This document shows, piece by piece, positions 1-38,921 of a stretch of DNA of 38,921 nt. The notes under the pieces are model-generated. The model was not told the DNA's origin, ran no database searches, and worked only from the letters and a program-made list of their open reading frames with translations. Origin of the DNA: Lachnospiraceae bacterium. Lineage in GTDB: Bacteria; Bacillota; Clostridia; Lachnospirales; Lachnospiraceae. Numbering within the stretch: position 1 is the first letter of the stretch; every line of letters starts with the position of its first letter. Position numbers and translations under genes: made by a program. The stretch covers positions 70,433 to 109,353 of the forward strand of contig JAGAMY010000005.1 of NCBI GenBank assembly GCA_017624495.1. The letters are read 5' to 3'.

Positions 1-14
1 ATTCTGTCGAATTA

Positions 15-23
15 TGGTATACT
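15..23 (+). promoter_or_regulatory. Extended -10 promoter element for the PilZ-MCP gene
   Basis: TGGTATACT is an extended -10 (TGn plus TATACT at 18-23), placed about 35 bases before the ATG at 58. A matching -35 would fall at or before the window edge and cannot be judged. The same TATGGTATA context occurs before the PLD nuclease gene at 25815-25823. Confidence 0.45.
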
Positions 24-57
24 AAAATATCATAAAGATTTAAAGGAGAGAGTGTGT

Positions 58-2145
58 ATGGAGTATAATGAGAAACAGTTTAGAAGAAGTGCAAATATGA
101 AAGCGCTGCTTATCTGGATATTGGTATGTAGTGCGCTTACTATAGCATATTTGTTAGAACTTAAGCTAGGGAAAAAGACGCTGGATTTCGTAGTGCTGTT
201 TATTTTTATGTGCTGGATACCGGTGGCAGCTGGATTAATTTTTCTAAAAATAAAAGGTATGGCATTTCCATTGTTTAGAGAAGTGATTGGTATTGGTTAT
301 GGACTTTTTTTTCTATTTGTGTTGCTTACGGCAGATTCACCTATGACCTTTGCATATATATTTCCTGTAGTAAGTATGTTGATTCTTTATAAGGACAGAG
401 GATTAATTATTCGTTGCGGTATATTAAATATGCTGGCACTTATTACCTCTCTTGTGATAAAGATTGTTACGAATACAATGAATGCAGAAGCTATTGAGAA
501 CTTTGAAATTCAGATAGCAGTTACATTAATTTGTTATATCAGTTATGCATTGGCAATAAATCATATGAGTCAGTCGGATGGAGCTTTATTAGATTCCGTA
601 CAGGGAAATTTAGATAGAGTAGTGCTGACCATTGAGCAGGTAAAAGAAGCAAGTACAGCAGTTGTAGATGGGGTCACAGTTGTACGCGAGCTTGCGGATG
701 AAAATCGTGATGGTGCAAATAATGTTGTACATAGCATGGAGGATTTGTCTTCTAACAATGAAGTATTGCAGAATAAAACAGATTCTTCTTTAGAGTTGAC
801 AAGAGATATTAGTACGCAGGTAGAAAATGTAGCAGGCATGGTACAGGAAATGGTTCGCCTTACAGAGGAATCCATGTCACATTCGAAAATTAGTTCTGAA
901 CAGTTGGCGGATGTGGTTAATTCTACGAATACGATGGCAAAGCTTTCTGTAGAAGTGGATGAGATATTAAAAGAGTTTAAAAATGAATTTAATATGGTAA
1001 AAGAAGAAACCGGTACAATTGAAGGGATTACGAGTCAGACGAATCTTCTTGCATTAAATGCCTCCATTGAGGCAGCAAGAGCTGGTGAAGCCGGAAAAGG
1101 ATTTGCAGTTGTAGCTGATGAAATTCGTAATCTTAGTATGGGTACTCAAAATTCATCTACCCGTATCATGGATGCGTTAAGTCATTTAGAAGATACTTCT
1201 GAACGTATGACAAGGTCTATCACAATGACCCTAGAGCTGATAAATCAGACATTGGAAAAAGTAACACAGGTAAATGATAGTGTTAATCGTATTGCTGATG
1301 ATTCTACGCAGATGGGAGAGAATATTCAGGTAGTAGATTCTGCTATGCGTGAAGTGGAAGCATCCAATGAAAACATGGTGGATAATATGAAGCAAATTTG
1401 TGATGTTATGGAATTGATGACAGAGAGTATTGCAAATGCGGATTTTACCACAAAAACTATGCGTAGTAAGTATGAAGAAACTTCCCATAATGTTATAAAT
1501 ATTGAAAATGTTGTTGGAAAACTAATAGAAGAATTAGGTGTTGGTGGTTTTATGAGTATGGAAGATATTCATCCGGGTATGCGCCTGATTCTTACAGGTA
1601 AAAATGGCAAAGAATATACATCAGAAGTAACAGATGTTGTTGAAGATGGAATTGTTGTTGAGAATTTAACATGTGATGGTGAAGTAATAAAAGCAGCAAA
1701 AGGGGATGTGTATCAGTTACAGATTATTGTAGACAACCAGTTATATAAATGGGAAGATGCAACAGTGGTTCAGACAAAAGATGGAACTTATAGTATTACT
1801 GTTGAAACCAAACCGACAGTATATAATCGAAGAAAGTATAGACGTATGCCACTTGAAAATTCCTGTAGCATAACATTAACTGCAGAACAGCAGACATTCA
1901 CCGGTAAAATGGTAAATATCAGTGCAAATGGTTTTGCATTTTCAGCCAGAAATGAACTTCTTATGGGGGCAAAAGGAAAAGCGCTTACTATTCGTGTAAC
2001 AGATTTTCCAGTATTAAAAAATGCAGATATAAAAGGACATGTTATACGAGTTACCAACAATGATGGAGAATTTATTGTAGGTTGTCGTATGCTTGAAGAC
2101 AATAAAGATATCTACGAGTATGTAGAACAAAATTACAAAGAATAA
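58..2145 (+). CDS. Methyl-accepting chemotaxis protein with C-terminal YcgR/PilZ module
   Basis: 695-residue membrane chemoreceptor. Residues ~15-185 hold about six hydrophobic segments and no large extracellular sensor domain. A long coiled coil follows, with the conserved MCP hairpin tip around 320-360 ([15 protein letters not shown] then [15 protein letters not shown]), which contacts CheA/CheW. From ~500 there is a YcgR-N-like beta domain and then a PilZ domain with both c-di-GMP motifs: an arginine cluster at R591-R596 (RxxxR) and N620xS622xxG625. The start is ATG 58 rather than GTG 52 because AAGGAG (43-48) sits 9 bases before the ATG and only 3 before the GTG. Inference: a receptor that modulates chemotaxis output in response to cytoplasmic c-di-GMP. 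The gene is monocistronic and ends at a bidirectional terminator shared with the convergent cotJ operon. The domain calls are firm; the ligand-to-output link is inferred. Confidence 0.93.
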
Positions 2146-2151
2146 TTTTAT

Positions 2152-2180
2152 AAAGGGCTGGCATTGTTTGCCAGTCCTTT
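2152..2180. terminator. Bidirectional rho-independent terminator
   Basis: AAAGGGCTGGCA (2152-2163) pairs with TGCCAGTCCTTT (2169-2180), with one G.T pair and a five-base loop. The A-run on one side and T-run on the other let it serve both the MCP gene (+) and the cotJ operon (-), which converge here. Confidence 0.85.
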
Positions 2181-2197
2181 ATGTAATATGGGAAATA

Positions 2198-2809
2198 CTA
2201 TTTACTGCCACAGTTTTTATCAATTGAAGGGTTGCACATATAAAAGTTTTTAGAATCTAAACGCTCCTGTACAAGTCGCAGCGCTTCGCCAAAACGCTGG
2301 AAATGTACGACTTCTCTTGCACGAAGGAAACGAATAGGATCTGCTACATCCGGGTCTTTAACTACCCGAAGAATATTGTCATAGGTGCTTCTTGCTTTCT
2401 GTTCAGCGGCAAGGTCTTCAACAAGTTCTGTAATAGGGTCGCCTTTTACCTGAAATTCACAGGCATTGAAAGGAACGCCGCCAGCAGCCTGTGGCCAGAT
2501 GCCTAATGTATGGTCTATGTAATAATCACCAAAACCGGATTCTTTAATCTCTTCAGGTGTAAGATTTCGGGTTAGCTGGTGAATGATGGTAGCAACTATT
2601 TCAAAATGAGCCATTTCTTCTGTGCCAAGGTCAGTTAAAAGACCGGCCACTTCACGGTATGGCATGGAATATCGCTGTGAAAGGTAACGCAGACTGGCGG
2701 CGATTTCACCGTCAGGACCACCATACTGACTCATAATAAATTTCGCCATCTTAGGATTCGTTTCTTTAATATTCACCGGATACTGCAATCTTTTTTCATA
2801 ATTCCACAT
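2198..2809 (-). CDS. cotJC: Spore coat protein CotJC, manganese-catalase-like
   Basis: 203-residue protein of the CotJC family, a ferritin-like four-helix di-metal fold related to manganese catalase and found in spore coats. Family features are the start MWNYEKRLQYPV, the conserved QYGGPDGEIAASLRYLSQRY segment with its metal-ligand glutamate, a TEEMAHFEIV helix (E..H ligand pair) and a later AREVVHFQRFGEAL helix (second E..H pair). An in-frame extension of nine codons exists upstream, but ATG 2809 gives the family-typical N-terminus and overlaps the cotJB stop as TGATG, implying translational coupling. It is the last gene of cotJABC. Likely role: peroxide detoxification or structure in the outer spore layers. 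Confidence 0.93.
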   Translation of the reverse strand: MWNYEKRLQYPVNIKETNPKMAKFIMSQYGGPDGEIAASLRYLSQRYSMPYREVAGLLTDLGTEEMAHFEIVATIIHQLTRNLTPEEIKESGFGDYYIDHTLGIWPQAAGGVPFNACEFQVKGDPITELVEDLAAEQKARSTYDNILRVVKDPDVADPIRFLRAREVVHFQRFGEALRLVQERLDSKNFYMCNPSIDKNCGSK

Positions 2810-3072
2810 CAGCACATACCCCCTTCCCAAGGCCATGGATCTGTAACCCAGTACCAGTGACAGTTTTCATGAACGTAATCTAAAGTCAATGGTGTAAACT
2901 CAGCGGAATACATTTCCAAAGCCTTTTTCCGTTCATTGTTGTAGTAATCAAAAAAAGCCAGTGCTTCAGTATCATCCGGATGTGTATCCAGGTAAAGCAG
3001 AATATCGTCAACAGCAAAGCTCACTTCATTAATCCATTGCAGTAACTGCTTCTGGTTCATATTTTGTTTCAA
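2809..3072 (-). CDS. cotJB: Spore coat protein CotJB
   Basis: Small coat protein of the CotJB family, recognised by LYLDTHPDD near the N-terminus, the FFDYYNNERKKALEMYSAEF helix and the C-terminal WPWEGG. Start choice is unusual. ATG 3081 directly abuts GGGAGG (spacing 0) and ATG 3060 is 21 bases away, whereas TTG 3072 lies 9 bases after GGAGG and overlaps the cotJA stop as TTGA, the analogue of an ATGA coupling. I therefore favour TTG (87 aa); ATG 3081 (90 aa) is the alternative. It sits between cotJA and cotJC with overlaps on both sides, so the three proteins are probably made together in the mother cell. Confidence 0.88.
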   Translation of the reverse strand: MKQNMNQKQLLQWINEVSFAVDDILLYLDTHPDDTEALAFFDYYNNERKKALEMYSAEFTPLTLDYVHENCHWYWVTDPWPWEGGMC

Positions 3073-3287
3073 CAGCGGCATCCTCCCTTCGAACCCATAA
3101 AAGGTTTATTTAATTCAGGAAATATCGTACCGTACTTAAGAGCCTCATTCAATTCATAAACAGATGTAAAACGCTGCATAGGAACATATGCCATGGCAAG
3201 CGGAAAAGTATCCATGGAAGATTCCATACAGGACGGTTTCATGCCGGAGTTACATTTGTTATATCTGGTTTGATTACAATTGTGCAT
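3069..3287 (-). CDS. cotJA: Spore coat associated protein CotJA, cysteine-rich variant
   Basis: 72-residue protein. The core around FPLAMAYVPMQRFTSVYELNEAL followed by GTIFPELNKPF is the CotJA signature (in Bacillus: YVPFQ, then GTIFPEL). ATG 3287 is chosen because AAAGGAGA lies about 7 bases upstream; an in-frame ATG 39 bases further upstream lacks a site. The N-terminus is an extra ~30 residues rich in Asn, Met and Cys (Cys 4, 12 and 20), and the C-terminus ends GGCRC, giving five cysteines. Those could serve disulfide cross-linking or metal binding in the coat (inference). First gene of cotJABC. Confidence 0.85.
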   Translation of the reverse strand: MHNCNQTRYNKCNSGMKPSCMESSMDTFPLAMAYVPMQRFTSVYELNEALKYGTIFPELNKPFMGSKGGCRC

Positions 3288-3315
3288 AATATTTCTCCTT
3301 TCAAAATATAGTATT

Positions 3316-3323
3316 ATGGTATG
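3316..3323 (-). promoter_or_regulatory. Possible sigma-E-type -10 element upstream of cotJA
   Basis: Read on the reverse strand, CATACCAT resembles the sporulation sigma-E -10 (CATACAnT) with one mismatch and lies about 30 bases before the cotJA start, where a mother-cell promoter is expected. No convincing -35 was found at the right spacing, so this is tentative. Confidence 0.3.
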
Positions 3324-3351
3324 CATAGGATGGAAAAATGTGCATTAACCA

Positions 3352-3381
3352 TTGATTTTCATTTCCTAAGTATGCTATTAT
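3352..3381 (+). promoter_or_regulatory. Sigma-A promoter of the trigger-factor-like lipoprotein
   Basis: TTGATT (3352-3357), an 18-base spacer ending TGC, then TATTAT (3376-3381): a -35 plus an extended -10. Expected transcription start is near 3388, directly at the inverted repeat 3390-3414. Confidence 0.6.
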
Positions 3382-3389
3382 GCCTAATG

Positions 3390-3414
3390 TATAGTCTTAC
3401 GACTACGGACTATA
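3390..3414. repeat. Inverted repeat at the transcription start of the lipoprotein gene
   Basis: TATAGTC (3390-3396) and GACTATA (3408-3414) are perfect 7-base arms. An alternative arm GACTA (3401-3405) can also pair with TAGTC, so two mutually exclusive hairpins are possible. Its position at +1 to +25 suggests an operator or a 5'-end mRNA hairpin. Confidence 0.4.
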
Positions 3415-3478
3415 TAAAAAAATCAGAGGGTTATGAAAAGTAGGACATATTATAACGGATAGAAGAAAGGAATTAATA

Positions 3479-4663
3479 ATGAAAAAGAAAACACTTATTA
3501 TGGTAATGGCATTAGCTATTGGAGTATTCACAATGGCAGGATGTGGAAAAGATTCTAAAGAAGCAAAAGAAGAAGCAAAAACAGAGGTGACCAAAGAGGA
3601 AGAGAGCGGCACAGAAGAAGTGGCAGATGTGGATGTGAGTACAGTGGGATTTGAAGTATTTGATTATGATGTGAAGGAATATGTAACATTAGGTGATTAC
3701 AAAAATCTTAGCGTACAGTATCCTGTTCCTGTAGTTTCTGATGAAGACGTGGAGATGGAAGCAAGTTATTTAGTGGATGAAAATACAGAATATAAGGATG
3801 TAGAACGTGCAGCAGAAAATGGTGACTGTGTAAATATTGATTATACAGGAACTATGAACGGAGAAGAATTTGAAGGCGGCAGCGATACAAATTATGATTT
3901 GATTCTTGGTGATGGAGAATTTCTTGAAGATTTTGAAAATAATATTGTCGGTAAAAAAGCCGGAGAAAGCGTAACATTTAAAACTACCTTCCCGGAAGAT
4001 TATTATGACGATATGGCTGGAAAAGAAGTGGAATTTACCATTACTGTTAATAACGTAAGTGAAGTAGTTACACCGGAGTATACCGATGCTTTTGTAGCAG
4101 AAGTGACAGAATATGATTCCATAGAAGCATATGAGGATTCTATTCGTGAAGAGCTTATGATTACAGCGCAGGAAGATGCGGCACTGATGACGGCAGAGGA
4201 TGTATTGCTTAAGGCTGTAGAAAATGCCACAGTAAATGGCTATCCACAGGAATTATATGACGTAGCTTATCAGGATAATGTAGTAACATATGAATCCTAT
4301 GCAGAAATGTTTGGTATGGAATTTGATGACTTTATGACAGATTTTATGGGTGGGGAAACAATTGAATCCCTTACAGAAAAAACAATTCAGGAACTTCTTG
4401 TTACACAGGCAATTGCAGAAGCAGAAGGATTTATGCTTACAGAAGAAAACTATGCAAATGAAGCAGAAACCATGGTTGCTGATTATGAATATGAAACCTT
4501 AGAAGAATTAGAAGCAGATTATGGAAAATTTGCTGTTATCAGTACCTTGCTTCGTGATAAAACATTGAATTTCCTGTATGAATCTGCGGATGTAGAGGAA
4601 GTATCCGAGGATGAATACTATGGGGACGAAGAAGATATGGAGATGCTTGAAACAGAAGAGTAA
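3479..4663 (+). CDS. Secreted trigger-factor-like lipoprotein with FKBP-type prolyl isomerase domain
   Basis: 394 residues. The N-terminus has a lysine start, a hydrophobic stretch and a lipobox ending MAGC, so Cys22 is the predicted lipidated residue and the protein is exported and anchored outside the membrane. An acidic linker follows. An FKBP-type peptidyl-prolyl isomerase domain lies at ~115-195 (VNIDYTGTMNGEEFEGG, then GKKAGESVTFKTTFPEDY), arranged as in trigger factor. A helical C-terminal part at ~205-375 resembles the trigger-factor substrate-binding arms. The ribosome-docking N-terminal domain of true trigger factor is replaced by the signal peptide. Likely role: extracytoplasmic folding of secreted proteins, analogous to PrsA (inference). 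The tail is very acidic. AGAAAGGA precedes the ATG at suitable spacing. It has its own promoter. Confidence 0.88.
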   Translation: MKKKTLIMVMALAIGVFTMAGCGKDSKEAKEEAKTEVTKEEESGTEEVADVDVSTVGFEVFDYDVKEYVTLGDYKNLSVQYPVPVVSDEDVEMEASYLVDENTEYKDVERAAENGDCVNIDYTGTMNGEEFEGGSDTNYDLILGDGEFLEDFENNIVGKKAGESVTFKTTFPEDYYDDMAGKEVEFTITVNNVSEVVTPEYTDAFVAEVTEYDSIEAYEDSIREELMITAQEDAALMTAEDVLLKAVENATVNGYPQELYDVAYQDNVVTYESYAEMFGMEFDDFMTDFMGGETIESLTEKTIQELLVTQAIAEAEGFMLTEENYANEAETMVADYEYETLEELEADYGKFAVISTLLRDKTLNFLYESADVEEVSEDEYYGDEEDMEMLETEE

Positions 4664-4733
4664 AAAGTCTTTCAAATCATAAAAAAGTATGATAAAATAT
4701 ACATAAGCGTATCCGCAAGGGAGGACATAAGTA

Positions 4734-5252
4734 ATGGAAGATACAATGTCAGTAAACACGAAAGAAATGATGGGGGGAAATTCAGAAATGGCTTATGATG
4801 AAGTGACTGTGATTTCAGAGAGCACAAATATTGCAGGAGATATTACTTCCGGAGGTTCTATTGATATCCGTGGAGTTTTAACAGGTGAAGTAAAATGTGA
4901 TGGTAAATTAACTGTTGCAGGTACATTAAAGGGTGACAGTGAATCCGCTGAATTTTTTGCTGATGGAGCAAAATTAGAAGGTGAGATTACCTGCTCCGGT
5001 ATTGTGAAAATTGGTGTTGGTTCAATTATCATTGGCAATATTTCTGCGACATCTGCGGTAATTGCAGGTGCGGTAAAAGGGGATATTGACGTAAAAGGAC
5101 CTGTTATTGTCGATGCATCTGCTGTAATTGCAGGAAATATTAAGTCTAGCTCCGTACAGATTAATAATGGTGCAATTGTGGAAGGTTTCTGTTCACAGTG
5201 CTATGCAGAAGTAGATATCGAAAGTGTATTTGATGAAGGGAAAGGAATTTAG
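4734..5252 (+). CDS. Bactofilin (polymer-forming cytoskeletal protein)
   Basis: 172 residues. From ~30 to ~150 the chain is a regular run of short beta strands rich in Gly, Val and Ile (GDITSGGSIDIRGVLTGEV, then repeated GNI/GDI turns), typical of the right-handed beta-helix of bactofilins (DUF583). Bactofilins polymerise without nucleotides and act as scaffolds for cell-wall or localisation functions. A short N-terminal tail of ~28 residues could bind membrane or partners. ATG 4734 is supported by GGGAGG (4719-4724) with 9-base spacing. It ends three bases before pyrH, so it very likely heads this operon; a weak promoter candidate (TTTCAA-17-TAAAAT) lies at 4670-4698. Confidence 0.9.
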   Translation: MEDTMSVNTKEMMGGNSEMAYDEVTVISESTNIAGDITSGGSIDIRGVLTGEVKCDGKLTVAGTLKGDSESAEFFADGAKLEGEITCSGIVKIGVGSIIIGNISATSAVIAGAVKGDIDVKGPVIVDASAVIAGNIKSSSVQINNGAIVEGFCSQCYAEVDIESVFDEGKGI

Positions 5253-5255
5253 TAT

Positions 5256-5951
5256 ATGAAACGGGTTTTATTAAAATTAAGCGGAGAAGCATTAGCTGGA
5301 GATAAAAAGACCGGTTTTGATGAACCTACAGTAACAGAAGTGGCTAAACAGGTAAAACAGCTTGTAGATAAGGATATTCAGGTGGGTATCGTTATTGGTG
5401 GTGGTAATTTCTGGCGTGGTCGTACCAGTGAGACCATTGACCGTACAAAAGCAGATCAGATTGGTATGTTAGCAACGGTGATGAACTGCATTTATGTATC
5501 TGAAATTTTCCGTTCTGTAGGGATGAAGACACAGGTATTGACACCATTTGCATGTGGTTCTATGACAAAGCTTTTTTCCAAAGATCGTGCAAATAAGTAT
5601 TTTGAAAAAAATATGGTTGTATTCTTTGCAGGTGGAACGGGTCACCCATATTTCTCAACAGATACAGCAACAGTTCTTCGTGCAGTTGAGATTGAAGCGG
5701 AGGGAATATTGTTAGCAAAAGCCATCGATGGTGTATATGACAGTGATCCAAAGATTAATCCGGCAGCAAAGCGTTATGAGCGTATCTCAATCGATGATGT
5801 AATTGCACAGAAGCTTGCGGTTGTGGATATGACAGCATCCATTATGTGTATGGAAAATAAAATGCCAATGTATGTATTTGCATTGAATGAAGAAAATAGT
5901 ATTGTAAAAGCGATTTCCGGTGAATTTAACGGAACGATAGTTACAGTATAA
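5256..5951 (+). CDS. pyrH: UMP kinase
   Basis: 231 residues, the usual length. It catalyses ATP-dependent phosphorylation of UMP to UDP in the cytoplasm. The amino-acid-kinase fold is evident from the start KRVLLKLSGEALAG, the glycine-rich VGIVIGGGNFWRG loop, the GMLATVMNC segment and the FFAGGTGHPYFSTDTA motif specific to bacterial UMP kinases, followed by AKAIDGVYDSDP. AAAGGA lies before the ATG. It lies between the bactofilin and frr. The pyrH-frr order is widely conserved in bacteria, but the usual rpsB-tsf genes are not upstream here. Confidence 0.98.
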   Translation: MKRVLLKLSGEALAGDKKTGFDEPTVTEVAKQVKQLVDKDIQVGIVIGGGNFWRGRTSETIDRTKADQIGMLATVMNCIYVSEIFRSVGMKTQVLTPFACGSMTKLFSKDRANKYFEKNMVVFFAGGTGHPYFSTDTATVLRAVEIEAEGILLAKAIDGVYDSDPKINPAAKRYERISIDDVIAQKLAVVDMTASIMCMENKMPMYVFALNEENSIVKAISGEFNGTIVTV

Positions 5952-5971
5952 AGTAGATGGAGGATAATAAA

Positions 5972-6523
5972 ATGGACGCAAGATTAGAAGTATTTGATAG
6001 CAAAATGCAGAAATCATTAAATAACTTAGAGGAAGAATTTGCTGCAATTCGTGCAGGACGTGCAAATCCACATGTTCTCGATAAACTTAAAGTAGATTAT
6101 TATGGTACACCTACACCGATTCAGTCTGTAGCAAATGTAAATGTACCAGAACCAAGAATGATTCAGATTCAGCCTTGGGAAGCATCTATGGTAAAAGAAA
6201 TTGAAAAAGCAATTATGACCTCTGATTTAGGCATTAATCCTTCTAATGACGGTAAGATTATTCGTCTTGTATTCCCTGAACTTACAGAGGAACGCAGAAA
6301 AGAACTTGCAAAGGATATCAAGAAAAAAGGTGAAGGTGCAAAAGTTGCTATCCGTAACATTCGTCGAGATGCAAATGATACCTTTAAAAAGCTTGCAAAA
6401 GAAGATGTTTCAGAGGATGAAATCAAGGATTTAGAAGATAAGGCGCAGAAAATGACAGATAAGTATATTGCGCAGATTGATAAAGCAGTTGAGGCTAAGA
6501 CAAAAGAAATCCTTACTGTATAA
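5972..6523 (+). CDS. frr: Ribosome recycling factor
   Basis: 183 residues, the usual size. It splits post-termination ribosomes together with EF-G. Recognised by [19 protein letters not shown] near the N-terminus, the [13 protein letters not shown] strand, and the C-terminal helices beginning [17 protein letters not shown] and [11 protein letters not shown]. The start is ATG 5972, 8 bases after GGAGG (5959-5963). An in-frame ATG at 5957 precedes the Shine-Dalgarno itself and is unlikely. It is 20 bases after pyrH and is followed by a hairpin that may reduce read-through into uppS. Confidence 0.98.
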
Positions 6524-6535
6524 TGAGAAGAAACG

Positions 6536-6569
6536 TGGGGACATGGTCGAAATGGCGTGTCCCCATTTT
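6536..6569 (+). terminator. Hairpin with T-tract between frr and uppS, terminator or attenuator
   Basis: TGGGGACA (6536-6543) pairs with TGTCCCCA (6558-6565), leaving a 14-base loop, followed by TTTTA. It resembles an intrinsic terminator with a short U-run. Because the downstream genes continue on the same strand with no clear new promoter, partial termination is the likeliest role. Confidence 0.6.
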
Positions 6570-6603
6570 ATGACATAAGAAATAAAAAGAGAGGATTTAA
6601 GTA

Positions 6604-7317
6604 TTGAAGATACCAAAACATATAGCTATCATTTTAGATGGAAACGGAAGATGGGCAAAGGCAAAAGGCATGCCTAGAAATTATGGACACACCATGGGGG
6701 CAAAAAACGTTGAGCCAATTTGTCGTGCAGCTTATGAGATGGGTGTGCGTTATCTGACCTTTTATGCATTTTCTACAGAAAACTGGAACAGACCGGAAAG
6801 CGAAGTCAGTGCACTGATGAAACTGTTAGATTCTTATTTGAAAAACTGTCTGAAAATAGCCAAAAAGAACAATATGCGTGTGCGTGTGATTGGAGATATC
6901 AGCCGTCTGGATGAAAAATTTCAGCAGAATATATTAGAACTTGAAAAAGCTTCAGCAGAGTATGATGGATTGACACTTCAGATAGCGATAAATTATGGCA
7001 GTCGTGATGAGATGCTTCGTGGTGTTCGGAAAATGCTCAAGGATTATGAGGCAGGTAATTTAAGTATGGACGACATTGATGAAGCAAAATTTGCTTCCTA
7101 CTTAGATACAGCAGATATTCCAGACCCGGATTTACTGATTCGTACCAGTGGAGAGCAGAGATTATCCAACTATCTTTTGTGGCAGTTAGCGTATAGCGAA
7201 TTTTATTTTACAGATGTGCCATGGCCGGATTTCCATGAAGAGGAATTAAGACAGGCGATTGAAGCATATAGTGCCAGAGACAGAAGATATGGCGGAATCA
7301 AAAAAGAAGAGGAATAA
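6604..7317 (+). CDS. uppS: Isoprenyl transferase (undecaprenyl diphosphate synthase)
   Basis: 237 residues; a cis-prenyltransferase that extends farnesyl-PP with isopentenyl-PP to the C55 lipid carrier for wall polymers. The start is TTG (6604), preceded by GAGAGGA. Motifs: AIILDGNGRWAKAKG with the catalytic Asp12 and P-loop-like DGNGRW, YLTFYAFSTENWNRP, LQIAINYGSRDEM, and the C-terminal PDPDLLIRTSGEQRLSNYL with SEFYF. It is one base upstream of cdsA, and dxr and ispG, which supply its isoprenoid precursors, lie in the same operon. Confidence 0.97.
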   Translation: MKIPKHIAIILDGNGRWAKAKGMPRNYGHTMGAKNVEPICRAAYEMGVRYLTFYAFSTENWNRPESEVSALMKLLDSYLKNCLKIAKKNNMRVRVIGDISRLDEKFQQNILELEKASAEYDGLTLQIAINYGSRDEMLRGVRKMLKDYEAGNLSMDDIDEAKFASYLDTADIPDPDLLIRTSGEQRLSNYLLWQLAYSEFYFTDVPWPDFHEEELRQAIEAYSARDRRYGGIKKEEE

Positions 7318-7318
7318 T

Positions 7319-8119
7319 ATGTTTAAGACAAGATTATTAAGTGGAATTGTTCTGGTAATTCTGGCATTATTTCTAATTATTACCGGAGGAAATGTGCTGT
7401 GGGGTGCATTAGCAGTCATATCCCTTATCGGAATGTATGAATTATACAGAGTATTTGGGATGGAAAAAAGTGTCCTTGGTATTACCGGATATTTGATGGC
7501 GTTGCTATATTATATAACATTGATTATACCAATATTTTCGGATGCCATGCTGTTTGTGTTAGGAACATTGGTAATAATGATGTTTGTATATGTATTTACT
7601 TATCCAAAATATAAAACAGAACAGATTTTAGCTGCTTTTTTTGGTGTATTTTATGTAGCGGTTATGCTTTCCTTTGTCTACCAGACCAGAATGTTAGAAA
7701 GCGGTATGTATATCGTCTGGCTGATTTTCCTGTGTTCATGGGGTAGTGATACCTGCGCATATTGTGTTGGAGTACTAATTGGAAAACATAAAATGGCGCC
7801 TAAGTTAAGTCCGAAAAAGTCCATAGAAGGTGCAGTTGGTGGTGTTTTAGGCAGTATGCTTTTGACATTTATCTATGCAAATATTTTTAAAACAGCAATG
7901 GATATACAGGCAGAGCAGATGCTTATGCTGGCTGTTATCAGTGGCGTAGGTGCATTAATTTCCATGGTGGGTGACTTGACAGCTTCAGCCATAAAGCGGA
8001 ATTATGATATTAAGGATTATGGGCATTTGATTCCCGGTCATGGCGGTATTTTAGACCGTTTTGACAGTGTGATTTTTACAGCACCAATTGTATATTATCT
8101 GGCAACTATACTCATGTAA
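7319..8119 (+). CDS. cdsA: Phosphatidate cytidylyltransferase
   Basis: 266 residues, integral membrane enzyme converting phosphatidic acid and CTP to CDP-diacylglycerol. Seven to eight hydrophobic segments are visible. The family signature is near the C-terminus: SAIKRNYDIKDYGHLIPGHG followed by GGILDRFDS. ATG 7319 is chosen because it starts one base after the uppS stop and has AAGAGGA just upstream inside uppS. A longer in-frame ORF inside uppS adds hydrophilic residues foreign to the family. Confidence 0.96.
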   Translation: MFKTRLLSGIVLVILALFLIITGGNVLWGALAVISLIGMYELYRVFGMEKSVLGITGYLMALLYYITLIIPIFSDAMLFVLGTLVIMMFVYVFTYPKYKTEQILAAFFGVFYVAVMLSFVYQTRMLESGMYIVWLIFLCSWGSDTCAYCVGVLIGKHKMAPKLSPKKSIEGAVGGVLGSMLLTFIYANIFKTAMDIQAEQMLMLAVISGVGALISMVGDLTASAIKRNYDIKDYGHLIPGHGGILDRFDSVIFTAPIVYYLATILM

Positions 8120-8131
8120 AAGAGGTTTCAT

Positions 8132-9274
8132 ATGAAAAAAATAGCGATATTAGGCTCTACAGGTTCTATTGGTACGCAGACATTAGAAATTGTTCGCGAG
8201 CAGAAGGATTTAAAGGTTACAGCCATTGCTGCGGGCAGTAATATTGAATTGTTAGAAAAACAGGTAAGAGAATTTCAGCCATCATTAGTATCTGTATGGG
8301 ATGAAAAAAAGGCTTCACAGTTAAGAACTGCTTTAAAGGATATGCAGGTAAAAGTGGTTTCTGGTATGGAAGGGCTCTTGGAAGTAGCAACAGAGCCACA
8401 GGCAGAGGTGCTAGTGACTGCCATTGTAGGGATGCTTGGTATTCGACCTACCATTGCAGCCATAAAAGCCGGAAAAGCGATTGCGCTGGCAAATAAAGAA
8501 ACATTAGTAACAGCAGGGCATATTATTATGCCGTTAGCAAAAGAATATAATGTTCCCATTTTACCGGTAGATAGTGAACATAGTGCTATTTTCCAATCCC
8601 TGAATGGGGAAAGAAATAACCGGATTCATAAGATTATATTAACTGCTTCCGGTGGTCCATTCCGTGGGAAAACCATGGATGAATTAAAAAATATTCAGGT
8701 AGAAGATGCACTAAAGCATCCAAACTGGGCAATGGGAAGAAAAATCACCATAGATTCCTCTACTTTAGTCAATAAAGGATTGGAAGTTATGGAGGCAAAA
8801 TGGCTGTTTGATGTGGAGTTAGAACAGATTCAGGTAACGGTTCATCCGCAAAGTGTTATTCATTCTGCAGTAGAATATGAAGATGGGGCAGTCATTGCAC
8901 AATTAGGTACACCGGATATGCGTCTGCCAATTCAATATGCGCTGTATTATCCGGAGAGGAGAAGTTTAAGTGGAAAACGATTAGATTTATTTGAACTTGG
9001 CAGTCTGACCTTTGAAAGACCGGATACAAAGAATTTCCGTGGGCTAGCCCTTGCTTATGAAGCAATGGAGCAGGGAGGAAATATTCCAACAGCTTTCAAT
9101 GCAGCCAATGAAAAAGCAGTAGCCATGTTTTTAGATAGAAAGATTTCTTATTTACAGATTGCTGAAATTATTGAGGCAAGTATGGAACAGACAGTATTTA
9201 TCGAAAATCCTGATGTGGCACAGATTTTAGCCACAGAAGCAGCAACGTATGACTTTATAGAGAGCAGGTGGTAA
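8132..9274 (+). CDS. dxr: 1-deoxy-D-xylulose 5-phosphate reductoisomerase
   Basis: 380 residues. Committed step of the MEP isoprenoid pathway: DXP to 2-C-methylerythritol 4-phosphate with NADPH. The NADPH loop is GSTGSIG (residues 8-14). The metal and substrate motifs LPVDSEHSAIFQSL, LTASGGPFRG, HPNWAMGRKITIDSSTLVNK and EVMEAKWLF all match the family. AAGAGG precedes the ATG. It is followed by rseP after one base. Confidence 0.98.
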   Translation: MKKIAILGSTGSIGTQTLEIVREQKDLKVTAIAAGSNIELLEKQVREFQPSLVSVWDEKKASQLRTALKDMQVKVVSGMEGLLEVATEPQAEVLVTAIVGMLGIRPTIAAIKAGKAIALANKETLVTAGHIIMPLAKEYNVPILPVDSEHSAIFQSLNGERNNRIHKIILTASGGPFRGKTMDELKNIQVEDALKHPNWAMGRKITIDSSTLVNKGLEVMEAKWLFDVELEQIQVTVHPQSVIHSAVEYEDGAVIAQLGTPDMRLPIQYALYYPERRSLSGKRLDLFELGSLTFERPDTKNFRGLALAYEAMEQGGNIPTAFNAANEKAVAMFLDRKISYLQIAEIIEASMEQTVFIENPDVAQILATEAATYDFIESRW

Positions 9275-9275
9275 C

Positions 9276-10310
9276 TTGAATATTATTATAGCAATATTGA
9301 TGTTTAGCATTATCATTTTATTTCATGAGTTAGGACATTTCCTGCTTGCGAAAGCAAATGGTATTCGTGTAAATGAGTTTTCACTAGGACTTGGACCAAC
9401 TATCCTTGGTATTACAAAGGGAGAAACCACATATTCTATTAAGCTTTTGCCTTTTGGCGGAGCGTGCATGATGGAAGGTGAAGATGCAGACAGTGAGGAT
9501 GATGGTGCATTTAATAAAAAATCTGTCTGGGCAAGAATCAGTGTGGTTGCAGCCGGTCCGATTTTCAATTTTATTATGGCATTCTTTTTGGCTGTTATTT
9601 TAATCAGTTGTATTGGTGTAGATAAACCGGTGATTTCCGGTGTCATGGAAGGCTATTCTGCAGAAGCAGCAGGTATGCAGGCAGGAGATAGGATTGTAGA
9701 AATGAATGGTAAAAATATTCATTTTTATCGGGAAGTCAGCATGTATACTTATTTCCATGAAGGTGAGAATGTAGAAGTTGTATATGAGAGAGATGGTGAA
9801 CGTTACGAAACAGTACTAAAGCCGATGTATGACGAGGAAAGTGGCAGATATCTTATGGGTATTATCACCAATAATGTTCGTGAAAAAGGAAGCTTTCTTT
9901 CGAATGTGAAATATGGTGTTCACGAAGTCGGGTATTGGATTTGGACAACATTAGAAAGTCTAAAGATGTTAGTGACAGGTCAGGTTGGTGTAAATGAAAT
10001 GTCCGGTCCGGTGGGGATTGTTAAATCTATAGGAGATACCTATGATGCCAGCGTAAGCGATGGATATTTTTCTGTATTTATCAATATGCTTAATTTTGCA
10101 ATTTTACTGACAGCAAACTTAGGTGTGATGAATCTTCTGCCATTGCCGGCATTAGATGGTGGCCGTCTGGTATTTTTAATCATTGAAGCTATACGTCGCA
10201 AGAAAATTAACCCGGAAAAAGAAGGTATGGTACATTTTGTGGGTATTGTACTTTTGATGGGCTTAATGGTATTTGTGATGTTTAATGATATTCGTAAGTT
10301 GTTTATATAA
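9276..10310 (+). CDS. rseP: Site-2 protease RseP/RasP family
   Basis: 344 residues, intramembrane zinc metalloprotease. The start is TTG 9276 with AGGTGG just upstream and only one base after dxr. HELGH at residues 17-21 is the zinc-binding motif. A PDZ domain spans ~113-190 (GVMEGYSAEAAGMQAGDRIVE). The second catalytic motif is NLLPLPALDGG near residue 290, followed by a last hydrophobic segment. In Firmicutes this protease cleaves anti-sigma factors, cell-division proteins and signal-peptide remnants. The dxr-rseP-ispG order is conserved. Confidence 0.96.
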   Translation: MNIIIAILMFSIIILFHELGHFLLAKANGIRVNEFSLGLGPTILGITKGETTYSIKLLPFGGACMMEGEDADSEDDGAFNKKSVWARISVVAAGPIFNFIMAFFLAVILISCIGVDKPVISGVMEGYSAEAAGMQAGDRIVEMNGKNIHFYREVSMYTYFHEGENVEVVYERDGERYETVLKPMYDEESGRYLMGIITNNVREKGSFLSNVKYGVHEVGYWIWTTLESLKMLVTGQVGVNEMSGPVGIVKSIGDTYDASVSDGYFSVFINMLNFAILLTANLGVMNLLPLPALDGGRLVFLIIEAIRRKKINPEKEGMVHFVGIVLLMGLMVFVMFNDIRKLFI

Positions 10311-10328
10311 AACAAAACGGAGGATGAA

Positions 10329-11384
10329 ATGGATAGAAAGAATACGAAAACCGTAAAAATTGGAAATCGCATCATTGGAGGCGGCAATCCGATTTTGATT
10401 CAGTCGATGACAAATACAAAGACAGAAGATGTGGCAGCAACCGTTGCGCAGATAAAGAAGCTGACAGCAGCCGGTTGTGATATTATCCGCTGTGCAGCAC
10501 CGACCATGGAAGCAGCAAAAGCTATTGCAGAGATAAAAAAACAGATTGAAATTCCACTAGTGGCAGACATTCATTTTGATTATCGTTTAGCCATTGCAGC
10601 CATGGAAAATGGAGCGGATAAAATTCGTATTAATCCGGGCAATATCGGCAGCACAGACCGTCTTCGTGCGGTGGTCGAGGTGGCAAAGGAGCGCAATATT
10701 CCTATCCGTGTAGGCGTAAACAGTGGTTCGCTGGAAAAGGAGCTTGTGGCAAAATACAATGGTGTTACCGCAGAGGGGATTGTAGAAAGTGCATTGGATA
10801 AAGCAAAAATGATTGAGGATATGGGATATGATAATCTGGTTATCAGCATCAAATCCTCGGATGTGTTGATGTGTGTAAAAGCCCATGAATTAATTGCTAA
10901 AGAAACGACACATCCGTTGCATGTAGGTATAACCGAAGCAGGTACATTAATCAGTGGAAATATTAAGTCCTCCATAGGTTTAGGCTTGATTTTGCATCAG
11001 GGAATTGGTGACACTATCCGGGTATCCTTAACCGGTGACCCATTAGAAGAAATTAAATCTGCAAAATTAATTCTGCGTACATTAGGACTCCGCAAAGGTG
11101 GCATAGAAGTAGTTTCCTGTCCGACCTGTGGCAGAACCCAGATAGATTTAATTGGTCTTGCCAATCAGGTAGAAAACATGGTGGCAGATATTCCTTTGGA
11201 TATCAAAGTAGCTGTTATGGGCTGCGTGGTAAATGGTCCGGGAGAAGCAAAAGAAGCGGATATCGGAATTGCCGGAGGCATAAAAGAAGGACTTTTAATA
11301 AAGCATGGTGAAATTGTAAAAAAAGTACCGGAAGAGGAATTATTATCTACTCTTCGTGAAGAATTATTACATTGGAGTGAGTAA
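10329..11384 (+). CDS. ispG: (E)-4-hydroxy-3-methylbut-2-enyl diphosphate synthase
   Basis: 351 residues, iron-sulfur enzyme of the penultimate MEP pathway step. The TIM-barrel part begins with PILIQSMTNTKTEDV and contains PLVADIHFDYRLA and DKIRINPGNIG. The 4Fe-4S cysteines are in SCPTCGRTQID and GCVVNGPGEAKEADIG. CGGAGG lies before the ATG. Together with dxr this window holds two of the seven MEP enzymes. The stop lies one base before the polC ATG. Confidence 0.98.
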   Translation: MDRKNTKTVKIGNRIIGGGNPILIQSMTNTKTEDVAATVAQIKKLTAAGCDIIRCAAPTMEAAKAIAEIKKQIEIPLVADIHFDYRLAIAAMENGADKIRINPGNIGSTDRLRAVVEVAKERNIPIRVGVNSGSLEKELVAKYNGVTAEGIVESALDKAKMIEDMGYDNLVISIKSSDVLMCVKAHELIAKETTHPLHVGITEAGTLISGNIKSSIGLGLILHQGIGDTIRVSLTGDPLEEIKSAKLILRTLGLRKGGIEVVSCPTCGRTQIDLIGLANQVENMVADIPLDIKVAVMGCVVNGPGEAKEADIGIAGGIKEGLLIKHGEIVKKVPEEELLSTLREELLHWSE

Positions 11385-11385
11385 C

Positions 11386-14300
11386 ATGTCAAAACTTTTT
11401 TTCGAGGTATTTCCAACATTAGTTGTAAATGAAGAATTGAAAAAATTGTTGTCTGAGATGGAAATCACAAAGGTAAGTGCGAATCGTTCAAAGACTGCGA
11501 TTCGCATTTATCTTTTAGGCAGCCATCTGATACATAAAGCAAATATATTTCATTTAGAAAAAGAAATTGAAAAACAGTTATTTCCAAATCAGCGGATGGA
11601 AATCAATATTATTGAAAAATACCAGCTTTCTGCCCAGTATACAGCAGAAACGTTAATGGATATATATAAGGGGAGTATTGAAGAGGAGCTGCGTGTGTAC
11701 AGTTTACTTTTATACAATATTTTCCGAAGCGCAAAAATAGAGTTTGAGGATGGTAAACGAGTAAAGCTTACCCTCCCGGATACCATGTTAGCAAGAGAAC
11801 GTGCCGATGAATTGATTTGCATTTTAGAAAAAATCGTATGTGAACGATGTGGACTGGATTTTATTGTAAATTTGTCTTATGAAAAACCAAAAGGCAGTAG
11901 CCGGATAAAAAATGCAGATTTAATTATTCAACAGGAAATTCAAAATGTTGTCCGCATGGCTGCTATTGGGAAAGCAGATGAACAGACAGCCGAAGAACAG
12001 CCACAGAATACAGAGAAAACACCGGAAAAAATACCGGAGAAGACAGTGGAGAAAAAGCCTAGAAGAGACTTTTTCAAAAAATCCGACAATCCGGATGTTA
12101 TTTATGGAAGGGATTTTGAGGATGAAATTGTATCTATTGATACAATTATTGGTGAAATTGGAAAAATAGCTGTGCGAGGACAGGTATTAAAGGTAGAGAC
12201 CAATGAAATACGAAATGAAAGAACCATTGTGATAATCACCATCACGGATTTTACAGATACCATCAATGTAAAAGTATTTGTAGGAAATGATAATCTTCCG
12301 GAGCTGTTGGATAATATAGGAAAAGGTTCTTTTATAAAAGTTAAAGGTGAGCCAAAAATGGATAGCTTTGACAAGGACTTGGTGATTTCATTTCCGGAGG
12401 GAATCAAGAAAGCGCAGGAATTTCGTACAATCCGTATGGATAATAGTCCGGTTAAGCGTGTGGAGTTACATTGTCATACCAAAATGAGTGATATGGATGG
12501 GGTATCTGACGTAAAGGATATTATCAAACGTGCCATGAAATGGGGGCATAAAGCCATTGCCATTACCGACCATGGAGATGTACAGGCTTTCCCGGAGGCG
12601 AACCATGCTATTTCTAAGGATGATGATTTTAAAATCATTTATGGGGTAGAAGCCTATTTAGTGGATGATTTGAAATTTATAGTAGAAAATCCAAAAGGAC
12701 AATCATTAGAGGATACCTATGTGGTATTTGACATAGAAACCACAGGGCTTAGCCCACTTCAGGATAAAATCATTGAAATTGGTGCAGTTAAAGTGAGTAA
12801 AGGGGAAATTGTAGATAGATTTTCGTCTTTTATTAATCCACAGATACCCATTCCGTATGAAATAGAACAATTGACCGGCATCAATGATGATATGGTAATG
12901 CATGCAGAACTCATCGAAGTAGTATTACCGCAGTTTATAGAGTTTTGTGGTAATGCAGTTATGGTAGCACATAATGCAGAATTTGATATGAGTTTCATTA
13001 AACATAATTGTGAACAGCAAGGGATAGAAAAAGACTTTACAATCATAGATACATTGGTTCTTTCAAGGGTATTGCTGCCGACATTAGGGCGTTATAAGTT
13101 GAATGTTGTGGCAGATGCAGTAGGTGTTGAATTAAAAAATCATCATCGGGCAGTTGACGATGCAGAATGTACAGCAGGGATTTTTATTCATTTTATTCAA
13201 ATGCTGAAAGAAAGAAAAGTTTCAAATGTAAATCAGTTGGAGGAATTGCGGACAACAGATCCTGAGCAGATTAAAAAAATGCATCACTATCATGCAATAA
13301 TTTTAGCCACGAATGATATTGGTCGAATCAATCTGTATCGTCTGGTTTCTATGTCGCATTTGACTTATTTTAGAAGGAAACCTAGAATACCAAAATCGGA
13401 ATTTGTAAAACACCGTGAGGGGTTAATTATTGGGTCAGCCTGTGAAGCGGGAGAGTTGTATCAGGCGATTTTAAATAAGCGGTCTGAATTGGAAATTGCA
13501 CGGTTAGTGGAGTTTTATGATTATCTGGAAATACAACCGCTGGGAAATAATAAGTTTATGATAAACAGCGAAAAAATACAGATTGAAAGCATGGAAGAAT
13601 TAATAGAAATCAACCGCAAAATCGTAAAACTTGGCGAGCAGTTTCATAAACTGGTAGTTGGTACCTGTGATGTACATTTCCTAGACCCGGAGGATGAGGT
13701 ATACCGCCGTATTATCATGGCAGGAAAAGGCTTTAAGGATGCAGACGATCAGGCACCGTTATATCTTCGTACCACCGAAGAAATGTTAGCAGAATTTGAC
13801 TATCTTGGCAGTGAAAAAGCAGAAGAAATTGTTATTACCAATCCGAATAAAATTGCAGATATGTGTGAAAAAATTTCACCTGTGCGCCCGGATAAATGTC
13901 CTCCGGTGATTGAAAACTCAGATCAGCTTTTGCGTACCATCTGCGAAAACAAAGCCCATGAAATGTATGGAGAAGTATTACCGCCTATTGTGGAAGAACG
14001 CTTAAATCGTGAATTAAACTCCATTATCAGCAATGGTTATGCCGTTATGTACATCATTGCCCAGAAGCTGGTGTGGAAATCCAACGAAGACGGATATCTG
14101 GTAGGTTCACGAGGCTCCGTAGGCTCGTCCTTTGCAGCGACCATGTCCGGTATTACCGAGGTAAATCCATTGCAGGCGCATTATTTGTGTCCAAACTGTC
14201 ATTACAGTGATTTTGATTCACCGGAGGTAAAGGCATTTTCCGGTCGGGGCGGTTGTGATATGCCGGATAAAATTTGTCCACAGTGCGGCAAACCTTTAGC

Positions 14301-15786
14301 CAAAGAAGGCTTTGATATCCCCTTTGAAACTTTCCTTGGATTTAAAGGAAATAAAGAGCCGGATATTGACTTAAACTTCTCCGGAGAGTACCAGAGTAAA
14401 GCACATGCCTATACGGAAGTTATTTTTGGGCATGGACAGACCTATCGTGCCGGTACAATCGGTACATTAGCCGATAAGACGGCATTTGGCTATATTAAGC
14501 ATTATTACGAGGAGCGTGGTGTCACAAAGCGAAACTGCGAAATTGACCGTATCGTACAAGGCTGTGTAGGGGTACGAAGAACCACGGGACAGCATCCGGG
14601 TGGTATTATCGTTTTGCCTGTGGGAGAGGAAATTGATTCCTTTACACCGGTACAGCATCCCGCAAACGATATGACAACCAGCACAGTAACCACCCATTTT
14701 GATTACCATTCCATCGACCATAATTTATTAAAATTAGATATACTTGGACATGACGATCCCACCATGATTCGTATGCTGCAGGATTTAACAGGACTTGACC
14801 CTCAGACTATTCCATTAGATGATGCAACAGTAATGTCCCTGTTTAAAAATACCAGTGCCCTAGGTGTGACACCGGAGGATTTAAATGGTTGTGCCTTAGG
14901 CTGTCTTGGTATACCGGAGTTTGGTACAGATTTTGCCATGCAGATGGTTATTGATGCAAAACCGCAGGAATTTTCCGATTTAATTCGTATTTCCGGGCTT
15001 TCCCATGGAACGGATGTGTGGCTTGGAAATGCACAGACTTTAATTGAAGAAGGAAAAGCGACCATTTCCACAGCAATCTGTACCCGTGACGATATCATGG
15101 TGTATCTGATTCATATGGGCTTAGAAAGCGAGCTGGCATTTACCATTATGGAATCCGTGCGAAAGGGAAAAGGATTAAAGCAGGAATGGGAGGATGAAAT
15201 GTTAGCTCATGATGTACCGGATTGGTATATCTGGTCCTGCAAGAAAATTAAGTACATGTTCCCAAAAGCCCACGCGGCAGCTTATGTTATGATGGCATGG
15301 CGTATAGCCTATTGTAAGGTTTTTTATCCGTTGGCATACTATGCAGCATATTTTAGTATCCGTGCGACAGGGTTTAACTATGAACTGATGTGTCAGGGGG
15401 AAGAACGCCTGCTGCATTACATGAAAGAATACAAAAACAAAGAAAAGCCCAGCAAAAAGGAACAGGATGTATATCGTGATATGCGAATTGTACAGGAAAT
15501 GTATGCAAGGGGATTTTCGTTTTGGACAATGGACATTTACCGTGCCAAAGCGAACCATTTTCAGATTATTGATGGCAAATTAATGCCTGCATTAAGTACT
15601 ATTGAAGGCTTGGGAGAAAAGGCGGCAGAAGCCGTTGAAGAAGCAGCAAAGGATGGTAAATTTTTATCCAAGGACGATTTCCGTCAACGGACAAAAGTAA
15701 GTAAAACCGTTATCGATTTAATGAGTGATTTAGGTATTTTAGGTGATTTACCGGAATCTAATCAGTTATCCTTATTTGATTTTTAG
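11386..15786 (+). CDS. polC: DNA polymerase III alpha subunit, Gram-positive PolC type
   Basis: 1466 residues, replicative polymerase. Order: N-terminal domain; a Lys/Glu/Pro-rich linker ~200-230; OB-fold (TIIGEIGKIAVRGQVLKVE); a PHP domain split in two (VELHCHTKMSDMDG, AITDHGDVQAFPEA); an inserted DnaQ-type 3'-5' exonuclease (VVFDIETTGLSPLQDKIIEI ... VAHNAEFDMSFI ... HHRAVDDAECT); the second PHP part; then the polymerase core with a zinc-knuckle-like CPNCHYSDF ... CPQCGKP, the catalytic KEPDIDLNFSGEYQ and LLKLDILGHDDPTMI. ATG 11386 is supported by TTGGAG 8 bases upstream and the fit to family length; ten extra in-frame codons upstream overlap ispG. This gene is a strong marker for low-GC Gram-positives. 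No terminator is obvious after it. Confidence 0.98.
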   Translation: MSKLFFEVFPTLVVNEELKKLLSEMEITKVSANRSKTAIRIYLLGSHLIHKANIFHLEKEIEKQLFPNQRMEINIIEKYQLSAQYTAETLMDIYKGSIEEELRVYSLLLYNIFRSAKIEFEDGKRVKLTLPDTMLARERADELICILEKIVCERCGLDFIVNLSYEKPKGSSRIKNADLIIQQEIQNVVRMAAIGKADEQTAEEQPQNTEKTPEKIPEKTVEKKPRRDFFKKSDNPDVIYGRDFEDEIVSIDTIIGEIGKIAVRGQVLKVETNEIRNERTIVIITITDFTDTINVKVFVGNDNLPELLDNIGKGSFIKVKGEPKMDSFDKDLVISFPEGIKKAQEFRTIRMDNSPVKRVELHCHTKMSDMDGVSDVKDIIKRAMKWGHKAIAITDHGDVQAFPEANHAISKDDDFKIIYGVEAYLVDDLKFIVENPKGQSLEDTYVVFDIETTGLSPLQDKIIEIGAVKVSKGEIVDRFSSFINPQIPIPYEIEQLTGINDDMVMHAELIEVVLPQFIEFCGNAVMVAHNAEFDMSFIKHNCEQQGIEKDFTIIDTLVLSRVLLPTLGRYKLNVVADAVGVELKNHHRAVDDAECTAGIFIHFIQMLKERKVSNVNQLEELRTTDPEQIKKMHHYHAIILATNDIGRINLYRLVSMSHLTYFRRKPRIPKSEFVKHREGLIIGSACEAGELYQAILNKRSELEIARLVEFYDYLEIQPLGNNKFMINSEKIQIESMEELIEINRKIVKLGEQFHKLVVGTCDVHFLDPEDEVYRRIIMAGKGFKDADDQAPLYLRTTEEMLAEFDYLGSEKAEEIVITNPNKIADMCEKISPVRPDKCPPVIENSDQLLRTICENKAHEMYGEVLPPIVEERLNRELNSIISNGYAVMYIIAQKLVWKSNEDGYLVGSRGSVGSSFAATMSGITEVNPLQAHYLCPNCHYSDFDSPEVKAFSGRGGCDMPDKICPQCGKPLAKEGFDIPFETFLGFKGNKEPDIDLNFSGEYQSKAHAYTEVIFGHGQTYRAGTIGTLADKTAFGYIKHYYEERGVTKRNCEIDRIVQGCVGVRRTTGQHPGGIIVLPVGEEIDSFTPVQHPANDMTTSTVTTHFDYHSIDHNLLKLDILGHDDPTMIRMLQDLTGLDPQTIPLDDATVMSLFKNTSALGVTPEDLNGCALGCLGIPEFGTDFAMQMVIDAKPQEFSDLIRISGLSHGTDVWLGNAQTLIEEGKATISTAICTRDDIMVYLIHMGLESELAFTIMESVRKGKGLKQEWEDEMLAHDVPDWYIWSCKKIKYMFPKAHAAAYVMMAWRIAYCKVFYPLAYYAAYFSIRATGFNYELMCQGEERLLHYMKEYKNKEKPSKKEQDVYRDMRIVQEMYARGFSFWTMDIYRAKANHFQIIDGKLMPALSTIEGLGEKAAEAVEEAAKDGKFLSKDDFRQRTKVSKTVIDLMSDLGILGDLPESNQLSLFDF

Positions 15787-15806
15787 GCAGGAATATGCGG
15801 GGCGGC

Positions 15807-15835
15807 TTGCTATCTAAAGGCGATTGTTATATTAT
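15807..15835 (+). promoter_or_regulatory. Sigma-A promoter for the pheA-ppk operon
   Basis: TTGCTA (15807-15812), 17-base spacer, TATTAT (15830-15835), about 37 bases before the pheA ATG. It suggests that the pheA-DUF815-ppx-ppk-HAD run is transcribed separately from polC. Confidence 0.55.
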
Positions 15836-15871
15836 AAATATATAAGAAGATGACATATTTTGGAGGCGAAA

Positions 15872-16843
15872 ATGAAAGAATTAGAGGAAGTTCGTGGCAG
15901 AATTTCTGCAATAGATAAAGAAATTGTAGAATTATACGAAGAGCGGTTACGGCTTACAGAAAAAGAAGTTCAATACCGTTTAGAAACAGGTGGAACGCTT
16001 TTTGGCTTTATCCCGACAGATAAATTTGATTTTCAGCATGCAAAAGTAGTTTTTCAGGGTGTAGAGGGAGCTTACAGCCAGCAGGCATTACAGGAGTTTT
16101 TTGGTACGGATACGAAGAGTTATAATGTGGAAACATGGCGAGATGCCATGGAGGCAATTGCCAATGGAGAAGCGGATTATGCGGTACTTCCTATCGAAAA
16201 TTCTTCCGCCGGAATTGTATCTGAGAATTTTGATTTGCTGGTAGAATATGATAATTGCATAATTGGTGAGCAGATTATCAAAATAGACCATTGCCTGTTA
16301 GGGGTAAAGGGAGCAGATATTACAGATATTACAGATGTTTATTCCCATCCACAGGCATTGATGCAGTGTTCTAAATTTTTAAGCAGCCATAATGACTGGG
16401 AAAAGCACAGCATGAAAAATACCGCAGGTTCTGCGCTTCGTGTACAAAAAGATAACAGGAAAAATCAGGCGGCAATAGCAGCAAAAATCAATGCAGAATT
16501 ATATAATCTTGAGGTTTTAGCAGAAGCTATTCAGAATAATACGTCAAATGCTACAAAGTTTATTATTGTAACAGGCAAAAAGGTATTTCAAAAGGATGCA
16601 AAAAAAATCAGCCTGTGTTTTGAAACCCCGCATAAAAGTGGTTCTTTATATCAGGCACTGTCACATCTGATTTATAATAATCTGAATATGACAAAAATTG
16701 AATCCCGCCCGATACAGGGAAAAAATTGGGAATATCGTTTCTTTATTGATATTGATGGCAGTCTGATGGATGGTGCTGTACAGAATGCATTGCAGGAATT
16801 ACAGGCAGAAACGGAAGGACTCAAAATACTTGGCAATTATTAG
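15872..16843 (+). CDS. pheA: Prephenate dehydratase with a truncated chorismate mutase N-terminus
   Basis: 323 residues. It converts prephenate to phenylpyruvate in phenylalanine synthesis. Residues 1-40 look like helix 1 of an AroQ chorismate mutase (RGRISAIDKEIVELYEERLRL), but helices 2 and 3 are absent: residue ~50 leads straight into the dehydratase (VVFQGVEGAYSQQAL, YAVLPIENSSAG, YSHPQALMQCSKFL, NTSNATKFIIV). An ACT regulatory domain follows (KISLCFETPHKSGSLYQAL and the ESRP motif), so feedback by phenylalanine is expected. Full bifunctional proteins of this type are roughly 50 residues longer. ATG 15872 lies 5 bases after GGAGG; TTG 15860 precedes the Shine-Dalgarno and is unlikely. First gene of the run leading to ppk. 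Confidence 0.93.
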   Translation: MKELEEVRGRISAIDKEIVELYEERLRLTEKEVQYRLETGGTLFGFIPTDKFDFQHAKVVFQGVEGAYSQQALQEFFGTDTKSYNVETWRDAMEAIANGEADYAVLPIENSSAGIVSENFDLLVEYDNCIIGEQIIKIDHCLLGVKGADITDITDVYSHPQALMQCSKFLSSHNDWEKHSMKNTAGSALRVQKDNRKNQAAIAAKINAELYNLEVLAEAIQNNTSNATKFIIVTGKKVFQKDAKKISLCFETPHKSGSLYQALSHLIYNNLNMTKIESRPIQGKNWEYRFFIDIDGSLMDGAVQNALQELQAETEGLKILGNY

Positions 16844-16858
16844 AATGGAGAATAGGTT

Positions 16859-18154
16859 ATGCATAGCACGAAAGAACTGATTTTATATAAAAATTTTGAA
16901 AATGGAAAGCTGTTTTATAATTTTACATGGCTGATGGAGAATTATGAAAATGATTTTTACAATAAAGAAGATATGGCAGCCTTATATTATGAATGTTTTC
17001 ATGAACTGTTAGAGATATCTGCCAGTCATGGATTTGAAGGCAATCTTTGGCACAATTTTCTGGCATTTATCTTAATAAATAATGAAAATGCCTACAGTAA
17101 AGCCTGTGAAATTCGTGGTGCAGTAGAAGGCTCTGTAAATGCCATTGTCATGCATGATTTTACCATCTTTAAGGAATTATTTGATTTTGATTTACATAGA
17201 TTAGAGGATGCCTTGGGCGTGACGGGTATAGATATTTTGACTGATTATACCAGTATGGATGGCAGCAGCAAGATGTTTAACCAGCGTATACGGGACAGAA
17301 TTTGCGAATTAAGTGTGCATTTAGATAAAGCAGAGGATGTAGAAGGCTTTAAAGCTGCCGTAACAAAGTTTTATCAGGATTTTGGTGTGGGCAAATTAGG
17401 ACTTCATAAGGCATTTCGTATCGAGCATACAGAGAATGAAGCGCAGATTGTGCCAATTACCAACATTGCCCATGTGAAGTTAGAGGATTTAGTGGGATAT
17501 GATATTGCAAAGAAGAAGTTAATCGATAATACAGAAGCCTTTGTAAAGGGCAGAAAAGCGAATAACTGTCTGTTGTTTGGCGATGCCGGAACGGGAAAAT
17601 CCTCCAGTATCAAAGCTATTGTGAATCAGTACTATGAACAAGGACTTCGTATGATTGAGGTGTATAAGCATCAGTTTCAGGATTTAAATTCAGTAATTGC
17701 CCAGATAAAAAACAGGAATTATAAGTTTATTATCTATATGGATGATTTATCCTTCGAAGAATTTGAAATTGAATATAAATATCTAAAGGCAGTTATTGAA
17801 GGCGGATTGGAGAAAAAACCGGAGAATGTACTGATTTATGCTACCTCTAACCGCAGACATTTAGTGCGTGAAAAGTTCTCGGATAAGGCGGAATTGGCGG
17901 ATGATTTACACAATAATGATACTGTGCAGGAGAAGCTTTCTTTAGTGGCAAGATTTGGTGTACAGATTTATTTTGGTTCACCGGAAAAAAAGGAATTCCA
18001 GCAAATCGTAAAAACTTTAGCGGATAGGCATGGAATCAAAATGAAGGAAGAAGAACTGCTTTTAGAAGCAAATAAATGGGAAATCAGTCATGGTGGACTT
18101 TCCGGCAGAACTGCACAGCAGTTTATTGATTATTTGTTGGGACAGCAGATTTGA
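16859..18154 (+). CDS. DUF815-family AAA+ ATPase
   Basis: 431 residues. The N-terminal ~190 residues are helical with no motif I recognise. The C-terminal AAA+ module has a Walker A LLFGDAGTGKSSS, Walker B FIIYMDDLSFEEFE, and a sensor segment VLIYATSNRRHLV followed by a lid. This matches the uncharacterised DUF815 family of P-loop ATPases. TGGAGA precedes the ATG. It sits 15 bases after pheA and 14 before the exopolyphosphatase gene, so it may act in polyphosphate metabolism or be a general chaperone-like ATPase; neither is proven. Confidence 0.88.
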   Translation: MHSTKELILYKNFENGKLFYNFTWLMENYENDFYNKEDMAALYYECFHELLEISASHGFEGNLWHNFLAFILINNENAYSKACEIRGAVEGSVNAIVMHDFTIFKELFDFDLHRLEDALGVTGIDILTDYTSMDGSSKMFNQRIRDRICELSVHLDKAEDVEGFKAAVTKFYQDFGVGKLGLHKAFRIEHTENEAQIVPITNIAHVKLEDLVGYDIAKKKLIDNTEAFVKGRKANNCLLFGDAGTGKSSSIKAIVNQYYEQGLRMIEVYKHQFQDLNSVIAQIKNRNYKFIIYMDDLSFEEFEIEYKYLKAVIEGGLEKKPENVLIYATSNRRHLVREKFSDKAELADDLHNNDTVQEKLSLVARFGVQIYFGSPEKKEFQQIVKTLADRHGIKMKEEELLLEANKWEISHGGLSGRTAQQFIDYLLGQQI

Positions 18155-18168
18155 AAGGGTGATGTTTG

Positions 18169-19704
18169 ATGAAAATTACAACATTCGCAGCCATTTATAT
18201 TGGGTCGTATGAAGTAAGTTTAAAAATATTTGAATTTGGAGCCAAAAAGCCTATTCGTGAAATTGATCATATCCGGGCAAGGGTAGAATTGGGAAAAGAT
18301 TCTTACCAGAAGGGCTATATCGGCTATGAGCTTATGGAAGAATTAGGAAATGTTTTATCTGAATTTAAGAAAATTATGGAAGGGTATAAGGTTGATGCTT
18401 ATGAAGCCTATGCCGGTGGTGTATTTCGGGACAGCAAAAATGATGTGTTTGTTTTAGATCAGTTGTATATCCGCACAGGTATTAAAGTACGAGTGCTTAG
18501 CAATTCAGAGCAGCGTTTTATCGGTTATAAATCCGTGGCATTTCATGAGGAATTTGATGAAATTACAAAACATGGAGCAGCAGTTGTGGATTTAGGCGGT
18601 GACAGCTTACAGGTGACATTGTTTGCAGAAGGAAAAGTAGTCACTACCCAGCACATTATGTTAGGAGCCATGCGCCTTCGGGAGCAGTTGTCTGCCATTG
18701 GCAATTCCGCTGTCCACTATGAAAAGCAGATAGAAGAAATGGTAAATAAAGATTTAGAAGTCTTTAAGTCTCTTTATATGAAAGATTTAAAGATTAAAAC
18801 CATTATTTTTATCGGTGATTATATCATGGAGCTGATGAAAAAAACGGAAAAGAAAGCAGATAAGAAACTTGTCAGTTCTGAAAAATTTGTTAAATCCATG
18901 CGGAAATTTTATCGCAAGAATGTAGAGCAGATTGCCGCAGAATTAAACTTATCCAATGAAAATGACCCGTTATTAGTTCCCTATATTGTGCTTTATACCC
19001 GTATTACAGAGGAATTAAATGCAGAAGAAATCTGGGCACCCGGCGTAAATGTCAGTGATGGAATTGCGAATGATTATGCGCAGCGGCATAAAATGGTTAA
19101 GTCCATGCATGATTTTGATGCAGATATTATTGCAGCTGCAAAGCAGTTGTCTTTGCGATATGAGAGCTTTTCACCGCACATAGATGCCTTAACAGAAATG
19201 TCGGCACTGATTTTTGATACCATGAAAAAGCAGCATGGTATGGGAAAAAGAGAAAAGCTTTTGCTGCAGGTGGCTGCTATTTTGCATGATTGCGGTAAAT
19301 ATGTAAGTCTTGCAAATGGACCGGCATGTGCCTATGAGATTATTAAGTCCACAGAAATTATTGGATTAAGTCATTTAGAACGTGAAGTGATTGCCTGTAC
19401 GGTGCTTTACAATACATATCCGCTGGCAGATTATGAAGAACTGGCAGACCGTATGGACAAAAACAGCTATATGAAAGTGGCAAAGCTCTCTGCAATTCTT
19501 CGGGTGGCAAATGCCATGGACAGAAGTCATAAGCAGAAGTTTCAGAATGTAAAGGCAGTTATCCGTGACAGACAGTTAGTGATTACCATAGAAACACAGG
19601 ATGATATTATTTTGGAAAAAGGGCTGTTAATGGCAAAGGCAGAGTATTTTGAGCGTGTATTTGGCATTAAGCCGGTGATTCGTGAAAAACGTATATACAG
19701 TTAG
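18169..19704 (+). CDS. ppx: Exopolyphosphatase (Ppx/GppA) with C-terminal HD domain
   Basis: 511 residues. An actin/hexokinase-like Ppx/GppA domain covers ~1-300, with a starting beta hairpin (FAAIYIGSYEVSLKIFEFG), a phosphate-binding AAVVDLGGDSLQVTLF loop and a later GAMRLREQL. An HD-type domain covers ~330-480 (QVAAILHDCGKYVSLANG). The family hydrolyses terminal phosphate from polyphosphate or pppGpp. ATG 18169 has GGGTGA upstream; TTG 18166 is a poorer alternative. It lies directly before ppk, pairing synthesis and breakdown of polyphosphate in one operon. Confidence 0.92.
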   Translation: MKITTFAAIYIGSYEVSLKIFEFGAKKPIREIDHIRARVELGKDSYQKGYIGYELMEELGNVLSEFKKIMEGYKVDAYEAYAGGVFRDSKNDVFVLDQLYIRTGIKVRVLSNSEQRFIGYKSVAFHEEFDEITKHGAAVVDLGGDSLQVTLFAEGKVVTTQHIMLGAMRLREQLSAIGNSAVHYEKQIEEMVNKDLEVFKSLYMKDLKIKTIIFIGDYIMELMKKTEKKADKKLVSSEKFVKSMRKFYRKNVEQIAAELNLSNENDPLLVPYIVLYTRITEELNAEEIWAPGVNVSDGIANDYAQRHKMVKSMHDFDADIIAAAKQLSLRYESFSPHIDALTEMSALIFDTMKKQHGMGKREKLLLQVAAILHDCGKYVSLANGPACAYEIIKSTEIIGLSHLEREVIACTVLYNTYPLADYEELADRMDKNSYMKVAKLSAILRVANAMDRSHKQKFQNVKAVIRDRQLVITIETQDDIILEKGLLMAKAEYFERVFGIKPVIREKRIYS

Positions 19705-19713
19705 AGGTGGAAT

Positions 19714-21837
19714 ATGGAAAAAGACAAGGTTTTTACAAATCCTGCGAATTTTGAAAACAGGGAACTAAGCTGGCTCAAATTTAATGGCAGGGTTTTAAAT
19801 GAGGCAAGAGATAAGTCGATTCCTTTGTTGGAGCGGTTTAAATTTATCAGCATTACGTCTTCGAATTTAGATGAATTTTTTATGGTGCGTGTGGCTTCTT
19901 TAAAGGATATGGTGCATGCAGGATATAAGAAAAAAGATATTGCAGGGATGACTGCCACAGAGCAGTTAGAAGCTATCAATAAGGCGACAAGAGAGTTAGT
20001 GGATACCCAGTATTCAACGTATAACCGTTCGTTATTACCGCTTTTAAAAGCAAGAGATATAGAAATTATTGATGCATTTGAAGATTTAAGTGAAGAGCAG
20101 GCAAAGTTTGTGGATGTCTATTTTGAAGAAAATGTTTATCCGGTATTAACCCCCATGGCATTAGATGCTTCAAGACCATTTCCTTTGATTCGGAATAAAA
20201 CTTTAAATATAGCAGCACTAATCAAGAGAAAATCCGCAGAGGAAAACGAATTTGCTACGGTTCAGGTACCATCTGTTCTGCCAAGGCTTATTGAGATTCC
20301 ATCCGTAAAGGAAGGCGGAAGGACCTTTATCCTCTTAGAGCAGATGATTGAAAGAAATATATCCAAGCTCTTTTTAAACTGTAAGGTAGTGTGTGCATAC
20401 CCATATCGTATTATGCGAAATGCGGATTTGTCCATCGATGAGGATGAAGCAGCAGATTTGTTAAAGGAAATCCAGAAGCAGTTAAAAATGCGGCAATGGG
20501 GCGAGGTTATCCGTTTAGAGGTTGAAGATAAAATGGATAAAAATTTGTTAGCCATCTTAAAAGCAGAACTGCATATTCAAGATGAAGCCATTTATCGCAT
20601 TAACGGACCGATTGATTTGACCTTTTTGATGAAATTATATGGTTTGGATGGATGTGATGATTTGCGTTACAAAAAGCATATCCCACAGAGAATACCGCAA
20701 ATTGAGCCGGGAGAGGATATTTTTGCAGCTATCCGAAAAGGAGATATCCTGATGCATCATCCGTACCAGACCTTTGATCCGGTGGTGGATTTTATCCGTC
20801 AGGCAGCAAAAGACCCGGATGTACTGGCAATTAAGCAGACTTTATACCGTGTCAGCGGTAATTCACCGATTATCGCCTCTTTAGCCCAAGCGGCTGAAAA
20901 TGGTAAGCAGGTGTCGGTTCTTGTGGAATTAAAAGCTCGTTTTGATGAAGAAAATAATATTGTATGGGCAAAGAAATTAGAGCAGGCAGGATGTCACGTT
21001 ATTTATGGTTTGGTGGGATTAAAGACACATAGTAAGATTTCGCTGGTGGTAAGGCGTGAAGAAGATGGTATTCGCAGATATGTGCATTTGGGAACCGGAA
21101 ATTATAATGATTCTACGGCAAAACTGTATACAGACTGTGGTATTTTTACCTGTTCAGAAGCTATCGGAGAAGATGCAACAGCCGTATTTAATATGCTTTC
21201 CGGTTATTCAGAGCCATTGTCATGGAATCGTTTGATTGTTGCACCACTCTGGCTTAGAAAGAAGTTTTTAAAACTAATTAACCGGGAAACAAAGCATGCA
21301 AAAGAGGGCAAAGAGGCAAAAATTGTTGCAAAAATGAATTCACTTTGCGATAGAGAGGTAATTACTGCCTTGTATGAGGCTTCGGCAGCAGGTGTACAGA
21401 TTGATTTAGTCGTGCGGGGAATCTGTTGTCTGCGTGTGGGTATTCCGGGAGTCAGCGAGAATATTCGTGTTCGTTCCATCGTGGGCAATTTTTTGGAGCA
21501 TAGCAGAATTTTCTATTTTTATAATAACGGCCAGCCGGAAATTTATATGGGAAGTGCGGACTGGATGCCTAGAAATCTTGACCGACGTGTAGAAATACTA
21601 TTTCCGGTAGAGGATGAAGAGATTAAAAAGAAGGTATATCACATTTTAGAAGTGGAATTAGCTGATAATACGAAAGCCCACCTCTTGAATAAAAATGGAG
21701 AATATGAGAAAATAGATAAAAGAGGAAAGGTTCTTGTGAACTCACAGGAGCAGTTTTGTAAAGAAGCAAAAGTGAATGTTCCTAAGGAGCAAAATATTTA
21801 TCAGGAGAGGGTTTTTGTTCCGGCAGAACCGGTTTAA
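19714..21837 (+). CDS. ppk: Polyphosphate kinase 1
   Basis: 707 residues, typical for PPK1. Reversible transfer of ATP gamma-phosphate to polyphosphate. Motifs: N-terminal NRELSWLKFNGRVLNEA; SITSSNLDEFFMVR; HHPYQTFDPVVDFI; VLVELKARFDEENNI; and LVGLKTHSK with His439 in the position of the autophosphorylated histidine. The C-terminal part has GNYNDSTAKLYTD and MGSADWMPRNLDRRVE. GAGGTGG is spaced correctly before ATG 19714, ten bases after ppx. Confidence 0.97.
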   Translation: MEKDKVFTNPANFENRELSWLKFNGRVLNEARDKSIPLLERFKFISITSSNLDEFFMVRVASLKDMVHAGYKKKDIAGMTATEQLEAINKATRELVDTQYSTYNRSLLPLLKARDIEIIDAFEDLSEEQAKFVDVYFEENVYPVLTPMALDASRPFPLIRNKTLNIAALIKRKSAEENEFATVQVPSVLPRLIEIPSVKEGGRTFILLEQMIERNISKLFLNCKVVCAYPYRIMRNADLSIDEDEAADLLKEIQKQLKMRQWGEVIRLEVEDKMDKNLLAILKAELHIQDEAIYRINGPIDLTFLMKLYGLDGCDDLRYKKHIPQRIPQIEPGEDIFAAIRKGDILMHHPYQTFDPVVDFIRQAAKDPDVLAIKQTLYRVSGNSPIIASLAQAAENGKQVSVLVELKARFDEENNIVWAKKLEQAGCHVIYGLVGLKTHSKISLVVRREEDGIRRYVHLGTGNYNDSTAKLYTDCGIFTCSEAIGEDATAVFNMLSGYSEPLSWNRLIVAPLWLRKKFLKLINRETKHAKEGKEAKIVAKMNSLCDREVITALYEASAAGVQIDLVVRGICCLRVGIPGVSENIRVRSIVGNFLEHSRIFYFYNNGQPEIYMGSADWMPRNLDRRVEILFPVEDEEIKKKVYHILEVELADNTKAHLLNKNGEYEKIDKRGKVLVNSQEQFCKEAKVNVPKEQNIYQERVFVPAEPV

Positions 21838-21858
21838 GCAGCAAGGGAGGGCGATTTT

Positions 21859-22677
21859 ATGAAAGACAGTAAGATACTTTTTGTAGATTTGGATGCGACA
21901 TTGTTATCGGATGACAAGACCATATCTGCAGGAAATCGACAGGCAATCCAGCGGGCTTTAGATGCAGGAAATTATGTGGTAGCAGCCACAGGCAGACCTG
22001 TAGAGAGTGGAAGGATTGTGATAAAAGAACTTGGTCTTACTATGCCGGGCTGTTATATGATCGCTTTCAATGGTTCTGTATTATATGATTGTTCGGCAGA
22101 CCGTGTGTTGTGCCAGAAGACAATTCCCGTACAGTATGTGTATCAGCTTTTTGATAAAGCGCACCGGGCAGGGATTTATATTCAGACCTATAATCAGACA
22201 GAAATATTGACCGAAAAGCATAGTCAGGAATTGGATTTTTACATAACCCGTACCAAAATGAAGTATAAATTGCAGCAGGATGTCACCATGTCATTAAACG
22301 AAGAACCCTATAAGGTGCTTTTGATAAATTTAGAGGACAGAAAGGTGTTAGAGGAATTTCAGCAGGCTAATGCCGCATGGGCAGAAGGTAAGCTGACGAG
22401 TTTCTTTTCCTGCGACCAGTATTTAGAATATTGTCCCCTTGGTGTCAGCAAAGGCGCAGCCATAGAATATTTAAGTCGTTTTTTAAATATTCCCATAGAG
22501 CATACCATTGCTGTCGGGGATGAAAAGAATGATATTTCCATGATACGGGCGGCACATATCGGTGTAGCAGTGAAAAATGCTGTTGATGAAGCAAAAGCTG
22601 CAGCAGATTATGTGACAGAAAATGACAATAACCATGATGCGATTGCAGAAGTAATTGAAAAATTTATCTTAGAATAA
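21859..22677 (+). CDS. HAD-superfamily Cof-type phosphatase
   Basis: 272 residues, cytoplasmic HAD hydrolase of the Cof/YidA type (C2B cap). Motif I is FVDLDATLLSDD (nucleophile and acid Asp), with Ala where Gly is common. Then AATGRP (motif II), a cap domain ~80-190, LGVSKGAAIEYL (motif III Lys) and VGDEKNDISMI (motif IV acids). Such enzymes hydrolyse sugar phosphates, nucleotides or flavin precursors; the substrate cannot be told from sequence. AGGGAGGG precedes the ATG. It is the last gene of the pheA-ppk run and ends at a strong terminator. Confidence 0.92.
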   Translation: MKDSKILFVDLDATLLSDDKTISAGNRQAIQRALDAGNYVVAATGRPVESGRIVIKELGLTMPGCYMIAFNGSVLYDCSADRVLCQKTIPVQYVYQLFDKAHRAGIYIQTYNQTEILTEKHSQELDFYITRTKMKYKLQQDVTMSLNEEPYKVLLINLEDRKVLEEFQQANAAWAEGKLTSFFSCDQYLEYCPLGVSKGAAIEYLSRFLNIPIEHTIAVGDEKNDISMIRAAHIGVAVKNAVDEAKAAADYVTENDNNHDAIAEVIEKFILE

Positions 22678-22682
22678 AAATA

Positions 22683-22726
22683 GGAAAGAGCAGAAGTCTT
22701 TTGGTTAAGGATTTCTGCTCTTTTCC
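22683..22726. terminator. Bidirectional terminator between HAD and PHP genes
   Basis: GGAAAGAGCAGAA (22683-22695) pairs with TTCTGCTCTTTTCC (22713-22726), with one bulged base. A/T-rich flanks on both sides fit use by the two converging genes. Confidence 0.85.
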
Positions 22727-22730
22727 ATGA

Positions 22731-23570
22731 TTATCGAAGTTCTTCTAAAAGTTCATACGGTACAAACATATTTCCCATACCGGTGCCTAATTTGATTTTT
22801 GGCTTATTAGCTCCATGAAAATCAGAACCACCGGAGATTTTTAAATCATATTCGGAAGCTAACTTACGGATATAGCGTTCATCTCCTGGCTGGTAGGTAG
22901 AATAAATAGCTTCCACACCCTCTAATCCCTTAGCCTTACAATCGGAAAACAATTCACGAAGACGCTGGTCGCTCATTTTGTAAAGAATAGGGTGCGCAAG
23001 GATGGCTTTTCCACCGGCATTATGAATCAAATCAATGCCCTCCATAGGGGTAATCATGTCGCGTGGTACCTGACAGCGGCAGCCATCACCGATATATTTT
23101 TCAAATGCCACAGAAATGGAAGGGATATATCCCTTGTTTACTAAATAGTTAGCCACATGGGCACGGGTTAAAACAGCGGCATCCGGGAACATCTCATGTA
23201 AAGCAGCTTCAGTAATATCAAAACCTTCTTTGCGTAAAAGCGCACACATAGCTTCATTACGTCCATCACGTTTTTCACGAAAATGTGCAAGGTGTTTTAA
23301 GAGAGCCGGATTTGTTTCGTCTAAGAAAAGTCCTACCATGTGCACTTCTTTCCCTTTATATTCGGTAGAAAGTTCTACACCGGAAATCAATTCGATTTCT
23401 GTATCTTTTGCAGCTTCTCTTGCAGCAGCTATTCCGTTTACCGTATCGTGGTCTGTAAGTGCCATGGCAGCCAGTCCGGCTTTTTTTGCTTCAAGGATTA
23501 ATTCTTCCGGGGTAAATGTGCCATCAGATTCTGTGGAATGTACATGCAAATCTATTTTTCTTGTATCCAT
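22731..23570 (-). CDS. PHP-domain metal-dependent phosphoesterase, YciV/TrpH type
   Basis: 279 residues. The PHP motifs are complete: IDLHVHSTESDGTFTPEEL at the start (His9, His11), ALTDHDTVNGI, SGVELSTEYKGKEVHMVGL, KAILAHP near 190 and ISGGSDFHG near the end. YciV homologues remove 3' phosphate from 3',5'-bisphosphonucleosides such as pAp, or trim RNA 5' to 3'. AAAGGAG lies before the ATG. Divergent from the L,D-transpeptidase gene with its own extended -10 promoter. Confidence 0.93.
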   Translation of the reverse strand: MDTRKIDLHVHSTESDGTFTPEELILEAKKAGLAAMALTDHDTVNGIAAAREAAKDTEIELISGVELSTEYKGKEVHMVGLFLDETNPALLKHLAHFREKRDGRNEAMCALLRKEGFDITEAALHEMFPDAAVLTRAHVANYLVNKGYIPSISVAFEKYIGDGCRCQVPRDMITPMEGIDLIHNAGGKAILAHPILYKMSDQRLRELFSDCKAKGLEGVEAIYSTYQPGDERYIRKLASEYDLKISGGSDFHGANKPKIKLGTGMGNMFVPYELLEELR

Positions 23571-23616
23571 ATTCTGCTCCTTTATCCAAAATTTTCGGGG
23601 TTACATTTTCCTGCGT

Positions 23617-23622
23617 ATTATA
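23617..23622 (-). promoter_or_regulatory. Promoter -10 for the PHP gene
   Basis: Reverse-strand TATAAT preceded by TGC (an extended -10), about 45 bases before the PHP start codon. A weak -35 (TAACTT) lies 17 bases further upstream. Confidence 0.5.
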
Positions 23623-23680
23623 GCATATTAAATAGAGGAAAGTTAATAGAAATTACAATATTATTAATTTTTCATGTATA

Positions 23681-23711
23681 TTGTCCATTTTTTCAAAATA
23701 TAGAGTATAAT
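23681..23711 (+). promoter_or_regulatory. Promoter of the L,D-transpeptidase gene
   Basis: TTGTCC (23681-23686) and a perfect TATAAT (23706-23711) with a long 19-base spacer. The start of transcription would be near 23718, just before the inverted repeat 23723-23742. Confidence 0.5.
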
Positions 23712-23722
23712 ATTTTGTATTG

Positions 23723-23742
23723 ATGTAACTGCATAGTTACAT
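23723..23742. repeat. Perfect 8-4-8 inverted repeat in the L,D-transpeptidase leader
   Basis: ATGTAACT-GCAT-AGTTACAT lies between the -10 box and the Shine-Dalgarno. Position and symmetry fit a repressor operator or a 5' mRNA hairpin. Confidence 0.5.
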
Positions 23743-23766
23743 ATAAATGAAAAAAGGAGTGTGGAT

Positions 23767-25350
23767 ATGAGTCGCAGAAAAAAGAAAAGAGCAGCAGTGA
23801 TGCGCAAGGCTTTTACATGGGCATTTGGCACGATGGGATTTTTGATTCTTGCTGTTTATCTGTTTTTTGGATTTTATTTTCAGTCGCATTTTTTCTTTCA
23901 GACACAACTGGCAGAAATTGATGTCAGTGGAATGACAGCAGACGAGGCGGCAGAAGAGGTACGTTCAGAGGTTAAGGATTATTTACTGACGATTTATGAC
24001 AGAAATGGCAATAAATATCAGATTCTAGGAGTGGACATAGGATATGATTATCAGCCTAAGGGAGAAGAAGAAAAGCTCTTAGAAGAGCAGTCGCCGTTTA
24101 TGTGGCCAAAAGAAATCGCAAAGCCTAAGCAGCTAGATATGAATAAGAGCATCACCTATGATGAAGAGCTGTTAAAAGAAAATGTTTATGCATTAGCGTG
24201 TTTTCAGGCAGAAAACATGATAGAGCCTGTAAATGCGGAAATCCGTATGGTGGAAAGCGGTTATGAACTGGTAGAAGAAACGCAGGGAAGTTATTTATTG
24301 AAAGATAAAGTATATGATTTCGTAAAATCTGCTGTAGATGCAGGAGAAACAGAAATCGTTTTTTCGGATGAAGTCTACAAAAAGCCGGAAGTAACGAAAG
24401 AAGACCCGGTGTTATCCGCATGTATGAACCAGATAAATGCTTATTTTGGAGCAGAAATCACCTATGATATTGGCACAGATGTGACAGAAGTGGTAGATAA
24501 AAGTGTTATTTCCCAGTGGATTACGGTGGATGAAGCCTATAATGTAACTTTCGATGAAGAAGCAGTAGGTGTTTATGTACAGGGATTGGCAACAAAATAT
24601 AATACATATGGTGATGTCCGGGAGTTTAAGACGTCTAAAGGTAATACAGTATCCATAGGCGGTGGAGATTATGGCTGGGTAATTGATAAAGAGGCAGAAA
24701 AAAATGCTTTGATTGAAGAATTACGAAATGGTGAGGTTAAGACCAGAGAGCCAATGTATTCCCAGAGGGCATTGGTGACCGGTGTAAATGATATTGGAGA
24801 TACCTATATCGAAATTGATTATACAAACCAGCATTTGTGGTATTATGAAAACGGAAATTTAAAAATAGAAACAGATATTGTATCCGGCAATATCAATAAT
24901 GGAAATGGTTCGCCGGATGGAATTTTTAAAATCGTTTATAAAAAAAGTCCGGCAGTGTTAAAAGGAGAAGATTATGAATCAGATGTAACCTATTTTATGC
25001 CATTTGCGTATAATGTGGGAATTCATGACGCAAGCTGGAGAAATGGTAAATTTGGCGGAGATATTTATAAACGTTCAGGTTCTCATGGCTGTATTAATGT
25101 GCCAAAAGAAGCGGCAACAGAATTGTATGAGTGTGTGGCTACGGGTACACCGGTAATTGCCTATTATCGGGAAAAGGTGAATCTGACAGCAGAAAATACA
25201 AGGATTTCGAATGCATATTCCTATATTGACCCTGAAGAATTAAAGGAGATTGAGGCACAGAAAAGGAAACAGCAGCAGACGACGCAGTTAGCACCGGGGC
25301 AGGTGATTGCGGAAGATGGGAGTATTGTAGAGGCGGCACCTGTGGAGTAA
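23767..25350 (+). CDS. L,D-transpeptidase (YkuD) with PG-binding-4 domain, membrane-anchored
   Basis: 527 residues. A basic N-terminus is followed by one membrane anchor (~20-42), then an extracellular region of the PG-binding-4 type (repeated LAEIDVSGMTADEAAEEV-like segment). The YkuD catalytic domain covers ~345-470 (YIEIDYTNQHLWYYENGNLK, then the active-site block SGSHGCINVP). Cys442 of SHGCIN is the nucleophile that makes 3-3 peptidoglycan cross-links. A short Gln/Pro-rich tail ends the protein. ATG 23767 is 7 bases after GGAG; GTG 23761 is too close. It is transcribed alone, and the structured 300-bp element begins one base after the stop. Confidence 0.94.
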   Translation: MSRRKKKRAAVMRKAFTWAFGTMGFLILAVYLFFGFYFQSHFFFQTQLAEIDVSGMTADEAAEEVRSEVKDYLLTIYDRNGNKYQILGVDIGYDYQPKGEEEKLLEEQSPFMWPKEIAKPKQLDMNKSITYDEELLKENVYALACFQAENMIEPVNAEIRMVESGYELVEETQGSYLLKDKVYDFVKSAVDAGETEIVFSDEVYKKPEVTKEDPVLSACMNQINAYFGAEITYDIGTDVTEVVDKSVISQWITVDEAYNVTFDEEAVGVYVQGLATKYNTYGDVREFKTSKGNTVSIGGGDYGWVIDKEAEKNALIEELRNGEVKTREPMYSQRALVTGVNDIGDTYIEIDYTNQHLWYYENGNLKIETDIVSGNINNGNGSPDGIFKIVYKKSPAVLKGEDYESDVTYFMPFAYNVGIHDASWRNGKFGGDIYKRSGSHGCINVPKEAATELYECVATGTPVIAYYREKVNLTAENTRISNAYSYIDPEELKEIEAQKRKQQQTTQLAPGQVIAEDGSIVEAAPVE

Positions 25351-25351
25351 A

Positions 25352-25655
25352 GTGTATTGTGTGGCTAAGTTTCCGTCCGGTATTAATAGAGTACGAAGTC
25401 CGTAAAACAGGCAGAGAGAGTAGCTCTGTGGAAGTTCGTGAAAAGAGAGTTTCTAAACATTTTCATTTATGCAGTGGTAACGTTCGTTACCGAATCCGAC
25501 ACGGCATCCATGCCGTGGCGGATTCTTGCGCAAACGTCCGTGTTTGCGCATAACTATGTTTTTTAGAAAATGTAAGAAACACTACTTTTCACTACCAATT
25601 CCACAGCGCTACTCCCTCTGCCTGTTTTACTGATTTACGTTGTGATACCGGACTA
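25352..25655 (+). repeat. Structured 300-bp element, left copy (MITE-like, three-hairpin cloverleaf)
   Basis: About 92% identical by eye to the reverse complement of 28175-28477. The core 25375-25653 begins GTCCGGTAT and ends ATACCGGAC. Imperfect arms of ~90 bases (25375-25464 and 25566-25653) pair with each other. Inside lie three abutting hairpins: 25476-25491 (GGTAACG/CGTTACC), 25492-25525 (GAATCCG and ACGGCAT arms, 2x2 internal loop) and 25527-25550 (TGCGCAAAC/GTTTGCGCA). It encodes no transposase, so it would need outside help to move. It could also act as a structured RNA or terminator after the transpeptidase gene. GC content is visibly higher than in the cassette it borders. Confidence 0.85.
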
Positions 25656-25895
25656 GAGAGCGTAGGACGAGGCGAACAGGTGTCAAGGATTAAAAAGCAG
25701 CTGAAAAAGTTTTATTGATGTGTTATAGTATAAACGATATATTTGTAAACGCTCCATAGTGCGTACCTTTCAATAATTATCGTGGTTTGAGATAATAGTC
25801 TAAAAAATTCAGTATGGTATAATTTAAATGGAATTAATGATATGCAGAAACTATGTTTGTAAAATGAAATATTATTTTTAAAGGGGTTTGATTCA
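25656..25895. other. Non-coding leader of the nuclease cassette
   Basis: I see no gene in these 240 bases. They contain an inverted repeat ATTATC-9-GATAAT (25776-25781 and 25791-25796), then an extended -10 promoter (25815-25823) and the AAAGGGG ribosome site before ATG 25896. The repeat lies about 20 bases upstream of the -10, a place where a controller protein could bind. Confidence 0.5.
25815..25823 (+). promoter_or_regulatory. Extended -10 promoter of the PLD nuclease gene
   Basis: TGGTATAAT: a perfect TATAAT (25818-25823) with upstream TGn, about 70 bases before the start codon. The -35 region is weak. Confidence 0.5.
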
Positions 25896-27662
25896 ATGAG
25901 ACACGAATTATTAGAATATATTGTAAAAAATGGATTAGAATATCAAGCTATGAACATGGTTATGTTTAATGATATCGGTTTTTGTTTTATGCCAGTACTA
26001 TATCCAACAATAATTAAAGAAAATGGATTAATGAGTTTTTGTGGGGGGAAAAAACAATATAGTTTATTATCTTCAAAAAATAGTACTTATATGGTATTTG
26101 CACCTGAATTGATTGATGATGAGTATCGTGATGAAGATTTTGATAAATATATTTCATTTGTAAACAAAATGTGTGCACATCCAGAACATTTATATGGATA
26201 TACTGCAAGACATAAAGATAATGTATGGGGTGGATATATATATATTAAAAAGTCTAAAGAAGTTGGAATTGAGGAAATTAGAAATCTAATTATTTTGGAT
26301 TTTTTAGAACAGGCATCAATAAATTCAATTGCTGAACTGCATAAGTACATAGATAACTCATTTAATATTCGTGCAAAGAAATATGATGTTAATAAAGTTA
26401 ATTTAAGTCAAGAGATGATAGAAAATGGTGTTAATGATTTTACTGCACTAGGATTATTATTGGATAGTAAGTTTATAAATTCCTTAAAAAAAGCTGAAGA
26501 AGATAATGAAACCTATGTATATACGCAATATTTTGCGAGATTGATTAAAGCAGAAGAAGAAGTGTTTAAGAATAGAACTATGCCTATTAATACCTCTGTT
26601 ATACAGATTATAAATTTAACAACAGATAGATTATATGGGGTTGGATTTCAAACGCAGTTTAAGGAAGCTATAAAAATAGAAACAGATATTTCTAAAGATG
26701 TTTCAATAGTTAATAAAAATGATAAGATTTCTGATATTATTTTTAATATCATTTTAGAATTAAACGCAAATTCACTAGAGTTCTATGCTGCAACAGGTTA
26801 TGTATATGAAAGTGGATTATCAATGCTTGAACCTGTATATCAAGCATTGATGTGGCAATGTTTTGCAGGAAAAGGATACTCAAAAATTGAACTGACGATT
26901 GGTGCTCTTCAAAATTATAATGGTATAAAGAAAATGAATGAATTGAATTATGCTACTGCTGAAAGAATAAATAATATGATAGATAAAGGATATATAGATG
27001 GGGTGTATACATATCCAAATGCTTTTTATCATGGTAAGTTTTACTATATTAGTAATGGAGAATTAAGTTATGTCATAACAGGTTCATCAAATATTACAGA
27101 GTCAGCATATTGTAGTAATTATGAGTTAGATATGTTGTATCGGTTTGAAAGAAAAGATGGTGTGATGAGTGAATTAGAGAAATCCTTTGTTGATTGGTAT
27201 ATTGGATTTAAAAAGAAATGCATTATGTTTGATAGATTAGACTCAAATTTATTTCCTAGAAACATGAATATTGATGAAATTGGAAAAAATAAAAATGATT
27301 CTTTGAGAAGAAAAATAACTATACCAGAAGAAAGAGAAAGATATGACCTATTAATGAGTTATCAACCAGCAAAAATTGATGAACGTACATTAAAAAACAA
27401 ACGAGACATAAGACCTTTTAAAGGATATATTATTTTTGTGTATCCACAATATAATTTAACTTTATTAGAGTCGTTTGAATTTGGTAATGCGTGTTACATT
27501 TTTGGAACTTGTAACATTACCAAAATAGAAAATACTTTAATTGGAAAAACGAGAGAAAATGTTAAAAAGTCAGATTTATATCTTACACATATTGAACATA
27601 ATGAAAAATATGCTTATATTTTAGAGGAAGTTATAAAATCAAGTAGTAATGAAACAGAATAA
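25896..27662 (+). CDS. PLD-superfamily nuclease, probable NgoFVII/BfiI-like restriction endonuclease
   Basis: 588 residues, soluble. A single phospholipase-D-type active site lies at ~379-402: His379-Gly-Lys381, then 14 residues on, GSSN (396-399) followed by I-T-E402. This HxK...GSxN pattern lacks the classic Asp of HKD lipases and is what metal-independent PLD nucleases such as BfiI/NgoFVII-type endonucleases show, which dimerise to build the active site. The N-terminal ~250 residues and the C-terminal ~130 have no motif I recognise; one of them probably recognises DNA. Codon use is strongly A/T-biased (many ATA, AGA, TTA) compared with the genes on both sides, suggesting transfer. AAAGGGG precedes the ATG. 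The 3' neighbour is a methyltransferase remnant, supporting a restriction role. The exact family is inferred. Confidence 0.75.
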   Translation: MRHELLEYIVKNGLEYQAMNMVMFNDIGFCFMPVLYPTIIKENGLMSFCGGKKQYSLLSSKNSTYMVFAPELIDDEYRDEDFDKYISFVNKMCAHPEHLYGYTARHKDNVWGGYIYIKKSKEVGIEEIRNLIILDFLEQASINSIAELHKYIDNSFNIRAKKYDVNKVNLSQEMIENGVNDFTALGLLLDSKFINSLKKAEEDNETYVYTQYFARLIKAEEEVFKNRTMPINTSVIQIINLTTDRLYGVGFQTQFKEAIKIETDISKDVSIVNKNDKISDIIFNIILELNANSLEFYAATGYVYESGLSMLEPVYQALMWQCFAGKGYSKIELTIGALQNYNGIKKMNELNYATAERINNMIDKGYIDGVYTYPNAFYHGKFYYISNGELSYVITGSSNITESAYCSNYELDMLYRFERKDGVMSELEKSFVDWYIGFKKKCIMFDRLDSNLFPRNMNIDEIGKNKNDSLRRKITIPEERERYDLLMSYQPAKIDERTLKNKRDIRPFKGYIIFVYPQYNLTLLESFEFGNACYIFGTCNITKIENTLIGKTRENVKKSDLYLTHIEHNEKYAYILEEVIKSSSNETE

Positions 27663-27707
27663 AAACTTTACTTTCATATCAAACAGTGATACATTCCATT
27701 AGGATTT

Positions 27708-28154
27708 ATGGATAAAAATACTATTGCAAGTGATTTAGTATTTTTGATACCTGATGCAGGATTATATGAATTTGGAATTCTTATGTCTAATATACATAAC
27801 TCATGGATGCGGTTGGTAGCAGGACGTTTAAAGAGTGACTATAGATATGCTAAAGATATTGTTTATAATACGTTTCCTTGGTGTAATCCAACGCCTGAAC
27901 AGAGAAATAAGATAGAAGAAACTGCTCAAGCAATATTAGATGCTAGAAAATTGTATCCTAATAGCACATTAGCCAATTTATATGATGAGGTTTTAATGCC
28001 ACCAGAATTGCGTAAAGCACATCAATTAAATAATAAAGCCGTTATGATGGCATATAACTTCACAAAAACTGATTGTAAAGGAAAGAAGCATTGGTTATCA
28101 GAGCAGGAGTGTGTAGCAGAATTAATTAAGTTATATAAAAATTTAACAACTTGA
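27708..28154 (+). pseudogene. C-terminal remnant of an MmeI/YeeA-like type II DNA methyltransferase
   Basis: 148 codons. The peptide matches the extreme C-terminus of large class I adenine methyltransferases of the MmeI/YeeA group: GRLKSDYRYAKDIVYNTFPW, then AQAILDARKLYPNSTLANLYD, MPPELRKAHQLN and a final ECVAELIKLYKNL. The catalytic NPPY domain, the SAM-binding domain and most of the target-recognition region are missing. Homology seems to begin before the ATG: codons from 27690 read YIPLGF, conserved in the family, directly after an in-frame TGA (27687-27689). This points to a decayed gene rather than a small protein. The ribosome site is poor (AGGA only 3 bases from the ATG). It is in the same reading frame as the nuclease stop 45 bases upstream. 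Confidence 0.8.
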
Positions 28155-28174
28155 TTTTGGAGTTTCCCGTACAT

Positions 28175-28477
28175 TAGTCCGGTATCACAACGTAAATCAG
28201 TAAAATAGGCAGGGGGAGCTGCTCTGTGGAATTGGTAGTGAAAAGTAGTGTTTCTTACATTTTCTAAGTAACATAGTTATGCGCAAACACGGACGTTTGC
28301 GCAAGAATCCGCCACGGCATGGACGCCGTGTCGGATTCGGTAACGAACGTTACCACTACATAAATGAAAATGTATAGAAACTCTCTTTTCACGGACTTCC
28401 ACAGAGCAGCTCCCCCTGCCTGTTTTACGGACTTCGTGGATATAAATACCGGACGGAAATTTAGCCATACAACGCAC
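28175..28477 (-). repeat. Structured 300-bp element, right copy (inverted relative to the left copy)
   Basis: Core 28177-28454, bounded by GTCCGG and CCGGAC; homology with the left copy runs on to 28477 on the outer side. All three internal hairpins are kept. Three base pairs of the closing stem differ from the left copy on both strands in a compensating way (A:T to G:C, T:A to C:G, A:T to T:A), and two mismatches of the left copy are paired here. Together with the left copy it brackets 25656-28174. Between the pseudogene and the AP2/HNH-like gene (28155-28507) this element is essentially the only content. Confidence 0.85.
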
Positions 28478-28507
28478 ATCTGCCGTCTGTTTCTAGCATT
28501 GAAGAAT

Positions 28508-29314
28508 TTACCCCACAGCCCCAACCTCATCCAAATACTGCAAAAACTTCTTAGACAACTTCAATTCCGAATAAATCTCTGCATATTCCTTAGCCGACAA
28601 ATCCACAATATAATTCTCTGCATAATTTTTCACAATTCCATGCGAAATAGCACAGTCCACGGCCTTATTATACGCAATAGCCGCTGTAACCTCCGAATCA
28701 TATACACCAATCAAATAATTCCCATTTATATGCAGCCGCACTTCATAGCAGCTTTTTCCGTTTCTTACGGATGCAGTTACACCATAATAGCGGTTGATTA
28801 CAATAATATTGGAATATCGGTAATCAGTAGAATCTCCGTTGACAAAGGTGTAGTCCCGTCCGGCCACAGCAAAATTTCGTATACCGTAGCGGGAGAGAAT
28901 ATTTGTCTGCATACCATATTCATTTACAAAAAGATGTCCGCCCCGACGGATAATTTTATGACTGGAATAGTAGAATAAATCATCAATGTCAAATTTATAT
29001 TCCTCACTGGCAGAGAAATAATAGGAAAAATATTTTGCATGCAGATAAATAGGGGTTTTTATATAAATACGGTTATCCCGAAAATTTATCAAAGATACAA
29101 CTTTTTCAAAATTTAATGTTCTGGGATGGAACATTTTGTGTTCAAGAGAAATGTCCGGATTTTTCAAAACCTTTTCAGCTTCCAGATAAGCTTCATGTGC
29201 CTCTTGTTCCGTTTCAAAACTGCCCAGACTAATGTGTTTGTTTTGATATGTAATGTTAGAACGATAATAAATTGTACCGTTTTTCTTTTTTGCCTGATAT
29301 ACACCCGGTAGCAT
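28508..29314 (-). CDS. AP2/HNH-homing-endonuclease-like protein with degenerate HNH centre
   Basis: 268 residues. Two AP2-like DNA-binding segments are visible: residues ~18-48 (ISLGSFETEQEAHEAYLEAE) and ~178-222 (YEVRLHINGNYLIGVYDSE then AAIAYNKAVD). Between them, ~127-175 has the layout of an HNH_3-type core ending VNGDSTDYRYSNI, where homing enzymes have HxNGDxxDNRxxNL; the catalytic His position is Val158 here, so cleavage activity is doubtful. It probably binds DNA. AGGAGG lies 8 bases before the ATG. It is transcribed alone, convergent with the island, and its codon use resembles the core genes more than the nuclease cassette. The function is not known. Confidence 0.7.
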   Translation of the reverse strand: MLPGVYQAKKKNGTIYYRSNITYQNKHISLGSFETEQEAHEAYLEAEKVLKNPDISLEHKMFHPRTLNFEKVVSLINFRDNRIYIKTPIYLHAKYFSYYFSASEEYKFDIDDLFYYSSHKIIRRGGHLFVNEYGMQTNILSRYGIRNFAVAGRDYTFVNGDSTDYRYSNIIVINRYYGVTASVRNGKSCYEVRLHINGNYLIGVYDSEVTAAIAYNKAVDCAISHGIVKNYAENYIVDLSAKEYAEIYSELKLSKKFLQYLDEVGAVG

Positions 29315-29405
29315 AAAAATGTCCTCCTAAATGGTTTGTCACACACCCATGGAAGGGCGTGAAACAGACTACAAATAATATTATACCATAAATTTAGCAA
29401 ATACA

Positions 29406-29435
29406 TTGACATTTTTATTTTGTTTCTTATATAAT
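29406..29435 (+). promoter_or_regulatory. Strong sigma-A promoter of thrC
   Basis: Perfect TTGACA (29406-29411), 18-base spacer, perfect TATAAT (29430-29435), about 57 bases before the thrC ATG. Confidence 0.85.
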
Positions 29436-29491
29436 AACATCTGTTGAATAAGATAAAACATTCGGACAGAGAAAAGAAGAGGATGAAGAAA

Positions 29492-30985
29492 ATGGAATTA
29501 ATTTATGCAAGCACAAGAAATGCAGAAGAGAAGGTTACAGCATCACAGGCAATTTTAAAAGGTCTTGCCGGTGAAGGGGGATTATTTGTACCAACAGAGA
29601 TTCCTGCATTAGATGTTGATTTTGATGAACTTGCGAAAATGACCTATCAGGAAACAGCCTATGCGGTTATGAGCAAATTTCTTACAGATTTTACAGAGGA
29701 AGAGTTAAAGAAGTGTATCAATTCTGCATATGACAGCAAATTTGATACAGAAGAGATTGCACCATTAGTAAGTGCAGATGGAGCATATTATTTAGAATTA
29801 TTTCATGGTTCTACCATTGCTTTTAAGGATATGGCGTTATCCATTCTTCCACACTTATTAATCACAGCAGCACGCAAAAATAATGTAAAAAATGACATTG
29901 TAATTTTAACAGCTACATCCGGCGATACAGGAAAAGCTGCTTTAGCAGGTTTTGCAGATGTAGAAGGTACGAAAATTATTGTATTCTATCCAAAGAACGG
30001 TGTAAGCCCGATTCAGGAAAAGCAGATGGTTACCCAGAAGGGCGATAATACATTTGTTGTAGGAATTAACGGTAATTTCGACCAGGCGCAGACAGGTGTG
30101 AAGAATATGTTCTCTGATGCGGCATTAGCAAAAGTCATGAATGATGCAGGCTATCAGTTTTCTTCTGCAAACTCTATTAATATTGGTCGTCTTGTACCAC
30201 AGATTGTATATTATGTATATGCATATGCAAAATTATATGCAAATGGTGAAATTGAAAAAGGCGAAAAAATCAATGTTGTAGTTCCAACCGGTAACTTTGG
30301 TAATATTCTTGCAGCATTTTATGCAAAAAATATGGGACTTCCAATTGCAAAATTGATTTGTGCATCCAATGAAAATAAAGTATTATATGATTTCTTTTCT
30401 ACAGGTACATATGATAAGAACAGGGATTTTATTTTAACAACATCCCCATCCATGGATATTCTTATTTCCAGCAACTTAGAGCGTTTAATTTATCGTATTG
30501 CCGGAAATGATGCGCAGAAAAATGCTGATTTCATGAAAGCATTAACTGTAAATGGTAAATATGAGATTACTGCAGAAATGAAAGAGCAGCTTGCAGATTT
30601 CTATGGTAATTACACCACAGAAGAAGAAACAGCAAAAGTAATCTCTGATTTATATAAGAAAACGGGCTATGTTATTGATACACATACAGCAGTTGCCGCT
30701 GGTGTATATGCAAAATACAAAGAGGAAACAAAGGATACAGAAGTAAAAACAGTTATTGCATCCACAGCAAGTCCATTCAAATTTACAAGAAGCGTAATGG
30801 ATGCCATTGACAAAGAAAAATATGATGCAATGTCAGATTTTGAATTAGTTGATGAATTAAGCAGAATTGCCAATGTAACAGTTCCACAGGCAATTGAAGA
30901 TATCCGCAGCGCAGAAGTACTTCATGATACGGTTTGTGAAGTGGATGAAATGGAAGCAGTAGTAAAGAAATTTTTACAGGTATAA
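29492..30985 (+). CDS. thrC: Threonine synthase
   Basis: 497 residues, PLP enzyme converting O-phosphohomoserine to threonine, of the long (class II-like) type. Motifs: N-terminal YASTRNAEEKVTASQAILKG, ELFHGSTIAFKDMALSILPH with the PLP lysine in FKDMAL, TATSGDTGKAAL, and VVPTGNFGNILAAFYAK. ATG 29492 is 9 bases after GAAGAGG. ATG 29483 abuts the site, and the far upstream TTG lies almost at the transcription start, so both are rejected. It has its own promoter and terminator. Confidence 0.97.
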   Translation: MELIYASTRNAEEKVTASQAILKGLAGEGGLFVPTEIPALDVDFDELAKMTYQETAYAVMSKFLTDFTEEELKKCINSAYDSKFDTEEIAPLVSADGAYYLELFHGSTIAFKDMALSILPHLLITAARKNNVKNDIVILTATSGDTGKAALAGFADVEGTKIIVFYPKNGVSPIQEKQMVTQKGDNTFVVGINGNFDQAQTGVKNMFSDAALAKVMNDAGYQFSSANSINIGRLVPQIVYYVYAYAKLYANGEIEKGEKINVVVPTGNFGNILAAFYAKNMGLPIAKLICASNENKVLYDFFSTGTYDKNRDFILTTSPSMDILISSNLERLIYRIAGNDAQKNADFMKALTVNGKYEITAEMKEQLADFYGNYTTEEETAKVISDLYKKTGYVIDTHTAVAAGVYAKYKEETKDTEVKTVIASTASPFKFTRSVMDAIDKEKYDAMSDFELVDELSRIANVTVPQAIEDIRSAEVLHDTVCEVDEMEAVVKKFLQV

Positions 30986-31002
30986 TAGAAAATGATAGTT
31001 TT

Positions 31003-31035
31003 AAACGACAGGGTGTAAAAGCTCTGTCGTTTTTT
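31003..31035 (+). terminator. Rho-independent terminator of thrC
   Basis: AAACGACAG (31003-31011) pairs with CTGTCGTTT (31024-31032), followed by a run of six T. Confidence 0.9.
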
Positions 31036-31069
31036 GTAGGAAACACTGCGTTGCATTAGTGTGCAAAGC

Positions 31070-31101
31070 AAAAAAAAGAAAGGCTCAAAAGAACCTTTCT
31101 T
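31070..31101 (-). terminator. Rho-independent terminator of the CheX-like gene
   Basis: On the reverse strand AAGAAAGG pairs with CCTTTCTT (31094-31101 with 31076-31083) and is followed by a T-run (31070-31077). It lies 15 bases past the stop codon of the gene ending at 31116. Confidence 0.85.
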
Positions 31102-31115
31102 ATGTAAGAAACAAA

Positions 31116-31991
31116 TTAAACTTTGAATAAGAAATTCAATATACCAAATGGATAAAGTATTGGCAAATGAACTAATTTTTCTGTACTGCTAATCATGGTA
31201 TTTGCCATGCTTACCGGAGCATTGAGGTGTAATTCAACAGAATCTTCATTGGAAACATTTACATTGAACAAACCATTATGAAGATTTAAAAAGTCCTCAC
31301 TGGAAGCCTGTACATATTCGTCAAATTCTGTAAAATCTTCGCCAACATATCTGGAAGCAAAAGCAATAGCAGTCTCTTCAGTTACATCAATATAAGAAAC
31401 TATCTGGAAATCACCATCAATTGTCTGGGCAGAACAGTGATCTGTTACATACTCAGAATAAAGTGTAGGATTTAATGGTGTAAAATCCTCCCCAACAAAA
31501 CGAACCAGATTATTAAATAATAAGGTTAAATATTTTATTAGGTATTCAGGCAGCTCAGAAGTACTAAGCAACATAAGATTGCGAACAAGATAATCTAAAT
31601 TGTCTTTTTGTTCGCCTTCTAATTCGGATAACTGATTTTCACGCTGGTAAGCAGCAATCAGCTCCTCTAACTGGGTATTGTTCAGAACTCCTTCATCCAC
31701 TAATATCTGACCAATTAATAAATAGTCAGGGGTCTGTGCCTGTAGAAGTGCCATAAGCTGTTCTTCTGTTAAATAGCCTTCTTCAATGGCAATTTCACCG
31801 AAACGTTTGTCTTCATGTGTCTGTCGAATGACAATCGTATCCACTTCGCTGGCAGTCATATATCCACTGTGGATAGCAAGAGTTCCGACTTTTAAATGTC
31901 TGGAGTGCTGTTCTTTGATAGCATGAAGCAGCTGTTCTGTTGTGACTACCCCTTTACTTAGCAGAAAATTTCCAAAAAATTGTGAAAACAT
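31116..31991 (-). CDS. Four-repeat MshEN (GspE-N type) protein fused to a CheX/CheC-like phosphatase domain
   Basis: 291 residues, soluble. The N-terminal 118 residues contain four ~24-residue units with the MshEN pattern (xGxxLxxxGxxxxxxLxxAxxxQ): starting near 5 (FFGNFLLSKG), 34 (KVGTLAIHSG), 63 (RFGEIAIEEG) and 92 (LIGQILVDEG). Pairs of such units form c-di-GMP-binding MshEN domains. Residues ~150-290 resemble CheX: ASSEDFLNLHNG with Asp233 and Asn236 in the E-x2-N position, then exactly 22 residues to Pro259 in NAP. The motif acid is Asp rather than Glu unless Glu232 serves. CheX-type enzymes dephosphorylate CheY-P. The gene starts 3 bases after a CheY-like gene, with GGGAG 7 bases before ATG 31991. 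A c-di-GMP-responsive phosphatase for that partner is inferred. Confidence 0.75.
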   Translation of the reverse strand: MFSQFFGNFLLSKGVVTTEQLLHAIKEQHSRHLKVGTLAIHSGYMTASEVDTIVIRQTHEDKRFGEIAIEEGYLTEEQLMALLQAQTPDYLLIGQILVDEGVLNNTQLEELIAAYQRENQLSELEGEQKDNLDYLVRNLMLLSTSELPEYLIKYLTLLFNNLVRFVGEDFTPLNPTLYSEYVTDHCSAQTIDGDFQIVSYIDVTEETAIAFASRYVGEDFTEFDEYVQASSEDFLNLHNGLFNVNVSNEDSVELHLNAPVSMANTMISSTEKLVHLPILYPFGILNFLFKV

Positions 31992-31994
31992 TCA

Positions 31995-32372
31995 TTATCT
32001 CCCTTCAAAACGGCTTTTTAAAATGGACTCTATTTGTTTGCTGTTCAGTGGTTTCTGGACGAAATCTTTTGCACCAAGCTGAATAGCCTGTTTCAACTGC
32101 ATCTGTGTACCTACTGAAGATACAACAACAATATCTGCTTCCGGATTTAACTGCATAATTTCGGAAATGGCAGAATTACCATCTTTGACTGGCATTACAA
32201 TATCCAGAAAAACAATTTCCGGAGAGTTTTCTTTATAAAGATTGATAGCTTCCTGTCCGTTAGAAGCTTCTAAAAAATTATTGCCACCAAGGGCAGAAAT
32301 GATATCTTTTAACTGCTTTCTGGCAAGAATGGAGTCATCACCAATTAAAATTTTTGCATCTTCTAGTTTCAT
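31995..32372 (-). CDS. CheY-like stand-alone response regulator
   Basis: 125 residues, a single receiver domain. The phosphorylation site is Asp57 (VFLDIVMP) with the acidic pair Asp12-Asp13, Ser85 in the Thr/Ser switch position and Lys107 (VQKP). There is no output domain, so it acts by protein contact. AAAGGAGC lies before the ATG. It is co-transcribed with the downstream MshEN-CheX protein, its probable phosphatase partner. There is no kinase gene next to it on this strand; the source of phosphate is unknown. Confidence 0.92.
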   Translation of the reverse strand: MKLEDAKILIGDDSILARKQLKDIISALGGNNFLEASNGQEAINLYKENSPEIVFLDIVMPVKDGNSAISEIMQLNPEADIVVVSSVGTQMQLKQAIQLGAKDFVQKPLNSKQIESILKSRFEGR

Positions 32373-32407
32373 AATACCTGCTCCTTTTTGTAGTTAGATT
32401 ACTTTCT

Positions 32408-32436
32408 ATTTTATACCATACTTTTTAAAGTTTCAA
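32408..32436 (-). promoter_or_regulatory. Promoter of the CheY-CheX-like operon
   Basis: On the reverse strand: TTGAAA (32431-32436), 17-base spacer, TAAAAT (32408-32413), about 36 bases before the start codon at 32372. Confidence 0.6.
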
Positions 32437-32490
32437 TATGAATTATGCTAATAGTTTACAAAAAATTAATAAAAGTAGCATTTTTCTACA

Positions 32491-32519
32491 TTGCATAGAG
32501 ATTTACTTTGGTTTATTAT
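32491..32519 (+). promoter_or_regulatory. Promoter of the membrane protein and two-component operon
   Basis: TTGCAT (32491-32496), 17-base spacer, TATTAT (32514-32519), about 39 bases before ATG 32558. Confidence 0.55.
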
Positions 32520-32557
32520 GTATATAATGCAAATAAAAAATAGAAAGAGGTAAAAAA

Positions 32558-32902
32558 ATGGACTACATATTAATTTTTGATGTCATCATTACAATTTTAG
32601 GAGCATATGTTATGTTTTCTGCATTTCAAATGAAGCGGAAAGGGGAAATCAGTTCTTTTATAGTTAATCCGGCTGAAATTACACGCTGCAAAGACAAAAA
32701 TGGATTTATTGGACATGTCTATAGCCAGACACTGATTTTTGGTGCAGTTTGTCTGATTTATGGTTTACTGGCTTTGGTAAATGACACCGGTGTGATGTTC
32801 TTAGGAAAATTTTTTAATGTAGCAGGGGTTGTCGTTTTTCTTGGTATCTGGATATGGTACAATGCACAGGTGAAAAAAGGAAAAGACAAGTTCTTTTACT
32901 AA
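32558..32902 (+). CDS. Small three-TM membrane protein of unknown function
   Basis: 114 residues. Hydrophobic segments lie at ~4-24, ~52-68 and ~84-102, with a soluble loop containing CKDKNGFIGHVYSQ between the first two. I do not recognise an assigned family. AAAGAGG precedes the ATG. It lies 12 bases before a response-regulator gene under the same promoter, so it may belong to the regulated process or assist the sensor kinase (inference from position only). Confidence 0.75.
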   Translation: MDYILIFDVIITILGAYVMFSAFQMKRKGEISSFIVNPAEITRCKDKNGFIGHVYSQTLIFGAVCLIYGLLALVNDTGVMFLGKFFNVAGVVVFLGIWIWYNAQVKKGKDKFFY

Positions 32903-32914
32903 AGGAGAAGCTAA

Positions 32915-33589
32915 ATGAGCAGAATACTGGTTGTGGATGACGAAGAAAAAATTCGTACAATCATCCGTAAGTATGCAGAATATGAAGGGCATGAAATTGT
33001 AGAAGCAGAAGATGGACAGGAAGCGGTAGAAATCTGTAAGATGCAGGACTTTGATGTGATTGTTCTGGATGTGATGATGCCGAAGATGGATGGTTTTACA
33101 GCATGCAGCCTGATTCGAAAGCACAAACAGATACCGGTGATTATGTTGTCTGCCAGAGGCGAAGAATACGATAGAATCCATGGCTTTGAAACCGGTGTGG
33201 ATGATTATGTGGTAAAACCCTTTTCTCCAAAGGAGCTGATGATGCGTATAAAGGTGGTTGCCGGCAGAACACAGAAAAGTACACAGGAAAATAGGCATGA
33301 AATTTTTGCGAAAGAAGGTCTTTGTGTAGATTTTACAGGAAGAACTGTTTCTGTTGATGGGGAGAGGATAAATCTTTCACCCAAGGAATATGATTTATTG
33401 TTTTATATGGTAAAAAATAGAAATATCGCATTAGAACGCAGTAAACTGATTACAGAAGTGTGGGGATATGACTATTACGGAGATGACCGGACATTAGATA
33501 CCCATGTCAAGCTTTTGCGCAACAGTCTTGGAAAATACCGGAAATTTCTGGTTACGTTAAGAGGAGTGGGATATCGCTTTGAAGCATGA
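32915..33589 (+). CDS. OmpR/PhoB-family response regulator
   Basis: 224 residues. Receiver domain 1-120 with Asp8-Asp9, phospho-acceptor Asp52 (VLDVMMPKMDG) and VVKPFSPKEL. The C-terminal winged helix ~130-224 has NLSPKEYDLLFYMVKN and the recognition region EVWGYDYYGDDRTLDTHVKLLR, ending RGVGYRFEA. A DNA-binding transcription regulator. AAAGGAG precedes the ATG. Its last 11 bases overlap the start of the kinase gene, a sign of tight coupling. Confidence 0.96.
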   Translation: MSRILVVDDEEKIRTIIRKYAEYEGHEIVEAEDGQEAVEICKMQDFDVIVLDVMMPKMDGFTACSLIRKHKQIPVIMLSARGEEYDRIHGFETGVDDYVVKPFSPKELMMRIKVVAGRTQKSTQENRHEIFAKEGLCVDFTGRTVSVDGERINLSPKEYDLLFYMVKNRNIALERSKLITEVWGYDYYGDDRTLDTHVKLLRNSLGKYRKFLVTLRGVGYRFEA

Positions 33590-35054
33590 GAAAATCAGTA
33601 TAAAATGGAAAATTTTTCTGTTTTTATGTGTGTTTGTTGTTATATTGTTAGTTGTTTTGTGGCTCTTACAGATTTGTTATCTGGATTCGTTTTACAAATT
33701 TATCAGCACAAAGACAGCAGAACGGGTAAGAGAACAGGCGATTGGGCTTGTTTTGACAGGAGATGAAGGAATCGAAAGCGAATTAGACTTACTTGCAGCG
33801 AAAAATAATTTAGCAGTTTATGTTACAGATTATCGTGGTGAGCCTTTGTACAATGCAGAATATATTGCAACATCAAGATTAAATACCCTGCCGAAGGAAG
33901 CATTTGACCGTTTTTATAAAGAAGCAAAAGAAAATGGTGGCAGCACAGAAATATCCATAAAAGGAAAAGAAGCATTTTTTTTTCGAAAAAAGCCCAGAAT
34001 GGATATGCCGCCTGAATTTGTTCAAAATCATGGACAGGAAACTGCCGAAAGTGTGATTTTTATTGATATTCTTGAGGTAGAGGGCAAGGAACAGGTGTTG
34101 TTTTTAAATTGCCTTTTAACTCCGGTGGATGCCACCGTTGGTACATTGAAAATCGAACTGGTTTGTATAAGCATTTTGATGCTTGGGCTGGCATTAGTGC
34201 TTGCATTTATTATTTCCAAGCATATTTCAAGGTCGATGATTCGTGTGAATACATCGGCAAAGGAATTGGCAAAAGGAAATTTTGATGTAGTTTTTGAAGG
34301 GAAAGATTATAAAGAAATCGCAGAACTTTCAGAAATATTAAATCATGCTGCAAAGGAGTTAGGGCAGACGGAGAAGCTGCGTCGGGAGCTGATTGCAAAT
34401 GTATCCCATGATTTACGGACACCGTTAACGATGATTATTGCTTATGCGCAGGCTATGCAGGATCTACCGGGGGAAAATACACCGGAAAATATTCAAGTGG
34501 TTATTGATGAGGCGAATCATTTGGCAAATCTGGTAAATGATCTGTTGGATTTGTCGAAACTGCAATCGGGTGTGATGACAAAAGAAAGCCGCTGCTTTGA
34601 TTTTACTGCCAGTATACATTCCGTATTGCAGCGTTATAATAAGCTTATTGAACAGGAAGGATACCGGATAATCTTTGCTTCAGATACATCTGTCATGGTT
34701 GATGGTGATGAGTATAAGCTGTGTCAGGTGATATATAATCTGGTGAATAATGCGATTAATTATACAGGTGAGGATAAAAAAGTCTTTGTTCGCCAGATTG
34801 TAAAGGCAAAAAATGTGCGAATAGAAGTAGAAGATAGTGGTGAAGGAATTGCACCGGAGGATATTCCTTATGTGTGGGAACGCTATTACAAGACAGATAA
34901 GAATCATAAACGTGCCGTTAGTGGCACAGGACTGGGACTTTCCATTGTAAAAAATATCTTAGAACTGCATGATTCAGTATATGGTGTAGAGAGCCAGACA
35001 GGAAAAGGAAGCATATTCTGGTTTGAACTTGAAATGTGTAATACAAATAAATAA
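33579..35054 (+). CDS. Sensor histidine kinase with HAMP domain
   Basis: 491 residues. The start is TTG 33579, overlapping the response-regulator gene by 11 bases, with GAGGAG about 12 bases upstream; I see no better start. Membrane segments at ~13-32 and ~195-215 enclose an extracellular sensor of ~160 residues. A HAMP domain follows, then the HisKA dimerisation helix with His277 (ANVSHDLRTPL) and the ATPase domain: N-box LVNNAINYT, G1 VEDSGEGIAPED and G2 GTGLGLSIVKNIL. It phosphorylates the preceding regulator; the signal is unknown. Confidence 0.95.
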   Translation: MKHEKISIKWKIFLFLCVFVVILLVVLWLLQICYLDSFYKFISTKTAERVREQAIGLVLTGDEGIESELDLLAAKNNLAVYVTDYRGEPLYNAEYIATSRLNTLPKEAFDRFYKEAKENGGSTEISIKGKEAFFFRKKPRMDMPPEFVQNHGQETAESVIFIDILEVEGKEQVLFLNCLLTPVDATVGTLKIELVCISILMLGLALVLAFIISKHISRSMIRVNTSAKELAKGNFDVVFEGKDYKEIAELSEILNHAAKELGQTEKLRRELIANVSHDLRTPLTMIIAYAQAMQDLPGENTPENIQVVIDEANHLANLVNDLLDLSKLQSGVMTKESRCFDFTASIHSVLQRYNKLIEQEGYRIIFASDTSVMVDGDEYKLCQVIYNLVNNAINYTGEDKKVFVRQIVKAKNVRIEVEDSGEGIAPEDIPYVWERYYKTDKNHKRAVSGTGLGLSIVKNILELHDSVYGVESQTGKGSIFWFELEMCNTNK

Positions 35055-35089
35055 GATAAAAAGGAGCTGGCAGCAGCTCCTTTTTTATC
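35055..35089. terminator. Bidirectional terminator between the kinase and citrate synthase genes
   Basis: GGAGCTG (35063-35069) pairs with CAGCTCC (35074-35080). The stem extends outward through an A-run and a T-run and GAT/ATC with one bulge. The citrate synthase stop codon (35085-35087 on the reverse strand) lies within the hairpin. Confidence 0.9.
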
Positions 35090-36449
35090 TGTCTTTTGCT
35101 GAAATGTAATCTTTGTGTGTATCCACAAATTTATAAGCCGGACGCATAATTTTTCCATTGTAGGAGAGTTCCTCTAATCGATGGGCACTCCAGCCGGAAA
35201 TACGCGCAATGGCAAAAATTGGTGTATACAGTTCTAATGGAAGATTTAACATGGAATATGCAAAACCACTGTAAAAGTCTACATTAGGACTTACGCCTTT
35301 GTAAATTCTGCGTTCATCGGCAATAATCTTAGGTGCTAAACGTTCAACTAATGTATACAGTGCAAATTCCTTTTCTTTTCCCTTTTCTTTAGAAAGCCGT
35401 TCCACAAAAGAGTGGAAAATAACTGCACGAGGATCGGAAAGTGAATAAACCGCATGCCCCATACCATAAATCAGTCCGGCACGGTCAAATGCCTGCTTAT
35501 TTAATAAAGCGCGTAAATAATTGCCGACTTCAATTTCATCCGTCCAGTCTTTAATGGTTGCTTTCATATCTTCAAACATCTGTACAACCTTAATGTTTGC
35601 ACCACCGTGCTTTGGTCCTTTCAGAGAACCTAAAGAGGCAGCAATAACAGAATAGGTATCTGTACCGGAAGAAGATACTAAATGGGTAGTAAATGTAGAG
35701 TTATTACCACCACCGTGCTCCATGTGAAGAATTAAGGCAGTATCTAAAAGCTTTGCTTCTAATGCAGAGAATTTAGAATCCGGTCTTAAAATATGAAGAA
35801 TATTCTCGGCTGTGGAATATTCGGGTTTTGGCGGATGAATAAAAAGACTTGCGCCATCATGGTAATGTTTGTATGCCTGATAACCGTATACCGATAAAAG
35901 CGGGAACAGGCTGATTAACTGAAGACACTGACGCAGCACGTTTGGCAGGGAAATATCATCGGCCTTTTCGTCATAAGAATACAAAGTAAGAACACTTCTT
36001 GCTAAAGTATTCATCATGTCTTTGCTGGGTGCTTTCATAATAATATCCCGTACAAAGCTGGTGGGCAGGGTACGGTATTCACTTAATAATGCAGTAAATT
36101 CCTTTAATTCTGAATCGGTAGGAAGTTTGCCGAATAAAAGTAGATATGTACATTCTTCAAAACCGAAATGACTGGTTTCTTCAATACCACTTACAAGATC
36201 TTTGACATTATATCCACGATAATAAAGGTTACCGTCAGCCGGAACTAATTCTCCGTTTTCAAGTTTGGTTGAACAAACATCGGATATCTGCGTTAAACCG
36301 ACAAGTACACCTTTTCCGCTTACATCACGAAGACCTCTTTTCACATCATATTCTGAATACAGAGCAGGATTGATGGTGGCGGTCTCTTCACAGAGTTTGG
36401 AAAGTTTTAATATTTCTGGTGTGATTTCACTGTATGAATTTGTATGCAT
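35085..36449 (-). CDS. Citrate synthase
   Basis: 454 residues; condenses oxaloacetate and acetyl-CoA to citrate. Conserved parts: VLVGLTQISDV with LYYRGYNVKDLV, the substrate block LILHMEHGGGNNSTFTTHLV, GSLKGPKHGGANIKV, the catalytic-His loop YGMGHAVYSLSDPRA, and a C-terminal NVDFYSGFAYSML holding the catalytic Asp. This is the citrate synthase type common in Clostridia, where it usually supplies glutamate precursors. AAAGGAGG lies before ATG 36449. It is monocistronic, between convergent and divergent neighbours. Confidence 0.94.
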   Translation of the reverse strand: MHTNSYSEITPEILKLSKLCEETATINPALYSEYDVKRGLRDVSGKGVLVGLTQISDVCSTKLENGELVPADGNLYYRGYNVKDLVSGIEETSHFGFEECTYLLLFGKLPTDSELKEFTALLSEYRTLPTSFVRDIIMKAPSKDMMNTLARSVLTLYSYDEKADDISLPNVLRQCLQLISLFPLLSVYGYQAYKHYHDGASLFIHPPKPEYSTAENILHILRPDSKFSALEAKLLDTALILHMEHGGGNNSTFTTHLVSSSGTDTYSVIAASLGSLKGPKHGGANIKVVQMFEDMKATIKDWTDEIEVGNYLRALLNKQAFDRAGLIYGMGHAVYSLSDPRAVIFHSFVERLSKEKGKEKEFALYTLVERLAPKIIADERRIYKGVSPNVDFYSGFAYSMLNLPLELYTPIFAIARISGWSAHRLEELSYNGKIMRPAYKFVDTHKDYISAKDR

Positions 36450-36545
36450 AATCGCCCTCCTTTTCTGTTTATTGCGTTATCATACCATAGAACCTAGGGA
36501 AGAAACAAGAAAAATTAAAAAAATTCAGATTTTGTTTATAATTTA

Positions 36546-36557
36546 TTCATGCATGAA
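36546..36557. promoter_or_regulatory. 12-bp palindrome upstream of deoC, possible operator
   Basis: TTCATGCATGAA is a perfect palindrome about 58 bases before the deoC start codon, just after a TATAAT-like -10 (TTTATAATTT, 36535-36544). Its position fits a repressor site controlling deoC-cdd. Confidence 0.35.
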
Positions 36558-36614
36558 ATACTGGAAAAATGTAAAATTATACGTTATCATAAAAGAAAAA
36601 AATAGGAGGCAGGC

Positions 36615-37262
36615 ATGAAAACAGAAGAATTATATACCTATGTAGACCATACAGCATTAAAGGCATTTACCACATGGGAAGAAATAGAAAAATTGTGTCA
36701 GGAAGCATTAGAATACAACATGGCATCGGTATGTATTCCGTGCTGCTATATAAAAAAAGCACATGAAATGTTTCCGGAGTTAAACATCTGTACGGTGGTG
36801 GGATTTCCTTTAGGCTACAGTAATACAGAAGGAAAAATAGCAGAAACGAAGCAGGCACTTAAGGATGGTGCATCAGAAATTGATATGGTAATTAATATCT
36901 GTGATGTGAAAAATAAAGAATATGATAAAGTAGAGAAAGAAATCGCTGCATTAAAGAATGTAGTAGCGGATAAGGTGTTAAAAGTAATCATAGAGACCTG
37001 TTATCTGGATAACGAAGAAAAAATAGCCATGTGCAAGGCTGTTACAAATGCAAAGGCCGATTACATTAAGACATCTACCGGTTTCGGAACAGGTGGGGCA
37101 ACTATTGAAGATGTACGTCTGATGAAAGAACATATTGGACCGGATGTGAAAATAAAAGCTGCCGGGGGCGTGCGCAGCAGAGAAGAGATGGAGCAGTATA
37201 TAACAGCCGGATGCAGCCGGATTGGTACAAGTTCAGCCATTTCCATGTTAAAAGAGGAGTAG
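36615..37262 (+). CDS. deoC: Deoxyribose-phosphate aldolase
   Basis: 215 residues, class I aldolase splitting 2-deoxyribose 5-phosphate to glyceraldehyde 3-phosphate and acetaldehyde. The Schiff-base Lys152 is in ADYIKTSTGF, Lys181 in IKAAGGVR and Asp90 in SEIDMVINI. The N-terminus YVDHTALKAF is typical. TAGGAGG is spaced well before the ATG. It lies two bases upstream of cdd, forming a pyrimidine deoxynucleoside salvage pair. Confidence 0.97.
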   Translation: MKTEELYTYVDHTALKAFTTWEEIEKLCQEALEYNMASVCIPCCYIKKAHEMFPELNICTVVGFPLGYSNTEGKIAETKQALKDGASEIDMVINICDVKNKEYDKVEKEIAALKNVVADKVLKVIIETCYLDNEEKIAMCKAVTNAKADYIKTSTGFGTGGATIEDVRLMKEHIGPDVKIKAAGGVRSREEMEQYITAGCSRIGTSSAISMLKEE

Positions 37263-37264
37263 AT

Positions 37265-37660
37265 ATGGATATATTAAAATTAATTGAAGAAGCTTATGAG
37301 GCAAAGAAGTATTCCTATGCGCCCTATTCGAAGTTTCATGTAGGTGCAGCATTACTTACTGCTTCAGGGAAGATATACAAAGGATGTAATATTGAAAATG
37401 CGGCATATTCTCCAACGAACTGTGCAGAACGAACAGCGTTTTTTAAAGCAGTATCTGAAGGAGAAAAAGATTTTTGTGCCATTGCCATTGTGGGAGACAA
37501 AGAAGAGTTTTTGACACCCTGCGGAGTATGCCGTCAGGTTATGCAGGAATTTTGCGATGAGAAAACTTTTCAAATTGTATCGGCAAGGACGAAAACAGAC
37601 TATAAAATCTATACATTAGAAGCATTATTTCCCGGCGCATTTTCCGTGAAAAATCTTTAA
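37265..37660 (+). CDS. cdd: Cytidine deaminase
   Basis: 131 residues, homotetrameric zinc enzyme deaminating cytidine and deoxycytidine to uridine products. Zinc ligands Cys53, Cys86 and Cys89 and catalytic Glu55 are present (NCAERTAFF and TPCGVCRQVM). ATG 37265 is 5 bases after GAGGAG at the end of deoC; the in-frame extension upstream is inside deoC and lacks homology. No clear terminator follows; the 3' flank is A-rich. Confidence 0.96.
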   Translation: MDILKLIEEAYEAKKYSYAPYSKFHVGAALLTASGKIYKGCNIENAAYSPTNCAERTAFFKAVSEGEKDFCAIAIVGDKEEFLTPCGVCRQVMQEFCDEKTFQIVSARTKTDYKIYTLEALFPGAFSVKNL

Positions 37661-37687
37661 AAAAATTGAAAAAATTGCAAAAACAGA

Positions 37688-37715
37688 TTGACAAAAAAAT
37701 AACATAGTGTATAGT
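37688..37715 (+). promoter_or_regulatory. Promoter of pckA
   Basis: TTGACA (37688-37693), 16-base spacer, TATAGT (37710-37715). Transcription should begin near 37722, leaving a leader of about 68 bases. Confidence 0.7.
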
Positions 37716-37720
37716 TTAAG

Positions 37721-37761
37721 TAGTGTGTTTTATAAGGCGTTAATGTAACCTGATAACACTA
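37721..37761 (+). other. Stem-loop at the 5' end of the pckA mRNA
   Basis: TAGTGT (37721-37726) pairs with ACACTA (37756-37761). Inside, TTAT/ATAA and GG-GTTA/TAAC-C can pair around an ATG loop. The structure begins at the predicted transcription start and ends before AAGGAGG (37775-37781), so it leaves the ribosome site free. Confidence 0.4.
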
Positions 37762-37789
37762 GTCAGATAAGTTTAAGGAGGAAATTTTA

Positions 37790-38921
37790 ATGGCAACAAA
37801 AGCGTATTACCCAATCGAAGAAATTGGTGCTGGAAAAGTTGGTTTTTCCAAAACTCGTTCAATCATTGAAGGAGCTTTCTACGGCAACAACGTAGTAAAG
37901 GTAAACACTTTAAGAGAAGCTTATGAATTAGCTAAGAATTCACCAGGAACTATCGTAACAGATATGCCTGTATATAGAGGAGAAGAGTTCGGTCTTGATA
38001 AAGACGCTAAAGTTCTTTTATTCAACGATGGTGCAGTAACAGGACGTTACGCAGCAGCTCGTCGTATCAAAGGCGAACCAGGTGTTGATTCTGCAAAACT
38101 TGATAAAGTAGCTATGGATGCTGTTTATGAATCACGTTGGAAAACAATGTATCATGCAGAAGTATTCGTAGGTCTTGATCCAGAATTTATGGTAAAAGCT
38201 CACCTTCTTATTCCAGAAGGAGAAGAAAATATCATGTACAACTGGATGTTAAACTTCCAGTACATGTCTGATGAATATGTAAAAATGTACAAAAACTCCA
38301 AAATGGTTGGAGATGGAAAAGAAGCAGATATCTATATCTTCTCTGATCCACAGTGGGTACCACAGGACAGACCAGACGTTGATTACAGCTGCTTAAGCGA
38401 TCCTTTAACATTATGCTACTTCGATACAAACGAAAACTGCGCTTGTATCTTAGGTATGAGATACTTCGGAGAGCACAAAAAAGGTACATTAACAATGGCT
38501 TGGGCTATTGCTAACAGAAACGGATATGCTTCCTGTCACGGTGGACAGAAAGAATATACATTAGCAGATGGTTCTAAATATGTTGCATCTGTATTCGGTT
38601 TATCAGGATCCGGTAAATCTACATTAACACATGCAAAACATGGTGGAAAATATCCTATCACTGTTTTACATGATGATGCTTTCATTATCAACTCTGATAC
38701 ATGTGCATCTGTAGCTTTAGAGCCAACATACTTCGATAAAACAGCAGATTACCCAACAGGATGTGCTGATAACCAGTACTTATTATCTGCTCAGAACTGT
38801 TCCGCAACATTAGATTCTGAAGGAAAAGTTCAGTTAGTAACAGAAGATATCAGAAATGGTAACGGACGTGCTATTAAGTCCAAATTATGGTCTCCTAACA
38901 GAGTAGATAAGATTGACGCTC
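37790..38921 (+). CDS. pckA: Phosphoenolpyruvate carboxykinase (ATP), 3'-truncated by window end
   Basis: 377 codons are visible and the frame is still open at the window end, so the C-terminus is missing. It interconverts oxaloacetate and PEP with ATP/ADP. The nucleotide loop is GLSGSGKST (residues 271-278 region, after VASVFG), preceded by GEHKKGTLTMAWAIANRNG, equivalent to the GEMKKGMFS block of known ATP-type enzymes, and followed by LHDDAFII with the metal-binding acids. The N-terminal ~200 residues are only loosely like the E. coli enzyme. GGAGG lies 8 bases before ATG 37790. Codons such as AAC, GAC, TTC and CGT are more frequent than in neighbours, as in highly expressed genes. In gut Clostridia it often runs toward oxaloacetate during fermentation. 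Confidence 0.93.
   Translation, partial: MATKAYYPIEEIGAGKVGFSKTRSIIEGAFYGNNVVKVNTLREAYELAKNSPGTIVTDMPVYRGEEFGLDKDAKVLLFNDGAVTGRYAAARRIKGEPGVDSAKLDKVAMDAVYESRWKTMYHAEVFVGLDPEFMVKAHLLIPEGEENIMYNWMLNFQYMSDEYVKMYKNSKMVGDGKEADIYIFSDPQWVPQDRPDVDYSCLSDPLTLCYFDTNENCACILGMRYFGEHKKGTLTMAWAIANRNGYASCHGGQKEYTLADGSKYVASVFGLSGSGKSTLTHAKHGGKYPITVLHDDAFIINSDTCASVALEPTYFDKTADYPTGCADNQYLLSAQNCSATLDSEGKVQLVTEDIRNGNGRAIKSKLWSPNRVDKIDA

Follow-up and report, generated by a model that had tools for sequence, protein, structure and literature searches.

Paired TwoAYGGAY motifs in Lachnospiraceae may be the heads of a spreading palindromic DNA element

Two inverted copies of the TwoAYGGAY RNA motif were found in a stretch of 38,921 nucleotides of Lachnospiraceae DNA (hereafter the window), where they enclose the remnant of a restriction system. 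It is rather probable that the two together make up a single TwoAYGGAY doublet, one half each, and that this doublet is a palindromic DNA element, interspersed and non-autonomous, in the manner of a large REPIN or MITE. This reading draws on dispersed copies, divergent close pairs, common flush ends in the host's own genome and an empty site in two relatives, and also on base pairing that is kept by changes on both sides and has no strand preference. Since 2010 TwoAYGGAY has stood among the RNA families that lack a known function, and Rfam files it with CsrA-binding RNAs; here it behaves like a dispersed, paired and strand-symmetric DNA element, and what is catalogued as an RNA may in fact be the head of a DNA element that spreads. 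The old question of RNA, mobile DNA or both thereby becomes testable. There is also a warning in this, in that mobile palindromes can enter lists of RNAs through screens based on structure and covariation, and a hint that in gut commensals a spreading repeat may be tied to the CsrA network.

TwoAYGGAY units in the window and in the host genome

The two copies of about 300 bp lie in opposite orientation, are 92-94% identical and flank an AT-rich interior of 2.5 kb. The preliminary description of this DNA had reported such a pair, and this was borne out: the inverted arms at 25393-25655 and 28175-28437 pair over 263 nt with 94% complementarity, and those at 25352-25388 and 28441-28477 over 37 nt with 86%. 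Using cmscan, the TwoAYGGAY core (RF01731) was identified at 25433-25597 on the minus strand in copy 1 (115.5 bits, against a gathering score of 43) and at 28233-28397 on the plus strand in copy 2 (116.1 bits). Both cores span the whole model (positions 1-168 of 168), so that the element as first noted corresponds to the core with a pairing arm of about 60 nt on each side. When folded as DNA, copy 1 (25365-25665) formed a single long stem topped by a three-hairpin head (-86.4 kcal/mol, z -14.2; 0 of 100 shuffles were equally stable), in agreement with the three hairpins and arms described earlier.

Copy 1, the left half of the doublet, extends from 25351 to 25672 on the minus strand, as judged from the inverted repeat, BLAST matches in the own genome and alignment by eye to copies on contigs C32 and C38. 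Its likeness to other copies starts at 25351, directly behind the stop codon of ldt, and its inner limit at about 25672 (by eye) takes in about 18 nt of the central stem known from other doublets. Copy 2, the right half, was delimited at 28175-28518 on the plus strand from the inverted repeat and alignment by eye; its likeness to other copies reaches about 28518 on the right (by eye), and its outer terminus resembles those of the copies on C45 and C32 in the same kind of alignment. The outer foot of copy 1, GTCCGGTAT, is found by exact match at 25375-25383 on the plus strand and again at 28177-28185, and the inner foot, ATACCGGAC, at 25645-25653 on the plus strand (exact match). Although GTCCGGTAT had been taken as the terminus, it is not the true end, since in other copies an outer arm of about 80 nt lies beyond it.

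The search for other copies, one of the checks proposed earlier, gave 35 RF01731 matches in the host's draft genome (1.93 Mb, 55% complete, 51 contigs), 34 of them above the gathering score. By manual count, ten of the 35 form five close doublets (on C51, C38, C43, C32 and C35) and two are the window pair. Three have a partly decayed partner in the BLAST rows (C2:25699, C47 and C34:52491), 16 lie at contig edges, where a partner would be invisible, and four are left over (C24:15289, C10, C2:8174 and C45). BLAST with copy 1 gave 63 rows in the own genome, a number that includes self-matches of the palindromes. A full element in this genome is about 1 kb long and consists of outer arm, unit, central stem, unit and outer arm; the doublets are thus palindromes of about 1 kb with common outer ends, and the dispersed, non-coding copies bear inverted ends as MITEs do.

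A divergent arrangement was also found in other genomes of the genus. Among the matches listed (150 rows, 15 genomes), all 22 close pairs (less than 1.5 kb apart) are in the order (-)(+), spaced by 176-492 nt with one exception of 973 nt; inverted doublets of one repeat family are likewise a mark of REPINs. The preliminary description had read the inverted pair as a sign of a composite or of capture. The part of this that stood is that these are dispersed structured elements without a transposase; the inverted arrangement is not by itself a sign of capture, as (-)(+) is the usual order of close copies. In other genera, the close pairs among the 132 matches listed are four (-)(+) and one (+)(+), and a further (-)(+) pair was found outside the genus in L078. 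Units outside the genus mostly appear single, with one match in 19 of the 20 best-match loci scanned and a second match nearby in the remaining one. Contig starts often fall inside the element: among the genus matches listed, 25 on the plus and 4 on the minus strand begin no more than 450 nt from the start of their contig.

Base pairing and the CsrA connection

The stems vary across genera yet stay paired among the matches listed. We labelled the unit subtypes A, B and C; in nine subtype-A copies, 12 of 93 pairs show at least two Watson-Crick types. If the motif acted as one RNA strand, GU pairs would be expected to mark that strand, as they do in SRP RNA, which was chosen as control after tRNAs (none were present in 24 loci): in 30 genomes of the family, 520 of 2626 pairs (19.8%) were GU in the sense strand vs 194 of 2273 (8.5%) in the other, and all 30 genomes favoured sense. 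Over 158 TwoAYGGAY unit cores from 32 genomes, GU pairs made up 343 of 9033 (3.8%) on the AYGGAY strand and 412 of 9105 (4.5%) on the opposite strand, with 11 genomes favouring the AYGGAY strand and 20 the other. The fold of the AYGGAY strand was the more stable one in 97 of the 158 cores, and in 80 of 158 once the arms were included. We conclude with moderate confidence that the lack of strand preference in pairing reflects use at the DNA level, or of both strands, rather than of one RNA strand.

Some observations count against this, among them the fold of the AYGGAY strand being more often the stable one in the cores taken without arms. The csrB RNA of E. coli, a true RNA, is likewise GU-poor (6 of 104 vs 3 of 100, one sequence). 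Mismatches lean to the AYGGAY strand, both in subtype-A copies (GT 39 vs AC 15, with a structure derived from the AYGGAY strand) and as isolated mismatches in well-paired outer stems (GT 90, AC 56). When mismatches were first counted, on arms that were loosely aligned, AC (742) exceeded GT (423); this was set aside as an artefact caused by unpaired ends after 94 AC and 113 GT had been counted in the well-paired part.

That the units are instead genes or UTR modules for a multicopy RNA that titrates CsrA, two GGA loops of which would hold one CsrA dimer, is a possibility to be taken seriously, if not a probable one. RF01731 shares the Rfam clan CL00106 with CsrB, and a passage in Gardner and Eldai (PMC4333381) proposes that TwoAYGGAY binds CsrA and calls for validation; no binding test was met in the passages covered on TwoAYGGAY and CsrA. 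At least two GGA hairpin loops on one strand, as in CsrA-binding sRNAs, are present here: GGA occupies the loop in 140 of 155 cases for hairpin 1 and in 109 of 138 for hairpin 2, counts that were drawn from matches to a model that itself contains GGA. The sequence ACANGGAYGT, which we take to be close to the CsrA consensus, is found in 56 of the 158 cores and in none on the opposite strand.

The distribution of CsrA was compared in a survey of the family covering 299 genomes, about one per genus. TwoAYGGAY is carried by 45 of these and CsrA by 153; CsrA is present in 43 of the 45 carriers vs 110 of the 254 others (Fisher p 3.9e-12), the two carriers without a CsrA match being G000 (half complete) and G181. 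However, flagellin (155 of 299 genomes) nearly coincides with CsrA and is present in 44 of the 45 carriers, so that motility explains the overlap equally well. Within the genus, CsrA is about as frequent in carriers (7 of 9) as in non-carriers (5 of 6); in the own draft, 55% complete, it was not found. The pairing without strand preference and the lack of a clear orientation to genes also speak against a CsrA-titrating RNA. A sense function in 3′-UTRs was rejected: among 109 single units, a gene end was present on the sense side only in 22 and on the antisense side only in 38 (p 0.05). The likeness to CsrB/RsmB (RF00018) is one of GGA hairpin loops and a common Rfam clan, whereas TwoAYGGAY differs in its many dispersed palindromic copies and strand-symmetric pairing.

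The restriction remnant between the copies

In the window doublet, cargo (25673-28174) replaces the central stem of ordinary doublets, and similarity to other doublets ends at both of its edges (by eye). It encodes a PLD-domain protein of 588 aa (25896-27662, plus strand) as an intact ORF, which matches PLDc_2 (PF13091, E 9.4e-7; 29.2 bits, cut-off 27) and the PADLOC profile REase_II (E 1.9e-7) and is, from these profiles, probably a restriction nuclease. Next to it lies a C-terminal remnant of 148 aa of an MmeI-like type IIG restriction-modification enzyme (27708-28154, plus strand; PF20466 positions 147-205 of 207, PF20467, and positions 770-908 of 912 of the PADLOC profile). This piece retains only the tail of the MmeI target-recognition domain and the MmeI C-terminal domain, and we therefore call the interior a restriction remnant. 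The PLDc_2 protein and the MmeI-like fragment, with a GC content of 0.277 vs 0.44-0.45 in the two copies, agree with the AT-rich nuclease/methyltransferase remnant that had been described inside the pair.

On the left, the cargo-bearing pair is adjoined by ldt, an L,D-transpeptidase gene (23761-25350, plus strand; YkuD, PF03734, E 3.9e-19), the stop codon of which abuts copy 1. On the right lies an ORF for 268 aa (28508-29314, minus strand) that is AP2-like by eye, has no family match in Pfam, PADLOC or NCBIfam, and has its stop codon inside the right outer terminus. The pair had been said to lack a transposase; accordingly, none was recognised among the four proteins scanned (ldt, the PLD protein, the MmeI piece and the 268-aa gene), and no recombinase was found next to the pair. 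Relatives of the PLD protein were absent from viral contigs and plasmids, and the element itself gave zero blastn matches in phage and plasmid collections.

The window pair is exceptional, being the sole near-identical pair among the 25 compared: its copies are 91.7% identical (core and 60 nt on each side), whereas identity between the units was 0.55-0.76 in 24 other doublets (4 in the own genome, 20 elsewhere). In bacteria, near-perfect inverted repeats of great length are unstable when a short spacer separates them, and a spacer of 2.5 kb makes them tolerable. Stability through spacer length is a plausible reason for the near-identity of the window pair. We considered wide pairs as regular cargo carriers, which was not borne out: in G007:C39, with 2.84 kb between the cores, the genes inside were read as ftsY and ilvA, both core genes and no cargo. 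A third wide pair, G018:C10, spans 3.4 kb. Among the doublets whose interior was read for genes, only the window pair has cargo-like genes inside.

The near-identity of the copies, the foreign base composition of the interior and the absence of the cargo in the relatives compared at the ldt site would all agree with a composite whose two subtype-A halves have the restriction cassette as their cargo, or with an inversion switch. We nevertheless find this doubtful. Instead of the two intact outer ends of a composite transposon, only 18 of 79 nt are left at the left end; the cargo gene is fragmentary, and no second copy of the cargo was seen in the loci examined, in viral contigs or in plasmids. 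Separate subtype-A halves could also meet here via deletion or recombination. Because the left outer end is lost, a captured cassette at the window site fits the data and no more than that. Inversion of the interior is possible, given the two inverted copies with 92% sequence identity.

Outer ends, mobilisation and the ldt site

To locate the outer ends, the 79-nt outer arm of the copy on C30 was matched against its own genome, which gave 32 places (30 with E <1e-4). Of these, 26 were used, the other six being dropped as the match stops short of the query's outer end. In 16 of the 26, the outer end starts 0-5 bp behind the stop codon of an inward-reading ORF of at least 80 codons. By comparison, about 2% of random positions lie within 15 bp of such a stop, and for random intergenic positions the values are 1.0% within 5 bp and 2.7% within 15 bp. 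Both TAA and TAG occur at these ends, which indicates that the stops belong to the genes. At the left end of the window pair, the innermost 18 nt of the outer arm are left (E 0.011), directly behind the ldt stop. For single units, we counted stops within 30 bp of the paired-arm end (control 8.9%). These were present in 15 of 50 on each side in the other genomes of the genus and in 10 of 88 and 11 of 89 in other genera; the own genome gave 2 of 19 and 1 of 19, as there the outer arm lies beyond that point. Flush placement behind stop codons is thus a feature of the whole element in the own genome; elsewhere in the genus it is weak, and in other genera it does not exceed the background.

Flush ends behind stops on either side, the strand symmetry of the pairing and the neighbours of 21 doublets with both sides called (8 convergent, 12 co-directional, 1 divergent) could also mean that the doublets are two-way transcription ends or RNA stabilisers, retained for use and not by spreading, but this is unlikely, as presence at the ldt site varies among relatives, a 1-kb double cloverleaf far exceeds the needs of a terminator and flush placement is not general.

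As to the mobilising enzyme, the data speak against the Y1 (RAYT/IS200) type. Y1_Tnp (PF01797) was absent in 8 of 9 carriers of the genus, the ninth having a broken piece, whereas it was present in 6 of 6 non-carriers, often in pieces and in one case below the cut-off (draft genomes). Mobilisation by RAYT/IS200 is therefore not supported, despite the REPIN-like layout. According to Bertels and Rainey 2011 (PMC3116915), REPINs are REP doublets arranged as inverted repeats and moved by RAYT. They resemble the TwoAYGGAY doublets in having an inverted doublet with spacer as the apparent unit and in being mostly intergenic, non-coding and numerous per genome; unlike the short REPs, the units here are about 300 nt long with a three-hairpin head, and 8 of 9 genus carriers are without Y1_Tnp. 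The TwoAYGGAY motif itself appears as a table row in Weinberg et al. 2010 (PMC2864571). Both window cores match its full model far above the gathering score, but in these genomes it forms the head of a larger unit, which includes arms and has many copies, divergent doublets and common outer ends. In the passages covered from the literature on TwoAYGGAY/RF01731 and on CsrA with repeats or mobile elements, TwoAYGGAY is nowhere stated to be dispersed or mobile, and titles and opening lines of abstracts on MITEs in Lachnospiraceae gave nothing on a TwoAYGGAY element.

MITEs are short, non-coding, dispersed elements with inverted ends, a target-site duplication and an autonomous parent. The TwoAYGGAY element shares the first four of these features; it differs in its nested palindromes, and neither a target-site duplication nor an autonomous parent was seen. 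By eye, no consistent direct repeat was read in the flanks, and no transposase-bearing parent with matching ends was seen in the loci examined.

In the mobile doublet as we picture it, each half would form a long hairpin with a three-hairpin head, the halves standing back to back. An enzyme acting in trans would recognise the hairpin heads as DNA and insert the doublet near gene ends. At the window site, the short spacer would have been replaced by the 2.5-kb restriction remnant, and this remnant might or might not move together with the pair. Against the mobile doublet it counts that neither a transposase partner nor a readable target-site duplication was found and that the comparison covers one site among distant relatives. 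The GU-poor csrB, the excess of GT over AC mismatches, the more stable AYGGAY-strand fold in 97 of 158 cores, the mostly single units outside the genus and the flush stops that are not general also count against it. A bolder version, to which we give little credence, is that flagellated Lachnospiraceae harbour a class of mobile DNA of its own kind, for which TwoAYGGAY, instead of being a stand-alone RNA, serves as recognition head. Its members would be double cloverleaves of palindromic build with halves that necessarily differ in sequence, moved by a non-Y1 enzyme in trans, placed flush behind stops, offering CsrA decoy loops when transcribed, and with long-spacer pairs of like halves able to carry defence genes. 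If true, a spreading repeat would be coupled to the global regulator CsrA.

Empty sites, another check proposed earlier, were found in relatives chosen by their named ldt homologues and compared at this one site. In L107 and L108, the ldt stop is followed after about 18 and about 36 nt, respectively, by thrS, without element, cargo or 268-aa gene, and cmscan found no TwoAYGGAY in their DNA around the site; these relatives are too distant to give a base-exact insertion point. The two findings that would have argued against the element, no copies elsewhere or the same ldt-element-cassette order in all strains, were thus not seen: other copies exist and the order is not universal. In L102, another gene follows ldt before thrS, also without TwoAYGGAY. 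L103 has a TwoAYGGAY several kb from ldt, and in L101, the nearest relative (81% identity), a minus-strand core of 98.9 bits, clipped by the contig end, lies just behind ldt.

Outer ends and the gene beside the window pair

Two kinds of outer end were found, the usual one being TTACGGTTTGGCGATG and the second CTAG.ATTG..GAATTTACCCC. The second kind is present at 28490-28518 of the window and also on contigs C45 and C32 of the same genome. In the window, this terminus includes the stop codon of an AP2-like gene of 268 aa (28508-29314), for which no family match was found in Pfam, PADLOC or NCBIfam. The gene is missing from the ldt-thrS interval of L107 and L108, two relatives in which this site is empty of the element, and it may have arrived together with the element.

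Units without a head

In several units of the window's own genome (G000), the TwoAYGGAY head between the arms is gone and short near-perfect hairpins remain, as judged by eye (C34:52135-52260, C28:18601-18800, C40:47114-47242, C12:340-420 and C2:8400-8480). It is as if these heads had been deleted through slippage on folded DNA.

Pairs and CsrA-like genes in other genomes

Among the listed matches, the sole tandem (+)(+) arrangement in close pairs of other genera is G179:C36:54401-54869. Within the genus, a flagellin gene at 48975 is separated by 3.4 kb from the doublet G004:C125:45028-45562, a closeness that could be chance. In six genomes of the genus (G002, G004, G005, G006, G007 and G011) there is a CsrA-like gene of a second, divergent type, which matches at E about 1e-14, has open frames of 99-197 aa and is additional to the usual CsrA of 73-81 aa. 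In the TwoAYGGAY-rich G004 and G007, the divergent type is the only one seen.
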